In this document: one piece after another, positions 1 through 64,000 of the stretch
Layout of the letters: the number at the start of each line of letters is the position of its first letter
Numbering within the stretch: the first letter of the stretch is position 1
Source of the DNA: Maribacter sp. HTCC2170
GTDB taxonomy: Bacteria; Bacteroidota; Bacteroidia; Flavobacteriales; Flavobacteriaceae
Reading direction: 5' to 3'
DNA length: 64,000 nucleotides
Assembly (NCBI RefSeq): GCF_000153165.2
Contig: NC_014472.1
Coordinates: 3,096,001 to 3,160,000, forward strand
Translations under genes and position numbers: made by a program
The notes under the pieces: generated by a model
The model's database searches: none
Seen by the model: only the letters and a program-made list of their open reading frames with translations
Told to the model about the DNA's origin: nothing

Positions 1-318
1 GTAAGGCAATTCAATGAAGAAGCTGCCGAATTGGAAAACACAATTGTTCTCTGCATTTCAAAAGATTTACCATTTGCGCAAACTCGTTTCTGTGGCGCTG
101 AAGGAATTGAAAATGTGGTAATGCTATCAGATTATAAAGATGGTAATTTTGGCAAATCATATCAAGTTGAATTAACAGATGGCCCATTGCAAGGTCTACT
201 TTCAAGATCAGTGGTGGTTGTGAATGAAAATGGCAATGTAGTGTATACAGAGCAGGTGACTGAAACCGTTGAAGAGCCGAACTACAAAGCTGCTCTAGAA
301 GCATTGATGGATGCCTAA
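1..318 (+). CDS. tpx: Thiol peroxidase Tpx, C-terminal part (5' truncated by window edge)
   Basis: A 2-Cys peroxiredoxin of the Tpx family that reduces hydroperoxides with thioredoxin. The frame is open from base 1 (VRQFNEEAAEL) and ends at 318, so about 105 residues are visible and the N-terminal part with the peroxidatic cysteine lies outside the window. The visible segment carries the family's resolving-cysteine region, DLPFAQTRFCGAEG, and the typical C-terminal stretch GLLSRSVVVVNENG. The stop codon overlaps the start of the dgkA gene by 8 bases, so the two are probably translationally coupled. Identification is by recognition of the resolving-Cys motif; confident. Confidence 0.93.
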   Translation, partial: VRQFNEEAAELENTIVLCISKDLPFAQTRFCGAEGIENVVMLSDYKDGNFGKSYQVELTDGPLQGLLSRSVVVVNENGNVVYTEQVTETVEEPNYKAALEALMDA

Positions 319-676
319 GGAATCTTTTTTACAAAATAGAATCCGCGGTGTGGGCTATGCCCTAAAAGGAGCAATTCTCTTAGTTAGAACCGAAGCAAGT
401 ATAAAAATTCAAGTTTTTATTGCTTTGATAGTTACCGCCGGCGGATTCTATTTTGATATATCCACTGCTGAATGGATTGTCCAGATTTTTGCCATTGCCA
501 TGGTAATGGGCATCGAAGGTCTAAATACGGCAATTGAAAAGTTATGTGATTTCGTGCACCCAGAATTCGAAGAAAAAATCGGTTTTATAAAAGATATTTC
601 CGCGGGAGCCGTAATGCTGGTATCGATAGCTGCAAGCATAATTGGCCTCATCATCTATATACCCAAGATTTTTTAA
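311..676 (+). CDS. dgkA: Diacylglycerol/undecaprenol kinase family membrane protein
   Basis: A 121-residue integral membrane kinase of the DgkA family, which phosphorylates undecaprenol or diacylglycerol at the inner membrane. The family signature E-x-x-NTAIEKLCD is present near residue 75 (GIEGLNTAIEKLCDFV), and there are three hydrophobic segments (about residues 32-48, 55-73 and 96-118). The length equals that of typical family members. It overlaps the end of tpx. In Gram-negative bacteria the substrate is often diacylglycerol and in Gram-positives undecaprenol; the sequence alone does not settle which applies here. Confidence 0.9.
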   Translation: MPKESFLQNRIRGVGYALKGAILLVRTEASIKIQVFIALIVTAGGFYFDISTAEWIVQIFAIAMVMGIEGLNTAIEKLCDFVHPEFEEKIGFIKDISAGAVMLVSIAASIIGLIIYIPKIF

Positions 677-688
677 AACATTCATGAC

Positions 689-718
689 TTTGGCATAGAT
701 AGTAAATTTGTATTTTTG
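689..718 (+). promoter_or_regulatory. Bacteroidota-type promoter upstream of ftsK
   Basis: A TTTGG box at 689-693 is followed, after about 18 bases, by TATTTTTG at 711-718, matching the Bacteroidota primary-sigma consensus (-33 TTTG/TTG, -7 TAnnTTTG). The ftsK start codon lies 20 bases downstream of the -7 box. Inferred from sequence pattern only. Confidence 0.55.
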
Positions 719-738
719 CCCCTAGAATTCATCAATTA

Positions 739-3116
739 ATGGCAAAAAAAAGGAGAAAGTCAAGATCCAAGACCACAAAAAAGGGGTTTTCTTTAAAATT
801 ATCCAAACAAAACAAAATTATACTAGGAAGCCTTTTGATGCTTTTTAGTGTCGCTTTGTTCTTTTCTTTTATCTCCTTTTACTTTACTTGGCAAGATGAT
901 CAAAGCTTATTATCTGAATTCGCCAATCGCAATGAACAAGCCAAAAACCTATTAAATAAGTTTGGTGCGAGTGTAAGTCATTTCTTTATGTACAAAGGTT
1001 TTGGATTGGCCTCTCTTATCTTTCCTTTTTTATTGTTCTACACGGGCCTTTATATGTTTCTAAGTCTAACAAAACAAGGTTTACTTAAAAAGTGGATCTG
1101 GGGACTTGTGTTTTTAATTTGGATATCTATTACCTTAGGTTTCTTTGCCATCGATAAACCCCTATTAGGTGGCCTTGTAGGTTATGAAATGAATGATTTT
1201 CTACAGGATTATGCTGGCAAAATAGGTGTTTTACTGCTACTCTTATTTGGTTTGATTTTCATATTGGTTAGATTATTTCAATTTACACCAGATGCTATTT
1301 TTGAATTTTTCAAAACTAAAAAAGAATCTATTGCTTCTGAATTCAAGAAGAAATCTGCAGACATAGGTTCTACCATTGAATTTGATAAAGAGGATAATTC
1401 ACCGGTAATTATTGACACCTATACCCATAAAGAAGATATTCCTCCTTTGGAAAAAGAAAAGGTCAAAGACGATTTTGAAGTGACCCTCCCAAAGGAAGAA
1501 GTTATTGAGGAAGAGGTTTTGGCCATGGAGGTTGAAAAGATTGTTGAGGAAAAGGAGGAAAAGGATAATATTGCTGATAAACTGGTTGATGATTTTGGCG
1601 AATTTGACCCAACACTTGAATTGGGCAACTATAAATTCCCAACAATTGATCTTTTGGCTCAACATGGTACTTCAGGGGGAATTACTATAAATCAAGAGGA
1701 ACTAGAGGAAAACAAGAACAAAATTGTTGATACCCTTAAGAATTATAAAATCGGTATTGCCCAGATTAAAGCTACTATAGGTCCCACTGTCACGCTTTAC
1801 GAAATAGTTCCAGAGGCCGGTGTTAGAATATCGAAAATCAAAAATCTTGAGGATGACATTGCCCTGTCGTTAGCCGCCCTGGGAATAAGGATCATTGCTC
1901 CAATTCCTGGAAAAGGCACAATAGGTATTGAAGTGCCAAACAAAAAACCCACAGTCGTTTCTATGCGTTCTGTAATTGCTTCTAGCAAATTTCAAAAGGC
2001 GGAAATGGAGCTACCAATTGCTTTTGGTAAAACCATTAGTAATGAAACTTTTGTGGTCGATTTAGCAAAAATGCCGCATATGCTAATGGCCGGAGCTACT
2101 GGTCAAGGTAAATCGGTAGGTTTAAATGCTGTCATTACTTCCTTATTATATAAAAAGCATCCTGCAGAGGTCAAATTTATTCTTGTAGACCCTAAGAAAG
2201 TAGAGCTTACACTATATAATAAGATAGAAAGGCATTTCTTGGCTAAACTACCTGATTCTGAAGAAGCAATTATTACAGACAACACAAAAGTGATCAATAC
2301 ATTGAATTCGCTTTGTATAGAAATGGACAATCGGTACGAATTACTGAAACTAGCTATGGTTCGTAACCTCAGGGGAATATAATACCAAGTTCAAGGGCCA
2401 GAAAATTAAATCCAAATGATGGACATAAGTTTCTTCCTTATATCGTACTGGTAATTGATGAATTTGCCGATTTGATCATGACCGCTGGTAAAGAAGTGGA
2501 AACTCCAATTGCAAGACTGGCACAGTTGGCAAGGGCAATTGGTATTCATTTGATTATTGCGACCCAGAGACCGTCCGTGAACGTTATTACTGGAATAATC
2601 AAAGCAAACTTCCCGGCACGTATCGCATTCAGGGTAACTTCAAAAATAGATTCCAGAACAATTTTGGATGCCCAAGGTGCTGACCAATTGATTGGTCGTG
2701 GCGATATGCTTTTCACCCAGGGCAACGAGGTAACGCGTTTGCAATGTGCTTTTGTTGACACTCCGGAAGTCGAAAAAATTACAGAATATATAGGTTCACA
2801 ACGAGCTTATCCCCAAGCCCATGAATTACCAGAGTACGTAGGAGAAGATTCTGGCACAAGTATTGATTATGAAATAAGCGAAAGAGACGCAATGTTTAGA
2901 GATGCCGCACAAGTAATTGTCATTGCTCAACAAGGATCCGCCTCTTTATTACAACGAAAACTAAAACTGGGCTACAATAGAGCCGGTCGTATTATTGACC
3001 AATTGGAAGCTGCTGGTATCGTTGGACCTTTTGAAGGTAGTAAAGCAAGACAAGTTTTGGTACCGGATATGATAGCATTAGATCAATTATTGAATAACGA
3101 GTCAAATAAAACATAA
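739..3116 (+). pseudogene. ftsK: DNA translocase FtsK, reading frame broken by two single-base insertions
   Basis: FtsK pumps DNA at the division septum so that chromosome dimers are resolved. The N-terminal part (739-2382) has four membrane segments within residues 1-180, an acidic linker, and the motor with Walker A GATGQGKSVGLN. Translation then ends early at VRNLRGI. The rest (Walker B VLVIDEFADL, motor end, and the C-terminal winged-helix gamma domain) continues in another frame to 3116. Removing one G from GGGG at 2372-2375 and one C from CC at 2398-2399 restores one continuous protein of about 790 residues reading REYNTKFKGRKLNPNDGHKF across the join. Both changes are single-base excesses in short homopolymers 25 bases apart and split the two ATP-binding motifs. 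Since ftsK is normally essential in bacteria, sequencing error is the likeliest cause. Confidence 0.9.
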
Positions 3117-3760
3117 TGAAGAAGATAGTTTTAGTCGCCATTGCACTTTTTGCCCTTAACATGGGTACAGCCCAGAATTCTGAAAAAGCAAAAGCTTTAT
3201 TGGATGATGTATATGATAAGGTACAAGGGTATGATAATATTTTTGTTGATTTCAAATATGTCTTAAATAATCAAGAAGCTGGGATAAATGATGAAACAAG
3301 AGGGGATGTAACCATGCAGAGTGATAAGTATGTCGCAAACTTTTTTGGTGCGCAACAATTGTATGATGGCAGCAAAGTATACACGATAGTTCCTGAAAAT
3401 GAAGAAGTTACCATTGAGGATAAGTCCAATGATGAAGATACTATCACCCCATCAAAGATGTTGACATTTTATCGACAGGGACATACCTACCAGTGGGATA
3501 TTCTTCAAAATGTACAAGGTAGAAAAATACAGTTCATCAAACTTATCCCAATAGATACCAATACAGAGATTCAATCTATTCTTTTGGGAATAGATGCCGA
3601 AACAAAGCATATATTCAAGGTTATAGAGACTGGTAAAAATGGTACAGCCACCACTATTACTGTTAATTCTTTTAAAACAAACCAGCCTTTATCAAAAACC
3701 TTATTTACTTTTGATGAGAACAAGTACAAAGACGAAGGGTACTACATCATAAGAAATTAG
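3116..3760 (+). CDS. lolA: LolA-like outer-membrane lipoprotein carrier protein
   Basis: A periplasmic protein of 214 residues with a signal peptide (MKKIVLVAIALFALNMGTAQ, cleavage after about residue 19). The following region, with ALLDDVYDKVQGYDNIFVDF and a beta-rich remainder, matches the LolA family that shuttles lipoproteins from the inner to the outer membrane. The start codon overlaps the ftsK stop by one base (TAATG), and the next gene begins 4 bases after its stop. The ftsK-lolA-lptG-ribB order is a familiar flavobacterial arrangement. LolB has not been seen nearby, as expected for this phylum. Confidence 0.85.
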   Translation: MKKIVLVAIALFALNMGTAQNSEKAKALLDDVYDKVQGYDNIFVDFKYVLNNQEAGINDETRGDVTMQSDKYVANFFGAQQLYDGSKVYTIVPENEEVTIEDKSNDEDTITPSKMLTFYRQGHTYQWDILQNVQGRKIQFIKLIPIDTNTEIQSILLGIDAETKHIFKVIETGKNGTATTITVNSFKTNQPLSKTLFTFDENKYKDEGYYIIRN

Positions 3761-3764
3761 ACCA

Positions 3765-5282
3765 TTGAGAATACTAGACCGATATATTTTATCGAGATTC
3801 CTATTTAATTTTTTCAGCTCGTTTGTAATATTGATGTTTATTTTCATATTTCAAACGATTTGGCTTTTTATAGATGATTTAGCGGGTAAGGGATTGGATA
3901 TTATCATAATTGGTAAATTCCTTTTTTACCTAATGCCCAATTTAACAGAGAAGGTTCTTCCCCTTACTGTATTACTCTCCTCTATATTAACGTTCGGGAC
4001 GCTGGCCGAGAACTATGAATTTGCTGCGATGAAAGCTTCGGGAATTTCATTGCAAAGGGCCATGCTAAGTTTAATCGTCTTTATTGTCTTTCTCGGTGGG
4101 GTCACTTTTTATTTCGCCAATAGTGTAATTCCCGCTTCAGAGCAAAAAATCTATAATCTAAGACGCAATATTGCCAAAGTAAAACCGGCAGTTGCAATTG
4201 TTGAAGGGGTTTTTAGTGATTTTGAAGGAGCAGACATGAACATTAAAGTGGATAAGAAACATGGCGAGAATGATCGTTTTCTTGAAAATGTTACCATACA
4301 CCAGAAAACCAAAACTAAGGTAAATAGTACAGTGATAAAGGCAAAATCAGGAGAGCTTAAGAGTAGTGAAACGTCTGATATTTTGCAATTGGTCCTATAC
4401 GACGGGCATTATTACCGAGATTTGCCTAAATCCTCAAAAAAGGCAAAAAACAAGCACCCTTTTGCAAAGGCTGATTTTGAAACATACACCATGAACATTG
4501 ATCTTTCAGAGTTCAACAATGTTGATATGGACGAGGTGCGGGATAGAGAAACCGAAAAAATGAAAAATGTGTTTCGGTTAACGAAAGATATAGACTCTTT
4601 AAGGAAGGATAATTTAAGAATCGTTACAGCATTCTCTAAAAATATTAATGGCCGTGTGGGTGCGTTTGCTCCCCTAACGGGGCAAGATTCGACACATATC
4701 GAAAAAATGATGGCAAAGAATGCCCAGCTTTCCAAAAAACAGAAAAAACTAAAAGACAGTATTAATAATATTGAGATAAAATCTGTTGAAAATATTCTGG
4801 ACTTATACCAAGATTGGCAAAGAATACAGTTAATGGGTGCTGCACAAACAAATGCCTCGAATATTCTTAACTCAATTCAAGGTAAAAAGAAAGAATTTGA
4901 AAATAGATATGAAATCTATAACCGACACATTATATCGTTGCATAAAAAATATGCCTTGGCCCTTTCCTGTGTAATTCTTTTCTTTGTTGGCGCTCCCTTA
5001 GGGGCTATAATAAGAAAGGGAGGAATAGGATTACCTATGGTGATAGCAATTGTTTTATTTCTGACCTATTATTTTATTGGCGTGTTTGCCGAGAACTACG
5101 CCAAAAAGAACGAAATTCACCCAATAATCGGTGCGTGGTTATCTACCATGATAATGTTACCTTTGAGCATTGTTTTGACCAAAAGGGCCACCGCAGATCG
5201 TGGTTTAATGAATTTAAATGGATTTGTAGAATTCTTTCAAAAGATTTTCAAAAAGAAAGATAAAGAAGCGGCGACAACATGA
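3765..5282 (+). CDS. lptG: LptF/LptG-family lipopolysaccharide export permease
   Basis: A 505-residue inner-membrane protein of the YjgP/YjgQ family, the permease half of the LPS export ABC transporter. It opens with the family's [17 protein letters not shown], has three N-terminal membrane segments, a long soluble region (about residues 130-400), and three C-terminal membrane segments starting near residue 405 ([23 protein letters not shown]). I assign the start to TTG at 3765, four bases after lolA; no ATG lies upstream in frame after the lolA stop. The stop overlaps the ribB start (ATGA). Whether it plays the LptF or LptG role is not resolved by sequence. Confidence 0.86.
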
Positions 5283-6421
5283 TAACAAGCATGGAAAAAA
5301 GAATACAATTAAATACTATAGAGGAAGCCATTGCAGATGTTCGTAAAGGAAAGGTGATAATTGTAGTTGATGACGAAAATCGTGAAAATGAAGGTGATTT
5401 TATCGCTGCTGCCGAAATGGTAACACCAGAAATGATAAACTTCATGGCCAAACATGGCCGAGGGTTAATATGCGCTCCATTGACCGAAGATCGTTGCAAG
5501 GAATTGGATCTTGAAATGATGGTCCAAAATAACACGGTACTTCATCAAACCCAATTTACGGTATCGGTAGATTTGATAGGACATGGGTGTACAACGGGCA
5601 TATCAGTTCATGACCGTTCAAAAACAATCCTATCGTTGGTTGACGACACGACAAAACCACATGATTTAGGACGCCCTGGGCACATTTTTCCGCTACGCGC
5701 AAAAAATGGTGGGGTATTAAGAAGAACAGGGCATACAGAGGCTGCTATTGATCTTGCTCGTCTTGCTGGTTATAAACCGGCGGGCATTCTTGTTGAAATT
5801 CTTAATGAAGATGGTACAATGGCCAGGTTACCACAGTTAGTGGAAGTGGCCAAGAATTTTGATCTAAAGATTATTTCAATCGAAGATCTTGTGGCCTATC
5901 GTATGGAACATGATAGTTTGATTGAAAAGAAAGAAGATTTTGAGATAACCACTCGCTTTGGCAATTTCAGATTACGAGCTTACCAACAAACAACAAATGA
6001 TCAGGTGCATATAGCGTTGACGAAAGGCGATTGGAGTATAAATGAACCCATTCTTACCCGTATCAATGCTACTTTGGTGAACAATGATATTCTGGGTACT
6101 TTGACAAATAATCCTGACAAAAAATTGGAAGATATGTTCAAAGCAATCAATAACGAAGAAAAAGGTGCCTTTGTGTTTATCAACCAACAATCGCAATCGC
6201 TTAATCTATTGAACAGATTAACCGAATTGAAAAGTTTACAATCCAAAGGAGTTTATAAAGCTCCGAAAATTGATATGGATACTCGTGATTTTGGGGTTGG
6301 TGCTCAAATCTTGCACGACTTGAACATATCTAAAATAAAACTCCTCACAAATACGTTGCAAGAAAAACGTGTGGGTATAGTTGGTTATGGATTAGAAATA
6401 GTGGATTACGTAACCTACTAG
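5279..6421 (+). CDS. ribB: 3,4-dihydroxy-2-butanone-4-phosphate synthase with degenerate GTP cyclohydrolase II domain
   Basis: The N-terminal 205 residues are a complete RibB domain that makes 3,4-dihydroxy-2-butanone 4-phosphate from ribulose 5-phosphate for riboflavin synthesis: [25 protein letters not shown] and [22 protein letters not shown] are all present. The C-terminal 170 residues align with GTP cyclohydrolase II, but the zinc-site motif (HSECLTGD...RCDCG) is replaced by [10 protein letters not shown]...TNNPDKK, so none of the three zinc cysteines remains. Only the RibB activity is therefore expected, and a separate GTP cyclohydrolase II should exist elsewhere. The start overlaps the lptG stop. 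An alternative start is the Met at residue 5. Confidence 0.9.
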
Positions 6422-7614
6422 TCAAGTATTGTTTTTAGGGTTTCGACCATCTTTTCTGCGCGTTCATGAACTTCGGACTCAGACCATCCCAGTTTTATCA
6501 AACAGGAAATATTACGGCTTATCCATTGGTCGGATTTTGAAAAATTAGATTGGCTATAATCAGGCATTTGGTTCAATACTTCGGCAGGCAGTTTACCCAA
6601 AGAAATGTTGTTAGTCAAATGATCCCAATTACGATAATAATGCCAATTATTGTCAAACCAATAAAAGCAACCATCCACTCCAGCAGTTGATAATGCATTT
6701 TGTGTACGTACTGCTTTTTCTTTGGTAGGCAGAAAAAAGCTTAAGAACGAATAGTTCTCAACTCCACCTTCCGGGACTCTCCTAAAAGTTACACCCCCAA
6801 CTGCTTCCAAGGCATTTCTTAAAATGGTATAATTTCGTTCTTGAATATCCAAAAATTCATCCAATCTTCTTATTTGTGCGAGTCCAACTGCCGCATTCAA
6901 TTCAGAAATTCGGTAATTATACCCCAAGAATGGATGAGTCTCCGCTCCCCTGTCATTCCCAACATGATTATGCCCATGATCGGAATAGTGATCGGCATTT
7001 TTATGGTATTTCTCATTATTTGTTATCACCGCACCGCCTTCTCCACAAGTAATGGTTTTCACATAGTCAAAAGAAAAGCAGCCTAAATCACCATAATTCC
7101 CCAATGCTTTTCCTTTGTAGCTTCCCCCTATGGCCTGGCAAGCATCTTCTAGCAGTAATAAACCATGTCTGTCGCATAACTCTTTCAAGGCATCTAAATT
7201 TGCCATAGAACCACACATATGAACTGACATAATAACCTTTGTGTTTTTGCCAATTGCCTTTTCTACAGCTTTTGGATCTAATGTCAAAGTATCGTCAACA
7301 TCAACCAATATAGGAACTGCCCCAATTGCCAAAATAGATTCAAAACTTGCTACAAAAGTAAAAGTGGGCATAATGACCTCGTCTCCTGCACCAATACCAG
7401 CACTAGCTAAAGCCACGGTTAAAGCAGCTGTACCACTACTAAGCAATTGTGTATACTTGCTACCCATTCGCGATGAAATTTCGGCCTCCAGCTCTTTCGC
7501 TTTCCAATGACCATTCCGCATGCCATCGAAACCATAGCGCATCAAAACACTTGAGTCAAGGACGTCTTGTACTTCTTTTTTTTCTTTTTCACCAAAAAAC
7601 TCAAAACCCGGCAT
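6418..7614 (-). CDS. DegT/DnrJ/EryC1/StrS-family PLP aminotransferase
   Basis: A 398-residue fold-type I PLP enzyme of the sugar aminotransferase family. The PLP-binding lysine is K186 in SFDYVKTITCGEGG, preceded by LLLLEDACQAIGG (residues 152-164), which contains the aspartate that contacts the pyridine nitrogen, and by SSGTAALTVAL near residue 60. Family members transaminate nucleotide-linked keto sugars, or in some cases are regulatory. No sugar-nucleotide genes lie next to it, so the substrate is unknown. It is tail to tail with ribB, overlapping by 4 bases, and heads a leftward set with the nitroreductase upstream. Confidence 0.88.
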   Translation of the reverse strand: MPGFEFFGEKEKKEVQDVLDSSVLMRYGFDGMRNGHWKAKELEAEISSRMGSKYTQLLSSGTAALTVALASAGIGAGDEVIMPTFTFVASFESILAIGAVPILVDVDDTLTLDPKAVEKAIGKNTKVIMSVHMCGSMANLDALKELCDRHGLLLLEDACQAIGGSYKGKALGNYGDLGCFSFDYVKTITCGEGGAVITNNEKYHKNADHYSDHGHNHVGNDRGAETHPFLGYNYRISELNAAVGLAQIRRLDEFLDIQERNYTILRNALEAVGGVTFRRVPEGGVENYSFLSFFLPTKEKAVRTQNALSTAGVDGCFYWFDNNWHYYRNWDHLTNNISLGKLPAEVLNQMPDYSQSNFSKSDQWISRNISCLIKLGWSESEVHERAEKMVETLKTILD

Positions 7615-7632
7615 TCAAATATATTTTATGGA

Positions 7633-8292
7633 TTATTCAATAATTTCAATCACACTTTCTTCAATATCTTTTCTGACTTTTTTCAATTCTGAAAACATAT
7701 CATCGGTTGCTCTGTAGCCCACAGGCAATACTAAAACTGAAGTTAGCCCTTTTTCGTCCAAATTTAAAAGACGATCATATTCCTTAGGAATAAAACCTTC
7801 CATGGGACATGAATCAATTTCTTCCATGGCACAATACGACAAAAGATTACCTAAAGCCAAATAAGCCTGATTCGTTGCCCAGCCCTTGACTTCTTTTTTT
7901 TCTTTCTTTGAAAAACTATTGACCAACGACTCTTCAAATGGTTTTAATATCGAATCACTCGTGCCCCTAGTACTTTTAACACGCTTAAAATACTGGGTAA
8001 TGAATTTCTTATCAATTGTATTTTCCACGCAAAGTACCAATACGTGAGACGCGTCTTGAACCTGGGTCTGACCATAAGAATACTGTACCATCTGTTCTTG
8101 CAGCTCTTTATGTCTTACTACAATCATTTTAATAGGTTGTAAGCCATAAGAAGTAGCTGTTAAGTTAAAGGCATGCATTAAGCCCTCTACTTTTGTATTG
8201 GGCAATATTTTTGACGGGTCAAATTTTTTGACCGCATAACGCCATTTTAAATGTTCAATACTTTTCTCCATTTTCAATAAATTCATTTTCAT
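7633..8292 (-). CDS. NAD(P)H-dependent nitroreductase-family oxidoreductase
   Basis: A flavin-dependent oxidoreductase of the NfsB/nitroreductase superfamily, 219 residues. The N-terminal WRYAVKKFDPSKIL and the TATSYGLQPIKMIVV segment correspond to the FMN-binding beginnings of this family, and SCPMEGFIPKEYDRLL near residue 165 is the family's substrate/FMN-proximal loop. The start could be 8292, 8286 or, best by comparison with relatives that begin close to the WRYAVKKFD motif, 8271. It follows the TauE-type gene with no gap and precedes the aminotransferase by 18 bases, suggesting one leftward transcript. The physiological substrate is not predictable. Confidence 0.87.
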   Translation of the reverse strand: MKMNLLKMEKSIEHLKWRYAVKKFDPSKILPNTKVEGLMHAFNLTATSYGLQPIKMIVVRHKELQEQMVQYSYGQTQVQDASHVLVLCVENTIDKKFITQYFKRVKSTRGTSDSILKPFEESLVNSFSKKEKKEVKGWATNQAYLALGNLLSYCAMEEIDSCPMEGFIPKEYDRLLNLDEKGLTSVLVLPVGYRATDDMFSELKKVRKDIEESVIEIIE

Positions 8293-9051
8293 TTATAAAT
8301 CAAAAAACCACAATTTAATGGCCATAACTATTACCATGACCACTAAAAATGTTTTGATAAAACCATCTCCTTTTTTAACCGATATACGGCTAGATAGCCA
8401 AGCACCAAGCCCATTTCCCAAAGCCAATACGCCACCCACTTTCCAATTGACTTTGTCGTTTAGAGCAAAAACCACCAGGGCCGATAAGGTGTAAATGAAT
8501 ACTAAGACCACTTTAGTGGCATTGACCCTCACGAGGTTCATGCGATTCACATAATGCAAGAAAAGAATGATTATAAAACCGATACCAGCATTGATAAACC
8601 CTCCATAAATACCAAAAAAGAAAAATGCCAACAAAGAGATCCAGAGGTATTTACCGGTAGTACGTTCCGCAAGATCTTTAAAGTTTATTTTGGGCTTAAA
8701 AACGATAATCAAAACCACGGCTATCATTATTATGGCTAAAATCCGGTTAAAAGTCTCGCCTTTGATATCTATGGCAATCTGTGCCCCTATTATGGCACCT
8801 AAAAGTGCCGATATTCCTAAATAAATATTGAACGGAAACGTGGACACCCCTTTGCTTTTAAAACCAGCAGTCGCTATTGCGGTCTGAAAAACAATAGCCA
8901 CTCTATTAGTGCCATTGGCCACACTGGGAGGTAAACCCAAAAATATGAGCACGGGAAGAGATATCAATGATGCACCACCAGCCACGGTATTAATAAACCC
9001 AACGGCAAACCCGACAACGACCAAAAGTGGATAATGGTACCATTCTTCCAT
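8293..9051 (-). CDS. TauE/SafE-family membrane permease
   Basis: A 252-residue polytopic membrane protein with about seven to eight hydrophobic segments. The motif GFAVGFINTVAGGASLISLPVLIFLGLPPSVANGTNR (split over residues 14-50) is diagnostic for the TauE/SafE family, whose members export sulfite, sulfoacetate or other organic anions. The second family repeat appears around residues 145-200 (GGFINAGIGFIIILFLHYV). It is the first gene of a leftward run and lies divergent from the tRNA-Ser gene. Substrate is unknown; the family is broad. Confidence 0.87.
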   Translation of the reverse strand: MEEWYHYPLLVVVGFAVGFINTVAGGASLISLPVLIFLGLPPSVANGTNRVAIVFQTAIATAGFKSKGVSTFPFNIYLGISALLGAIIGAQIAIDIKGETFNRILAIIMIAVVLIIVFKPKINFKDLAERTTGKYLWISLLAFFFFGIYGGFINAGIGFIIILFLHYVNRMNLVRVNATKVVLVFIYTLSALVVFALNDKVNWKVGGVLALGNGLGAWLSSRISVKKGDGFIKTFLVVMVIVMAIKLWFFDL

Positions 9052-9140
9052 TTGGCAAAAATAGCTTCTTGAAAAGAATAAATCAGCCTTTGAATAAAAA
9101 TAATATTGAACTTTCCTTTTATAGAATTGAAAAAGGTTTC

Positions 9141-9148
9141 TATATTTG
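9141..9148 (+). promoter_or_regulatory. -7 promoter element of tRNA-Ser
   Basis: TATATTTG fits TAnnTTTG and lies 10 bases before the first base of the tRNA. No convincing -33 box is placed at 17-21 bases. The decayed tRNA copy near 17900 has no such element. Confidence 0.45.
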
Positions 9149-9158
9149 CATCCGCTAA

Positions 9159-9243
9159 GGAGAAATGGCAGAGTGGTCGAATGCGGTAGTCTTGAAAACT
9201 ATTGAGGGTCACACCTCCGGGGGTTCGAATCCCTCTTTCTCCG
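9159..9243 (+). tRNA. tRNA-Ser (anticodon UGA)
   Basis: A complete class II tRNA of 85 bases. The acceptor stem pairs GGAGAAA (9159-9165) with TTTCTCC (9236-9242), followed by discriminator G. The anticodon arm is GTAGT-CTTGAAA-ACTAT, giving anticodon TGA, which reads UCN serine codons. A long variable arm pairs GAGG with CCTC, and the T arm is GGGGG-TTCGAAT-CCCTC. CCA is not encoded. A hairpin ending in a T run follows directly. The gene is the left boundary of an ~8.7 kb segment flanked by a second, damaged copy. Confidence 0.95.
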
Positions 9244-9281
9244 CGAAATTAACCCATAACGTAAGTTGTGGGTTTTTTGTT
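9163..9281 (+). repeat. 119-bp direct repeat, left copy (tRNA-Ser body plus terminator)
   Basis: This block, from acceptor position 5 of tRNA-Ser through the downstream hairpin and T run, recurs at 17900-18018 with three substitutions (about 97% identity). The spacing between copies is 8737 bases. It could be an att-type repeat left by integration at a tRNA gene, or a remnant of tandem duplication. Confidence 0.9.
9251..9279 (+). terminator. Intrinsic terminator of tRNA-Ser
   Basis: AACCCA (9251-9256) pairs with TGGGTT (9269-9274), and a run of Ts follows. In the right-hand repeat copy one stem base is changed (G to A), weakening this hairpin. Confidence 0.6.
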
Positions 9282-9557
9282 TTGCTTAATACAAAAATAT
9301 TATTTCATGATTTTTCATTTTCAAATTGATTAGAAGAATCATAATACAGTTTAATCATATTATTGCATCAGCTGGTTTAAAAACGTTATCCATATTCTAT
9401 AATGGAAAATTAGTATTAATTTCTTTTAAACTTATCACATATAGTTACATACAGGTTTTATAAGAGCGATAATTCTTCCTTTATTATATTTTTAAAACCA
9501 ACAATTGTAGATTTCACCGATGTGGTTTCTTGTTTATCGATTAAACAGACTATTTTC

Positions 9558-9588
9558 TTTGATGAGATTTGCGATTGAATTATCTTTG
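9558..9588 (+). promoter_or_regulatory. Promoter of the PKD/malectin gene; rest of the gap has no gene
   Basis: TTTG at 9558-9561, a 19-base spacer and TATCTTTG at 9581-9588 match the Bacteroidota promoter consensus well. The start codon is 57 bases downstream of the -7 box. In the remaining gap between the tRNA terminator and 9644 (about 360 bases) I see no credible coding frame or further structure. Confidence 0.6.
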
Positions 9589-9644
9589 AAAATCGGGGCA
9601 AAACCATATCAGTTGGTCAAAATTGCTATTAAATTCCTTGAATT

Positions 9645-12600
9645 ATGAAAAAACAATACCCCAAGCATCTTCCGCTTTACATTATCGGTTTATTTTTATG
9701 TTTATTGACTGGGTCTATTTCCAATTTAAATGCACAAATTAGTTTTACCAAAAGTAATTTGGATTTAAATGGGGAATTTAGTTTTGAGTTAGGTACGACT
9801 TCCATTATGTTTGGCCCAGATGGTAGATTTTATCTATCAGAATACCCTTCAGGGACCATTAGGATTTTAACCATTCAAAGAAGTGCAGCAAACAACTACA
9901 TTGTTACGGATGTTGAAACACTTTCGGGTATTACCGATATTGTGAACCGCAATGATGACGGGACAACAAATACAGGAGAAACATATCGGGAAACCACTGG
10001 GCTCACAGTATCCGGTACGGCTGCAAATCCAATAATCTATGTAACTTCCAGTGACCCCAGAATTGGGGCGGGTTTTTCTGAGGGTGATGTTGACCTTGAC
10101 ACCAATTCAGGTATAGTTACAAGAATGACCTGGAATGGTGGCGCTTGGGACGTTGTGGATCTTGTTCGTGGCCTTCCTAGATCTGAAGAAAATCACGCTA
10201 CAAACGGATTGGAGATTGTAAATATCAATGGGTCGGATTATTTAATTATCGCTAACGGTGGACATACAAATGGTGGTGCTCCTTCACAAAATTTCACCTA
10301 CGTATGTGAATATGCCCTTTCGGGTGCAGTACTTTCAGTTAACCTAACGGCATTAAACGGTATGACTATAAACACTGATGGTAACGGAAGAAAATACATT
10401 TATGACCTACCTACAGTAGACGACCCAACTCGTGCCAATGCGAATGGTATTACAGATCCTGATACCCCAGGTTACGATGGGATTGACGTCAATGATCCTT
10501 TTGGAGGAAATGATGGATTAAATCAAGCGGTTGTTGTTCCAGGAGGCCCAGTTCAAATTGTTTCTCCTGGGTATCGAAATGCTTATGATTTAGTAGTTAC
10601 CGAAAGTGGTGCACTGTACGTAACAGATAATGGGGCGAATGGAAATTGGGGAGGTTTTCCTGTTAATGAAGGAACCGGAGCTGTAACAAACGATTACGAC
10701 CCTACAGAACCAGGTAGCACTTCACCTTCAGGTGGGGAACAAATTAATAATGAAGATCATTTGCAATTGGTAACAACTGATTTACAAAATTATACTTTTG
10801 GAAGCTATTATGGAGGGCATCCAAATCCTATTCGAGCAAATCCAAATGGTGCAGGGCTTTATACGGCTCCTCAGCAATTTGGTACTGTCGGGGCTGTATT
10901 CCGAACTATGAAATATGATCCAGATGGGTCTACACCAGGCTCAACAACAGACCCAAATATAGCCTTGCCAGCAAACTGGCCTCCCGTTGCTTCAGCAAAT
11001 ATTGACGAGGGAGATTGGAGAGGTCCTGGCGAAACCAATCCTGATGGTCCGGACGATAATGCTGTTACTATTTGGACAACCAATACGAACGGAATTGATG
11101 AATATACGGCTTCAAACTTTAGTAATGCAATGAAAGGTGACCTAATTGCCGGGGAAAACCATGGCTTAATTAAACGAGTAATATTAAATCCAAATGGTTC
11201 GCTAAATCAACTTATAGATCCTTTTGAAACAGGTATTGGAGGTGACGCACTTGGTATAACATGTAATAGTGATATCGACAACTTCCCAGGAACCATTTGG
11301 GCAGGTACCTTAAATGGTAAAATTGTGATTTTTGAACCTTCAGATTATAATAGCAACACTTGTCTTACACCAGGCGATCCTGGCTACGACGCTAATGCTG
11401 ATTATGATGGTGATGGTTATACAAACCAAGATGAAGAGGATAACGGTACTGATGCATGTAACGGAGCTTCACAACCTAATGATTTTGACATGTCCGTAGG
11501 AGGTGTTTTAGTTTCCGATTTAAATGATTCAGACGATGATGCTGATGGGATAATCGATGCCAATGACCCTTTTCAGTTAGGAAATCCAAATACTAGTGGC
11601 AGTGATGCTTTTATTCTTCCAATAAGTAATGATCTGTTCAATACGCAGGTAAGTTTAGGAGGTTACGATAATCTTGGTCTTACAGGATTAATGAATAATG
11701 GAGATCCAAACCCTAATTGGTTAGATTGGTTGGATGACTCAGGTCAAGGACCGAACCCAGACGATATTTTAGGTGGAGCGTCGGGTTTGATGGTTATACA
11801 AATGACTTCAGGTACGGCAATGGGGGTGAATAACAACCAAGAGAAAGCATTTCAATATGGGATTCAAGCAGACCAGAATATAGGAAATTTCACTGTAATA
11901 GGAAACCTTCTTGATCTTTCAACATCTTTGGGTCTTTATGGAAATAGTTCAGTCATCGGCGGTGAACTTGGTTATTTTATCGGAGACGGAACGCAAAGTA
12001 ATTACATTAAAATGGTCTTAACGACCAATGGATTAACAATTCTTCAGGAGATTAATGATAATCCGCAAACACCTATAAATGTGCCAATTGCCATACAAGA
12101 TAGACCAACTACTGACATAGTTCTTTATTTTGTGATTGATCCATCAAATGGAGAAATAGAATTTGAATATGCAATAGATGGAGGTTCGAGAGTTTTGGCA
12201 GGAACACTAACTGCACAAGGGAGTATTCTTACAGCTATTCAGCAATCAAATTCCGATTTAGCAGTGGGCATAATAGGCACTTCAAATACATCTGGTGTTG
12301 AATTGGAAGGCACATTCGATTACTTAAATGTTATTTTAGAAAATAACTCAACAGCTATTAGAATAAATTCAGGAGGTCCACAGGTGGTTCATGATGGAAA
12401 TATTTTTAATGCTGACCAACATTATGTTGGAGGGCAATCATATGTTAATGGAAATGCACAAGTTCCTGAATTATTCCAATCTGAGCATACTTCATCATCA
12501 CTAACTTTTGACTATCAAATACCAGTTCAAAACGGAGACTATACAGTTATCTTACATTTTGCTGAGATTTATTGGGGAGCAACTGGAGGAGGATCAGGTG

Positions 12601-14165
12601 CGACTGGTATTAGGGTTTTCGATGTTAGTTTAGAAGGGTCTCTTGTATTGGATGATTATGATATCTATGATGATGTAGGAGCAGAAACTGAAGTTTCCAA
12701 ATCTTTTGACATAACTGTATTAGATGGTTCTGTAGATATATATTTTTCAGCTTTAACAAGTACTGGTGGGGCAAACCAACCAAAAATATCGGCAATTGAA
12801 GTAATAGGAAACGCTAATGAAGCTCCAGTTGCTGTAGGGAGTTCATCACCTTCGAGTGGCGACATACCATTGGCTGTTTCGTTTACGGGAAGTAACTCTA
12901 CCGATGACGTTCAGGTAGTGAGCTACACTTGGGACTTTAAAGATGGGACGCCAATTTCAACACTTGCCAACCCAACGCATACTTTTACCACTGCAGGAAC
13001 TTATATTGTTGAGCTTACCGTTGAAGATGGAGAAGGCCTTACTGATTCAACTATTATAAGCATTGAAGCCAACACTCCAATTAATGAGCCTCCAGTTGCT
13101 GTTGCTACTGCCAATCCGTTAAGTGGAAATGTACCACTTCAAGTATCATTTATGGGAAGTAATTCAACTGATGATACTGCTGTTACTGGTTATCTATGGG
13201 ATTTTAAAGATGGCTCTTCAACATCCGCAGAAATTAACCCAATTCATACTTTTACAACTGAGGGTACATATATTGTAGAACTAACAGTAGAAGATGTTGA
13301 GGGATTAAACGATGCAACAACTGTTACAATAGAAGTAAATATGCCACCAAATGAAGCTCCGGTTGCCGTGGCAAGTGCTATTCCTACAAATGGAACAATT
13401 CCTTTAGAAGTTACTTTTACAGGAAGTAATTCAACTGATGATGTTGCAGTTACAGCGTATTTATGGGATTTCAAGGATGGTACCGCAACGTCAACGACGA
13501 TGAACCCAGTTCATATGTTTAGTAATGGAGGCACCTATATTGTTGAATTAACGGTTGAGGATGAAGAAAGTTTAACTGATACCACGACAATTACTATTAT
13601 TGCAAGCACACCTTCCAATGAAGCACCAGTAGCGGTAGTGAGTGCATCTCCAATAAGTGGAACAATACCTTTGGAAGTTACATTTTCGGGTAGTAATTCA
13701 ACTGACGATGTTGAGATTGTAAGTTATATATGGGATTTCAATGATGGTTCTTCAACATCTGATTTAGCAAACCCAATTCACACTTTTGTTCAAGCTGGCT
13801 CATATTTAGTTGAACTTTCAGTTACGGATGCGGAGGGCTTAAGTAATTCCAGTACCATTACAATCGTTGTTTCGGAAAGCACTGTTGACACAAATGAATT
13901 AAATGGATTATTAATAATTAATCCTGCGAAAGATGTCGCTCAGGTTCTTTTAATAGACAATGGAGAAGTAAGTAAAATTGTAAATAAAGTCTATCTACAT
14001 GACTCAAGTGGACGATTGATTGGTTTATACAATCCTCGAGATATCTTCGCGCACGGACTCTATGAAATCCCTATTTCATCATTAAATAGTGGAAGTGTTT
14101 ATTTCATTGGGTTTGAAATGAATGGCGGTGAAAAGATTGTTTTAGAATTAATAGTTAAGAATTAG
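9645..14165 (+). CDS. Secreted multidomain protein: beta-propeller, Ca-binding repeats, malectin, four PKD domains, sorting domain
   Basis: A 1506-residue exported protein. It has a signal peptide (residues 1-30, ending near LNAQ). Residues 30-570 resemble a glucose/sorbosone dehydrogenase-type six-bladed propeller (IMFGPDGRFYLSEYPSG, SPGYRNAYDLVVTESGALYVTDNG). Around 575-640 there are Asp-rich calcium-binding stretches (YDGDGYTNQDEEDNGTD, DSDDDADGIIDANDPF). A malectin-like carbohydrate-binding domain spans about 905-1053. Four PKD domains begin at residues 1058, 1147, 1236 and 1325. The last 85 residues look like a type IX secretion sorting domain (YLHDSSGRLIGLYNP...). Whether the propeller binds PQQ or acts as an enzyme is unknown. 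A diheme lipoprotein gene follows after 19 bases, so the pair is probably cotranscribed. Confidence 0.82.
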   Translation: MKKQYPKHLPLYIIGLFLCLLTGSISNLNAQISFTKSNLDLNGEFSFELGTTSIMFGPDGRFYLSEYPSGTIRILTIQRSAANNYIVTDVETLSGITDIVNRNDDGTTNTGETYRETTGLTVSGTAANPIIYVTSSDPRIGAGFSEGDVDLDTNSGIVTRMTWNGGAWDVVDLVRGLPRSEENHATNGLEIVNINGSDYLIIANGGHTNGGAPSQNFTYVCEYALSGAVLSVNLTALNGMTINTDGNGRKYIYDLPTVDDPTRANANGITDPDTPGYDGIDVNDPFGGNDGLNQAVVVPGGPVQIVSPGYRNAYDLVVTESGALYVTDNGANGNWGGFPVNEGTGAVTNDYDPTEPGSTSPSGGEQINNEDHLQLVTTDLQNYTFGSYYGGHPNPIRANPNGAGLYTAPQQFGTVGAVFRTMKYDPDGSTPGSTTDPNIALPANWPPVASANIDEGDWRGPGETNPDGPDDNAVTIWTTNTNGIDEYTASNFSNAMKGDLIAGENHGLIKRVILNPNGSLNQLIDPFETGIGGDALGITCNSDIDNFPGTIWAGTLNGKIVIFEPSDYNSNTCLTPGDPGYDANADYDGDGYTNQDEEDNGTDACNGASQPNDFDMSVGGVLVSDLNDSDDDADGIIDANDPFQLGNPNTSGSDAFILPISNDLFNTQVSLGGYDNLGLTGLMNNGDPNPNWLDWLDDSGQGPNPDDILGGASGLMVIQMTSGTAMGVNNNQEKAFQYGIQADQNIGNFTVIGNLLDLSTSLGLYGNSSVIGGELGYFIGDGTQSNYIKMVLTTNGLTILQEINDNPQTPINVPIAIQDRPTTDIVLYFVIDPSNGEIEFEYAIDGGSRVLAGTLTAQGSILTAIQQSNSDLAVGIIGTSNTSGVELEGTFDYLNVILENNSTAIRINSGGPQVVHDGNIFNADQHYVGGQSYVNGNAQVPELFQSEHTSSSLTFDYQIPVQNGDYTVILHFAEIYWGATGGGSGATGIRVFDVSLEGSLVLDDYDIYDDVGAETEVSKSFDITVLDGSVDIYFSALTSTGGANQPKISAIEVIGNANEAPVAVGSSSPSSGDIPLAVSFTGSNSTDDVQVVSYTWDFKDGTPISTLANPTHTFTTAGTYIVELTVEDGEGLTDSTIISIEANTPINEPPVAVATANPLSGNVPLQVSFMGSNSTDDTAVTGYLWDFKDGSSTSAEINPIHTFTTEGTYIVELTVEDVEGLNDATTVTIEVNMPPNEAPVAVASAIPTNGTIPLEVTFTGSNSTDDVAVTAYLWDFKDGTATSTTMNPVHMFSNGGTYIVELTVEDEESLTDTTTITIIASTPSNEAPVAVVSASPISGTIPLEVTFSGSNSTDDVEIVSYIWDFNDGSSTSDLANPIHTFVQAGSYLVELSVTDAEGLSNSSTITIVVSESTVDTNELNGLLIINPAKDVAQVLLIDNGEVSKIVNKVYLHDSSGRLIGLYNPRDIFAHGLYEIPISSLNSGSVYFIGFEMNGGEKIVLELIVKN
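12816..13882 (+). repeat. Four tandem PKD-domain repeats, 267-bp period
   Basis: Each unit starts with NE(A/P)PVAV and contains the PKD core W-D-F-(K/N)-D-G and the H-x-F...(G)(T/S)Y-(I/L)VEL-(T/S)V motif. Unit starts are at 12816, 13083, 13350 and 13617, exactly 267 bases (89 residues) apart. The equal spacing with divergent DNA points to old internal duplication of protein modules, not a recent satellite. Confidence 0.9.
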
Positions 14166-14184
14166 TAATTATTATCCCAGCATT

Positions 14185-15459
14185 ATGAAAAAATCATGCT
14201 TTAAGCCAAAGTTCAAGACTAATAAACTATTGTTTTCCAAAGGAAAATTTAGATTTATTCTAACTTTTATGTTAATAGGTTTGTATTCCTGTACTCATGA
14301 TCGCCTTGTTAGCTCAGAGGATTTTGATAAAGATACAGATGGAGATGGAATTATTGATAGTGATGAAATGTTGAATGGCACTAACAAGAATGACCCTTGT
14401 GACCCTGTCCAATCTTCGGGTTATACGTCCTATGATCCATTAAACATATTATGGTCGATAGCCGATTGTGATAGTGATGGAACAATAAACTCTGATGAAG
14501 TAGAAAATAATAGCGACCCTTATGTAAATGAATCTTTAAATCCCGATGACAGAATTTATCCCATAGCCAGTTTTTTACCGACTTTATCGGAACTCATGCT
14601 ATTTGAAGGAAATCTTTCAGATTTGAATTTTAATGAAACTGTCCATGAATACAGTATAAGTACTTCTGTTTTTTCTGATTATTCTAAAATATTACGTTCC
14701 ATTGCACTTCCAAGAGGAACTCAAATGACATATAATGGTGAGGGCTTGTTCAATTTTCCAGAGAATACAATCCTAACCCAAACTTTTTATTATCTCAATG
14801 ATGAAAGAGATCCGGATTTAGGTAAAAAAATAATTGAAACAAGAGTAATGATAAAGCTAAATGGAACTTGGACAACAGGAAACTATCTTTGGAACGAGCA
14901 ACAGACTGAAGCCAATTATGACGAAAACATTCATTCAATTCAGATTGATTGGATTGACAATTCTGGTAATGATAGGTCCACTAACTATAAGGTACTTTCA
15001 AGTAACTTTTGTGTTCAATGTCATGACTATAATAGCACCACTCTTCCTATTGGACCTAAGGCAAGAGCTCTAAATTTTGTTTATAATGGAAGTAATCAAA
15101 TACAAAAATTTATTGACTTGGAATTACTCGCTGGTGCTCCAGACATCTCACAAATAGAAATTCTACCCAATTGGTCTGATGAAACCAATACTTTAGAGGA
15201 TCGCGCACGAGCCTATCTAGATGTTAATTGTGCACATTGTCACCAACCAGGAGGATCTTATAATGTGAATTATGGTGGAGAATTCGACCTTAGCTATGAA
15301 ACATCTTTCGAGGATAGTAAAATCAATGATGTAAAAATACCTATTGTAGACCGAATGAGCAGTCCTGTATCCGGTTACTTCATGCCCTTAATCGGATCAA
15401 CAGTAATTCATACAGAAGGATTTGATCTTATCGATACTTATATCGACTCCCTAGATTAA
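14185..15459 (+). CDS. Diheme c-type cytochrome lipoprotein (SO2930/HNE_0200-like)
   Basis: A 424-residue lipoprotein with lipobox LYSC (Cys36) after a basic, hydrophobic leader. Residues about 45-115 hold Asp-rich calcium-binding repeats (DKDTDGDGIIDSDEM, DCDSDGTINSDEVENN). The C-terminal half has two heme c-binding motifs, CVQCH (276-280) and CAHCH (349-353), the second in the context ARAYLDVNCAHCHQPGG seen in the SO2930/HNE_0200 diheme family. It probably passes electrons at the cell envelope; the partner is unknown. It sits 19 bases behind the propeller/malectin gene, and the same pairing of a propeller dehydrogenase-like protein with a cytochrome suggests a donor-acceptor relation. Function is inferred. 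Confidence 0.83.
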   Translation: MKKSCFKPKFKTNKLLFSKGKFRFILTFMLIGLYSCTHDRLVSSEDFDKDTDGDGIIDSDEMLNGTNKNDPCDPVQSSGYTSYDPLNILWSIADCDSDGTINSDEVENNSDPYVNESLNPDDRIYPIASFLPTLSELMLFEGNLSDLNFNETVHEYSISTSVFSDYSKILRSIALPRGTQMTYNGEGLFNFPENTILTQTFYYLNDERDPDLGKKIIETRVMIKLNGTWTTGNYLWNEQQTEANYDENIHSIQIDWIDNSGNDRSTNYKVLSSNFCVQCHDYNSTTLPIGPKARALNFVYNGSNQIQKFIDLELLAGAPDISQIEILPNWSDETNTLEDRARAYLDVNCAHCHQPGGSYNVNYGGEFDLSYETSFEDSKINDVKIPIVDRMSSPVSGYFMPLIGSTVIHTEGFDLIDTYIDSLD

Positions 15460-15519
15460 TTAAATAATTCTAAGAGCAATTATTGAAGGGTTTATAGCTG
15501 ATTATAGAAATAGGTGATA

Positions 15520-15574
15520 CATATTAACTGAAAACCCTTGGAATTGGTAACTCCAAGGGTTTTCAGTTAATATG
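15520..15574. terminator. Bidirectional terminator between convergent cytochrome genes
   Basis: A perfect 23-base inverted repeat (15520-15542 and 15552-15574) with a 9-base loop. The core is AAAACCCTTGGA/TCCAAGGGTTTT. It lies between the stops of the diheme lipoprotein gene (+) and the monoheme cytochrome gene (-). Confidence 0.85.
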
Positions 15575-15591
15575 TTTGTCTTAATTATCGG

Positions 15592-15999
15592 TTAAAAATT
15601 TTTAATATAGTTAACTAACATCCACATTTCTTCTTCGTCGGGTATCAATTTTTCAAAACCTGTCATATCACCCCTCCCAATTGATATTTTATAATAAATA
15701 CTACCATCGGATTGATTTTTAAATGAATCCAAGGTAAAGTCTTTTACTGGTGTTTCTACCAAATTAGCCTGTGCCCCATCTCCTTTACCCTTTTTTCCGT
15801 GACAAAATTTACAATACTTCGAATATACATCTAACCCTATTCTATCCTCATCATCAACATTAACATATGGATTTTTTAAATTTTGATATTCAACAGGTAC
15901 ATTCCAAGGCTCTTGATCGACTGATTTCATAACGGTCATAGATAATAAAGTAGCACTCCCAATTAGCACGGTACCAAGATGTAAGAACTTATTCTTCAT
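15592..15999 (-). CDS. Monoheme class I c-type cytochrome
   Basis: A 135-residue exported protein with an N-terminal hydrophobic segment (residues 7-25) that could be a signal peptide or membrane anchor. One heme c site, CKFCH (63-67), is followed by GKKGKGDG, typical of small cytochromes c, and Met112 (GRGDMTGF) is the likely sixth ligand. The C-terminal helix MWMLVNYIKNF is the usual helix of class I cytochromes. It is transcribed leftward, apart from the two genes that follow it on the same strand. A periplasmic electron carrier role is inferred. Confidence 0.87.
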   Translation of the reverse strand: MKNKFLHLGTVLIGSATLLSMTVMKSVDQEPWNVPVEYQNLKNPYVNVDDEDRIGLDVYSKYCKFCHGKKGKGDGAQANLVETPVKDFTLDSFKNQSDGSIYYKISIGRGDMTGFEKLIPDEEEMWMLVNYIKNF

Positions 16000-16188
16000 A
16001 ATTAAATTTCTTTTGAAAAGATGGTAGGAATCTAAAATTCATTTATCTTTTATTTAATAAAAATCTGGTTAATATTTCTGTTTATATGTATTGCACAAAT
16101 CGTTCCAATTATGATAAGAGAATTAATATTCTGTTGATTTTTAAATAAAGCCGTTCATTTGCCTGAGATAAATGCAGTATACAATCAT

Positions 16189-17034
16189 TTAAAATTTATA
16201 GACCCTTGTTATATTGAAGCCTATCAAGATATCTCCGTTGAAGAAATCATTTTGATTAAAAGAATAGTTTTTTTGGGGAACGATACCATTATAATTAGAA
16301 ACAATTATTTGGAAGGCGTGGCCAGAAGTAGAAAACTCCACCCCTAGACTTAATCCCGGTTTAGGATCTAATCCTTCGCCATAATTCGTAAACGGTTGAC
16401 TATAATCCACCAATATTGAAGTTTGAGGACTAACTTTATAGCGGGCCCCGAGTGCAGCACTAATTACATCATTTTTTTTACCTAGCTCAGCCAAATTATA
16501 GTGTGAAATACTAGGAGCTAGTTGCAAAGAAAAATTGCGATTGAACCTCCTGGAAATTATCAATTGGTGAAAGTATGAAAATCTATCTGTATCAAAATCA
16601 AATAATTCTTTGGGTCTGGCATCAATAACAAAATTGCCATAATAGGAGAGATTCACAGGTACTTTATCAGATCTAGTTTGCCTTAACAAGCTCACTTTTG
16701 TGTTAAAATCCTGAAGGCGATTAAATTTCGTTGTTCCAAAACCAACCGTCCATCCATCAAAAAAAGCATAGGTTAATCCTAGTCGTATATTTGCCGGAGC
16801 CCATAGTCCTGCAAGATCATTATTCCCCCCACTTATCAATCCGAATCTGTGATTAATATGCATTTCCATACTCTTTTTTGAAAAGAGTATGTTCGTTGGG
16901 TTATCTATGATAAACGAGCTTTCAAAAGCTGGGCGTTGGGGTTTCTCAGGAATGCTATCCTTTTTCCCTTGGGAAACCACTAAAAAAGGCGCGAGAGCAA
17001 AAGCAAAAAGAATTGATTTAATATTTTTTTTCAT
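16189..17034 (-). CDS. DUF5777-like outer-membrane beta-barrel protein
   Basis: A 281-residue exported protein with a signal peptide (to about residue 22) and alternating amphipathic strands through the length, ending in an aromatic (VYKF), as outer-membrane barrels do. The start of the mature part, FIIDNPTNILFSKKSMEMHINHRFG, resembles the Bacteroidota DUF5777 family. The downstream neighbours on either side are heme proteins, which suggests it may house or anchor a redox partner in the outer membrane. It lies 18 bases downstream of the small heme lipoprotein gene and is probably cotranscribed with it. No enzymatic motif is seen. Confidence 0.75.
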   Translation of the reverse strand: MKKNIKSILFAFALAPFLVVSQGKKDSIPEKPQRPAFESSFIIDNPTNILFSKKSMEMHINHRFGLISGGNNDLAGLWAPANIRLGLTYAFFDGWTVGFGTTKFNRLQDFNTKVSLLRQTRSDKVPVNLSYYGNFVIDARPKELFDFDTDRFSYFHQLIISRRFNRNFSLQLAPSISHYNLAELGKKNDVISAALGARYKVSPQTSILVDYSQPFTNYGEGLDPKPGLSLGVEFSTSGHAFQIIVSNYNGIVPQKNYSFNQNDFFNGDILIGFNITRVYKF

Positions 17035-17052
17035 GTTCGAGGTAATTGAATA

Positions 17053-17433
17053 CTAATTATTTAAAGCACCTTGTTCAATCCAAATCTTTACCAAGTTAAT
17101 CTCAGTTGAAGGCAGGCTACCGCTAGAGGGCATAATAGTTGGATTTCCGATTAGTCTTTGATATAATACACTAGCTTCCAAATCATTGGCTTTAATCATT
17201 TCGTTTGTCACAATACTATTATATGAATTGCCTTCGGTCAAATCGGGTACAGCTTGGATTAATGGATGACAAGAAATACAACTAGCATTGAAAATTGGTT
17301 GAATATCTGTAGTAAAGGAAACAATTGTTGAAGAATCAATTTCTTCAGGTTCATCATAATAACAACCGAAAAAAGAAAACCCCAATGAAATCAATGATAG
17401 TTTTACTAAGGTTGATCGTAATACTTTTTTCAT
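17053..17433 (-). CDS. Small monoheme cytochrome lipoprotein
   Basis: A 126-residue lipoprotein with lipobox FFGC (Cys24). The residues after the cysteine are acidic (YYDEPEEID), as in Bacteroidota signals for surface display of lipoproteins. One heme c motif, CISCH (52-56), follows IQPIFNAS, a context common to cytochromes in which the heme domain sits at the start of a short fold. Met101 (TIMPSSG) is the probable distal ligand. It is the first gene of a leftward pair with the barrel gene. Surface location is inference. Confidence 0.82.
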   Translation of the reverse strand: MKKVLRSTLVKLSLISLGFSFFGCYYDEPEEIDSSTIVSFTTDIQPIFNASCISCHPLIQAVPDLTEGNSYNSIVTNEMIKANDLEASVLYQRLIGNPTIMPSSGSLPSTEINLVKIWIEQGALNN

Positions 17434-17895
17434 ACTTTTTAATTTATTTTGAAGATATAATCAGCAGTCACATTAATTCAAAAAAGTAATATGCGAATTT
17501 AGTCATTGTGTTGGATGCATGATTGTTTTTATCCATTTATTCCCAACATAATGGATCCTAGTTGCCTATCTGCTATGAAAAGTAACGGGAAGAGATATAC
17601 AAGTTTATTCAAATGCTGTTTACAGTTAATGGTTATCTTTAATTCAGGGCTTATATAAAACATATCTAATCTATAAAATTATACATTTTAATCCCTAACA
17701 TTCATGACTTTTATCATATTTAGTACATTCCTAATAATTCAGAAATCAAGATTTATTAACTTATCTGAGGTTATAGTTATTTCTTAATTAAAATTCTTGA
17801 TTAAAAAACGTAAACTCTTTTTTTTTTGGAACGAACAGAATACACCGAACAAAATGCTTTTTTATTCAATAAATAAGAAAAAGTCCTAAGGGTTA
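17434..17895. other. Non-coding gap at the right end of the tRNA-flanked segment
   Basis: About 460 AT-rich bases upstream of the heme lipoprotein gene and before the tRNA relic. I see no credible coding frame, no integrase remnant and no strong hairpin. It must contain the leftward promoter for the gene at 17433, but I could not place a clear TAnnTTTG box. Confidence 0.5.
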
Positions 17896-17980
17896 TAATA
17901 AATGGCAGAGTGGTCTAATGCGGTAGTCTTGAAAATTATTGAGGGTCACACCTCCGGGGGTTCGAATCCCTCTTTCTCCG
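17896..17980 (+). pseudogene. Decayed tRNA-Ser(UGA) copy
   Basis: The anticodon, variable and T arms are those of the tRNA-Ser at 9159-9243. However, the 5' acceptor strand reads TAATAAA instead of GGAGAAA, so positions 1, 2 and 4 cannot pair with TTTCTCC, and the TAnnTTTG promoter box is missing. The anticodon stem carries a C-to-T change that still pairs as G-U. It is very unlikely to yield a mature tRNA. Confidence 0.85.
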
Positions 17981-18018
17981 CGAAATTAACCCATAACGTA
18001 AGTTGTGAGTTTTTTGTT
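17900..18018 (+). repeat. 119-bp direct repeat, right copy
   Basis: Matches 9163-9281 with three substitutions (D-loop G to T, anticodon-stem C to T, terminator-stem G to A). Similarity stops abruptly on both sides. Together with the left copy it brackets the cytochrome/PKD segment. Confidence 0.9.
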
Positions 18019-18030
18019 ATCATATTTTTG
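18003..18030 (+). promoter_or_regulatory. Candidate promoter of the glycosyltransferase, half inside the tRNA repeat
   Basis: TTG at 18003-18005 lies 17 bases before TATTTTTG (18023-18030), which fits TAnnTTTG. The -33 part falls within the duplicated tRNA tail and the -7 part just outside it. The start codon is 30 bases downstream. Confidence 0.45.
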
Positions 18031-18060
18031 GTCTTTTCTTTAATTGCCTAAATTGCCTAT

Positions 18061-19068
18061 ATGGAGCAACCTTTGGTCAGTATCCTTATTCCGTTTAAGA
18101 ACACTGAAGAATACTTTTCAGAATGCCTTAGTTCAATTCTTTCCCAACAATATAAGAATTGGGAGGTTTTGGCCATTAATGACTCGTCATCAGATGAAAG
18201 TAAAGAGATAGCTCTCGATTTTTCCAAAAAAGATTCTCGGTTCAAAGTCATAGAAAATTCAGGAACTGGGATTATACACGCATTGCGGACTGGGTATGTG
18301 AGCTGTACCGGTCAACTAATCACCCGAATGGATTCCGACGATATTATGTTACCTGAAAGAATCGAAACTATGGTCAACTCTCTTATGATAAATGGTAAGG
18401 GTCATATTGCCGTTGGCAAAGTAAAATACTTTTCTGAACAAGGAATAAGTAACGGATATGAACGGTACGAAAAATGGCTGAACAAACTCACAAAAAATGG
18501 ATCTAACTACTCAGAGATATACAAAGAATGTGTCATCCCATCCCCTTGCTGGATGGTGTTCAAAGAAGATTTAGACAGTTGTGGTGCATTTGAGTCCGAA
18601 CGCTATCCTGAAGACTATGATCTTACTTTTCGTTTTTATGAAAACAATCTAAAATGTATTCCCTGTGATACAATTCTACACCATTGGAGGGACTATAGTA
18701 CGAGAACTTCGAGAACAAGTGCGCATTACGCCGCCAATTACTTTTTAGATATTAAGCTGCATTATTTCCTGAAATTGGATTATGACCCTAAAAGACCGTT
18801 GGTTGTTTGGGGAGCGGGAAACAAAGGAAAGACAATTGCCAAAAAACTTATTGACAGAAAAATAGATTTTACGTGGATATGTGATAACCCAAACAAAATA
18901 GGCAAAAACATCTATGGTAAAAAACTTTACCATTTTGGAATTCTGAAGGAGATTGAAAACCCACAAAATATCATTACCGTTGCCAATGAAAAAGAGCAGG
19001 CATCGATAAAGGTTTTCTTTGAGTCATTGAACAAACTGCTAATGAAAGATTATTTCTTCTTTTGTTAA
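18061..19068 (+). CDS. Family 2 glycosyltransferase with C-terminal nucleotide-binding-like region
   Basis: A 335-residue protein. Residues 1-215 are a GT-A fold glycosyltransferase family 2 domain: VSILIPFKNTEEYFSECLSSIL at the start, the nucleotide-sugar/metal motif RMDSDDIMLPER near residue 97, and YPEDYDLTFRF near residue 180 for the acceptor-side ED. The C-terminal 90 residues begin with PLVVWGAGNKGKTIAKKL, a glycine-rich Rossmann-type turn also seen fused to other transferases. It is the first gene to the right of the tRNA-flanked segment. Donor and acceptor sugars are unknown. Confidence 0.86.
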   Translation: MEQPLVSILIPFKNTEEYFSECLSSILSQQYKNWEVLAINDSSSDESKEIALDFSKKDSRFKVIENSGTGIIHALRTGYVSCTGQLITRMDSDDIMLPERIETMVNSLMINGKGHIAVGKVKYFSEQGISNGYERYEKWLNKLTKNGSNYSEIYKECVIPSPCWMVFKEDLDSCGAFESERYPEDYDLTFRFYENNLKCIPCDTILHHWRDYSTRTSRTSAHYAANYFLDIKLHYFLKLDYDPKRPLVVWGAGNKGKTIAKKLIDRKIDFTWICDNPNKIGKNIYGKKLYHFGILKEIENPQNIITVANEKEQASIKVFFESLNKLLMKDYFFFC

Positions 19069-19147
19069 GAATCGAGTGCCTTGGAAAAAGATAGTTATTT
19101 TTCAAAAATGATAAGTTAATATGATACTGGCACTTGATACTTTTAAC

Positions 19148-19155
19148 TATATTTG
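19148..19155 (+). promoter_or_regulatory. -7 promoter element of the BatA-like gene
   Basis: TATATTTG matches TAnnTTTG and ends 17 bases before ATG 19173. It lies downstream of the longer possible start at 19134, which argues for the shorter protein. No -33 box at the best spacing. Confidence 0.4.
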
Positions 19156-19172
19156 TCAAATCAAATTCAGGA

Positions 19173-21089
19173 ATGCAGTTTAAATATCCAGAACTCCTTT
19201 GGGCCTTATTTCTACTACTGATTCCTATATTCATTCATCTTTTTCAGCTTAGAAGATTTAAGAAAACCCCTTTCACCAATGTAAAATTGTTGAAAAAAGT
19301 GGTTGCTGAGTCAAGAAAAAGCAATTCATTAAAAAAGTGGCTACTTCTTTTCACTAGATTATTGGTGTTCACATTTGTAATTGTTGCCTTTGCTCAACCT
19401 TTCTTTGCCAAGAAAAATGCAATGCAGCCCAAAGAAACTGTTATCTACTTGGATAATTCTTTTAGCATGCAGGCAAAATCGAAACAAGGAACTTTATTGG
19501 ACAATGCTGTTCAAGAATTGCTTAAAAACGTTCCGTCCGATAAGAGTTTTAGCCTTTTTACCAATACTACGGAATACAGAAATGTGCAGCTTGCGAATAT
19601 TCAAAATGAATTATTAAAATTAAAACCAACTTCTCAACAATTGGATTTTGAAGAAATACAACTAAAAGGGCACACATTTTTTTCAAAAGACGACAGCTCA
19701 ATAAAAAATTTGGTTCTAATTTCAGATTTTCAACAAAGATCCGCTCCCCTTTCGATTAAGAATGAAAATGTCAAAAACCATTTGGTAAAGTTAACTGCCG
19801 ATGAATTGCCCAATATAACGATTGATACATGTTACATTAGTAGAAACGGAACTGAAAATATTGAAATTACTGCCCAACTCTCCGCCTCTTCCAGTATTCA
19901 AGCCACACCAATCTCATTGTACAACAGTGATAAACTGATTGCAAAATCTTCTGCTCTCTTTAAAAACAATAAAGGGGAAATAATATTTACCGTTGGGGCA
20001 AATGAAGTAATAAATGGAAAAATTGAAATTACTGACAATCAGCTGGGTTATGATAATCTCCTCTATTTTAATATAGATGAAAAGGAAAAGCCTCATATAC
20101 TTGTAATCGGAGATTCGTCTTCAGAATATTTAAAAAAGATTTATACAGAAGATGAATTTGTTTTCTCTTTATATTCCCTAAAGAACCTAAATTATAGGAA
20201 CCTTGAGACACAAAATTTGATTGTGTTGAATGAAATAAAAAATATCCCCTCTTCACTAATTGCTAGTTTATCATCCTTTGTGGAAGACGGCGGCAATTTG
20301 GTTATTATTCCATCTATAAATGCCCAAATGGACAATTATAATCAATTGCTCTCCCGCTTGGCAATAGGTTCATTTATTGAACAAACGAACACCATGTCCA
20401 ATATTACCCAAATAGCCTTCTCCCACCCACTCTATGAAAATGTTTTTGAAAAGAACATCAATAATTTCCAATACCCCAAAGTTTCCCAATTCTTTAAACT
20501 AAGATCCAATAGTGCATCGATCCTAAGATTCCAAAATGGGGATCCCTTTCTTGTAGGCACAAATCGCATTTATTTGTTTTCATCTTCATTGGATCTGCAA
20601 AATTCAAATTTTAAGCAATCCCCTCTTATAGTTCCTACATTTTATAAAATGGGAGTCAATAGTTTAAAAAGTACTGAATTGTACCATACTATGAGTAGCC
20701 TAGCTGTGGTGGACATCGTCAAAAAAATGACAAAAGATCATATTCTAAAGGTAACCAAAGAAGATATTGAATTTATTCCACAACAACGAAACCACGCGAA
20801 TAAGGTTTCTCTAACTTTCAATGATAATCCCACAGAAGATGGTATTTACGGCATTTCAGAAAATGGAACATCAATAAGAAACATTAGTTTCAACTATCCA
20901 CGAAAGGAAAGTAATCTTGTTTATGATGATCTGAGTGAGTTACCAACAATAAACAAACAGGATTCAATTACCAACTTATTTCAAGAACTGGAAAACAGTG
21001 ATAGTATATCGGAGCTTTGGAAATGGTTTGTTATTTTAGCAGCACTCTTTATTCTTATTGAAGTGCTCATTATAAAATATTTAAAATGA
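19173..21089 (+). CDS. BatA-domain membrane protein with VWA-like region
   Basis: A 638-residue protein beginning MQFKYPELLWALFLLLIPIFIHLF, the hallmark of the BatA/aerotolerance N-terminal domain, with two membrane helices in the first 85 residues and one at the C-terminus (about 615-635). Residues 95-200 contain VIYLDNSFSM, a von Willebrand factor A-type start with an incomplete DxSxS metal motif (D-N-S-F-S). Bacteroidota homologues are in the Bat gene family, whose exact role in stress tolerance is unsettled. It is followed after 30 bases by the dihydroorotase-like gene, a pairing I associate with Flavobacteriaceae. Confidence 0.84.
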   Translation: MQFKYPELLWALFLLLIPIFIHLFQLRRFKKTPFTNVKLLKKVVAESRKSNSLKKWLLLFTRLLVFTFVIVAFAQPFFAKKNAMQPKETVIYLDNSFSMQAKSKQGTLLDNAVQELLKNVPSDKSFSLFTNTTEYRNVQLANIQNELLKLKPTSQQLDFEEIQLKGHTFFSKDDSSIKNLVLISDFQQRSAPLSIKNENVKNHLVKLTADELPNITIDTCYISRNGTENIEITAQLSASSSIQATPISLYNSDKLIAKSSALFKNNKGEIIFTVGANEVINGKIEITDNQLGYDNLLYFNIDEKEKPHILVIGDSSSEYLKKIYTEDEFVFSLYSLKNLNYRNLETQNLIVLNEIKNIPSSLIASLSSFVEDGGNLVIIPSINAQMDNYNQLLSRLAIGSFIEQTNTMSNITQIAFSHPLYENVFEKNINNFQYPKVSQFFKLRSNSASILRFQNGDPFLVGTNRIYLFSSSLDLQNSNFKQSPLIVPTFYKMGVNSLKSTELYHTMSSLAVVDIVKKMTKDHILKVTKEDIEFIPQQRNHANKVSLTFNDNPTEDGIYGISENGTSIRNISFNYPRKESNLVYDDLSELPTINKQDSITNLFQELENSDSISELWKWFVILAALFILIEVLIIKYLK

Positions 21090-21119
21090 TCTATATAATC
21101 AATAGATAAACAAGCGGAA

Positions 21120-22376
21120 ATGAACATACTTTTAAAATCTGCAAGAATAGTAAACGAGCAGAGTCAAGATTTGCACTTAAAAAAAAGAGATATCCTTATC
21201 AAAAATGGGATAATTGAAAAAATAGCATCAAAAATAGATCCGTCTAGAACGACGAAAGTGGTAAATCTGAAAAATTTACATGTTTCTTTAGGTTGGTTTG
21301 ATAGCAGTGTGAGCTTCGGGGAACCAGGTTTCGAAGAAAGGGAAACGATAACAAACGGACTTAATGTCGCTGCAAAAAGCGGTTTTACCGACATTGTGTT
21401 AAACCCTAATACAAATCCAGTTCCTGATAGTAGTTCTGATATAGTCTTTATTAAGAATGCAGCAGAATCGTCAGCAACAAGTCTTTACCCTATAGGGAGT
21501 TTAACAATGAAATCACGAGGGATAGACTTGGCCGAACTGTATGACATGGGTAATGTAGGTGCGGTTGGATACTCTGATTTTAAATCACCGATTACAAACT
21601 CCAATCTTTTGAAAATTGCATTGCAATATGTTCAGAATTTTGACGGATTAGTCTATTCACAACCTTTAGACACTAAAATAGCGGGTAAAGGAATGGTCAA
21701 TGAAGGACCAGTTTCAACAAAGTTGGGCTTAAAGGGAATCCCTGCTTTGGGCGAAGAACTTCAAATTGCACGAGACCTGTTTATATTGCAATATACTGGG
21801 GGTAAATTGCACATACCAACCATTTCTACGGCCAACGCTGTAAAACTTATTGCAGATGCCAAGAAAAAAGGATTGGATGTCAGCTGTAGTGTTGCTGTTC
21901 ATAATTTAGTGTTTACAGACGAAGTATTGGAAGAATTTGATACTGCATACAAAGTAATGCCACCATTACGTTCAAAGAAAGACTCCAAAGCGCTGATTAA
22001 AGGACTTAAAGACGGGGTGGTTGATTTTGTTACATCGGACCATACACCGCTAAATGTAGAGTTGAAAAGAGTTGAATTTGACAATGCAGCCTATGGAGCA
22101 ATTGGATTAGAAAGTGCTTTTGGCTTGCTGAACAAGACATTTGGTGCCGAGATATGTGTAGGGTTGTTGACCAAAGGTAGGGAGCGCTATGATATTGAGG
22201 AGAATAAACTTTCTGAAGGACACAGAGCATGTCTGACCCTATTTGATCCAGATGAAGAGTACAACTTTGAAAAAAACAATATCATTTCAACCTCAAAAAA
22301 CAGTATGGCCGTAGGTCAAACTCTTAAAGGAAAAGTTTATGGTATTGTAAACAAGAATCAATTGATACTAGCATAG
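21120..22376 (+). CDS. Dihydroorotase-like amidohydrolase lacking metal-binding histidines
   Basis: A 418-residue protein with the overall plan of type I dihydroorotase (pyrimidine synthesis: carbamoyl aspartate to dihydroorotate). The motif normally DxHxHLREPG reads WFDSSVSFGEPGFEE: both metal-binding histidines are serines (63 and 65) and the substrate arginine is glycine. The mid-protein histidine motif is LHIPTIST instead of HxxHVST; the late SDHTP segment keeps its aspartate. It should not bind the normal zinc pair. Non-catalytic dihydroorotase partners (PyrC') are known that support aspartate transcarbamoylase, which is a plausible role. It is cotranscribed with the BatA-like gene. Confidence 0.84.
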   Translation: MNILLKSARIVNEQSQDLHLKKRDILIKNGIIEKIASKIDPSRTTKVVNLKNLHVSLGWFDSSVSFGEPGFEERETITNGLNVAAKSGFTDIVLNPNTNPVPDSSSDIVFIKNAAESSATSLYPIGSLTMKSRGIDLAELYDMGNVGAVGYSDFKSPITNSNLLKIALQYVQNFDGLVYSQPLDTKIAGKGMVNEGPVSTKLGLKGIPALGEELQIARDLFILQYTGGKLHIPTISTANAVKLIADAKKKGLDVSCSVAVHNLVFTDEVLEEFDTAYKVMPPLRSKKDSKALIKGLKDGVVDFVTSDHTPLNVELKRVEFDNAAYGAIGLESAFGLLNKTFGAEICVGLLTKGRERYDIEENKLSEGHRACLTLFDPDEEYNFEKNNIISTSKNSMAVGQTLKGKVYGIVNKNQLILA

Positions 22377-22417
22377 GCTTTTAATCAAATCATTCCGCTA
22401 AATTTCACACCATTTTT

Positions 22418-22741
22418 ATGGACACTAAAAAAGAAGGAAAAACAACAGCTATAATAGCATATCTTACGATTATTGGGTCTTTGATAGCGATTACCATGAA
22501 TATGGAGCCTAAAAATGAATTTGCCCGTTTTCACACAAGACAAGCTTTTGGTCTACATCTCATGTTTCATGGGTTTGCGCTATTTTCAAGTGTATGGTTC
22601 AATGAATTTGCGTTATACGGTCTTTATCTTTGTTATTTTATTCTCTGGATTTATGGTTTTCTTGGAGCTTTAAGTGATAAGAAACAAATGGTTCCTGCAA
22701 TAGGTCCATATTTTCAAAAATGGTTTACTTTTATTTCATAA
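22418..22741 (+). CDS. Small DUF4870/Tic20-like membrane protein
   Basis: A 107-residue protein with three hydrophobic segments (about 12-28, 46-62, 65-85). KNEFARFHTRQAFGLHL near residue 35 resembles the conserved F-x-(R/K)-x-H-x-x-Q-A motif of DUF4870-type membrane proteins. The esterase gene follows after one base, so the two are likely cotranscribed. Function is unknown. Confidence 0.72.
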   Translation: MDTKKEGKTTAIIAYLTIIGSLIAITMNMEPKNEFARFHTRQAFGLHLMFHGFALFSSVWFNEFALYGLYLCYFILWIYGFLGALSDKKQMVPAIGPYFQKWFTFIS

Positions 22742-22742
22742 T

Positions 22743-23402
22743 ATGACAACTGCCCCGCTCTCACTTACTCATTTAATTAGACCATCATCTCTAAAAACTG
22801 GAAAACCTCCCGTTATATTCATGTTTCATGGATACGGTAGCAATGAAGAAGACCTTTTTTCATTTGCTCCGGAACTGCAAGCTGAGTTTTGCATAATTTC
22901 CGTACGTGCACCCTACCCAATGGAACCTTTTGGCAATGCCTGGTACGCCATAAATTTTGATGCTGAAAAAGGAAAATGGAGTGACGATAATCAGGCCATT
23001 GATTCCCGTGAAAAAATCGTTTCATTTATTGAGGAGGCCTGTACCACTTATTCGTTGGATACTGCCCGAATAACCTTATTGGGCTTTAGCCAAGGCACAA
23101 TATTAAGCTATGCCGTAGCACTTTCATATCCGGAAAAAATAAAGAATGTTGTTGCCCTAAGTGGATACATAAACGAAAAAATAATTTCAGAAAAATCGGA
23201 AGAAAAAGACCACTCAAATTTAAAGATATATGCCTCTCACGGGCAAGTGGACCAAGTAATTCCTCCAGAATGGGCACAAAAGATACCCGGTCAATTAAAA
23301 AACTTAGGGGTTGACTATATATATGAAGAGTTCCCAGTAGGTCACGGTGTAGCTCCTCAAAACTTTTACTCTTTTAAAAAATGGTTGGAAGATAAAATCT
23401 AA
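22743..23402 (+). CDS. Alpha/beta hydrolase of the carboxylesterase/phospholipase family
   Basis: A 219-residue serine hydrolase without a signal peptide. The oxyanion loop is FMFHGYGSNEEDL, the nucleophile elbow is GFSQG (Ser near residue 119), the acid is the Asp in HGQVDQVIPPEWA, and the catalytic His is in FPVGHGVAP. This order is that of the short carboxylesterases (YpfH/Est family). Substrates are probably short acyl esters or lysophospholipids. The stop overlaps the stop of the next, convergent gene by four bases. Confidence 0.88.
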   Translation: MTTAPLSLTHLIRPSSLKTGKPPVIFMFHGYGSNEEDLFSFAPELQAEFCIISVRAPYPMEPFGNAWYAINFDAEKGKWSDDNQAIDSREKIVSFIEEACTTYSLDTARITLLGFSQGTILSYAVALSYPEKIKNVVALSGYINEKIISEKSEEKDHSNLKIYASHGQVDQVIPPEWAQKIPGQLKNLGVDYIYEEFPVGHGVAPQNFYSFKKWLEDKI

Positions 23403-23893
23403 TTGCTTCTTGTGTATAAAAGATGGTCCGCCAACGTAAAGTCAACACCCATATCATCTTTTAATTCATATTTAATCAAAAGCTCACCCCAGAATTTACC
23501 ATCGGAAAAATCGGCCACTATCCATTTATGATTTAGGATTTTAATTTTGTTCAACTTAAAATCACTCTCCATACCCTCATAAGGTATCAAAGGGTTATCC
23601 CCTTTGGATTCATTGGTTTCCAATAACTTATCGGCAATATAACGACTTGGGTTTTCCAATTCAAGATGATCATAATAGGCCAGGGCATCATCATTGTTTT
23701 CTAACGAAAAGTATTGCATGTCCAACACCTTTAGTTGTGAATTTTGAAGAGAATCTTTCAGATCGACAACACTTGATTTTAAGCTTTGGATTTTTAATTC
23801 TTTGTCTTTTTGCATTTTCCCATTGCTTACTACCATAAACAAACAAATAAGGGCAGTAAACACGAATAGGTATAAAAATATTTTACTTTTCAT
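23399..23893 (-). CDS. Uncharacterised membrane-anchored protein
   Basis: A 164-residue protein with one N-terminal membrane helix (residues 4-22), a short heptad-rich stretch (about 30-60; KELKIQSLKSSVVDLKDSL) and a soluble C-terminal domain with KWIVADFSDGKFWGELLIKYEL. I do not recognise the family; homologues in Flavobacteriaceae are likely. It follows the metallo-hydrolase gene after nine bases on the same strand and is probably cotranscribed with it. Confidence 0.72.
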   Translation of the reverse strand: MKSKIFLYLFVFTALICLFMVVSNGKMQKDKELKIQSLKSSVVDLKDSLQNSQLKVLDMQYFSLENNDDALAYYDHLELENPSRYIADKLLETNESKGDNPLIPYEGMESDFKLNKIKILNHKWIVADFSDGKFWGELLIKYELKDDMGVDFTLADHLLYTRSN

Positions 23894-23902
23894 TGTAAGG
23901 TT

Positions 23903-24667
23903 TTATAAACTTAATTGAAGGTTGTCGTAGGCCAAATGTACATTATTTGGTAATTCTTTTTCTACCTCTTCATGAAATCCCAATAAGTGGCTAATGTGCG
24001 ATAAATAAGCTTTCTTGGGGTTTACTTTTTCGATGAATTCCAAAGCCTCTTTTAGATTAAAATGAGAATGGTGCGGCTTTTTTCTCAAAGCGTTGACTAC
24101 TAAAATATTAGAACCCTTTATTTTTTCAATTTCTTCATCATCGACTGTCTTTACATCTGTCAAATAGGTGAAACCATTAATTCGAAAACCAAAAACCTGC
24201 AATCTATTGTGGTGTGCATTAATGGGAACTACCATTTGACCTCCTAACACAAACGGTATATTATTCTGAATGATATTTACCTCTACGGCCGGTGCTCCAG
24301 GATAACGGTCTTCATTGGCAAAAATGTAATCAAAACGTGTCTTTAAAGATTCGGCGACCCTTTCGTGGGCGTAAATTGGTATATCTCCTTGTCTGAAGAA
24401 AAATGGTCGAATATCATCTATGCCCGCAGTGTGGTCGGCGTGTTCATGGGTGAAAAGAATACCATCAAGTTTAGACACGTTAGTAGTCAGCATTTGCTGC
24501 CGAAAATCAGGTCCACAATCAATTACATAATTGTAATCATCCCATGACAAAAGTACAGAAACCCTTAGTCGTTTATCTCTAGGATCCTCACTAAGGCAAA
24601 CTGGGTGATCGCTCCCAATTACGGGGATTCCCTGCGATGTTCCCGTACCTAAAAAAGTAATATTCAA
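23903..24667 (-). CDS. Metallo-beta-lactamase-fold hydrolase, PhnP-like
   Basis: A 254-residue hydrolase starting NITFLGTGTSQGIPV. The metal motif THEHADHTAGIDDIRPF (H-x-H-x-D-H) near residue 75, a second-site His/Asp further on (INAHHNRL, TYLTDVKTV) and the C-terminal AYLSHISHLLGFH match the PhnP phosphodiesterase branch of the superfamily. There are Cys residues near the start (HPVCLSEDPRDKR) where PhnP-type enzymes often carry a structural zinc site. There is no phosphonate operon nearby, so the substrate is open. Confidence 0.86.
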   Translation of the reverse strand: MNITFLGTGTSQGIPVIGSDHPVCLSEDPRDKRLRVSVLLSWDDYNYVIDCGPDFRQQMLTTNVSKLDGILFTHEHADHTAGIDDIRPFFFRQGDIPIYAHERVAESLKTRFDYIFANEDRYPGAPAVEVNIIQNNIPFVLGGQMVVPINAHHNRLQVFGFRINGFTYLTDVKTVDDEEIEKIKGSNILVVNALRKKPHHSHFNLKEALEFIEKVNPKKAYLSHISHLLGFHEEVEKELPNNVHLAYDNLQLSL

Positions 24668-24755
24668 CCCCTTGTCTATTTATTTCAAATTTATAACTAT
24701 TTTATTTAATAGATTACCCAATCTTATTAACTTTGCCTTAAACAAAAACCATTTT

Positions 24756-26216
24756 ATGTCTTCAGTTCTAAAAAGGGACACCGCATTTGAGAACATTCCT
24801 TCAATCAAGGCCAAAACCCTGAGAATAAACCTAAACCCCGACATTTACGGAACTTTTGCGGAAATTGGTGCAGGTCAAGAGACCGTAAGACATTTTTTTA
24901 GATCAGGTGGTGCTTCTGGAACTATTGCAAAGGCCATGAGTGCGTACGATAAGGAATTTAGTGATGCCATATATGGCGTTGAAGCAGATGGCCGTTATGT
25001 GACCCAACCTAGACTTAAAACTATGCTATCCCATGAAATGAGACTTATGGAGGAGCGAATTTCTAGGGACAAACATCCTGAAAGGCTTTATTTTTCGTAT
25101 GCAAATACGGTTGCAACAATAGACTTTTCAAAAAGATATAAAGGACATGGATGGATAGGTATTAGATTTCAGTTAGAGCCAACACAGAAAGAGTTCGACG
25201 AAATAATACTCCACGTTCGTTTTAAGCAGAATGAAGCGCGATTACAGCAAGAAACTCTTGGAATATTAGGAGTTAACTTAATATATGGGGCGTTCTACAA
25301 ATACCACAAGCCTAGAAAGCTTTTAAAATACTTGTATGACCATATTGATAGAGATACTATTGAACTGGACATGGTCAATTTTTCTGGACCAAATTTTAAA
25401 GGTGTTGATAATAGGCTGATGAGTTTACAATTGATCAGGAACGGCATGACCGATGCCGTTATGTTTGGACCTGACGGAAATAACCTTCTACCAGCTGCCA
25501 AGCTTTATAAAAAGAATATAATGGCACTTCGTGGAAGTTTTAGACCGGTCACGAAGGTAAATATGGATATGCTTGAAAAATCGTATGATATTTTTATACG
25601 AGATCAGGCTGTTGATGAAGAAAAGACTATTGTAATTTTTGAAATTACACTTTCAAACCTAAAAGCATCAGGTGAAATTGATGAACGTGATTTTATGGAC
25701 AGGGCGGAATTACTCTGCTCTATGGGCCATACGGTTATGATATCCAATTTCCAAGAATATTACAAACTCGTTGAATACTTTAATAATTACACCAAGGCCA
25801 AAATAGGTTTGACCATGGGCGTGAATAACTTGGTCGATATATTTGATGAAAAGTACTATCGTCATTTGAGCGGTGGTATTCTTGAAGCTTTTGGTAAACT
25901 CTTCTTTAAAGAACTTCAAGTGTACTTGTACCCTATGAAAAATGCCGAAACTGGTCAAATAATGACAAGTAACAATGTTAAGGTTCATCCGAGAATGAAA
26001 GAGTTGTACAAGTTCTTTAAATACAATGGCAAGGTGATGGACATTATTGACTACGACCCTGAAATCATGCATATTTTCTCACGTGACGTATTCAAAAAAA
26101 TTGTAAATCACGAAGAAGGTTGGGAAGATGCCCTACCTGAAGGAATTGCAGAAATCATAAAAGAAAAAAATCTTTTCGCCCCCAATCCCCAAAAAAAGGA
26201 TAAGATTAAAGCGTAA
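24756..26216 (+). CDS. Conserved protein of unknown function, 486 residues
   Basis: I do not recognise the family with certainty. The protein is soluble, has no signal peptide, and is rich in conserved-looking blocks (RINLNPDIYGTFAEIGAGQE, FFRSGGASGTIAKAMSAYDK, SGPNFKGVDNRLMSLQLIR, MFGPDGNNLLPAAKLYKKN). The glycine-rich GTFAEIGAGQETVRHFF looks like a nucleotide- or cofactor-binding turn, but this is not a family assignment. I start it at ATG 24756 (MSSVLKRD), because the longer frame from 24672 begins with an unlikely hydrophobic extension. It is divergent from the PhnP-like gene and ends at a strong terminator. Confidence 0.8.
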   Translation: MSSVLKRDTAFENIPSIKAKTLRINLNPDIYGTFAEIGAGQETVRHFFRSGGASGTIAKAMSAYDKEFSDAIYGVEADGRYVTQPRLKTMLSHEMRLMEERISRDKHPERLYFSYANTVATIDFSKRYKGHGWIGIRFQLEPTQKEFDEIILHVRFKQNEARLQQETLGILGVNLIYGAFYKYHKPRKLLKYLYDHIDRDTIELDMVNFSGPNFKGVDNRLMSLQLIRNGMTDAVMFGPDGNNLLPAAKLYKKNIMALRGSFRPVTKVNMDMLEKSYDIFIRDQAVDEEKTIVIFEITLSNLKASGEIDERDFMDRAELLCSMGHTVMISNFQEYYKLVEYFNNYTKAKIGLTMGVNNLVDIFDEKYYRHLSGGILEAFGKLFFKELQVYLYPMKNAETGQIMTSNNVKVHPRMKELYKFFKYNGKVMDIIDYDPEIMHIFSRDVFKKIVNHEEGWEDALPEGIAEIIKEKNLFAPNPQKKDKIKA

Positions 26217-26229
26217 CGATTTAGATAAT

Positions 26230-26269
26230 AAAAAAGCGTCCAGATAATGATTTGTCTGGACGCTTTTTT
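26230..26269. terminator. Bidirectional terminator
   Basis: A 15-base perfect stem (26230-26244 and 26255-26269), GC core GCGTCCAGA/TCTGGACGC with A and T flanks, between the convergent unknown-protein gene and bcp. Confidence 0.9.
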
Positions 26270-26285
26270 TGTGTAAAATTATTTA

Positions 26286-26738
26286 CTAGTCCAGTAATTG
26301 GGCAGCATGGTCTTTAGTCTTTACCTTGTCTATGACCTTTATTACAATACCTTCCTCATTCATAACAAAGGATTTTCTGTGAATGCCATCATATTCTCTG
26401 CCCATAAACTTTTTACGTCCCCAAACGCCGAAAATGTTCAATACAGTATGATCTTCATCTGCCAATAATGGAAAAGGGAAATTGTACTTGTTCCTAAAAT
26501 TAGTCTGCCTTTTTTCAGAATCGGCGCTTACACCCAGTAGTTCAAAACCTTGGGCCTGAAGTTCTCCGTAATTATCCCTCAGGTTACAAGCTTCAACTGT
26601 GCACCCTGGCGTACTAGCTTTTGGATAGAAGAAAACAATTAATTTTTTTCCTTTGAAATCTGAAAATTTTACTTCATTCCCATCTTGATCCTTTGAAATA
26701 AATTCAGGAACCTTGTCCCCCACTTTTAATGTATTCAT
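26286..26738 (-). CDS. bcp: Peroxiredoxin BCP/PrxQ
   Basis: A 150-residue thioredoxin-dependent peroxiredoxin. The active-site segment FFYPKASTPGCTVEACNLRD has peroxidatic Cys46 and resolving Cys51, the five-residue spacing of the PrxQ/BCP class. It removes hydrogen and organic peroxides in the cytoplasm (no signal peptide). It is convergent with the upstream unknown gene and divergent from the endonuclease III gene. Confidence 0.94.
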   Translation of the reverse strand: MNTLKVGDKVPEFISKDQDGNEVKFSDFKGKKLIVFFYPKASTPGCTVEACNLRDNYGELQAQGFELLGVSADSEKRQTNFRNKYNFPFPLLADEDHTVLNIFGVWGRKKFMGREYDGIHRKSFVMNEEGIVIKVIDKVKTKDHAAQLLD

Positions 26739-26792
26739 TGTCTTTTTTTGTATAAATTAGCAAGCCTTTGTTAATAGCAAAATTAGGTTAAT

Positions 26793-27455
26793 ATGACTAA
26801 AAAGGAAAAGGTTGTCTTCGCAATAAATAAACTACAGGAATTATATCCCACTATACCCGTTCCATTAAATCACAAAGACCCTTATACGCTACTAATAGCA
26901 GTACTAATGTCTGCCCAAAGTACAGATGTTAGAGTCAACAAAATAACACCTTTATTATTTGATAGGGCAGACAACCCCCATGATATGGTTAAATTAACTG
27001 TGGAGGAAATTCGTGAAATCATCAAACCGGTCGGACTTTCCCCTATGAAATCAAAAGGTATCCATGGTTTATCCCAAATCTTGATTGATAAGTATGACGG
27101 TAAGGTACCCAACGATATTGCCTTATTAGAAGAATTACCGGCTGTAGGGCACAAAACGGCTAGTGTAGTTGTTTCCCAAGCCTTTGGGACTCCGGCCTTC
27201 CCTGTTGATACACACATTCACAGATTAATGTACCGCTGGGGTTTCACGAATGGTAAAAATGTGGTTCAAACAGAAAAGGATGCAAAACGAATATTTCCTA
27301 AAGCAATATGGAATGACCTTCACTTACAGATAATCTGGTATGGTCGCGAATATTCTCCGGCAAGAGGATGGGACCTTGAAAAGGATGTTATTACAAAAAC
27401 AATCGGCAGAAAAACAGTGTTAAATAATTACTATAAATATAAAAAGACCCGTTAA
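26793..27455 (+). CDS. nth: Endonuclease III without the iron-sulfur cluster
   Basis: A 220-residue base-excision repair glycosylase/AP lyase. The helix-hairpin-helix LPAVGHKTASVV with catalytic Lys121 and the catalytic Asp139 in FPVDTHIHRL are intact. The C-terminus, where most Nth enzymes bind a [4Fe-4S] cluster through four cysteines, reads EYSPARGWDLEKDVITKTIG and has no cysteine. It may therefore be a clusterless Nth, a variant found in some Bacteroidota. Its last codons form one arm of the following hairpin. Confidence 0.92.
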   Translation: MTKKEKVVFAINKLQELYPTIPVPLNHKDPYTLLIAVLMSAQSTDVRVNKITPLLFDRADNPHDMVKLTVEEIREIIKPVGLSPMKSKGIHGLSQILIDKYDGKVPNDIALLEELPAVGHKTASVVVSQAFGTPAFPVDTHIHRLMYRWGFTNGKNVVQTEKDAKRIFPKAIWNDLHLQIIWYGREYSPARGWDLEKDVITKTIGRKTVLNNYYKYKKTR

Positions 27456-27465
27456 TTACGGGTCT
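27445..27465. terminator. Terminator shared by nth and the first small protein gene
   Basis: AGACCCGT (27445-27452) pairs with ACGGGTCT (27458-27465) around a five-base loop that contains the nth stop codon. A runs on one side and T-rich sequence on the other would serve transcripts arriving from either side. The stem is short (8 bp). Confidence 0.6.
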
Positions 27466-27470
27466 ATTTA

Positions 27471-27614
27471 TTAATTCAAGTTTATTTCGAACTGTAAGTT
27501 ATTTTGGTGAACAATACAGAAAGACTGGGAAAAACTAGTCAAAAACTGGATTGTTTCTCTGCAGGCCATCACTGGACTACTCTTTTTTTGATTCTCAAAG
27601 TAAATTTTTTCCAT
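27471..27614 (-). CDS. 47-residue protein after ECF sigma factor, copy 1
   Basis: An ATG-initiated frame of 48 codons starting 70 bases after the sigma factor gene and in the same direction. The product begins MEKIYFENQKK and ends LQFEINLN. It is collinear without gaps with the 47-residue product at 28650-28793: 19 identical positions, including MEK-x-Y, N8, K11, ET (20-21), FL (24-25), S29, S31, I34 and the FE-x-N-x-N end. Conservation in protein sequence, equal length and equal position make it likely to be a real gene. Cytoplasmic by lack of signal; function unknown. Confidence 0.72.
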   Translation of the reverse strand: MEKIYFENQKKSSPVMACRETIQFLTSFSQSFCIVHQNNLQFEINLN

Positions 27615-27684
27615 ATTGATTATAGTATTGTTATGCTAGAATAACGCAACTAAAATCAAAATATTGTTTTTGGTAAACTAAGTA

Positions 27685-28269
27685 CTATGAATTTGTAAGA
27701 ACTATGTTGTTTTTATCGATGATCTTTCTAAGGTTGATTAAAGCATACCTCATTCTTCCTAGAGCAGTGTTTATACTAACTCCCGTATTTTCAGAAATCT
27801 CCTTGAAGCTCATATCCTTGTAGATACGCATGAAAAGTACCTCTCTCTGGTCATCTGGTAATTCATCTATAAGATATCTTAAATCTGAATTGATCTGATC
27901 CTTGATTAATTGCTTTTCGGCATTAAGCTTATCATCCCCGATAACAGAAAAAATATTAAAGTCATCATTGCCTTCAAACATCGGCATTCTTTTGTTCTTT
28001 CTAAAATGGTCAATAATAAGATTATGTGCAATTCGCATTACCCAAGGTAAAAATTTACCTTCCTCACTATATGATCCTTTTTTTAAGGTCTTGATTACCT
28101 TGATGAAAGTATCTTGAAAAATATCTTCTGTGATATCCCTGTCCAATACTTTGGAATAAATAAAACTTGAAATACGTTGATTGTGTCTATTGATCAAAAC
28201 CTCTAGGGCTTTTTCATCTCCACTAATATAATCTCTTACTAATACTGAATCTTCTATTTGTAGTTCCAT
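27685..28269 (-). CDS. ECF-type RNA polymerase sigma factor, copy 1
   Basis: A 194-residue sigma-70 family factor with region 2 (about residues 20-92; DIFQDTFIKVIKTL and FLPWVMRIAHNLIIDHFRKN) and region 4 (about 130-182; helix-turn-helix MSFKEISENTGVSINTALGRMRYAL). No anti-sigma gene is seen beside it. It is about 82% identical to the factor at 28909-29490, with complete conservation over residues 71-90 and 151-180, so both probably read similar promoters. The 5' leader (CAAATTACTGTTTTTTTT then TTAGGGGC) also resembles that of the second copy. A 47-residue gene follows. Confidence 0.9.
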   Translation of the reverse strand: MELQIEDSVLVRDYISGDEKALEVLINRHNQRISSFIYSKVLDRDITEDIFQDTFIKVIKTLKKGSYSEEGKFLPWVMRIAHNLIIDHFRKNKRMPMFEGNDDFNIFSVIGDDKLNAEKQLIKDQINSDLRYLIDELPDDQREVLFMRIYKDMSFKEISENTGVSINTALGRMRYALINLRKIIDKNNIVLTNS

Positions 28270-28594
28270 ACAAATTACTGTTTTTTTTAAGATTAGGGGC
28301 TTTCTGGTTAAAGCTTAATTTTAGTTACTTGGTCTTACTTTGAGATCTTAACACGATTATTATAAAAACTGTGCTATTCTTTAATTATGACTTAAAACTA
28401 GATAAAAGGGGGTGTGTGGAAAAAACTATGTTGTCAAACCCTTGGATTTTGATGTGAAACAATCATTTTTGATTTTTATCACAATAATTTAGGATTATAG
28501 AAGTTGCACCGACCATTCACATCAATACCTAATATTCAACCTAATTGCACTATGTTTTAATCGAATAGTTGAAAATTGAATCGGGAAAGGGTAC
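28270..28594. other. Gap upstream of sigma copy 1
   Basis: About 325 AT-rich bases serving as leader and promoter region for the leftward sigma factor gene. I see the duplicated leader segment next to the gene but no coding frame of note and no strong hairpin. Confidence 0.5.
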
Positions 28595-28597
28595 AAA

Positions 28598-28629
28598 AAA
28601 ACCCTTGCTACTACAGTAACAAGGGTTTT
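28598..28629 (-). terminator. Terminator behind the second small protein gene
   Basis: AAAACCCTTG (28598-28607) pairs with CAAGGGTTTT (28620-28629), with an inner TAC/GTA pairing. Read leftward it ends in a run of seven Ts (A tract at 28595-28601). It separates the two sigma cassettes. Confidence 0.82.
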
Positions 28630-28649
28630 AGATTTATTCTTGGGAACTA

Positions 28650-28793
28650 TCAGTTCATATTGCTTTCGAACTTTATTCCTTTGACATCAGTTATGTTTAA
28701 AGACTTTGAATAGTTCAACAAAAAATCAACCGTTTCAGGTTTTGCCTTAACTACTTTACACTTATTTTTATTCTTAACGTAAAATTTTTCCAT
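28650..28793 (-). CDS. 47-residue protein after ECF sigma factor, copy 2
   Basis: A 48-codon frame starting 115 bases after the second sigma factor and in the same direction, ending just before a terminator. The product begins MEKFYVKNKNK, ends KFESNMN, is lysine-rich at the N-terminus, and aligns end to end with the product at 27471-27614 (40% identity, no gaps). The short N-terminal strand-like part and a helix-like middle (ETVDFLLNYSKSL) are the only structural hints. Its constant place after a sigma factor suggests a regulatory or anti-sigma-like role, which is inference. Confidence 0.74.
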   Translation of the reverse strand: MEKFYVKNKNKCKVVKAKPETVDFLLNYSKSLNITDVKGIKFESNMN

Positions 28794-28908
28794 ATCTATT
28801 TCAGTATTGTTTCATAAAGAAAACGCCACATCGATAAATATAGTAAATACGTTCGACCTAAAGCTAGATAATTCGTCAAAACTATTTGATGCTCGACCTA
28901 AGGTCCGA

Positions 28909-29490
28909 TTAGTTCGTTAAAACAATGTTATTCTCCTCAATGATCTTTCGCAGATTGATCAAGGCGTAACGCATACGCCCAAGAGCTGTATTTATACTAA
29001 CACCTGTATTTTCAGAAATTTCTTTGAAACTCATATCCTTATATATACGCATTACCAAAACATCTCTTTGGTCTGCTGGCAACTCCTCAATAAGTAAAAC
29101 CAAATCCTCATCTATTTGATTTTTGATAAGTTGTTTTTCAATATTCAATTTCTCATCACTAATAACTGAGAATATATTAAACGCACTAGTACCTTCGAAT
29201 AAGGGCATTCTACGGTTCTTTCTAAAATGATCTATAATAAGGTTATGCGCAATTCGCATTACCCAAGGTAAAAATTTACCTTCCTCATTGTATCTTCCCC
29301 TCTTAAGGGTTCTTATTACTTTGATAAAGGTATCTTGAAAAATATCTTCGGTAATCTCGCGATCGTTCACCTTAGAATAAATAAAACTACTAAGGCGTTG
29401 GTTATGTCTATTGATTAATATTTCAAGAGCTCTTTCGTCTCCTTGAATGTAGTTTTGTATAAGTAGGGAATCTGCTATCTGAAGCTCCAT
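28909..29490 (-). CDS. ECF-type RNA polymerase sigma factor, copy 2
   Basis: A 193-residue sigma factor with regions 2 and 4 as in copy 1. I start it at ATG 29490 (MELQIADSLL), which matches the start of copy 1 (MELQIEDSVL); the longer frame to 29526 has no counterpart. About 34 substitutions separate the two proteins, clustered at residues 11-20, 101-140 and the extreme C-terminus. The divergence indicates the duplication is not recent. Divergent from uvrA on the other side. Confidence 0.9.
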   Translation of the reverse strand: MELQIADSLLIQNYIQGDERALEILINRHNQRLSSFIYSKVNDREITEDIFQDTFIKVIRTLKRGRYNEEGKFLPWVMRIAHNLIIDHFRKNRRMPLFEGTSAFNIFSVISDEKLNIEKQLIKNQIDEDLVLLIEELPADQRDVLVMRIYKDMSFKEISENTGVSINTALGRMRYALINLRKIIEENNIVLTN

Positions 29491-29686
29491 ATCAATTACT
29501 TTTTTTGAGTTAAAACTAGGGGCCAATTCTACAGAAAAGGCCTTGTGGGTTATACACTAATTTTAAAAAAGTAATTGTTTACTATAGGCGTATTAACATT
29601 TTGTTGAGTTCAAATATAGAAAAAAATATAGGTTTTAGAAAAATAGTAACGTGATTATCATGAATTTAAAGTATAAAATAGCTTTG

Positions 29687-29718
29687 TTGGCAATTGCATT
29701 TCACATATTGTATCTTTG
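29687..29718 (+). promoter_or_regulatory. Promoter of uvrA
   Basis: TTGG at 29687-29690, a 20-base spacer, and TATCTTTG at 29711-29718 match the Bacteroidota promoter. This places transcription start shortly before ATG 29736, supporting that start over 29694. Confidence 0.6.
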
Positions 29719-29735
29719 CCCATCTAACAAAGAAT

Positions 29736-32516
29736 ATGCCTTCAATACTAGACGCAAATCCAAAGGAAAATATAATTATCAAAGGTGCTAAATTGCACAA
29801 TTTGAAAAATATTGATGTTGTTATACCTCGAAATAAATTGGTGGTCATAACGGGACTTTCAGGTTCAGGAAAATCTAGTTTGGCCTTCGACACTTTGTAC
29901 GCCGAAGGGCAACGTAGGTATGTAGAAAGTTTATCTTCTTATGCCAGGCAGTTCCTAGGAAAACTTAACAAGCCCAAAGTAGATTATATAAAGGGTATAG
30001 CTCCTGCGATTGCTATTGAGCAAAAAGTCAATTCCACAAACCCAAGGTCAACCGTTGGTACTACCACAGAAATATATGACTATCTAAAACTGCTATATGC
30101 CCGCATTGGTAGGACCATTTCCCCAAAATCGGGCGAAGAAGTCAAAAAAGATACCGTTACAGATGTTGTAAAACATATAAAAAGTTACGATGAAGGAGAA
30201 AAACTTCTATTACTTGCTCCGATTATAATCAAAGAAGGTAGAGACCCAATAAAGTCTTTACAGCTTTTTTCCAAACAAGGTTACGCAAGGATTAAACATA
30301 TTGATAAGGTTATTCGAATTGATGCTGCACCAAAAGACATAGGCCCTAAATTCAGTCTCGTCATCGATAGAATCATCACAAAAAATGATGAGGATTTTTA
30401 CAATAGATTGGCCAATGCAATTGATTCTGCTTTTTTTGAAGGAAAAGGGGAATGCGTAATCGAAGAACTTGCAACAAAAAGACAAACCATTTTCAATAAT
30501 AAGTTTGAAAAAGATGGAATGTCTTTTTTAGAACCCAATGTACATCTGTTCAGTTTTAATAATCCATATGGCGCATGTCCAAAATGCGAAGGTTATGGTG
30601 ATGTGATTGGGATAGACGAAGACCTTGTTGTTCCGAATACGGCACTGTCTATCTTTGAAAATGCCGTTTTTCCTTGGCGAGGTGAGAGCATGAGTTGGTA
30701 TCGCGACGAGTTGGTTAACTCCGCCTATAAATTTGATTTCCCCATTCACAAACCATGGTTTGAACTTACAGAAGAGCAAAGACAATTAGTTTGGGATGGT
30801 AATTCTCAGTTCACCGGACTTAACAAGTTTTTTGGAATGTTGGAGGAGAAGAGTTACAAAATCCAAAATAGGGTGATGCTTTCTCGTTATCGAGGCAAAA
30901 CCAAGTGTAATGTTTGTCGCGGTAAACGTCTCCGCAAAGAAACTGATTACGTTAAAGTAGATGACCATTCCATTTCAGATTTGGTTGAGTTACCAATTAA
31001 AAAGTTAGTGCTCTTCTTTAATGATCTTTCCTTGAACGAATATGATTCTCAAATCGCCTCACGATTATTAAAAGAAATCAATACAAGGTTAGGGTTCTTA
31101 GAAAAAGTTGGTCTCAACTACCTTACTCTAAATAGAAAATCAAATACGCTCTCAGGAGGCGAAAGTCAAAGAATAAACCTAGCAACCTCTTTAGGAAGTA
31201 GTCTTGTGGGTTCTATGTATATTTTGGATGAGCCAAGTATTGGCTTACACCCCAAGGACACCGAGAATTTAATCGATGTATTAAAATCACTTCGTGATTT
31301 GGGCAATACCGTCATTGTTGTGGAACATGATGAAGATATAATGAATGCAGCTGATGAAGTTATTGATATTGGACCTGAAGCCGGAACACATGGTGGTGAG
31401 GTTGTGGCTCACGGTACTTTGTCAGAAATTTTGAAATCTACATCATTAACCGCAGGTTATCTGAACGGAACGGAGAAAATTGTAATCCCTAAAGAGCGGC
31501 GAGTCTCTACAAATTACATTGAGATTAAAGGTGCTCGGGAAAACAACCTTAAAAATATAGATGTTACTTTCCCCCTTAATATGCTCACTGTTATCACAGG
31601 TGTCTCAGGAAGCGGCAAAAGTACGTTGGTCAAAAAATTGTTATACCCAGTAATTTTAAAAGAAGTTGGGGGTTATGGTGCAAAAGCAGGCCAGTTTACT
31701 TCTGTAGACGGAAAATATCAAACAATAAAACATGTTGAATTCGTAGATCAAAACCCTATAGGAAGATCATCCCGCTCAAACCCCGTGACTTATATCAAAG
31801 CCTACGATGATATTAGAGCTCTATTTGCTTCGCAAAAACTAAGTAAGATCAGAGCTTATCAGCCAAAACATTTTTCTTTTAATGTAGACGGTGGTCGCTG
31901 TGAAAAATGTAAAGGTGAGGGTGAAATTACGGTGGAGATGCAGTTCATGGCCGATGTACACCTTGAATGTGATACCTGCAGCGGTAAACGATTCAAAAAG
32001 GAAGTTCTTGAGGTAAAATTCGAAAATGCAAGTATTGATGATGTCCTGAATATGACTATTGATGATGCGATTGACTTTTTCGAAAAATATGGTCAAACCA
32101 AAATTGTAACCAAACTAACCCCCCTACGAGCTGTGGGATTGGGATACGTTACTTTAGGGCAATCTTCTTCTACCCTATCAGGTGGTGAAGCGCAACGTAT
32201 AAAGTTGGCTTCTTTTCTAGTCAAAGGAACTTCCAAAGATAAAGCCCTGTTTATTTTTGATGAACCAACAACTGGCTTACATTTTCATGATATCAAAAAA
32301 TTACTGAAATCTTTCGATGCCTTGATTTCACGCGGACATTCTGTTATAGTTATTGAGCATAATATTGAACTCATTAAATGTGCAGATCATATTATTGACC
32401 TTGGTCCAGAAGGTGGAGAAAATGGAGGGCAACTACTAGCCCAGGGTACTCCAGAAGAAATAATTCAAAGTAAAACTTCGTTTACGGCCAATTACCTTAG
32501 AGAAAAAATAATATAA
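29736..32516 (+). CDS. uvrA: Excinuclease ABC subunit A
   Basis: The damage-recognition ATPase of nucleotide excision repair, 926 residues. Two ABC modules are visible: Walker [11 protein letters not shown] (N-terminal) and [10 protein letters not shown] (C-terminal), signatures LSGGESQRI and LSGGEAQRI, and zinc-module cysteine pairs CPKC, CNVC, CEKC and CDTC. Length and order agree with UvrA of other bacteria. Start chosen at ATG 29736, downstream of the promoter box. Cytoplasmic; works with UvrB, which is not in the window. Confidence 0.97.
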
Positions 32517-32636
32517 TTTTATTTTTTATCGTCTGTTTATCAATTACTTATGCCTGTACACAAATTTGTGGCACGCTGTTTGGTATGTACTAATCGAATG
32601 TGAATAGTTGCATTCGGGAATTTAAAACCTTATATC

Positions 32637-33926
32637 ATGAGAAATATAGTACTCCTTTTTACAGCCCTCATTTTAGGTACCACGGGTATCATGGCTAGTA
32701 CAGTTGAAGATAAGGTTGCAATACGCAATGCTTATAGATACAATAACTCTTTCATTTTTGTTGAGAATGGCATTACGTTTTCAGTATATCCCGATGGAGA
32801 GTTTGACTTTTACATTGACAATCATGTTTCTGGACGTAGAAATGGTGTAACGTTCAATTCAGGATACGATTACAGTCCTTATGCACAATATGATGATTAT
32901 GGTGCAGTTATTCAAGTTGAGAACGTAGGTATTTATTATGACCATTATGGTCGTGTAACCCAAATTGGTGATGTAGATATTCGCTACAGAAACAATAGAG
33001 TTCATAGAATGGGTGGAATGTATGTTTACTACAACAATCGTGGATATTACGACTACCATTCAGGATACATTAATATTTATAACAGGCACTATGTATACAG
33101 ACCTTTCCATAGGCACTTTATACGACCAGCTTTTGGATTTAGCTTAGTATTCAACAGTCCTTATAGAAGGTACTATAACCCTTATAGATATACATATTAC
33201 AGACCTTACAGATATAATAAGCGTAGAGCTTATGCAAAAATCGGTAGAGAGCACAGATACAACAAAGTTCGAAGAGATAGAGCTTCGGTTTATAGAAATG
33301 ACAAACGTGTAGTTCAGCGCGAGAATAGAACCAGAAGGTATGACGGAACTCGCAGTAACAGAAGTGTTGCACGTAACAATGATTCATACAAATCTCACAG
33401 ATCTAATAATCGAAGAGGTGATGTTGTAAGAAACTCAGGAACACGTTCTAATCGTTCAAACGGAAAAGTTGCAGGAAGATCAGCTGTTGATAGATCGAAG
33501 AATATAGAGAGAAGATCAGTTCGCAAGAATGATGCTAGGTCATCTAACAACAGATCGGTAACAAAAAGATCCACAACTGTAAGATCTCCACAGCGAAGTG
33601 CTGTAAACAAGAGATCAACTACAGTTAGATCACCAAAACGAAATACGGTTACTAAAAGAACGGTAACCCAAACGCCTCGAAGTAGAACGGTAACTAGAAG
33701 TACAAAAACGTACAAAAAACCTGAAAACAGAACCCATAGCAGGAACGTACGTAGCAGTACTACTAGAACACAGAGGTCAGTTGCTAAAAGACCTTCAACG
33801 CGAAGTTCCAATAAAAGATCATCGGTTAGCAAGTCACCTTCTCGAAGCAGAAGTGTAGCAACAAGAAGTAACAGTAAAAGTCGCAGTTCTAGAGCTACAC
33901 AGTCAAGAAGCTCTAGAAGACAGTAA
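32637..33926 (+). CDS. Secreted protein with Tyr-rich domain and very basic Arg/Ser tail
   Basis: A 429-residue exported protein (signal peptide about 1-20). Residues 40-180 form a Tyr/Asp/Arg-rich region with repeating short strands (IRYRNNRVHRMGGMYVYYNNRGYYDYH). From about residue 190 to the end the sequence is dominated by Arg, Ser, Lys, Asn and Thr, including near-duplicate KRSTTVRSP units around residues 312 and 327, and would carry a large positive charge. I do not recognise the family. The tail might bind polyanions such as exopolysaccharide, teichoic-like polymers or DNA; this is inference. Confidence 0.82.
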   Translation: MRNIVLLFTALILGTTGIMASTVEDKVAIRNAYRYNNSFIFVENGITFSVYPDGEFDFYIDNHVSGRRNGVTFNSGYDYSPYAQYDDYGAVIQVENVGIYYDHYGRVTQIGDVDIRYRNNRVHRMGGMYVYYNNRGYYDYHSGYINIYNRHYVYRPFHRHFIRPAFGFSLVFNSPYRRYYNPYRYTYYRPYRYNKRRAYAKIGREHRYNKVRRDRASVYRNDKRVVQRENRTRRYDGTRSNRSVARNNDSYKSHRSNNRRGDVVRNSGTRSNRSNGKVAGRSAVDRSKNIERRSVRKNDARSSNNRSVTKRSTTVRSPQRSAVNKRSTTVRSPKRNTVTKRTVTQTPRSRTVTRSTKTYKKPENRTHSRNVRSSTTRTQRSVAKRPSTRSSNKRSSVSKSPSRSRSVATRSNSKSRSSRATQSRSSRRQ

Positions 33927-33951
33927 GATAGTTTTTAGGTTGGTTAGTTGT

Positions 33952-33989
33952 TAAACCCCGTGGTAATTTGGTTGTTTCCGCGGGGTTTA
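33952..33989 (+). terminator. Terminator after the Arg/Ser-rich gene
   Basis: TAAACCCCGTGG (33952-33963) pairs with CCGCGGGGTTTA (33978-33989) with one G-T wobble and a 14-base loop. The second arm includes the stop codon of the convergent flippase gene. Confidence 0.78.
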
Positions 33990-35441
33990 CTTTTTAATGA
34001 ATTTTGAAAGCATACCATAGACATCCTCCGATATTCTAAATCGATAAAGGAACCCCAAATAAACAATGCCCGTAATTGCGCTCTTAAGAAGTATGTTCAC
34101 AATTGGATGAAACGGTAAACTCACGAAGTAAAAAACTACACCTAAAATCACCAAAATCCCTAAAACCTTTATTGTTTCATTTGAAAATGGAATTATATCA
34201 AATTTAGATTTCACAAAAAATAATTTGATGGTATTGTAGCTGAAAATAGCAAGAAAGGTAGCTAAGGCCGCTCCGTTCAATCCGAATTTTGGTATAAACC
34301 AAATATTCAAGATTACCACTAATAATGCCAATAGTATCCCCATTGACAAAAGCGTTTTGTAATAATCTGAGTTATACAATATTGCATTGTTATTTCCTAG
34401 AAGAGAATCATAGACCTTGGCCAATCCTATTAAAAATACGATGATGAATCCTCCTCGATATTCTTCAGGGAGTACCAAAAACAAATCGTTAAGATTGGTA
34501 ATAATCAAAACAAACAATATTCCAGAGGCAATAAACAGGGTTAAAGATGATTTTTGGTACAATGACTTAAGAGCCGGCTTATCTTGCCTATTTAATATCT
34601 GCGCCGTTAACGGGTAGGTAATCTGGTGCATAGCCCTGGATGGGACAATAATGGTAGTAGCAATATATATTGCCACTCCATAATAGGCAACATTCTCTAT
34701 CTGGATAAACTGATTGATCATTACCTTATCAATCTCCAATATTATTACAGCCGCTGACCCTCCGAGAATTATCAAAGTGCTATAGTTCAAAATAGATCTG
34801 ATATTCTCAGGGAAACTAAAATTTAATTTTGGCATTTTTAATCCATAGGCGTACAATTTCATAATTAGAGAACGCAACAAGTAAAGGATAACCAAGGCAT
34901 TCAGGAAGAAATCGACAGTGATAAATTCAACATACACTAAAAACAACAAGATCATTACCCCGATCCGATTGAAAACCTCTTTCATGAAATTTCCAAAAAC
35001 CGATTTCATTTGAACCTTGGCCCACGAATAAAACACTTCGAAATATGCCATGGCCATTCCAATTAAAAATATATGCCATACATAGTCTTTTACAATGGTA
35101 TTTTCTTGTGATATAAAACTACCTATTGCCTCATTAAAGAAAAATGAAAAAATAGCAATAGGAACTATCAAAATTAGAGGCAATAAAAGCATCAAAGTCT
35201 CAAAACTTTCTAAATCCTCATCTTTTTTAAAACTGCTATAGAACTTAACCAGAGTATTGGGAACACCAAAGGCCAGTAAAGGCATTAAAACCGCAGAAGT
35301 TGAAAGAATTACTGTGACAAGCCCATAATACTCCCCAGTTAAAAAATTAGTATATAGAAATAGTGTATTTACGGCAGCAACACCAAAACCCAAATAGGTA
35401 ATTATGGTATTGTTCAGTGCTTGTTTGGTGACTATTCCCAT
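33987..35441 (-). CDS. Polysaccharide flippase (MATE/MOP superfamily)
   Basis: A 484-residue integral membrane protein with about 12-14 hydrophobic segments and the opening NTIITYLGFGVAAVNTLFL typical of Wzx-like lipid-linked oligosaccharide flippases. FGVPNTLVKFYSSFKKDED near residue 68 matches a conserved loop of the family. The start overlaps the end of the neighbouring glycosyltransferase by one base, so the two, and YfhO upstream, form one leftward transcript. The cargo polymer is unknown. Confidence 0.86.
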   Translation of the reverse strand: MGIVTKQALNNTIITYLGFGVAAVNTLFLYTNFLTGEYYGLVTVILSTSAVLMPLLAFGVPNTLVKFYSSFKKDEDLESFETLMLLLPLILIVPIAIFSFFFNEAIGSFISQENTIVKDYVWHIFLIGMAMAYFEVFYSWAKVQMKSVFGNFMKEVFNRIGVMILLFLVYVEFITVDFFLNALVILYLLRSLIMKLYAYGLKMPKLNFSFPENIRSILNYSTLIILGGSAAVIILEIDKVMINQFIQIENVAYYGVAIYIATTIIVPSRAMHQITYPLTAQILNRQDKPALKSLYQKSSLTLFIASGILFVLIITNLNDLFLVLPEEYRGGFIIVFLIGLAKVYDSLLGNNNAILYNSDYYKTLLSMGILLALLVVILNIWFIPKFGLNGAALATFLAIFSYNTIKLFFVKSKFDIIPFSNETIKVLGILVILGVVFYFVSLPFHPIVNILLKSAITGIVYLGFLYRFRISEDVYGMLSKFIKK

Positions 35442-36712
35442 TAAATAAGTTTGGCTAATTCTCGTGTGAGCTCTCTCCTACTATATTTATCGACACTTCT
35501 AGTGTCTATATTAAGTTTATTTTTTTGGTAAAGAGCGAACCACTTTAAAATTACGTCTTTTAATTCTTTTTCAGATGTGTAATTGAAGGTTGAACCTATG
35601 TTTGTTTCTAAAATAATCTCCTGGGCGTCCCATTTTTCAGGGCCAATTGCGAGGACTGGTCTTTTGGCCGACATGTATTCATACAGTTTTCCCGGGAGAA
35701 TGCCTTGTGTTTCAAAGGAATCAATTTCTACTAATAGAAGAATCTGTGATTCTCGCTGAAGTTTTACAGCCTCTTCATGAGAAACATAACCAATTAATTC
35801 CGTATTCTCTTTTAAACCGGAATTAAAAATACTTTGCAGTACATCTTCACTAACAACACCAGCCAATCGTAACTTAAAACTCTTTTTAAAATCACCGTTA
35901 CTTTGAATCAATTGTGCCAAAACTTTCCATAGCGAATCTGGATTTCTACCTGTGAGTAATGAGCCTATATGAGAAATTGTAAATTGTTTCGTGAGAGGTA
36001 ATTCATCCTGATACGCTGCGTCATATCCATTAGTAATAACTTCAATTGGTCGAGAAGTTATACCCTGAAACTCCTTTTTGGTAGTATTGCTGGTAACAAC
36101 GATACTATCTGCATTGTTAAGCACCATGTGCTCCAGCTTCTTATGTTTGTTTTGAGATTTGGCGGTAAGTTTCAGTTTTTTATGATACCCGATAGATGTC
36201 CAAGGGTCTCTAAAATCTGCCAACCATTTTATATTCTTATCCTGCTGTAATTGATTTCCGATTAAATGAACACTATGTGGTGGCCCCGTTGTAATTATTA
36301 TATCAACAGCTTCTTTCTCAATAACACTGTTTAAGAATTTTACGGAAGGCTTTACCCAATTTTTACGAGCATCGGGGATAAAAAAATTACCTCGAACCCA
36401 TAACATAGCCTTTTCTATAACAGATTGATCCTTACTTTTGATTATTCCGGAACTTATTCGCTTTGCGTCTTCTTTAGAGAACAAACTTGCAAATTTGTAA
36501 GGTTCCTTAATCGGGTGCTTATAAATAGCTATCCCTTCAGGTATTTCATCAACAAAGGTTTCGTCTAGAATCGGATAACTTGGGTTTTCAGGAATGTAAA
36601 CAACAGGAGTAATATTAAAGTGAGGAAGGTATTTTACAAATTTCAACCATCGCTGTACACCTGGCCCACCTGCCGGTGGCCAATAATACGTAATGATCAA
36701 TACCTTTTTCAT
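35441..36712 (-). CDS. Family 4-type glycosyltransferase
   Basis: A 423-residue GT-B fold transferase. The N-terminal KVLIITYYWPPAGGPGVQRW is a typical GT4 start (glycine-rich acceptor-side loop), TTGPPHSVHLIG near residue 140 and ADFRDPWT near residue 165 follow, and the donor-side C-terminal half holds the motif SAKRPVLAIGP...E (about 355-365). It overlaps yfhO-like by four bases and the flippase by one base. It probably builds part of a surface glycan together with the flippase. Confidence 0.86.
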   Translation of the reverse strand: MKKVLIITYYWPPAGGPGVQRWLKFVKYLPHFNITPVVYIPENPSYPILDETFVDEIPEGIAIYKHPIKEPYKFASLFSKEDAKRISSGIIKSKDQSVIEKAMLWVRGNFFIPDARKNWVKPSVKFLNSVIEKEAVDIIITTGPPHSVHLIGNQLQQDKNIKWLADFRDPWTSIGYHKKLKLTAKSQNKHKKLEHMVLNNADSIVVTSNTTKKEFQGITSRPIEVITNGYDAAYQDELPLTKQFTISHIGSLLTGRNPDSLWKVLAQLIQSNGDFKKSFKLRLAGVVSEDVLQSIFNSGLKENTELIGYVSHEEAVKLQRESQILLLVEIDSFETQGILPGKLYEYMSAKRPVLAIGPEKWDAQEIILETNIGSTFNYTSEKELKDVILKWFALYQKNKLNIDTRSVDKYSRRELTRELAKLI

Positions 36713-39147
36713 TCGTCATCCTCTTTTTTAGGAGTTGATTTTAAGGAAAACCCTAATCCGATTAAAACAATTAAGCCAAGAACTATTGAACTTGCTAATG
36801 TTATCTGGCTCCCTTTTTTTACAACTTCTGGCTCAAACTTGAACTCAATGGTATGGTCTCCCCCTGAAACTCTTAAGGCACGAAGTGCATAGTTCACTTT
36901 AAAATGATCCTTCAACTGTCCATCTATATATGCGTTCCATCCATTTTCATAATACATTTCAGAAAAGATCAACACCCCTGCGTTGGGGTTAGACGCTCTA
37001 TAAGTCAAATGGTTAGGTTTGTAATCCGTTAAACTAACAATCGCTAAAGAATCAGTATGAAAATTAAATCTATTGATATTGGTAAAACGAGCAGTATTTA
37101 CAACAGCTTCATTTTTGACGTCTAGACTATCCAATGCCCTAATTTCTTCATCAGCAGACTTGACTTCAACCAATCTATTAACAAACCACGCATTACCATT
37201 TGCGTTGGGATTCATTGATGGTGCACTTCTACCCTCTTCATCTCTTTGAATCACATACTTAACATTAAGCATGTTCAAAATCTCTATCTTACCCTTGTAA
37301 ATATAGAAATCGAATAAATCTTGTATTGCGCCGGGTTTGGCCGCATGATACCCCCCAATTGATTTATGATAGAATGAAGTACTGGCTCCATTAAGCCCTT
37401 CTTGAGGATCATAGACCCTATAAACACTTTCATCCTGCAATATTTGTTTAACTGAAGGAGTTTCTGGAAAAGGCTGTGTCATTTTGCGTTTAGAGACAAA
37501 ATTGTCTTTATTCACATAACGTCTATCCACACCAACCAAATCAACAACAATCAATACTCCCAAAACAAGGACAAGAACATTCTCCTTCAATTTTTCTTTT
37601 AAAAACAACCAAATAACCCCAGCAGACAACGCAACAAAAATCAAAGTCCTAAAAAGGTCATTTGTATAGACCGCCTTTCTATCCAACTGAATCAATGAAA
37701 GAATTTCATCACCGTAATATTGCTTTAATGTACCGTCTGAAAAGCTCTCGAAACTAAAAATACTTTTTAATAGAAGCAGAGCAATACCAGTGCCCAATAC
37801 CGTAAAAAAGGAAATCTTCAAGGCTTTTATTTTTTTGCTACTCTTCACCGAAGAGTCCACCAATACTTTTAAGGCCAAAATGGCCAAAATTGGGGCACAG
37901 AGCTCCAGAATTACTTGGATGGAAGAAACGGCCCTAAACTTATTGTAAAGTGGAAAATAGTCAATCATGAAATCTGTCAACAAATTGAAATTTTTACCCC
38001 AAGATAAAATGAGTGACATAATTACACCACCTAAAAGCCACCATTTAGCTCTACCCCGCACCAGTATCAATCCAAGAATAAAAAGGAAAAAGACAATGGC
38101 TCCTATATAGGCCGGTCCTGCGGTTCCGGGTTGATTACCCCAGTAAAGCGGCAAACTCCTAGAGAAGTCTAAAGCCTGACTTCGAGAAATGCCTTGATCA
38201 ATAAGAAAGTCATAAGTTTTGGAATTCTCTCCCAAATTTTCCCCGTTTGAGCCACCGAAAAGACGAGGCACAAATATGTTCAAAGATTCTACAACCCCGT
38301 AACTATATTGGGTAATATAGTCTTTACTCAATCCTTTTGTATCTGATTTTGTTGAACCATCAGGGTTAATGGTCAACTGTGATTTTCCTCGTGTGCTCCA
38401 ATCGGCATATTCCTTAGTGGCCATTAAACTTGTGGCATTGGCAGCAATGCCCAAAACCACTGCTACAATCAGCAACCCAACCGAGGTAAAGAAATTCTTT
38501 AACTTATTCTCACGGACGGCATATACCAAATAGACGATTCCCAATATTAATACCAAGAGCATAAAATAGTAGGTCATTTGATAATGATTAGCACCAACTT
38601 CTAATGCCATAGCAAGTGCCGACAGAACAAACCCCCAAAGATATTTACCCCTGAATGTCAAAACAATTCCCCCCAAAAGCATAGGCATATATGCTAAAGC
38701 ATGGGCCTTTGCATTATGACCAACACCTAAAATAATTATCAAATAGGTGGAAAAACCGAAAGCCAAAGCTCCAAGAGCGGCCAACCTATAATCTACTTTT
38801 AAGCAACAAAGTAGAATATAAAAACCAAGAAAATATATAAAAAGATAATCTGCAGGTCTTGGTAGAAAACGAATTAATCTGTCAAGTTTCTTAACATAAT
38901 CATGAGGGTAATAGGCACCGAGCTGGTATGTGGGCATACCTCCAAAAGCACTGTTCGTCCAATATGGCTCCTCGGCAGTTTTCTTGCGAAAGTTATTTTG
39001 TTCCTTCGCCATACCTGTATATTGGCGAATATCAGATTGTTCAATGACCTTACCTTGAAGTACCGGATTGAAGTAGGCCAAGGCAGTTATTATGAAAAGA
39101 ACAAGAACAAAAAAATGGGTGTAAAATGCTTTTAAACCTAACTTCAT
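36709..39147 (-). CDS. YfhO-family membrane protein
   Basis: An 812-residue protein with about 12 to 13 membrane segments in residues 1-550 and a C-terminal soluble/membrane part. The YfhO pattern is seen in the beginning (ALAYFNPVLQGKVIEQSDIRQYTGM, YWTNSAFGGMPTYQLG) and in the late EMYYENGWNAYIDGQ plus a membrane anchor. YfhO relatives are thought to transfer sugars from lipid donors (GT-C-like), but activity is unproven. Position with a flippase and GT4 supports glycan assembly. Confidence 0.86.
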   Translation of the reverse strand: MKLGLKAFYTHFFVLVLFIITALAYFNPVLQGKVIEQSDIRQYTGMAKEQNNFRKKTAEEPYWTNSAFGGMPTYQLGAYYPHDYVKKLDRLIRFLPRPADYLFIYFLGFYILLCCLKVDYRLAALGALAFGFSTYLIIILGVGHNAKAHALAYMPMLLGGIVLTFRGKYLWGFVLSALAMALEVGANHYQMTYYFMLLVLILGIVYLVYAVRENKLKNFFTSVGLLIVAVVLGIAANATSLMATKEYADWSTRGKSQLTINPDGSTKSDTKGLSKDYITQYSYGVVESLNIFVPRLFGGSNGENLGENSKTYDFLIDQGISRSQALDFSRSLPLYWGNQPGTAGPAYIGAIVFFLFILGLILVRGRAKWWLLGGVIMSLILSWGKNFNLLTDFMIDYFPLYNKFRAVSSIQVILELCAPILAILALKVLVDSSVKSSKKIKALKISFFTVLGTGIALLLLKSIFSFESFSDGTLKQYYGDEILSLIQLDRKAVYTNDLFRTLIFVALSAGVIWLFLKEKLKENVLVLVLGVLIVVDLVGVDRRYVNKDNFVSKRKMTQPFPETPSVKQILQDESVYRVYDPQEGLNGASTSFYHKSIGGYHAAKPGAIQDLFDFYIYKGKIEILNMLNVKYVIQRDEEGRSAPSMNPNANGNAWFVNRLVEVKSADEEIRALDSLDVKNEAVVNTARFTNINRFNFHTDSLAIVSLTDYKPNHLTYRASNPNAGVLIFSEMYYENGWNAYIDGQLKDHFKVNYALRALRVSGGDHTIEFKFEPEVVKKGSQITLASSIVLGLIVLIGLGFSLKSTPKKEDDE

Positions 39148-39181
39148 TGGTTTTTCTATGTGGTTGATTTTGCTAAAATAA

Positions 39182-39445
39182 TCAATCTAGTTCCTCAAAT
39201 TCTATGTATTCACCAACTTTTTTTGAAGGGTTATTTTGCTTGGTTGGTTTCTTATCAATAATTACATCTCCAATTTGTTCGTCATCAACATTTGGCTGGT
39301 TGGAAAATCCTCCAAAATTCTCCCGGAATCTTTCCTCGGTTTTCTTGGCGGCATAACTAAATATCTTAGGAGCAAACCACCTAGCTAAAATTTTTAGCAG
39401 ATAATATACCAATAGAATTATTAAAATCGTTTTAAGAAAAGCCAT
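39182..39445 (-). CDS. DUF4834-family small membrane protein
   Basis: An 87-residue protein with an N-terminal membrane helix (LKTILIILLVYYLLKIL), a short basic-aromatic stretch (WFAPKIFSYAAKK), and an acidic, polar C-terminus ending EYIEFEELD. This matches DUF4834 of Bacteroidota. Function unknown. A leftward -7-like box (TACTTTTG, read from 39476 to 39469) lies 24 bases upstream of the start. Confidence 0.82.
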   Translation of the reverse strand: MAFLKTILIILLVYYLLKILARWFAPKIFSYAAKKTEERFRENFGGFSNQPNVDDEQIGDVIIDKKPTKQNNPSKKVGEYIEFEELD

Positions 39446-39533
39446 ATTAATTTTTCAATAATTTATATCAAAAGTACAATTCTAACGTTGTAATAGAAGA
39501 GCAAAAGTCTTAAAATATTAATAAAATCAAACT

Positions 39534-40589
39534 ATGGGCGGTTATTTTGAATTGAAAAAAATTAAGCATTTTGCTTTAATAATACTCTTCGTAGTTCCTT
39601 TTTTAGGAGTATCCCAATATACCGATGTTATTAATTCAAATAGACCTGGATTATCTGTAAGCGCATATGCCATAGGTAAAAATGTACTACAATTGGAAAC
39701 AGGAATATTCTATGAACAACAAGATCATAGTGTATTGAATACACAGAGCAATATACTAGGTACCGATATTTCACTTCGATACGGCTTGTTGTTCGAGCAA
39801 CTTGAAATTAATTGGGAAGGCACTTTCCAAAACCATAATATAACATTCACAGATTTTGACACAAATGATTCATGGACTGATTTTTACAGAAATAGAATAG
39901 GACTTAAGTTCTTGATTTATGACCGTTACAAAGAAGATAAACCAAACCTATATAGCTGGAGAGCTAACAATGTATTTCAACTTAAGAACCTGATTCCATC
40001 AGTGTCTTTATACGCAGGGGCAAATTTTGTAATGGGTGATAATCCATATTATGTTGGTGACCCTACTGTTTCTCCCCGTGTAATGGTTGCCACGCAGAGT
40101 CGCGTTACTCCTAGATTTGTGTTTATTTCAAATTTGGCCTATGATCGCATTGGAAGCGATTTTCCTGAAATGAGTTATCTTATTTCTTTATCACATGCCT
40201 TTAGGAATCCTAAATGGAGTGTTTTTGTTGAAAACCAGGGGATAAAGAGTGATCGCTATTCTGATATACTTTTAAGGGGTGGTGTTGTCCATTTATTTGA
40301 TGAAAACCTTCAAGCAGACATTAATTTAGGCGCCAGCTTCAAGGATACGCCTTCTAGGATTTTTATCAGTGCAGGAGCATCTTATAGATTTGATTTCCAT
40401 AAGGATAAGCCAAAGGCTATAGAAGATCAGAATTCAGACCAAAATGGTGGTGAAATCAAGAAAAACACCATGAAAAAAAAGAAGAAAAGGAATAAAAGCA
40501 AAGGCTCCGGTGCTGAAGATATTGATTTAGGTCCGACAAAAAAACAACTTCGTAAGCTCAAAAAAGCACAAAAGAAAAATAATGGCTGA
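39534..40589 (+). CDS. Predicted outer-membrane transporter with basic C-terminal tail
   Basis: A 351-residue exported protein, signal peptide cleaved near residue 27 (GVSQ). Mature sequence starts with YTDVINSNRPGLSVSAYAIG and shows alternating beta strands through residue 300, resembling the MetA-type phenol-degradation transporter family of outer-membrane barrels. The last 45 residues are unusual: a Lys/Arg-rich tail (KKKKKRNKSK...KKQLRKLKKAQKKNNG) after the barrel. ATG 39534 gives a leading MGGYFEL; the Met codon of an alternative start is not close, so 39534 is kept. Confidence 0.74.
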   Translation: MGGYFELKKIKHFALIILFVVPFLGVSQYTDVINSNRPGLSVSAYAIGKNVLQLETGIFYEQQDHSVLNTQSNILGTDISLRYGLLFEQLEINWEGTFQNHNITFTDFDTNDSWTDFYRNRIGLKFLIYDRYKEDKPNLYSWRANNVFQLKNLIPSVSLYAGANFVMGDNPYYVGDPTVSPRVMVATQSRVTPRFVFISNLAYDRIGSDFPEMSYLISLSHAFRNPKWSVFVENQGIKSDRYSDILLRGGVVHLFDENLQADINLGASFKDTPSRIFISAGASYRFDFHKDKPKAIEDQNSDQNGGEIKKNTMKKKKKRNKSKGSGAEDIDLGPTKKQLRKLKKAQKKNNG

Positions 40590-40697
40590 ACAAGTCTTTT
40601 TGCTATTTTGTTCATATGAACCAAACTCTCAAATATTGGTTTAATGATTTCTTGTTTTTGATTAATATCGTTAATATTGACCTCACAAAACAAACGT

Positions 40698-41816
40698 ATG
40701 GTCACCCTTAAAGAAGCTACCTCCAAAGACGCTTTAATGAGCTTCGTCAAATTTCCCTTTTCACTCTATAAAGATTCTCCATATTGGGTGCCTCCTATTA
40801 TTAATGATGAACTTGATTCGTTTGACAAAACCAAGAACCCGGCTTTTGAAAACGCTGAAGCTAGGTTTTTTCTGGCCTACAAAGGTGATGTTATTGTTGG
40901 GAGAATAGTAGCAATTGTCAATTGGATAGAAATAAACCAGCAAAAACTAAAAAAAATGAGGTTTGGGTGGTTTGATTTTAATGATGATTATGAGGTTTCA
41001 GAGACATTATTGCAAAAAGTAGCGGAAATTGGTCAGCAACATAATTTGGAGTTTATGGAAGGGCCTGTTGGTTTTTCAAATTTGGATAAGGTAGGTGTTC
41101 TCATTGAAGGGTTTGATCAAATGGGAACTATGATCACTTGGTATAACCATCCCTACTACCAAAGTCATTTTGAACGATTGGGGTTTGTAAAGGAAAAGGA
41201 ATATATGGAAAACAGATTCCCTTTTTCAAATGCCAAACCAAAATTTTTCGCTAAAGCAAATGAACTGGTAAAAAGAAGATATGGGGTAAAAGCAGTTAAT
41301 TTTACCAAAACCAAAGATGTTTTGCCAATGGCAGATAAGATGTTTGATCTATTCAATGAATCTTATGCATCTTTATCCTCCTTTGTTCCTATCACAGAAG
41401 TACAAAAGGCTTATTTTAAAAAGAAATACATTAGTTTCATTAATCCCGAATACATTAAGTTTATTTTGGACAAAGATGATAAACTCATTGCTTTTGGCAT
41501 TGTAATGCCCTCTTTTTCTGAAGCGCTACAAAAAGCAAAAGGTAAATTGTTCCCATTCGGTATTTTTCATTTACTAAGGGCAAAAAAGAAAAGCAAGGAT
41601 GTAATCTTTTATCTAATTGGAGTGCACCCAGACTATCAAAACAAGGGTGTAACGGCAGTTATATTCAATGAATACCACAAAACTTTTTCAGCAAAGGGAA
41701 TTGTCAATTGTATTAGAACTCCCGAATTGGAAGATAATATTGCCATAAAACAAATCTGGAAACACTTTGATCCTGAGATTTATAAAAGACGAAGAACTTA
41801 TAAGAAAAACTTATAA
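40698..41816 (+). CDS. GNAT-fold acyltransferase-like protein
   Basis: A 372-residue cytoplasmic protein. The N-terminal part includes YKGDVIVGRIVAIVN, and the C-terminal part includes FYLIGVHPDYQNKGVTAVIFNEYHK, the acetyl-CoA-binding motif A of GNAT proteins, so the fold may occur twice. I prefer ATG 40698 (MVTLKEATS) over an upstream TTG at 40677, because TAATATTG at 40672-40679 looks like a promoter -7 box. The substrate is unknown. Confidence 0.8.
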   Translation: MVTLKEATSKDALMSFVKFPFSLYKDSPYWVPPIINDELDSFDKTKNPAFENAEARFFLAYKGDVIVGRIVAIVNWIEINQQKLKKMRFGWFDFNDDYEVSETLLQKVAEIGQQHNLEFMEGPVGFSNLDKVGVLIEGFDQMGTMITWYNHPYYQSHFERLGFVKEKEYMENRFPFSNAKPKFFAKANELVKRRYGVKAVNFTKTKDVLPMADKMFDLFNESYASLSSFVPITEVQKAYFKKKYISFINPEYIKFILDKDDKLIAFGIVMPSFSEALQKAKGKLFPFGIFHLLRAKKKSKDVIFYLIGVHPDYQNKGVTAVIFNEYHKTFSAKGIVNCIRTPELEDNIAIKQIWKHFDPEIYKRRRTYKKNL

Positions 41817-41862
41817 AAAATAAGCCCCAAAAATGTAATTACATTTTTGGGGCTTATTTTTT
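41815..41862. terminator. Bidirectional terminator, perfect 24-base palindrome
   Basis: The arms 41815-41838 and 41839-41862 are exact reverse complements, with core AAGCCCC/GGGGCTT and A/T flanks. It lies between the convergent GNAT-like and oxoamine synthase genes. Confidence 0.9.
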
Positions 41863-41875
41863 ATTATAATGAATT

Positions 41876-43135
41876 TCATTCTCCCATAGCCGCCGCAACT
41901 GCAGCAGATAACCTTTTATAAGTACCGTTTTCCAAACGTTCCCTTATTGAGGAAAAGGCTATTAACGTTTCTTCCACATCTTCCAAGGTATGTGTTGCCG
42001 TTGGGATTAAACGCAATAATATCAATCCTTTTGGAATAACAGGATATACTACGATAGAGCAGAAAATACCATGATTTTCCCGTAGATCTTTCACCAAAGC
42101 CATCGCCTCTGGAATACTACCATTCAAATACACAGGTGTAACACAACTAGTGGTCGTACCAATATCAAATCCTTTTTCCTTTAATCCTGATTGTAATGCA
42201 TTCACATTTTCCCAAAGTTTAGCTTTTAACTCTGGTCTAGTACGTAGCATATCCAAACGCTTCAATGCCCCCTTTACAAAAACCATTGGTAAAGATTTAG
42301 CGAACATCTGCGATCTTAGATTATATTTAAGGTAATCTATAATTTCTTGATCCGCAGCAACAAAGGCACCAATACCGGCCATTGATTTTGCGAAAGTAGC
42401 TAAATACACATCTATGTCATCTTGAACGTCTTGCTCCTCACCTGCTCCGGCTCCAGTTTTACCAAGAGTACCGAAACCATGGGCATCATCGACCAATAAT
42501 CTAAAATTGAATTTCTTCTTAAGGGCTACGATTTCTTTTAAAATTCCTTGTTCGCCACGCATCCCAAAAACCCCCTCGGAAATAACTAAAATACCTCCTC
42601 CTGTCTGTTCTGCCATTTTGGTGGCCCTTTCAAGATTTTTTTCTAAACTTTCAGGGTTATTATGTATAAAAGTAAATCGTTTACCCATGTGTAAACGAAC
42701 GCCATCAATAATACAGGCGTGACAGTCAACATCGTAGACAATTATGTCATCTTTTGTAACAAGTGCATCTATTACCGACATAAAGCCTTGGTATCCAAAA
42801 TTCAAAAGATATGAAGCTTCCTTTTGAGAAAATTCGGCTAATTCTTGCTCCAATTGCTCATGAAACTCGGTATGTCCGCTCATCATTCGTGCCCCCATAG
42901 GATAGGCGGCTCCATGCTCCATTGCGGCCTCACCATCTACTTTCTTTATTTCAGGCAAATTGGCTAGCCCCAAATAATCATTGATACTCCAGGTTATCAC
43001 ATCCCTTCCTTGAAACTTCATCCTATTTGATATAGGACCTTCCAATTTTGGGAAAACAAAATATCCTTCTGCCTGAGAAGCCCATTTTCCCAATGGACCT
43101 TTGTTCTCAATTATTCTTTCAAATAAATCTCTCAT
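41876..43135 (-). CDS. Alpha-oxoamine synthase (serine palmitoyltransferase/cysteate acyltransferase-like)
   Basis: A 419-residue PLP enzyme of the family that condenses an amino acid with an acyl thioester. SINDYLGLA, the substrate-binding AAYPMGARMMSGH, the PLP-contacting DDAHGFGTLG and the lysine motif TFAKSMAGIGAF are present. In this phylum such enzymes make sphingoid bases (from serine) or capnine (from cysteate). The neighbouring cysteine-synthase-like gene favours the latter. Start taken at ATG 43135, because the longer frame begins inside a TACTTTTG promoter box. The C-terminus KRLSAAVAAAMGE is unusually Ala-rich. Confidence 0.88.
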   Translation of the reverse strand: MRDLFERIIENKGPLGKWASQAEGYFVFPKLEGPISNRMKFQGRDVITWSINDYLGLANLPEIKKVDGEAAMEHGAAYPMGARMMSGHTEFHEQLEQELAEFSQKEASYLLNFGYQGFMSVIDALVTKDDIIVYDVDCHACIIDGVRLHMGKRFTFIHNNPESLEKNLERATKMAEQTGGGILVISEGVFGMRGEQGILKEIVALKKKFNFRLLVDDAHGFGTLGKTGAGAGEEQDVQDDIDVYLATFAKSMAGIGAFVAADQEIIDYLKYNLRSQMFAKSLPMVFVKGALKRLDMLRTRPELKAKLWENVNALQSGLKEKGFDIGTTTSCVTPVYLNGSIPEAMALVKDLRENHGIFCSIVVYPVIPKGLILLRLIPTATHTLEDVEETLIAFSSIRERLENGTYKRLSAAVAAAMGE

Positions 43136-43156
43136 TACACCTAGTTGGTTTGCCTG

Positions 43157-43164
43157 CAAAAGTA
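43157..43164 (-). promoter_or_regulatory. -7 promoter element of the oxoamine synthase gene
   Basis: Read leftward, TACTTTTG matches TAnnTTTG and ends 21 bases before ATG 43135. No good -33 box is placed. Confidence 0.42.
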
Positions 43165-43208
43165 TAGATTTTTAACTAGCATTCATAACTTTATTTATAC
43201 CCCAATAA

Positions 43209-43238
43209 AAAAGCAATAGTGGAATCACTATTGCTTTT
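43209..43238 (-). terminator. Terminator behind the cysteine-synthase-like gene
   Basis: A 13-base perfect stem (43209-43221 with 43226-43238) and GAAT-type loop; read leftward it ends in Ts. It separates this gene from the oxoamine synthase, so the two are probably transcribed apart. Confidence 0.82.
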
Positions 43239-43262
43239 GATATCTTCAAAATGGATTGAAAG

Positions 43263-44303
43263 TTATTTAATATACTGTACCTTTTGTGTTTCTTCCTTTG
43301 CCTCAGAAACAAGGAATCCTTGGTCTTCCATCCATTGATCACTATAAATCTTACTCATATAACGGGAACCATGATCCGGGAAAACAACTACAACATTGCT
43401 GTCTTTTTTAAATTTACCCAAAGCACTTAATTGTTTCACCGCCTGCATTGCTGCACCGCTAGTATACCCGGCAAATATTCCTTCTGTCCTTGCCAATTCT
43501 CTTGCAGAATGTGCACTCTCCTCATCACTTACCTTTATAAACTCATCAATAACATCAAAATTTGTGGCAGAAGGGATTAAATTTTTACCAAGCCCTTCTA
43601 TACGATAAGGATAAACTTCATTTGCATCGAACTTTCCCGTTTCATGGTACTTTTTCAATACTGACCCAAAAGCATCAACACCAATTATCTTGACATCAGG
43701 GTTCTGCTCTTTCAGATATTTAGCAATACCAGAAATTGTTCCACCTGTACCGCTACAAGCAACCAAATGAGTGATCTTTCCACCTGTCTGTTCCCAAATT
43801 TCTGGTCCCGTAGAAGTATAGTGTGCATCAATGTTCAATTCATTGAAATATTGGTTAATATAAACCGATCCTTTCGTCTCTTCATGCAAACGTTTGGCAA
43901 CCTCATAGTATGATCTTGGGTCCTCAGCACTTACGTGGGCAGGACATACATGTACCGTTGCCCCCATTGACCTCAACATATCAATCTTATCCTGTGATGA
44001 TTTTGAGCTTACTGCTAAAATGCATTTATAGCCTTTTATAATACTGACCATGGCAAGACTAAAACCAGTATTCCCAGAGGTTGTCTCTATTATAGTACTT
44101 TCCTTGGTCAATATTCCTTTCTTCTCTGCTTGATCAATAATATACGCCGCAATCCTATCTTTTGAAGAATGACCAGGATTAAAGGCTTCTACCTTGGCGT
44201 AAAAATTACCTTGAATATTTGCAGTTAGATTATTTAGTTTGATGAGAGGGGTGTTTCCTATTAAATCTAGGATACTATTGTAGGCATTTATCTTATTTTC
44301 CAT
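43263..44303 (-). CDS. Cysteine synthase/cystathionine beta-synthase-family PLP enzyme
   Basis: A 346-residue fold-type II PLP enzyme. The PLP lysine is in [13 protein letters not shown] (canonical family motif SVKDR), the phosphate-binding loop TSGNTG is intact, GTGGTI near residue 185 binds the cofactor phosphate, and [13 protein letters not shown] is the late substrate/serine-rich loop. It has no CBS regulatory domains. In line with its neighbour I consider cysteate synthase (from phosphoserine or cysteine-type substrates plus sulfite) as an alternative to ordinary cysteine synthesis; sequence alone cannot decide. Confidence 0.88.
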
Positions 44304-44380
44304 AAAGACAATCTAAGTTACGAACTTATACAATTTTGAAATTGTTAAAATTCCTCGACAAAATTACTATTTTTTTTGAA

Positions 44381-46498
44381 CTAGGAGGTTTTTTCCTCTA
44401 AATCTAATATAAAAGTATACTCTTTAGCAACCTCCTTCAGTGATTCAAAACGACCGGATGCACCGCCATGACCAGCTTCCATATTAATGTTGAACAACAA
44501 CAAGTTGTCATCTTTTTTAAGCTCTCTAATCTTCGCTACCCACTTTGCCGGTTCAAAATACTGGACTTGCGAATCATGTAGTCCGGTAGTCACCAATATA
44601 TTAGGGTAATTCGCGACTTCTAAGTTATCATACGGTGAGTATGATTTCATGTAATCATAATATTCTCTTTCATTTGGGTTCCCCCATTCATCGTATTCTC
44701 CTGTAGTCAAAGGAATGGAATCATCAAGCATGGTAGTAACAACATCAACAAATGGTACTGCCGCTATTGCAGCATTGTATAATTCTGGTGCCATATTTAT
44801 AATTGCTCCCATTAAAAGTCCACCGGCTGAACCTCCCATGGCATATAAATGATTTGGGCTTGTGTAGTTATTATCAATTAAATGCTTTGAGCAATCAATA
44901 AAATCGGTAAATGTGTTTTTCTTTTTTAAAAGCTTTCCATCCTCATACCATTGTCTGCCCAAGTATTGCCCGCCTCTAATATGTGATATTGCATAAATAA
45001 ACCCCCTGTCTAACAAACTTAATCTTACCGTTGAAAAATAAGGGTCGATAGTTGAGCCATAAGAACCATAGGCATACTGCAAGATAGGCGTGTCTTTATT
45101 AATCCTTGTATTCTTATTGTAAACAATTGACATCGGAACTTTTACACCATCTCTAGCGGTCGCCCAAATTCGTTCTGATTTATAGTTCTCTTTTTTAAAT
45201 TTTCCGCCAAGAACTTCCTGTTCCTTTTTTACCACCTTCAATTTAGTCTGCATATTAAAATCTATGACTGAACTTGGGGTTGTCATTGAATTGTAGGCAT
45301 ATCTTAAAGTATCGGTATCAAACTCAGGGTTTCTGCCTACGTAGGCTGTATACGTTTCGCTCTTAAAAGGCAGATAATAACTGTGCTCATTATCCCATCG
45401 GCATATTTTTAATTTATTCAAACCATTCTCACGCTCGGACAGGACATAATAGTCCTTAAAAATATCTATATCCTCAAGAAGTACATCTTCGCGGTGTGCT
45501 ATAAACTCTTTCCAATTATTAGAAGAAGTATCACTTTCTCCTACTTTCATTAGTTTAAAATTCTTTGCCTTGTCTTTATTTGTCAAAACATAAAAAGAAT
45601 CACCATAATGGGAAATGGAATACTCCACGCCTCTTTCCCTCGGGGCAAACGCTTCAAATTCGGCGTTGGGTTCATCTGCACTCAATATTTGAAATTCGGA
45701 AGTCAAAGTACTATAACAACCAATAATTAAGTACTTTTTAGACTTTGATTTGTACACGTAAGTGCCGAATGTTTCATCCTCCTCATGAAAAACCATTCTA
45801 TCCTCTGATGATTTGGTGCCAAACTCATGCTTAAAGATTTTATCTGACCTTAAGGTCACTGGATCTTTCTTACTATAAAAAAGTGTTTTGTTGTCATTCG
45901 CCCATACGGACCCACCTGTAGTGTTTTCGATTTTATCTTTGTATATCTCACCCGTTTCTAGATTTTTGATTCGGATGGTATATTGCCGCCTAGAAACAGT
46001 ATCAACACCGAATGAAGCCATCTTATTGTCGGGGCTTATGGCAATACCTCCTAGATTAAAAAATTCATGGCCCTCGGCCATTTCGTTACAGTTGAATATT
46101 ACTTCTACAGGGGCCTTTAAAGATTCTTTATGTCTGCTATAAATAGGATATTCTTTTCCAGTTTCATACCTCGTAACGTACCAATACCCGTTTTGCTCGT
46201 AGGGCACAGATGAATCATCTTCTTTAATTCTTGACTTCATCTCGTTGAACAGATCTTTTTGAAAGTCTTTCATGTGAGCGGTCAATTCATTGTAATAATC
46301 ATTTTCTTTTTTTAAATGAGCAATCACTTTATCATCCTCGCGATTGTTCATCCAATAATAATCGTCAATCCTAATATCATCATGAATAATCAATTCCTTT
46401 GATACCTTTTTTGCGATAGGCGCCCCATATTTTGTCATGCTATTCTTTTCAATTTGGCAAGAAACGGCAAAAATAAGGCATACGATAAAAACAAGCAT
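44381..46498 (-). CDS. Oligopeptidase B-type S9 peptidase, lipoprotein
   Basis: A 705-residue prolyl oligopeptidase family enzyme. The lipobox AVSC (Cys14) after a hydrophobic leader predicts a membrane-anchored lipoprotein in the envelope. The N-terminal propeller (about 60-420) begins DDYYWMNNRED, and the C-terminal hydrolase domain has IYAISHIRGGQYLGRQWYEDG, catalytic Ser in GGSAGG, Asp in GLHDSQV and His in EAGHGG. S9A oligopeptidase B cleaves after basic residues in short peptides. It may help use external peptides. Confidence 0.92.
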   Translation of the reverse strand: MLVFIVCLIFAVSCQIEKNSMTKYGAPIAKKVSKELIIHDDIRIDDYYWMNNREDDKVIAHLKKENDYYNELTAHMKDFQKDLFNEMKSRIKEDDSSVPYEQNGYWYVTRYETGKEYPIYSRHKESLKAPVEVIFNCNEMAEGHEFFNLGGIAISPDNKMASFGVDTVSRRQYTIRIKNLETGEIYKDKIENTTGGSVWANDNKTLFYSKKDPVTLRSDKIFKHEFGTKSSEDRMVFHEEDETFGTYVYKSKSKKYLIIGCYSTLTSEFQILSADEPNAEFEAFAPRERGVEYSISHYGDSFYVLTNKDKAKNFKLMKVGESDTSSNNWKEFIAHREDVLLEDIDIFKDYYVLSERENGLNKLKICRWDNEHSYYLPFKSETYTAYVGRNPEFDTDTLRYAYNSMTTPSSVIDFNMQTKLKVVKKEQEVLGGKFKKENYKSERIWATARDGVKVPMSIVYNKNTRINKDTPILQYAYGSYGSTIDPYFSTVRLSLLDRGFIYAISHIRGGQYLGRQWYEDGKLLKKKNTFTDFIDCSKHLIDNNYTSPNHLYAMGGSAGGLLMGAIINMAPELYNAAIAAVPFVDVVTTMLDDSIPLTTGEYDEWGNPNEREYYDYMKSYSPYDNLEVANYPNILVTTGLHDSQVQYFEPAKWVAKIRELKKDDNLLLFNINMEAGHGGASGRFESLKEVAKEYTFILDLEEKTS

Positions 46499-46546
46499 TC
46501 TTTTCCTGCTTGTAACATGAAAAAATAGTTTGTTGTCACAATTTAG

Positions 46547-46554
46547 TAATTTTG
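46547..46554 (+). promoter_or_regulatory. -7 promoter element of ybaB
   Basis: TAATTTTG matches TAnnTTTG. It overlaps the position of the longer possible start codon (46552), supporting ATG 46579 instead. Confidence 0.45.
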
Positions 46555-46578
46555 ACCTATCACTTAAAAAAGGAAAAT

Positions 46579-46905
46579 ATGTTCGGAGATATGATGGGAA
46601 TGATGGGGAAACTCAAAGAAGCCCAACAAAAGGTAGAAGCAACAAAAAAAAGATTGGATACAGTTTATCTTCAAGAAAATTCTACAGATGACCTGTTATC
46701 AGTATCTATTACCGCTAACAGAACTATTAAGGAAATCAAAATTGATGATAGCCTATTGGCTGATAAAGAGCAACTTGAAGATTACCTGATACTTACATTG
46801 AACAAAGCAATTGAGAAAGCTAGCAGCGTAAATGAAACTGAACTTGCGGCAGTTGCAAAAGAGGGAATGCCCAATATTCCAGGAATGGATTCGTTATTCA
46901 AATAG
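46579..46905 (+). CDS. YbaB/EbfC-family nucleoid-associated protein
   Basis: A 108-residue DNA-binding protein. It begins [27 protein letters not shown], the Met/Gly-rich and coiled start typical of YbaB, and has the mid-strand [19 protein letters not shown]. Homologues are dimers that bind DNA and are often next to recombination genes; recR is not in this neighbourhood. The start is set downstream of the promoter box, with AAGGAAA just before ATG. Confidence 0.88.
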
Positions 46906-46947
46906 TATACTGGCAAGTTTTTTGATGAATATTGAAAAAACACTCCA

Positions 46948-47400
46948 ATGAAAAAAGTACTTATACTATTCATATTACCTATCTTCTTAAATGCTCAAGC
47001 AGATTTTGAAGTAGTCAATGAACCTCACTGGTTGACCGATTATGACAAAGCTCTAAAAGTGGCAAAAAAAGACAAAAAGAATATTCTACTATATTTTACG
47101 GGTAGTGATTGGTGTCCTCCTTGTAAAATGCTAAAAACAGATTTATTTGATACCGATGAGTTTAAGTCTATTTCCAAAGATTATGTGCTCTTATATATTG
47201 ACATTCCCCGAAACAAGGACTTGTTAAGTTCCAGTCAATTGAAGCACAATAAAGAGCTTGTAAAGAAATTCAATAAGAAAAGTGTATTTCCCTTATTAAA
47301 TATTACAGATGCCAAAGGAAAATCGTTGGATAAATATTCTGGCTATAGTATGAATGGGGAGATTAAATATCATCTAAGGTTATTGAACAAGTATAAATAA
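46948..47400 (+). CDS. Exported thioredoxin-like protein (CPPC active site)
   Basis: A 150-residue periplasmic protein with a signal peptide (to NAQA near residue 18) and a thioredoxin fold of the Thioredoxin_7 class: YFTGSDWCPPCKML with redox motif CPPC near residue 52. The later FPLLNITDAKGKSL has a leucine replacing the usual cis-proline position's neighbour. CPPC-type proteins may reduce or isomerise disulfides, or serve cytochrome maturation. It follows ybaB after 42 bases. Confidence 0.86.
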   Translation: MKKVLILFILPIFLNAQADFEVVNEPHWLTDYDKALKVAKKDKKNILLYFTGSDWCPPCKMLKTDLFDTDEFKSISKDYVLLYIDIPRNKDLLSSSQLKHNKELVKKFNKKSVFPLLNITDAKGKSLDKYSGYSMNGEIKYHLRLLNKYK

Positions 47401-47416
47401 TCAAAATTAATACATG

Positions 47417-47450
47417 TTAAAAGGGCTTCCATTTCTGGAAGCCCTTTTAA
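47417..47450. terminator. Bidirectional terminator
   Basis: A perfect 14-base stem (47417-47430 and 47437-47450), core AGGGCTTCC/GGAAGCCCT, loop of six, between convergent genes. Confidence 0.9.
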
Positions 47451-47471
47451 TTATCTATTGTGCAAACTTTT

Positions 47472-48572
47472 TTAGTTGTTTATCAACCTAAATTCAGTTC
47501 GTCTGTTAACGGCATGTTCTCTTTCGGTACAAGAAACACCCTCTTTACATCTATTTTTAACCTTGTTCTCACCGTAACCATTGGCTACCAATAAACTTGA
47601 GTTCACCCCTTTTGTAATCAAGTAATCAGCAACTGCCTTAGCTCTTCTCTCAGAAAGGTCTTGATTAGATCCTGAATTACCTCTTACATCGGTATGAGAA
47701 GCTATTTCTAACTTTACTCCTGGGTTTTGCTGTAATACAGGCATTAACCGTGTATCTATTATATTTTTGGCCGAAGAAGTTAAAGTAGCACTTCCTAAAT
47801 TCCAATTAATAGGTAAAGCTTGATATTCAACTAAAGAACATTCAACCTCATTCCAAGTGGTTAATCCACCTTTTTCTTTAAGCACCTCTTTGGTAACCGT
47901 TTTAGTAACAGCAGGTACAGTCTCTTCAACGGTATAGGCATCTTTGTCTAATACAGTTTTGGTAATTTCATCATATTGTGCCGGGATTACTTCCTCAATC
48001 ACTCTTGTCGGTTCCAATAAAACCCTCTTAGTATAGCTTGCATTCTTAGACCCGATAGGTGTTTTTGCAACTGAAGCATCTGCTCCCAATACCTGGGTGT
48101 CCAAAGTTGTGAATTCCGCAGGGTATCCTTTATAACACCAATATCTACAGTCATCAGGATTTCCTGATGCGCAGTCAGGGGCAGGAGCTCCCAACTCCCA
48201 CTGTGCGTAGGCTGGTTTAATCTCAACTGTTTCAGAACTCGGCCTAAATGAAGCCGCGGAAATTCTTAAAGTATTACCACCTTCTTTTGAAACATAGGTT
48301 ACAGTTTCTGTTCCCCATTTTTCAGGTACTACAGTCAACTTCTTTCCAGCTGCTTTTATTTCAACTCTTTCTGTAACCGTTTTAAAAGTTGCAGGGACAG
48401 TTTTTAAAACCTTATATGCAGGTTTAACAGTCAATGTAACGGTTTCATTCACGTAAACATCTGGAGTGGTACAGCGTACATAACATTTTCCAGGTTCAGG
48501 GTTCGCTGGCAAATCTTGTGCCATTGTAATCGATGCGGTCATGACCGCAAAAAACAAGAGAACTTTTTTCAT
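47472..48572 (-). CDS. OmpA-family outer-membrane protein with valine/threonine-rich repeats
   Basis: A 366-residue exported protein (signal peptide to SITMAQ). The last 110 residues are an OmpA peptidoglycan-binding domain: INWNLGSATLTSSAKNIIDTRLMPVLQQNPG, IASHTDVRGNSGSNQDLSERRAKAVADYL and a Cys pair in NRCKEGVSCTEREHAVNRRTEF. The preceding 250 residues are not a classic barrel but contain loosely repeated units such as VPATFKTVTERVEI and IPAQYDEITKTVL. It probably tethers the outer membrane to the cell wall. Confidence 0.9.
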   Translation of the reverse strand: MKKVLLFFAVMTASITMAQDLPANPEPGKCYVRCTTPDVYVNETVTLTVKPAYKVLKTVPATFKTVTERVEIKAAGKKLTVVPEKWGTETVTYVSKEGGNTLRISAASFRPSSETVEIKPAYAQWELGAPAPDCASGNPDDCRYWCYKGYPAEFTTLDTQVLGADASVAKTPIGSKNASYTKRVLLEPTRVIEEVIPAQYDEITKTVLDKDAYTVEETVPAVTKTVTKEVLKEKGGLTTWNEVECSLVEYQALPINWNLGSATLTSSAKNIIDTRLMPVLQQNPGVKLEIASHTDVRGNSGSNQDLSERRAKAVADYLITKGVNSSLLVANGYGENKVKNRCKEGVSCTEREHAVNRRTEFRLINN

Positions 48573-48917
48573 AATTGTTAGTGTTTGTTAATGTTTATAG
48601 TTAAGTAGCGCGAAAATAAATTATTGCTAATGGTATGATTTCAAGTTGAAAACTTTTGTTAAAAACATCGCTAAAGCACATTTTTCATCGATGAAATACT
48701 TATTTTGGAAGAAAAATATTATAAATATCTTGATTTTACTCAATGCAGGTTTAATGTCGACGTACCAAATTCAACAATAATGGAGCTTTCAAAATAATCG
48801 ATAACGCTATAGTGAGTTTTTAGCTTTAAAGGGTTATAAGGTAGTGACCATTCAACATTGAAAAGATGGTATTAACGTTGATAAAAAGAGTATTGTTGCC
48901 TAAGAAATTCCGTAGAA
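48573..48917. other. AT-rich gap between OmpA-like and threonine aldolase genes
   Basis: About 345 bases. A 30-codon open frame on + (ATG near 48690; MKYLFWKKNIINILILLN...) encodes a short hydrophobic peptide, but with no family support or recognisable promoter. It may be a decayed fragment. No terminator hairpin of note. Confidence 0.4.
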
Positions 48918-49940
48918 TTAGAGCATTTTAAGAATTTTAATGAATGCTTCATGCATTTCATCAGAATAATCCAAATGAGTGACTATTCTTAATTTCCCCT
49001 GCCCCATGCCAATAATTGAAATTCCTTTTTCGGCCAATTTGTTCACAAATTGGTCTTCTGTCATTTCATTTTCATTGATTTCGAAAATGATAATATTGGT
49101 TTCTATAGGTTCAACTTTTTTAATAAAATTTAGACCTTGTAGTACTTGTCCAATTTCTGTGGCCTTATTATGATCCTCAACCAAACGTTGCAAATTGTTA
49201 TCTAATGCGTAATTCGCAGCAGCGGCCAAGTAACCCGCTTGACGCATTCCGCCACCTAAAATCTTACGGACACGAAGCGCATTGACCATCAATTCTTTAC
49301 TTCCCACTAAAACTGAACCAACCGGGCAGCCTAACCCTTTACTAAAACATATGCTTATAGTATCAAAAAGTTCACCATACTGTTTAGGCTCTTCTTTTTT
49401 TGCCGTTAGAGCATTCCATAGGCGTGCACCATCAAGGTGATACGCCAAATCATGGTCAATACATACTTGCCTTATTTTTTTCAGCTCTTCAAAATCCCAA
49501 CATGCACCACCACCTTTATTTGTCGTGTTTTCAATACAGACCAAAGTGGTTAAAGGGCTATGATAAAAGTCCGGCGGATTTATTCCAGCCTGCACCTGTT
49601 CTGCACTCATCATACCTCTGTGACCATCGATCAACTTACAAGAAACCCCACTACTAAAACTAACCCCTCCACCTTCATAATTGTATACATGTGCATATTT
49701 ATCACAAATCAACTGCTCACCGGGCTGTGTGTGCAGTTTGATTGCAGTTTGATTGGCCATCGTACCACTTGGAAAAAACAATGCTGCTTCTTTACCAAAT
49801 AGTTTAGCAGTTTTCTCTTCCAATAAGTTTATCGAAGGGTCCGACTTAAAAACGTCATCACCTACTTCGGCATTCATCATTGCATCCAACATCCCTTTAG
49901 AAGGCTTGGTTACCGTATCACTGATTAAATTGATATTCAC
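48918..49940 (-). CDS. ltaE: Low-specificity L-threonine aldolase
   Basis: A 340-residue PLP lyase that splits threonine into glycine and acetaldehyde. LISDTVTKPSKGML, EAALFFPSGTMANQ, the catalytic His in AHVYNYEGGG, PLP-contacting DGARLWNA and the Schiff-base lysine in CFSKGLGCPVGS are present. Length is normal. It lies alone, with a following metalloprotease gene on the same strand 65 bases upstream. Confidence 0.92.
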   Translation of the reverse strand: MNINLISDTVTKPSKGMLDAMMNAEVGDDVFKSDPSINLLEEKTAKLFGKEAALFFPSGTMANQTAIKLHTQPGEQLICDKYAHVYNYEGGGVSFSSGVSCKLIDGHRGMMSAEQVQAGINPPDFYHSPLTTLVCIENTTNKGGGACWDFEELKKIRQVCIDHDLAYHLDGARLWNALTAKKEEPKQYGELFDTISICFSKGLGCPVGSVLVGSKELMVNALRVRKILGGGMRQAGYLAAAANYALDNNLQRLVEDHNKATEIGQVLQGLNFIKKVEPIETNIIIFEINENEMTEDQFVNKLAEKGISIIGMGQGKLRIVTHLDYSDEMHEAFIKILKML

Positions 49941-50004
49941 TGTAAGTATTGTGTTTTTATGAAATGTGTGCTCCTATTAACTACTAATAACGATTCTGCC
50001 GATT

Positions 50005-52404
50005 CTAGTTCATACAGTCCATACCGATTGGTGATCCATCAGGAATTTTTGGTGCTTGGATGACTTCAAATTTCTCAGGGGCTTTAATGAACTTATCAAT
50101 TCTACGAACCATTTCAGGTGCGATAATATCACTTTTAGTCATAAGACGCATTCTTAATTCTTTTAGTTTATGATTGGCAATCGCATTAACCTGAGGATGA
50201 ACATCTTTATGAGCGGCCAAATTCATCAAATGGTACAGAACCCTAAAATTAATATTCTGCTGCACTTCAGAAATGTAAACATCTTTATGCTGCTTGTCAA
50301 TTGTACTTTTAATTGTTGTGCTCAAAACCTCAGACAGACATAGATTATTGGGTTCCAAAGCTTTCTGTTGTATCAATCTTGAAGCCCTCTCAGGATGTAA
50401 TAGTAGTCCAAGTGTCATATCTGCTGCAGTCTCGGGCGCAGACAAGGCATCAAAGGAAACGCCTGTTTTTCCTTTTAGAGACTCCCTCGTTTTGGCGTAT
50501 CCAAAAGCTCTGGGAGGGAAAAGGGATAATTTATTTTTGGGAATTGAAATTTCAGCAGCGTCCAAAGTTTTTAAAATACTTGACAATGCTTCCGACTGCA
50601 TCTTCTTATCTACAATCGAAACAGTTCGCTGACCGTCGCCCTTAACTGCATAATTATATTCCATTCCCCCAACGACCTTGGCAACAGCTTCGGTCTGATA
50701 TCTATGGAAAAAATACAGTGGCACAAAAACATCCTCTAACACGGTATTTGGCTCACCGCTTCTAATATTATCAATAGAAAAGTTATCAATCGCAGCTGAG
50801 CGCAATTTCAACATATCTTTCAATTCTTTGCTAACACGCTGCCCATTATCCCATAAATGAGCTAAAACGTGTGCACTACCCATTGGTCTGGCATCTTGAT
50901 CTGTTATATATCTTAGTCCATTTTTATTGGCTTCAGTCAAAATAGAGTTCAAACCATTTTTTTCATTAACTCCATCAGGAAAATCTGTATACGAATAGGC
51001 GACAGTAACCTTATCCCACTCACCTATTCCCGTTGCATAAGCATCAGAAAAATCGACCTCCCCATTTTTTAGCGAGAATTGTGGGTGCGGGTAATCCATT
51101 ACCGAAGCCCTATCATTCGTTGACGCTGCATAATTATGTGCAAATCCTAATGTGTGTCCTATTTCATGTGCCGAAAGCTGCCGAATCCTTGCTAAAGCCA
51201 AATCCAGCATCGGTTTATAATTATCATCCCTTTCTGCAAATGGTTTGTTCATCAAAGCCTGGGCAATTAAAAAATCTTGGCGAATGCGCAAACTACCAAG
51301 GCTAACATGACCTTTGATAATTTCCCCTGTCCTAGGATCGGTTATACTGCTACCATAACTCCATCCTCTTGTAGACCGGTGCACCCATTGTATCACATTG
51401 TAGCGAACATCAAGTGGGTCCGCATCATCTGGCAACATTATCAATTGAAAAGCATTTTTATAGCCAGCTGCCTCAAAAGCCTGGTTCCACCATCTACCTC
51501 CATCCAATAGAGCAGAACGAATGGGCTCTGGAGTACCATTATCCAAATAGTAAACAATTGGCTCAACAGCCTCACTCAGCGCCGCAGCTGGATTCTTCTT
51601 TTCAAGGCGATGTCTGGTGATAAATCGCTTTAAAATTGGCTCTTGTACTGGAGTGGAATAGTCGTAATAAGCTGCTGGATAAGAACCTGACCGAGGGTCA
51701 AAAACCCTTTTGGTGTACTTGTCATCAGGTAATTCTATAAACGAATGGTGTTGCGCTACGGTTACCAAATTTGCATTTGGGGCAACAGATCTAATATAAC
51801 CGCCTTTGGCATCACCTTTAAAGGTCAGCGTCACGTCAAATTCAATGTTTTTTGGAAAGGCCTTGGTTCTATCCAGTGCAAAAGCACTTTTTGATTTATC
51901 CAAGCTATAAGAACCTTGCTTGGATCTATTTAATCTGGCAACAACGCCATGTGTATCTTGCATGAGAAAGTCGCTAACATCTATTATGTACTTTCCATTG
52001 TTTTCTTCCTCAATCTTAAAACCGAATAATACTGATTTTGCAAATGCCTGCTCAACCGATTTACGTTCCAATTCATTATCAGTCAAAGCCCTGAATTTTA
52101 AATTAGGCTGAATCAAAAGTAACTTTCCTCCTGCTTTTCTAAAAAACACAACTTGCTCGTTTCCAAGTTGCCCCCTATCTAAACCTATATCATTACTTCC
52201 TATTCCACTACTCAACGAGTAAACGTATAAAAACTCTTTTTCAAGTTCATCTACTTCGAGATATATTTTATCGTTCTTATCGTCATGATAAAAATTGAAC
52301 AATCCGTTGAACTTGGCAAAATCTTTACTCTTATCTTCAAACTGGGCGTTAACAGTAGTAAAGCCCAATATTAAAAACAGGGCGGAGATGTAATTGTTTT
52401 TCAT
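50005..52404 (-). CDS. DUF5117/DUF4953-type zinc metalloprotease, exported
   Basis: An approximately 799-residue exported protein starting MKNNYISALFLILGFTTVNAQ (start ATG 52404; the longer frame lacks a signal peptide at its front). Residues 15-140 fit the N-terminal DUF5117 region. The catalytic zinc motif HEIGHTLGFAHN (H-E-x-x-H-x-x-G-x-x-H) places it in the metzincin group, with YPHPQFSL/GVDF-like segments downstream and the DUF4953 C-terminal domain. It is divergent from prfB. Substrate unknown. Confidence 0.87.
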   Translation of the reverse strand: MKNNYISALFLILGFTTVNAQFEDKSKDFAKFNGLFNFYHDDKNDKIYLEVDELEKEFLYVYSLSSGIGSNDIGLDRGQLGNEQVVFFRKAGGKLLLIQPNLKFRALTDNELERKSVEQAFAKSVLFGFKIEEENNGKYIIDVSDFLMQDTHGVVARLNRSKQGSYSLDKSKSAFALDRTKAFPKNIEFDVTLTFKGDAKGGYIRSVAPNANLVTVAQHHSFIELPDDKYTKRVFDPRSGSYPAAYYDYSTPVQEPILKRFITRHRLEKKNPAAALSEAVEPIVYYLDNGTPEPIRSALLDGGRWWNQAFEAAGYKNAFQLIMLPDDADPLDVRYNVIQWVHRSTRGWSYGSSITDPRTGEIIKGHVSLGSLRIRQDFLIAQALMNKPFAERDDNYKPMLDLALARIRQLSAHEIGHTLGFAHNYAASTNDRASVMDYPHPQFSLKNGEVDFSDAYATGIGEWDKVTVAYSYTDFPDGVNEKNGLNSILTEANKNGLRYITDQDARPMGSAHVLAHLWDNGQRVSKELKDMLKLRSAAIDNFSIDNIRSGEPNTVLEDVFVPLYFFHRYQTEAVAKVVGGMEYNYAVKGDGQRTVSIVDKKMQSEALSSILKTLDAAEISIPKNKLSLFPPRAFGYAKTRESLKGKTGVSFDALSAPETAADMTLGLLLHPERASRLIQQKALEPNNLCLSEVLSTTIKSTIDKQHKDVYISEVQQNINFRVLYHLMNLAAHKDVHPQVNAIANHKLKELRMRLMTKSDIIAPEMVRRIDKFIKAPEKFEVIQAPKIPDGSPIGMDCMN

Positions 52405-52450
52405 GGTGTTTAAGCTAGCATTAGTCTGGACTAAATTTATATAAAATAGA

Positions 52451-52480
52451 TTGCACAACCATAGTTAAATCCTATTTTTG
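52451..52480 (+). promoter_or_regulatory. Promoter of prfB
   Basis: TTG at 52451-52453, a 19-base spacer and TATTTTTG at 52473-52480. The ATG follows 17 bases after the -7 box. Confidence 0.6.
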
Positions 52481-52496
52481 CTAAAAATGTTTTAGA

Positions 52497-53595
52497 ATGA
52501 TAACTGTAGATCAATCCAAAGATCTTATTGATCGCCTTGGCGCGTTAAGGAGGTATCTTTGACATAGATGCCAAACTTATAGAGATAGAGAACGAAGAAG
52601 AAAAAACACTTGCCCCCGATTTTTGGGATGACCCAAAAAAAGCACAGGAACAAATGAAATTCATTCAATCCAAAAAACATTGGGTTGATGATTTTAACGC
52701 CGCACAAACGCTTGTAGGAGATTTAGAAGTTCTAATGGAGTTTCTGAAAGAAGGTGAAGTTTCTGAAAATGAGGTTAATAGCCAATACTCCAAAGCAACC
52801 GGCTTAATAGAGAAATTGGAGTTCAAGAACATGCTTTCTGAAGAAGGTGATGAGCTTACTGCTGTTCTGCAAATTACGGCAGGAGCTGGTGGTACAGAAA
52901 GTTGTGATTGGGCAGCAATGCTTATGCGCATGTACATGATGTGGAGTCAGAAAAATGGTTTTAAGGTCAAAGAACTCAATTATCAAGAAGGTGATGTTGC
53001 TGGAATAAAAACGGTAACCTTGGAGGTTGAAGGTGAGTTTGCCTTTGGCTGGCTAAAGGGAGAAAATGGAGTGCATCGTTTAGTACGAATCTCACCGTTT
53101 GACAGTAATGCCAAAAGACACACCTCATTTGCATCCGTTTATGTTTACCCATTGGTCGATGATAGTATAGAGATTGATGTAAACCCTGCCGACATCGAAA
53201 TAACCACTGCAAGATCTAGTGGGGCCGGAGGACAAAATGTGAACAAAGTAGAAACCAAAGTGCAACTGGTTCACAAACCATCCGGGATTCAAATTCAATG
53301 TTCAGATTCTCGCTCTCAACATGATAACAGGGCTACGGCAATGAAGATGCTGAAATCACAACTGTATGAAATTGAACTTCGCAAAAAAATGGAAGCAAGG
53401 GAAGAGATAGAATCCTCTAAAATGAAGATAGAATGGGGTTCGCAAATCAGGAACTACGTTATGCATCCCTATAAATTAGTAAAGGATGTAAGAACCAGTG
53501 AGGAAACTGGAAATGTAGATGCAGTAATGGATGGCAATATTGACCAGTTTTTAAAAGCCTTTCTGATGATGATGGGACAGCGAGACGAAGACTAA
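52497..53595 (+). CDS. prfB: Peptide chain release factor 2 with programmed +1 frameshift
   Basis: RF2 recognises UGA and UAA stops. The zero frame (52497-52559) encodes [21 protein letters not shown] and hits TGA at 52560. After +1 slippage translation continues from GAC at 52561 to 53595, giving 365 residues. The C-terminal part has the stop-codon tripeptide SPF in [12 protein letters not shown] and the catalytic GGQ in [13 protein letters not shown]. The in-frame stop and the shift signal agree with autoregulation in other bacteria: scarce RF2 favours slippage. Domains and frame restoration make this certain. Confidence 0.97.
52548..52563 (+). promoter_or_regulatory. prfB +1 frameshift site
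   Basis: AGGAGG (52548-52553) lies just before TAT CTT TGA C, so the internal Shine-Dalgarno-like sequence is three bases from CTT, the slip codon. This is the conserved bacterial arrangement. Bacteroidota rarely use SD pairing for initiation, which makes its retention here notable. Confidence 0.93.
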
Positions 53596-53616
53596 TAGCG
53601 TATTAATAGTAACGAT

Positions 53617-54231
53617 ATGGGAATAGACACAATTATCTTTGACCTTGGCGGTGTACTTATTGACTGGAACCCCAAATATGTTTATCGTGATGTTTTTGAT
53701 GGAGATGAACAGAAAGTTGAGTGGTTTTTAAATGATATTTGCACTTCTGAATGGAATGTCGCCCATGATGCAGGAAGACCATTGGATGAGGGCACCGAAT
53801 TACTTGTTGCCCAATATCCAGAATATGAGGAATGGATTAGAATGTATTATGATCGATGGCCAGACATGCTGGGAGGTCCCATTTCCGAAACGGTTGATCT
53901 TTTATATAAATTAAAACAACAAAACACCCATAATTTATATGCCTTGACCAATTGGAGTGGTGAAACATTTCCTGTGGCTTTGCAGAGGTTTGAGTTTTTG
54001 AAATGTTTTGAAGGAATAGTCGTTTCAGGAACTGAAAAGACAAGAAAACCTTTTCAAAAAATCTATGACATCACTTTGGAACGTTATAACATAACTCCTG
54101 AGAAAGCTGTCTTTATTGATGATAATCTTGATAATGTCAACGCCGCCATAAATTGTGGTATCAAGGGTATCCATTTCAAAAATGCCAATCAATTAACCAG
54201 AGAGTTAAAAGTTCTAAATGTTTCAATCTAA
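53617..54231 (+). CDS. HAD-superfamily phosphatase
   Basis: A 204-residue HAD subfamily IA-type hydrolase. The nucleophile motif is DTIIFDLGGVLIDWNP (first Asp in D-L-G), motif II is LTNWSG with Thr, the lysine is in GTEKTRKPFQKIY, and motif IV is AVFIDDNLDN. It resembles the YihX/glucose-1-phosphatase-like group. It is 21 bases after prfB on the same strand. Confidence 0.88.
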   Translation: MGIDTIIFDLGGVLIDWNPKYVYRDVFDGDEQKVEWFLNDICTSEWNVAHDAGRPLDEGTELLVAQYPEYEEWIRMYYDRWPDMLGGPISETVDLLYKLKQQNTHNLYALTNWSGETFPVALQRFEFLKCFEGIVVSGTEKTRKPFQKIYDITLERYNITPEKAVFIDDNLDNVNAAINCGIKGIHFKNANQLTRELKVLNVSI

Positions 54232-54244
54232 AAATCATTAAAAA

Positions 54245-54592
54245 ATGATAAAAATATACCATAACCCAAGATGCACTAAATCACGTCAAGGCCTTCAAGC
54301 ACTGGAGAGTTCAGGCGAACAATTTGAAATCATAAAGTATTTAGATACAATTCCAACCAAAGAAGAATTGAAAAAAGTATTGAAAAGTCTAAATATGCCT
54401 GCAGAATTACTAGTGCGTAAGAACGAGGCTATTTGGAAAGAGAACTTTCGTGGAAAAGAGTTAAGCGAAGATGAGATAATAGAAGCTATGATCAAATATC
54501 CAAAACTTATTGAAAGGCCAATAGTTATCAAGGGTAATAAGGCAGTAATTGGCCGACCAACTGAAAAAATTCATGCCCTATTAAAACAATAG
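54245..54592 (+). CDS. ArsC/Spx/YffB-family thioredoxin-fold protein
   Basis: A 115-residue protein beginning MIKIYHNPRCTKSRQGLQAL, with the Cys-x-x-Ser-Arg start of ArsC-type reductases, and KLIERPIVIKGNKAVIGRP late in the sequence, including the family Arg-Pro. It could be a glutaredoxin-dependent arsenate reductase, or the YffB branch with unknown role. No ars operon is adjacent, so the arsenate assignment is weak. Confidence 0.86.
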   Translation: MIKIYHNPRCTKSRQGLQALESSGEQFEIIKYLDTIPTKEELKKVLKSLNMPAELLVRKNEAIWKENFRGKELSEDEIIEAMIKYPKLIERPIVIKGNKAVIGRPTEKIHALLKQ

Positions 54593-54751
54593 GAATACAT
54601 AGTTTCATTTCAGAACACAAATGGTCTTGCAAACACCTTTCTGGCATCTTTCTTGCTACCTAGGCTAACAGGACAAATACTCTTTAACAAAGTTTTAACG
54701 AAGAAGGATTAAACCTTCGATTAATTTTAGAATCTAAAAACCGTTAACATC

Positions 54752-55285
54752 ATGAAAATCAATAGAACACATTTGATTGCCCTATTTGCCTTATTTCTAA
54801 TAGGAGCAGAATTGCAGGCACAATACGGATACGGCAGAGGATATGGATATGGCGGCGGAGGCTATGGTTATGGTCGAGGAGGTTATGGCTATGGAAGGGG
54901 AATGAGTTCAATCCCACAAGCCCAAGCACCTCAAAAAGAACCAGAAAATTTGACTGCTGATCAAATAGTTGATAACGAAATGCCAGCAATTGCATCAGCC
55001 TTGGAGTTAAATGAATTTGAAACCGCAGTACTGAGCAGTGTACTTAAAAAGTATGTACAGGAGCGTATTGAAATGCAAATACTGAAACTGACTCCTGAAA
55101 AAATGCGTGAGGGCATGGAAAAAATAACCGAACGACAAACAGAAGAACTTAAAGCCGGTTTACCTCTCGAAAAGTATGAGGCTTTTGTTGAACTCCAAAA
55201 AAATGGTGTAGCAAAGACCAATAAAGAAAAAAAGAAGAAAGAGAAAAGAAAAAAAAAGAAAAACAAAAAGACCGATAAAGGTTAA
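54752..55285 (+). CDS. Exported Gly/Tyr-rich protein with Lys-rich tail
   Basis: A 177-residue exported protein (signal peptide to AELQAQ near residue 23). Residues 24-50 are a repeat of Gly-Tyr-Gly-Arg units (GYGRGYGYGGGGYGYG), followed by a Gln/Pro linker, an acidic helical domain (about 62-145; LTADQIVDNEMPAIASALEL) and a nearly pure Lys/Glu tail (KEKKKKEKRKKKKNKK). I do not recognise the family. The TonB-dependent receptor-type gene follows after 13 bases, so they are likely cotranscribed, which points to the outer membrane. Confidence 0.8.
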   Translation: MKINRTHLIALFALFLIGAELQAQYGYGRGYGYGGGGYGYGRGGYGYGRGMSSIPQAQAPQKEPENLTADQIVDNEMPAIASALELNEFETAVLSSVLKKYVQERIEMQILKLTPEKMREGMEKITERQTEELKAGLPLEKYEAFVELQKNGVAKTNKEKKKKEKRKKKKNKKTDKG

Positions 55286-55298
55286 CTATACACTTTAA

Positions 55299-57812
55299 AT
55301 GAAACAACTATTCACGTTATTACTCGTATTTACTTCATTAATTACTTTTGCACAAAGACCTCAAGGACAAAGACCGAGTCCAATTAACATAACAGGAATA
55401 GTTTTAGATCAAGATACCGGACAACCCCTAGAATATGCCACTCTCATCTTGCAGAGTTTAAGAAACCCTGATAGGGTTACAGGTGGAATTACCCACGCTA
55501 GCGGTAAATTCAACGTACAGACCATGCCGGGCAGATATAATGTCCGCGTAGAATTCATATCCTATAAAACGTACGTTCTTGAAGCACAAACATTTAGAAG
55601 TTCAACAGATCTTGGTACAATTAGACTTGCTGTAGATGTTGCACAACTCGAAGGTGTTGAAGTCACGGGAGAAAGAACCACTGTTGAATTAAGACTGGAT
55701 AAAAAAATATATAATGTTGGTTCTGACTTAACCGTTAAAGGTGGATCCGTAACAGATGTACTTGATAATGTTCCTTCAGTCTCTGTTGATGTTGAGGGCA
55801 ACATAAGCTTAAGGGGTAATGAAAGTGTACGTATTCTTATTAATGGAAAACCTTCTGCCCTATCGGGACTAAGTACTGAAGCGCTACAACAACTTCCGGC
55901 TGAAGCTATTGAAAAAGTAGAGGTGATTACCAACCCTTCAGCCCGATACGATGCTGAAGGAACAGCTGGTATTTTGAACATAGTATTGAAACAAAGTAAA
56001 ACGGCAGGTGTAAATGGCTCTATGAGCTTAAATGTAGGTCATCCTGAAAGTTACGGAGCTACAGTAAATCTGAATCTAAGACGTGATAAATTCAATATAT
56101 TCACGAATACTTCATATAGCTATAGAAGTGGCCCTGGAAAGGCCCTGTTTGAACAAGAAAATTTCAATCAGGATGGAAGTACGGCCAGCTTCCAAAATGA
56201 ATACCGGGATTATAGTAGGGTAAGAAAAGGAATCAATACAAGTTTTGGTTTTGAATATTTCATTGATTCCACTAGTAGTATTACCAATTCATTTGTCTAT
56301 AGGAACTCAACCGGTGAGGATGATACAAGTATTGATTTTTTCAATTTTGACGCACTAAACAATCCTACAATAGCAAGGAATAGATCTTCTTTTGAAACTG
56401 AAGATGATGAGAGTATTCAATATTCAGTGAACTATTTAAAGAAATTTGATAAAGATGGACACGAGCTTAAGATGGACTATCAATACTCAACTGGAAATGA
56501 ACTGGAGAGTTCAAAAATAGACGAATCAATTGTTGGTGAAAGTACTTTTTTTCCTACCGAACAAACATTAAATGATGAAAGACAAATACGACAGCTAATT
56601 CAGATGGATTATACCTTACCATTTGGTAAAGAGAACAAATCTCAATTTGAATTTGGTTATAGAGGTACTTTTAATAATTTCAACACCGATTTTGATTTTG
56701 GAATTCTCGAAAACAATATATTACAAAGCGACCCAAATTTTAGCAATGAACTCAACTATCAAGAAAATGTAAATGCGGCCTATACTCAACTTGGAACAAA
56801 ATTGAATAAATGGAACTTTCTTGGTGGACTTCGAATGGAATCCTCAGATATAGATGTTCAGTTGTTGGAAACAAATGATTTAACCAATAAAAAGTACACG
56901 GATTGGTTTCCCTCTGTATTTGTTGGGTATGAATTCACTGATAAAGAACAGGTTACAATAAGTTATAGTAGAAGATTACGAAGACCAAGATCTAGATTCA
57001 TCAATCCTTTCCCATCAAGAACGAGTAATACTAATTTATTTCAGGGTAATCCCAATTTAGACCCAACGTATACCAACGCCTTTGATCTCGGCTATTTAAA
57101 ACGGTGGGACAAATTCACCTTTAATACTTCCGCCTATTATAACAAATCAACTGGAGTATTCCAATTCATAACACAGGAAACTGGCGATTTCGTTGAAATA
57201 GAAAACCCAAATGATCCATTGAACCCTATTCTTGTGCCCGTACAGGTGCGAACGCCAATAAATTTGGCAACTGAAAGTAGAACTGGTATGGAGGTCACTA
57301 CCTCTTATATACCTAAAAGAAATTGGAGATTGAGTTGGAATTTGAACCTCTTTCAGCGTAATCAAAAGGGAAGTCATAGCTATACTAACTCTATGAATCA
57401 AGTAATTTCACAGGATTTTAATACTGAAAATTTTACATGGTTCACAAGATTCAGTGCAAAACTTCCATTACCTGGTACGATTGATTTTCAAACCAATATG
57501 TTTTATATGGGACCTTCTGAAGGTGCTCAATCTAAGTACAAAAGTATGCTAAGCACGAATATGGCTTTTAGCAAAGACCTTATAAAAGATAAGGCAACTG
57601 TTTCTTTAAATATCAGTGATTTGTTCAATACTAGAAAACGTAGAAGTGAAACGAGAACAGACAATGTTCTTACATATAGCGAATTTCAACGTAGGCAACG
57701 TTCAATTAGATTGTCTTTCTTATATCGATTCAATCAACCACAAAATCAAAGAAACAGAAGCGGACAACGTAATGGAGGTGGTGGAGATGATTTTGAGTTT
57801 GAGGAGGGGTAA
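55299..57812 (+). CDS. TonB-dependent receptor-type outer-membrane protein
   Basis: An 837-residue exported protein: signal peptide (to ITFAQ), a carboxypeptidase-regulatory-like domain (about 28-110; ITGIVLDQDTGQPLEYATL), a plug-like region (about 115-225; TVKGGSVTDVLDNVPSVSVDVEGNISLRGNESV with RILINGKPSAL), and a C-terminal outer-membrane beta-barrel of the OMP_b-brl_3 kind. No SusD partner follows. A Gly/Asp-rich end (GGGGDDFEFEEG) closes the protein. Its ligand may be related to the preceding Gly/Tyr-rich protein, but this is inference. Confidence 0.87.
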   Translation: MKQLFTLLLVFTSLITFAQRPQGQRPSPINITGIVLDQDTGQPLEYATLILQSLRNPDRVTGGITHASGKFNVQTMPGRYNVRVEFISYKTYVLEAQTFRSSTDLGTIRLAVDVAQLEGVEVTGERTTVELRLDKKIYNVGSDLTVKGGSVTDVLDNVPSVSVDVEGNISLRGNESVRILINGKPSALSGLSTEALQQLPAEAIEKVEVITNPSARYDAEGTAGILNIVLKQSKTAGVNGSMSLNVGHPESYGATVNLNLRRDKFNIFTNTSYSYRSGPGKALFEQENFNQDGSTASFQNEYRDYSRVRKGINTSFGFEYFIDSTSSITNSFVYRNSTGEDDTSIDFFNFDALNNPTIARNRSSFETEDDESIQYSVNYLKKFDKDGHELKMDYQYSTGNELESSKIDESIVGESTFFPTEQTLNDERQIRQLIQMDYTLPFGKENKSQFEFGYRGTFNNFNTDFDFGILENNILQSDPNFSNELNYQENVNAAYTQLGTKLNKWNFLGGLRMESSDIDVQLLETNDLTNKKYTDWFPSVFVGYEFTDKEQVTISYSRRLRRPRSRFINPFPSRTSNTNLFQGNPNLDPTYTNAFDLGYLKRWDKFTFNTSAYYNKSTGVFQFITQETGDFVEIENPNDPLNPILVPVQVRTPINLATESRTGMEVTTSYIPKRNWRLSWNLNLFQRNQKGSHSYTNSMNQVISQDFNTENFTWFTRFSAKLPLPGTIDFQTNMFYMGPSEGAQSKYKSMLSTNMAFSKDLIKDKATVSLNISDLFNTRKRRSETRTDNVLTYSEFQRRQRSIRLSFLYRFNQPQNQRNRSGQRNGGGGDDFEFEEG

Positions 57813-57837
57813 TTAAATTCAGAAATAACAATAAATA

Positions 57838-57863
57838 AAAAAGGAGCCAATTGGCTCCTTTTT
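57838..57863. terminator. Bidirectional terminator
   Basis: AAAAAGGAGCCAA (57838-57850) is the exact reverse complement of TTGGCTCCTTTTT (57851-57863). It lies between the convergent receptor-type gene and the 58-residue protein gene. Confidence 0.85.
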
Positions 57864-58040
57864 CTATTCTTCTAAACGCGCAGCTCTTTTGGCTTTACGC
57901 TTTTCTTTCATTAATTCCCTAATATTTCCGAACAACCAATATGGCACTACGAATGTCAATAAGAAAATCATTAACCAGAATCCAATGGTCAAAATGGTTA
58001 AAAAGGCTAAAAATCCTAAATATTGGTCGAATTCGAACAT
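57864..58040 (-). CDS. 58-residue single-pass membrane protein with basic tail
   Basis: A short gene not overlapping others. The product begins MFEFDQYLGFLAFLT, has a hydrophobic span over residues 7-37 and a charged C-terminal tail (RELMKEKRKAKRAARLEE). Topology is inner membrane with the tail in the cytoplasm, by the positive-inside rule. It ends immediately before a terminator and is clear of any other frame. Family not recognised; likely conserved in flavobacteria. Confidence 0.72.
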   Translation of the reverse strand: MFEFDQYLGFLAFLTILTIGFWLMIFLLTFVVPYWLFGNIRELMKEKRKAKRAARLEE

Positions 58041-58163
58041 CTGTTTTTAATTTATTATACAAAGATACTTTGAAAAGAATCAAAAGAGCAAATCAAATGT
58101 AAAAAAAATCTTTTTTTATTAAAAATTAAGCATATCCAAGAGGGTTAAAATCCACCAATGAAG

Positions 58164-58171
58164 TACCTTTG
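58164..58171 (+). promoter_or_regulatory. -7 promoter element of fumC
   Basis: TACCTTTG matches TAnnTTTG and ends 22 bases before ATG 58194. It lies after the longer possible start at 58158, supporting the shorter protein. Confidence 0.45.
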
Positions 58172-58193
58172 TAGTAAACCAAAATACCCTATT

Positions 58194-59591
58194 ATGAGTT
58201 TCAGAATTGAAAAAGACACGATGGGAAAAGTTGAGGTGCCATCCGATAAATATTGGGGTGCACAGACTGAACGTTCCCGAAATAATTTTAAGATTGGGCC
58301 ATCAGCTTCCATGCCGTTGGACATTGTTTACGGATTTGCTTACTTAAAAAAAGCTGCGGCCTATGCAAACCACGAACTTGGTGTACTAGCGGTTGAAAAA
58401 AGAGATTTGATTGCTACCGTCTGCGATGAAATATTGGATGGTAAACATGATGACCAATTTCCCTTGGTTATTTGGCAAACTGGATCAGGCACGCAAAGTA
58501 ATATGAACGTGAACGAGGTTATTGCCAATCGCGCTCATGAAATTGCTGGAAAAGTTATTGGTGAAGGTGAAAAGACCATACAACCAAATGACGATGTGAA
58601 CAAATCCCAATCATCCAATGACACATTTCCTACTGGAATGCATATTGCCGCCTACAAGAAAATTGTAGAGGTAACCATACCAGGGGTGACACAGTTGAAA
58701 AATACATTGGTAAAAAAAGCACAGGATTTTAAAGGTGTGGTAAAAATTGGGCGTACCCATTTAATGGATGCCACTCCCCTAACCTTAGGACAAGAATTTT
58801 CTGGTTACGCTTCTCAATTGGAACATGGTTTAAAAGCTTTACAGAATACTCTGGACCACATGAGTGAATTGGCCTTGGGCGGAACCGCAGTTGGCACAGG
58901 ACTCAACACACCCAAAGGGTACGATGTCACTGTAGCAAAACACATTGCAAAATTTACCAGCTTACCTTTTAAAACGGCTGAAAATAAATTTGAAGCACTT
59001 GCGGCCCATGATGCCATTGTTGAGAGCCATGGAGCATTGAAACAGTTGGCGGTTTCGTTGAACAAAATCGCTAATGATGTACGTATGATGGCTTCAGGAC
59101 CACGTTCTGGTATAGGGGAAATCATTATTCCTGCAAATGAGCCAGGTAGCTCAATTATGCCGGGAAAAGTGAACCCAACACAGTGTGAAGCGTTGACTAT
59201 GGTTTGTGCCCAAGTAATGGGTAATGATGTTGCCGTCTCTGTAGGAGGAACTCAGGGGCATTATGAACTCAATGTATTCAAACCAGTAATGGCTGCTAAC
59301 ATTTTGCAGTCAGCGGAGCTCTTAGGCCACGCTTGCATTAGTTTTGATGTAAACTGTGCTGCAGGTATTGAACCAAATCATGAGGTGATTAAAGAGCTTT
59401 TGAACAATTCTTTAATGCTGGTAACTGCCTTGAACACAAAAATTGGATATTACAAAGCAGCGGAAATTGCAAATACGGCCCATAAAAATGGGACGACCTT
59501 AAAAGAAGAAGCTGTTAATTTGGGCTATGTTACTCCAGAAGATTATGATGAGTGGGTTAAGCCAGAGGATATGGTTGGTAGTTTAAAATAA
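58194..59591 (+). CDS. fumC: Class II fumarate hydratase
   Basis: A 465-residue TCA-cycle enzyme converting fumarate to L-malate without an iron-sulfur cluster. It starts [28 protein letters not shown]; the fumarase/aspartase superfamily signature [11 protein letters not shown] is intact, as are QSSNDTFPT and [16 protein letters not shown]. The length equals that of other FumC. Start set downstream of the promoter box. No TCA genes are adjacent. Confidence 0.96.
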
Positions 59592-59610
59592 CATTTCTAT
59601 ATACATCATA

Positions 59611-59644
59611 AAAAAGGGGCAATCAATTAAGATTGCCCCTTTTT
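59611..59644. terminator. Bidirectional terminator
   Basis: AAAAAGGGGCAATC (59611-59624) is complementary to GATTGCCCCTTTTT (59631-59644), loop of six, between convergent fumC and the coiled-coil gene. Confidence 0.9.
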
Positions 59645-59665
59645 AATATAAATGGATAGTGTGTA

Positions 59666-60553
59666 CTATTTTAAAGTGAACTTAGAAGTTCCCAATAATT
59701 TCAATTTGTCATCATAAACATTTACCATGTAATTTCCTTTTTGGAAATCACCAGATGGCTTATTAATATAATCACAAACATCTAAAGACTTGTTCTCATA
59801 GTAAAAATTAGTTCCTTTACTATAAGTTACAGAAGCACCATCATCGTTAGTTTTTGAATAGCTCTCACCAAGAACGTTACCTTGAGGGTCAAGAACTTCA
59901 ACAAAAAATTCTCTATCTCCAGCTTCAGAAATTACGTTGTCAGCAACTGTAAAACAGATTTTGAATTTATCAGTAGCTCTTGCTCTTGAAGTAGAAACCA
60001 GCTTACCGCTATTACGTTCTCTAACCGCGTCAACACTGAACTTAGAAAGATTCAAAGCAGATCCTTTTTCAACAACATCAGCTAACTGAGTGTTCTGAAC
60101 CACTAAAGAATCATTAAAAACAGTTTGCTTTTCCAATTCAACATACGTACTGTCACGTTGCATAGCAATCATTGTATTTGATCTTGTAAGGGAATCAACT
60201 TGCGCGAGCAATTGTTCTCTTTCTGCTTTTAAAACACCTACTTGTCTTCTATATCTTGACAATGAGGCAATATCACCCTTCATGCTTTTTACAGAATCGA
60301 TGTATTTTGCAATATTGTCTCTTGCAGTTACCAACTCCTCATTAGTTGCATTGCTTTCCAAAATTGCTTTGTCATATTCTGACTTTAAGCTGTTAAGGTC
60401 TTCAACTACCAACTCCTTTTCCTGTGTTAGTACAGTCTCAGTCTTTTTCTTGTCTTGGTAAAGACTAACTGTGTAGATGATTACACCTAAAAGTATTACG
60501 CCTAGCAATCCTGCCAATACTTTTAATCCATTGTTGTTCTTTGTCTCAGTCAT
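59666..60553 (-). CDS. Membrane-anchored coiled-coil protein
   Basis: A 295-residue protein with one N-terminal helix (residues 10-30; VLAGLLGVILLGVIIYTVSLY), a long coiled coil (about 32-165) with heptads such as LVVEDLNSLKSEYDKAILES and LKAEREQLLAQVDSL, and a C-terminal beta-type domain (about 195-295; FKICFTVADNVISEAGDREFFVEVLDPQGNVLGES). I do not recognise the family, though the architecture is common in Bacteroidota. Probably faces the periplasm. Confidence 0.84.
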   Translation of the reverse strand: MTETKNNNGLKVLAGLLGVILLGVIIYTVSLYQDKKKTETVLTQEKELVVEDLNSLKSEYDKAILESNATNEELVTARDNIAKYIDSVKSMKGDIASLSRYRRQVGVLKAEREQLLAQVDSLTRSNTMIAMQRDSTYVELEKQTVFNDSLVVQNTQLADVVEKGSALNLSKFSVDAVRERNSGKLVSTSRARATDKFKICFTVADNVISEAGDREFFVEVLDPQGNVLGESYSKTNDDGASVTYSKGTNFYYENKSLDVCDYINKPSGDFQKGNYMVNVYDDKLKLLGTSKFTLK

Positions 60554-60722
60554 AATGTTAAAAATTAATTAACCTTTTTACTTTAAATAAAGTGTTTGTT
60601 CGTTTTCTATATACGGTTCATTTTAACGATTGGATTTTTTAGGATTAAAAAAATTAACATTTTTAGGACGATAAGAAATTCATATTCTAACTTTATGGTT
60701 TAAATTAAGTAAAACAATATGG

Positions 60723-61196
60723 ATGCCAACACAGATAATTCCCTTTAACCCTAAGTATATCAATAACTTCCGTGATTTGAACATTGCATGGTTAGAAAAG
60801 TATTTTTATGTTGAACCCAAGGACAAAGAACTTCTAGAAAATTGTGAAAAATCAATAATAGAAAAAGGTGGATTCATCTTTTTTGCTGAATATGACGGAA
60901 AAATAGTAGGATGCTTTTCTTTTATTCCATTTAATGACACAATTTTCGAGTTAGGCAAAATGGCCGTTGACCCGAAATTTCAAGGTTATAAAATTGGACA
61001 ATCACTTTTGGGTTTTGCAATAGATTTTGCTAAAGAAAAACAATGGAGCAAAATAGTTCTTTACTCTAGTTCAAAGCTACCCACGGCAGTTTATATTTAT
61101 GAAAAATATGGTTTTAAGCATGTAGAGTTGGAAAAAGACCTACCTTATGTAAGAAGTGATGTAAAAATGGAACTGGAATTAAATCTTGAAAAATGA
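60723..61196 (+). CDS. GNAT-family N-acetyltransferase
   Basis: A 157-residue acetyltransferase. Motif A is LGKMAVDPKFQGYKIGQSLLGFAIDFAK (Q-x-x-G-x-G/I), followed by LYSSSKLPTAVYIYEKYGFKHVELE. Start at ATG 60723, the second ATG in ATGGATGCC (60720 is out of frame). The stop overlaps the next gene by four bases (ATGA). Substrate unknown. Confidence 0.88.
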   Translation: MPTQIIPFNPKYINNFRDLNIAWLEKYFYVEPKDKELLENCEKSIIEKGGFIFFAEYDGKIVGCFSFIPFNDTIFELGKMAVDPKFQGYKIGQSLLGFAIDFAKEKQWSKIVLYSSSKLPTAVYIYEKYGFKHVELEKDLPYVRSDVKMELELNLEK

Positions 61197-62017
61197 AAAA
61201 ATCAATACTCCCCTTAATTGTGATTACATTACTGGTAATTTCCTGTAAGGATAAAAAAAAGAATAGCCCTTTACTGGATTCAGAACCCAAGTTAGAAGCG
61301 GATGGAGTACCACCCCCACCTCCAAAAATTGAAAAGCATAGTGAAACGGATATTGTTATTATTCCAATTGAACATGCCACGGCAATTTTGGAATGGAAGG
61401 ATATTACAGTTTATGTTGATCCAGTTGGAGGTTCAGAAGCTTTTAAAGATCAAAAACAACCTGATTTAATATTGATCACTGATATTCACGGAGATCATTT
61501 TAATTTAGAGACTATACATAGTCTAAACACAAAAAATGCAAAAATCATTGTTCCTCAAGCCGTGGCCGACAAAATGCCGGAGGAATTCACTCCTCAAATT
61601 GATGTCTTAAACAATGGGGATTCTAAAAATCGGTATGGAATAAAAGTAGAAGCAATTCCTATGTACAATCTTCGGGAAGAGGCAAAGAAATTCCATGTAA
61701 AAGGCCGTGGAAATGGGTATGTACTGAATATGGAAGGGCAAAGAATCTATTTTTCAGGTGATACTGAAGATATCCCAGAAATGAGAGCATTAAAGAACAT
61801 AGACAAAGCTTTCGTTTGCATGAACCTACCATATACAATGACTGTGGAAAGTGCTGCCGATGCCGTTCTGGAATTTAAACCCAAACAAGTATATCCTTAT
61901 CACTATCGAGGAAAGCCAGACATTGGTGATGTCGCCAAATTCAAAAAATTTGTGAATAAAACGAATCCTGATATTGAAGTAATCCAATTAGATTGGTATC
62001 CCAATGATGCATTCTAA
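61193..62017 (+). CDS. UlaG-like metallo-hydrolase lipoprotein
   Basis: A 274-residue lipoprotein (lipobox VISC, Cys18, followed by KDKKK) with a Pro-rich linker (PPPPPK) and a metallo-beta-lactamase-like domain: HATAILEWKDITVYVDPVGG, ITDIHGDHFN (D-x-H-x-D-H-like metal motif) and ISGD-like YFSGDTEDIPEM. The His/Asp metal set is reduced compared with true beta-lactamases, as in the UlaG group. It is translationally coupled with the GNAT gene. The extracytoplasmic location is unusual for this group. Confidence 0.86.
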   Translation: MKKSILPLIVITLLVISCKDKKKNSPLLDSEPKLEADGVPPPPPKIEKHSETDIVIIPIEHATAILEWKDITVYVDPVGGSEAFKDQKQPDLILITDIHGDHFNLETIHSLNTKNAKIIVPQAVADKMPEEFTPQIDVLNNGDSKNRYGIKVEAIPMYNLREEAKKFHVKGRGNGYVLNMEGQRIYFSGDTEDIPEMRALKNIDKAFVCMNLPYTMTVESAADAVLEFKPKQVYPYHYRGKPDIGDVAKFKKFVNKTNPDIEVIQLDWYPNDAF

Positions 62018-62088
62018 TCAAAATCTGTTCGGTTGAGCCAAATCGAGACCTAAATATCCAAACTTAATACGACTTGGCAATATGATTA

Positions 62089-63780
62089 TTATCGTATCAA
62101 CTTCTTGTACTTGATACGTTTTGGTATCAAATCACCACCCAGTCGTTTCTTTTTATTCTCTTCATAATCGGAGAAAGAACCTTCAAAGAAATACACTTGG
62201 GAATCACCTTCAAAAGCTAATATATGTGTGCATATTCTGTCTAGAAACCATCTATCGTGAGAGATAACCACTGCACAACCAGCAAAATTTTCCAGACCTT
62301 CTTCCAAGGCACGTAATGTATTGACATCTAAGTCATTAGTAGGTTCATCTAAAAGTAATACATTGCCTTCTTCTTTTAAGGTCATGGCCAAATGAAGGCG
62401 GTTTCTTTCTCCACCAGATAGCATATTAACTTTTTTATTTTGTTCACTACCAGAAAAATTAAAACGACTTAAATAAGCTCTTGAATTCACTTGCCTACCC
62501 CCCATCATAACGAGCTCCTGCTCATCGCTGAAATTTTGCCAAATTGTTTTCTCTGGGTCAATGTTCGAATGGCTCTGATCAACATATGCGATCTTAGCTG
62601 TATCCCCGACAACAAACTCACCCTTATCTGGAGTTTCCTCTCCCATTATCATTCTAAAAATAGTGGTCTTACCAGCACCATTAGGGCCTATAACCCCAAC
62701 TATCCCAGCCTGCGGTAGATTAAAATTCAAATCCTCATAGAGCAATTTATCTTCATACCCTTTACTTACCCCATTAGCTTCAATAACGTTTGTTCCTAAT
62801 CGAGGGCCATTGGGTATATATATTTCCAACTTCTCATCAAGCTGTTTTTGGTCTTGGCTCATGAGCTTGTCGTAATTCTTTAAACGTGCTTTTTGTTTGG
62901 TCTGCCTGCCCTTAGCTCCTTGCCTAACCCATTCCAGCTCTCGTTCCAAAGTTTTTTGACGTTTTGAGGCCGTTTTGCTTTCTTGAGCCAATCGCTTTGA
63001 TTTTTGATCCAACCAACTGGAATAGTTTCCTTTCCAGGGAATACCTTCTCCACGGTCCAACTCCAAAATCCAACCTGCAACATTGTCCAAGAAATAACGG
63101 TCATGCGTTACTGCGATTACAGTTCCTTTATATTGTGCCAAATGATGTTCTAACCAATGTACCGATTCAGCATCTAAGTGGTTAGTTGGTTCGTCTAAAA
63201 GCAAAATCTCAGGTTCTTGTAACAATAACCTACATAAGGCAACCCGTCTTCGCTCTCCTCCTGACAGAACACCAATCTTTTTATCGCCATCTGGAGTACG
63301 AAGGGCATCCATGGCTATTTCAAGTTTAGTGTCCAATTCCCAAGCATTAGAAGCATCTATTTGATCTTGTAAAGCAGCCTGCCTATCCATAAGCTTCTGC
63401 ATTTTATCAGCATCTTCATAAACTTCAGGCAAACCAAACATATCATTGATCTTGTTGTATTCATCAAGAATGGCCACAGTCTCTGCCGCTCCTTCTTTCA
63501 CAACCTCCAAAACAGTCTTTTCTTCATCCAGTTTAGGCTCCTGTTCTAAGTAACCAACATTGTAACCAGGAGAAAAAACAACATCTCCCTGGTAGTTCTT
63601 ATCCTCACCTGCTATGATTCGCAATAGTGTAGATTTACCCGAACCATTGAGGCCTAAAATCCCGATTTTGGCACCATAGAAAAAGCTTAGGTATATATTT
63701 TTTAGTACCGGGGTGTTCGCATTTTTATACGTTTTAGTAACCCCGGACATTGAGAAAATGACTTTCTTATCGTCAGACAT
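62089..63780 (-). CDS. ettA: ABC-F ATPase EttA (energy-dependent translational throttle)
   Basis: A 563-residue tandem-ABC ATPase without membrane segments. Two cassettes are visible: Walker A GLNGSGKSTL and GPNGAGKTTI, signatures LSGGERRRV and LSGGERNRL, and Walker B LLLDEPTNHLD and LLLDEPTNDLD. Between them lies the arm/linker with a basic KRLAQESKTASKRQKTLERE stretch. These and the length are those of EttA, which gates ribosomal translation initiation. A short membrane-protein gene precedes it. Confidence 0.95.
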   Translation of the reverse strand: MSDDKKVIFSMSGVTKTYKNANTPVLKNIYLSFFYGAKIGILGLNGSGKSTLLRIIAGEDKNYQGDVVFSPGYNVGYLEQEPKLDEEKTVLEVVKEGAAETVAILDEYNKINDMFGLPEVYEDADKMQKLMDRQAALQDQIDASNAWELDTKLEIAMDALRTPDGDKKIGVLSGGERRRVALCRLLLQEPEILLLDEPTNHLDAESVHWLEHHLAQYKGTVIAVTHDRYFLDNVAGWILELDRGEGIPWKGNYSSWLDQKSKRLAQESKTASKRQKTLERELEWVRQGAKGRQTKQKARLKNYDKLMSQDQKQLDEKLEIYIPNGPRLGTNVIEANGVSKGYEDKLLYEDLNFNLPQAGIVGVIGPNGAGKTTIFRMIMGEETPDKGEFVVGDTAKIAYVDQSHSNIDPEKTIWQNFSDEQELVMMGGRQVNSRAYLSRFNFSGSEQNKKVNMLSGGERNRLHLAMTLKEEGNVLLLDEPTNDLDVNTLRALEEGLENFAGCAVVISHDRWFLDRICTHILAFEGDSQVYFFEGSFSDYEENKKKRLGGDLIPKRIKYKKLIR

Positions 63781-63818
63781 TTGATATTGTATATTAGATT
63801 AATGGATATTTTGGATGA

Positions 63819-63995
63819 TTAAACTCTACCTTTTAGTGCATTGAAAACCCAAGCGATAGCGAAAAAGCCAATACCTACAGAGGCAAAACCCCAACCAGCA
63901 ACTTCGTCATATCTAAAGGCACCTAAAGCAATAAGCGCAAGTCCTACGATTATCATTATAAATGTAGCCCAAGCCAGCACTGTATTCTTATTCAT
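63819..63995 (-). CDS. 58-residue membrane protein, CAL67264-like
   Basis: A short frame beginning MNKNTVLAWATFIMIIVGLALIALGAF, with a second hydrophobic part (GWGFASVGIGFFAIAWVF) and a short basic tail. Two membrane helices are expected. The sequence resembles small proteins annotated CAL67264 family in Flavobacteriaceae. It lies 38 bases upstream of ettA on the same strand. Only five bases of sequence remain upstream of ATG 63995 in the window, so a longer N-terminus is not excluded. Confidence 0.72.
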   Translation of the reverse strand: MNKNTVLAWATFIMIIVGLALIALGAFRYDEVAGWGFASVGIGFFAIAWVFNALKGRV

Positions 63996-64000
63996 TCCCA

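Follow-up and report, generated by a model that had tools for sequence, protein, structure and literature searches.

What does a 47-residue protein of no recognized family do directly behind an ECF sigma factor gene, and is it a protein at all? The question is raised by a window of 64,000 nucleotides from the genome of Maribacter sp. HTCC2170, which carries two sigma factor genes in a row, each followed by a 144-bp frame (Table 1). The results presented here indicate that the frame belongs to an anti-sigma-like family which extends across the class and has a conserved ECF-type promoter, and that it is the most reduced member of this family; kinship of the family with anti-sigma domains is probable.

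Table 1. Positions of the sigma factor genes, the small genes and their neighbours in the window.
Feature	Position	Strand	Remarks
ECF sigma factor, uvrA-side copy	28909-29490	-	193 aa; ATG at 29490; Sigma70_r2 3e-16, Sigma70_r4_2 6.5e-11
ECF sigma factor, nth-side copy	27685-28269	-	194 aa; Sigma70_r2 4.3e-14, Sigma70_r4_2 2e-10
Small protein B, partner of uvrA-side sigma	28650-28793	-	47 aa; genus and family matches; AlphaFold2 model
Small protein A, partner of nth-side sigma	27471-27614	-	47 aa; 19/47 identical to B, ungapped; genus orthologues
Promoter-like element (ECF-type) 5' of small gene A	27641-27667	-	ACAATA, 15 nt, CGTTAT
Corresponding promoter-like element 5' of small gene B	28817-28841	-	GCGTTTT
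Intrinsic terminator behind small gene A	27445-27465	-	-12.7 kcal/mol, T run
Intrinsic terminator behind small gene B	28595-28628	-	hairpin of 13 bp at 28599-28628 (-17.3 kcal/mol, z -5.8), followed by a T run
uvrA	29694-32516	+	Flanks the sigma/small-gene units; named by similarity
nth	26793-27455	+	Flanks the sigma/small-gene units; named by similarity

Organization of the locus

Both sigma copies match Sigma70_r2, Sigma70_r4_2 and TIGR02937 above the cut-offs and so qualify as ECF sigma factors; the Pfam and NCBIfam searches listed no match for region 3 in either copy. Small proteins A and B match no family in Pfam-A or NCBIfam at E ≤ 1. The initial annotation had described two minus-strand sigma copies about 82% identical, two frames whose products align from end to end without a gap, and a terminator just behind each frame. 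This description was borne out: sigma identity was measured at 82%, the products have the same length and the reported number of identities, and a hairpin with a T run lies behind each frame. A terminator consensus scan listed only the one of small gene A, and that of small gene B was revealed by folding.

The arrangement had also been called a tandem duplication. Two copies are indeed present, but the duplication is old rather than recent. Two sigma copies occur in 36 of the 81 loci compared below, and the window sigma genes differ at about 90 of 113 synonymous sites. In the sigma tree they occupy different places within a group of 18 rows. Divergence is greater between the small partners (40% identity) than between the sigma copies (82%), which would fit insulated pairs.

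Evidence that the small frames are genes

A protein search within the genus gave small-protein matches in 11 of 12 genomes, with both copies in eight, which is beyond chance. A wider comparison used a near set of 81 loci, namely the window and the top 80 of 385 loci found in a scan with the sigma pair, drawn from Maribacter, Flagellimonas, Croceitalea, Cellulophaga, Eudoraea, Arenibacter and other genera. Within this selection a small frame follows on the same strand behind 115 of 117 sigma copies. The frame encodes 47 residues in 107 copies, 46 in three, 48 in three and 44 in one, and is cut by a contig end in one; it begins 65-82 nt behind the sigma gene in 102 copies and 104-115 nt behind it in the other 13. 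All 114 full-length proteins from the 81 loci, the cut frame being left out, end in asparagine. Other families of the order mostly end in KN, NN or LN. The two sigma copies without a small frame are the first copies of two Arenibacter loci (L086, 2629-3207; L104, 2667-3245), where the sigma frame is intact, a terminator-like repeat lies close behind it and the small frame has been lost.

Pooled dN/dS for the small gene was 0.066 among seven uvrA-side copies of the Maribacter group, 0.072 among six nth-side copies and 0.104 among 19 copies of the Flagellimonas group. The sigma gene gave 0.013 in the nth-side set and 0.016 in the Flagellimonas-group set, and was not computable in the Maribacter-group uvrA-side set. 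The three sets comprise 32 of the 115 copies, pairs of unequal length were omitted, and the figures are only approximate because synonymous change is high. Two results support the reading of the small frames as genes: of 117 orthologous sigma copies, 115 have the open frame behind them, and changes of amino acid are selected against. The earlier proposal that the frames are genes is upheld on both counts. Although expression data are lacking, it appears close to certain from comparison of genomes that the frames are genes and that they are paired with the sigma factor within the family.

Distribution and pairing with the sigma factor

A profile of 67 small proteins (E ≤ 0.01) found matches in 342 of 397 Flavobacteriaceae genomes, and in 300 of the 330 good genomes, while a sigma profile (E ≤ 1e-60) matched 374 of the same 397. 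Comparison of the lists placed the sigma factor in all 342 Flavobacteriaceae genomes with the small protein, and the small protein in none of the 23 genomes without the sigma factor. For the 32 genomes with the sigma factor only, a broader profile (E ≤ 1) gave matches in 22. In 19 of the 32 the sigma gene is directly followed by a diverged small frame whose core is P..xIxRIxAFSK or similar; the remaining broader-profile matches look like chance. Genes for class I anti-sigma factors are expected to adjoin an ECF sigma gene and to be conserved together with it, and the small gene fulfils both expectations (115/117 adjacent; 342/342 co-occurring).

Across the order, small-protein matches were obtained in 111 of 246 genomes, and the sigma gene directly precedes the small frame at 34 of the 39 order loci analysed. 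An order-wide profile matched 130 of 295 genomes of class Bacteroidia, the weakest perhaps by chance; 40 of these 130 matches were fetched, and a sigma gene lies upstream on the same strand in 25. The same arrangement was seen at 31 of 40 loci from a search with the long form of the partner described below, 27 of the 31 sigma genes belonging to this sigma group by score. Twenty-three class genomes have a partner without an adjacent sigma gene, and all but one of these hold the sigma factor elsewhere (E ≤ 1e-67). It lies on another contig in 18 of the 22, more than 0.7 Mb away in two, and at 2.6 and about 8 kb in the last two. The sole genome of the 23 without it is 80% complete. The 22/23 figure is uncontrolled, as the count did not include the frequency of the sigma factor in class genomes lacking the partner, and for some of the partners in this set the underlying match is weak (E up to 0.002). 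Two groups of loci have a long anti-sigma-like partner that adjoins nth without a sigma gene (f18, with L214, L217, L234, L260 and L261; f50, with L256, L259, L270 and L278); the sigma factor is located elsewhere in all but one of these genomes.

A size series of partners and its kinship

Within class Bacteroidia the partner genes behind the same sigma gene form a size series, with uvrA alongside in many cases. Partners of 173-194 aa with a segment that by eye resembles a membrane span occur in groups f17 and f54 (L240-L244), long soluble forms of 69-89 aa in many groups, mid-size forms of 54-68 aa in groups that include f6, f11 and f15 of the order, and short forms of 44-51 aa in the rest of the order. 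The 69-89-aa forms align nearly without gaps (A8, 34 rows): 'TxxDLIRYxYxE...' is followed by helix-like stretches, a 'P' and 'TIxxILxYSKS', and this last stretch is the core of the short form. Comparison of the short with the long profile by hhalign gave E 7.7e-10 at a probability of 96.5 (A5) and E 6.5e-7 (A4), each a single comparison.

The long forms provide the link to anti-sigma factors. The NCBIfam family NF052375, 'anti-sigma factor', was matched by eight of the 34 long forms (E ≤ 0.1, best 4.7e-4), a putative anti-sigmaE family by two and a third anti-sigma family by one, all under the curated cut-offs; the 11 other families listed were matched by one long-form member each (E ≤ 0.1). 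No Pfam anti-sigma domain matched any of the 34 at E ≤ 0.1. Across the class the long profile (E ≤ 0.001) matched 123 of 295 genomes, with second matches in four. Three of the four second matches lie directly behind other ECF sigma genes (L246, L247 and L248), one of them having a zf-HC2 domain (L247, 2.1e-7), and the fourth has no sigma gene within the fetched stretch. The alignment with E. coli RseA falls where it should, at residues 18-44, but is weak (E 0.032, probability 1.6%), and the PDB yielded no relative (best E 0.64 and 1.5).

Judged from these similarities, the window small protein is probably kin to anti-sigma domains. The initial annotation had inferred that the small protein could control the activity of the sigma factor and had stated that no anti-sigma gene lies nearby. 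The inference is now more specific, the protein being a short version within a family in which the longer members carry a part resembling an anti-sigma domain, but an inference it remains. The statement should be amended, as the small gene itself is most likely the anti-sigma gene.

It is an inference, too, that the series runs from long to short rather than by growth. The sigma tree was made by a quick method from 107 rows, four of them outgroup, keeping every seventh near-set row and all others; length labels were given by hand, and L275 (96 aa) was mislabelled 'mini'. Apart from this row, the mini forms share a single group of 54 rows (46 mini, 8 mid), which has weak support. Shrinkage is unproven, as the position of the root is uncertain and partners of intermediate length occur to either side of the root.

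A promoter-like element that accompanies the partner gene

Between the sigma gene and the small gene nothing is as constant as a CGTT box, the -10 box of the promoter-like element, which lies 20-52 nt ahead of the small ATG. It precedes the small gene in all 115 near copies (106 distinct stretches) and at all 39 order loci, which represent nine family groups (37 loci plus L180 and L182, added later), compared with 9% and 7% in shuffles. A -35-like A.TA lies 15-16 nt upstream of the box in 111 of the 115 near copies. The sigma ATG itself is preceded by CGTT in merely three of 115. Mid-size partner forms (20/22) and long forms (28/33) have the box as well (shuffles, 8-9%), and none of the five membrane-like forms, which lie directly behind the sigma gene, has the element. 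Of the 23 partner genes that are not beside the sigma gene, 20 have A.TA-N15/16-CGTT before them, versus 0.9% in shuffles; among 63 other open frames of 150 aa or more in the same loci, none has it. The partner keeps the element whether it is beside the sigma gene or away from it and therefore has its own ECF-type promoter class-wide, independent of place.

Searches of the window genome found no regulon from this element with strict or loose patterns, and a looser regulon is not excluded. The pattern ATATTTN{8,11}GCGTTWTNNT has two genome matches, both of them the window elements. ACAATAN{14,17}CGTTAT has five, against six in a reversed control; four of the five lie inside open frames of 197-734 aa, and the sole exception precedes small gene A. 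A loose pattern with up to three mismatches gave 15 genome matches versus 18 in the control, and the 14 non-window matches were uninspected. For Flavobacterium psychrophilum, the available part of a published report describes an ECF motif whose -10 box is CGT (PMC9723704). This sigma is the likeliest reader of the partner promoter, in the absence of promoter data.

Predicted structure and proposed mechanism

AlphaFold2 models small protein B, from 67 sequences, as a helix at residues 19-30 followed by strands at 32-37 and 40-45 (mean pLDDT 77, pTM 0.40). The window proteins lack the three-helix bundle by which class I anti-sigma domains are defined, with no AlphaFold2 helix before residue 19. 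In alignments the helix at 19-30 coincides with the final helical stretch of the long forms. Foldseek found no fold match for the model (best E 1.8). A coupling analysis of 199 sigma/partner pairs (effective number 87, too shallow) gave no excess in sigma2. A published survey of class I anti-sigma domains, as far as its accessible portion goes, reports that sigma4 is contacted by helices 1-3 and sigma2 by helix 4, and that 12 of the 14 strongest couplings lie between helix 4 and sigma regions 2.1/2.2, the regions that bind the RNA polymerase clamp (PMC7406223).

With moderate confidence, the small protein is seen as a minimal, soluble, anti-sigma-like partner made under the control of its own sigma factor, where binding, inhibition and the identity of the promoter reader are inferred. 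It would be a class I-type anti-sigma factor that has been shortened, with the three-helix bundle that holds sigma4 gone. Retained would be an N-terminal tail, a helix 'P..TIxFLLxYSKS' in the position of the fourth helix, which binds sigma2, and at the C-terminus a predicted beta-hairpin with asparagine as its last residue. Such a protein would bind sigma region 2.1/2.2 and compete there with the RNA polymerase clamp. Its own promoter (A.TA, 15-16 nt, CGTT) would most likely be read by the same sigma factor; if so, the active sigma factor makes its own brake, and the two genes form a negative feedback loop. Inhibition and the loop are the best-supported hypothesis, without expression, binding or promoter data.

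A bolder version can be put forward only tentatively. The sigma factor, kept throughout class Bacteroidia, may be governed by a partner that in the Flavobacteriales has shed the sigma4-binding bundle and any membrane anchor until a single sigma2-binding helix was left (44-51 residues), and the one invariant target promoter of the sigma factor may be that of its own brake, even when the two genes are apart. The two genes would then make up a core circuit that limits itself and that has escaped notice because anti-sigma domains of fewer than 50 residues are discarded in surveys.

Alternative explanations

That the frames are not genes, their conservation reflecting a regulatory RNA or chance, is refuted in the main and retains next to no credence. 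A promoter and a terminator would suit a small RNA as well, but not dN/dS values of 0.07-0.10 or an open frame of near-constant length in 115 copies, which rule out an RNA in place of the protein; the six Rfam matches obtained all fall below the gathering scores. The direction of the effect on the sigma factor is inferred. A small protein that binds the sigma factor and stabilizes or activates it, as one half of a feed-forward pair, would produce identical pairing and co-occurrence, and loss of the sigma4-binding bundle would remove a part that holds the sigma factor shut. The N-terminus of FecR, moreover, is essential for ECF activity according to what could be consulted of the survey (PMC7406223). 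Such a positive role is unlikely: the long relatives resemble ordinary anti-sigma domains, and two sigma copies persist without a small frame of their own.

It is also conceivable that the small protein has some other function, for example at RNA polymerase or as a stress effector, its gene being the main target of the sigma factor and often adjacent to it. The ECF-type promoter is the most constant feature, also away from the sigma gene (20/23), and every other match of the strict element in the window genome falls inside a long open frame. Only a slight chance is given to this explanation, against which it counts that the helix region resembles the C-terminal portion of the long, anti-sigma-like partners encoded behind the same sigma gene. 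Finally, recognition of the element rests on no experiment, and a different ECF sigma factor could read the promoter, the small protein then relaying the signal of another pathway to this sigma factor. Flavobacterium psychrophilum has seven ECF factors, and the CGT-box motif may serve several of them, to judge from the part of that report at hand (PMC9723704). This is improbable, given that the element accompanies the partner class-wide, near the sigma gene or away from it, and that nearly all such genomes hold this sigma factor.

Relation to known systems

A minimal anti-sigma-like partner, the reading preferred here, can be set beside several known systems. Class I anti-sigma factors of the RseA, ChrR, RsiW and RskA type (ASDI) are likewise encoded behind an ECF sigma gene, and the long relatives show by eye, without a predicted structure, the class I order of helical stretches followed by a separate C-terminal helix. 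The window form differs from them in having neither a helix bundle nor a membrane span. CnrY, of class II, is part of a metal-sensing membrane system, unlike the window protein. The sigma-binding part of CnrY is likewise very short, with two helices that touch sigma4 and sigma2 of CnrH, in the portion of the survey available (PMC7406223). CfrX of Pseudomonas aeruginosa, a putative soluble anti-sigma factor of SigX (ECF102), is a small soluble protein tied to an ECF sigma factor as well, as stated in the accessible text (PMC8999054), but is part of a proposed mechanosensing complex. According to the excerpts available, Reo and Dma of Bacteroides and Phocaeicola are also anti-sigma partners of ECF factors in Bacteroidia (PMC13114119, PMC13088901), but they reach from the cytoplasm as far as the outer membrane or the surface; Das1, the partner of Dma1, belongs to group ECF21. 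EcfO/Reo was considered as the same system and rejected on its published description, in so far as this was available (PMC13114119).

No published account of the small protein was found among titles and the beginnings of abstracts; subscription journals were thinly covered, and absence is unproven. Domains under 50 aa were discarded in the published survey, and at 47 aa the window form is below this limit; the same source, of which a part was available, states that in Bacteroidetes no more than about 6% of the ECF sigma factors had an anti-sigma domain found near them, compared with 32% overall, and suspects other modes of control (PMC7406223). If the proposed mechanism is true, the tiny partner of a sigma factor present in 374 of 397 Flavobacteriaceae genomes would explain part of this gap and would reveal how far an anti-sigma factor can be reduced. 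The predicted promoter is directly testable.

Other features of the locus

A palindrome, GTTWN..NWAAC, lies between the sigma gene and the small gene in 83 of the 106 distinct upstream stretches, versus 2% in shuffles. The window example (27629-27658, minus strand) overlaps the CGTT box, and its RNA folds no better than shuffles (z -0.86). The palindrome may be the site of a regulator.

The leader of the uvrA-side sigma gene contains a long inverted repeat with arms at 29493-29512 and 29558-29577 (minus strand), one arm lying a few nucleotides before the ATG. The repeat folds well (-22.3 kcal/mol, z -4.3), and both arms are almost invariant in 53 aligned leaders chosen by the authors; the 5' arm is absent, by eye, before nth-side copies. 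It is undecided whether the repeat is an RNA structure or a promoter with an A-rich start site.

Elsewhere in the window, a frame of 429 aa (32637-33926, plus strand) encodes a protein that by eye looks secreted and has a long, low-complexity C-terminal half rich in arginine and serine.
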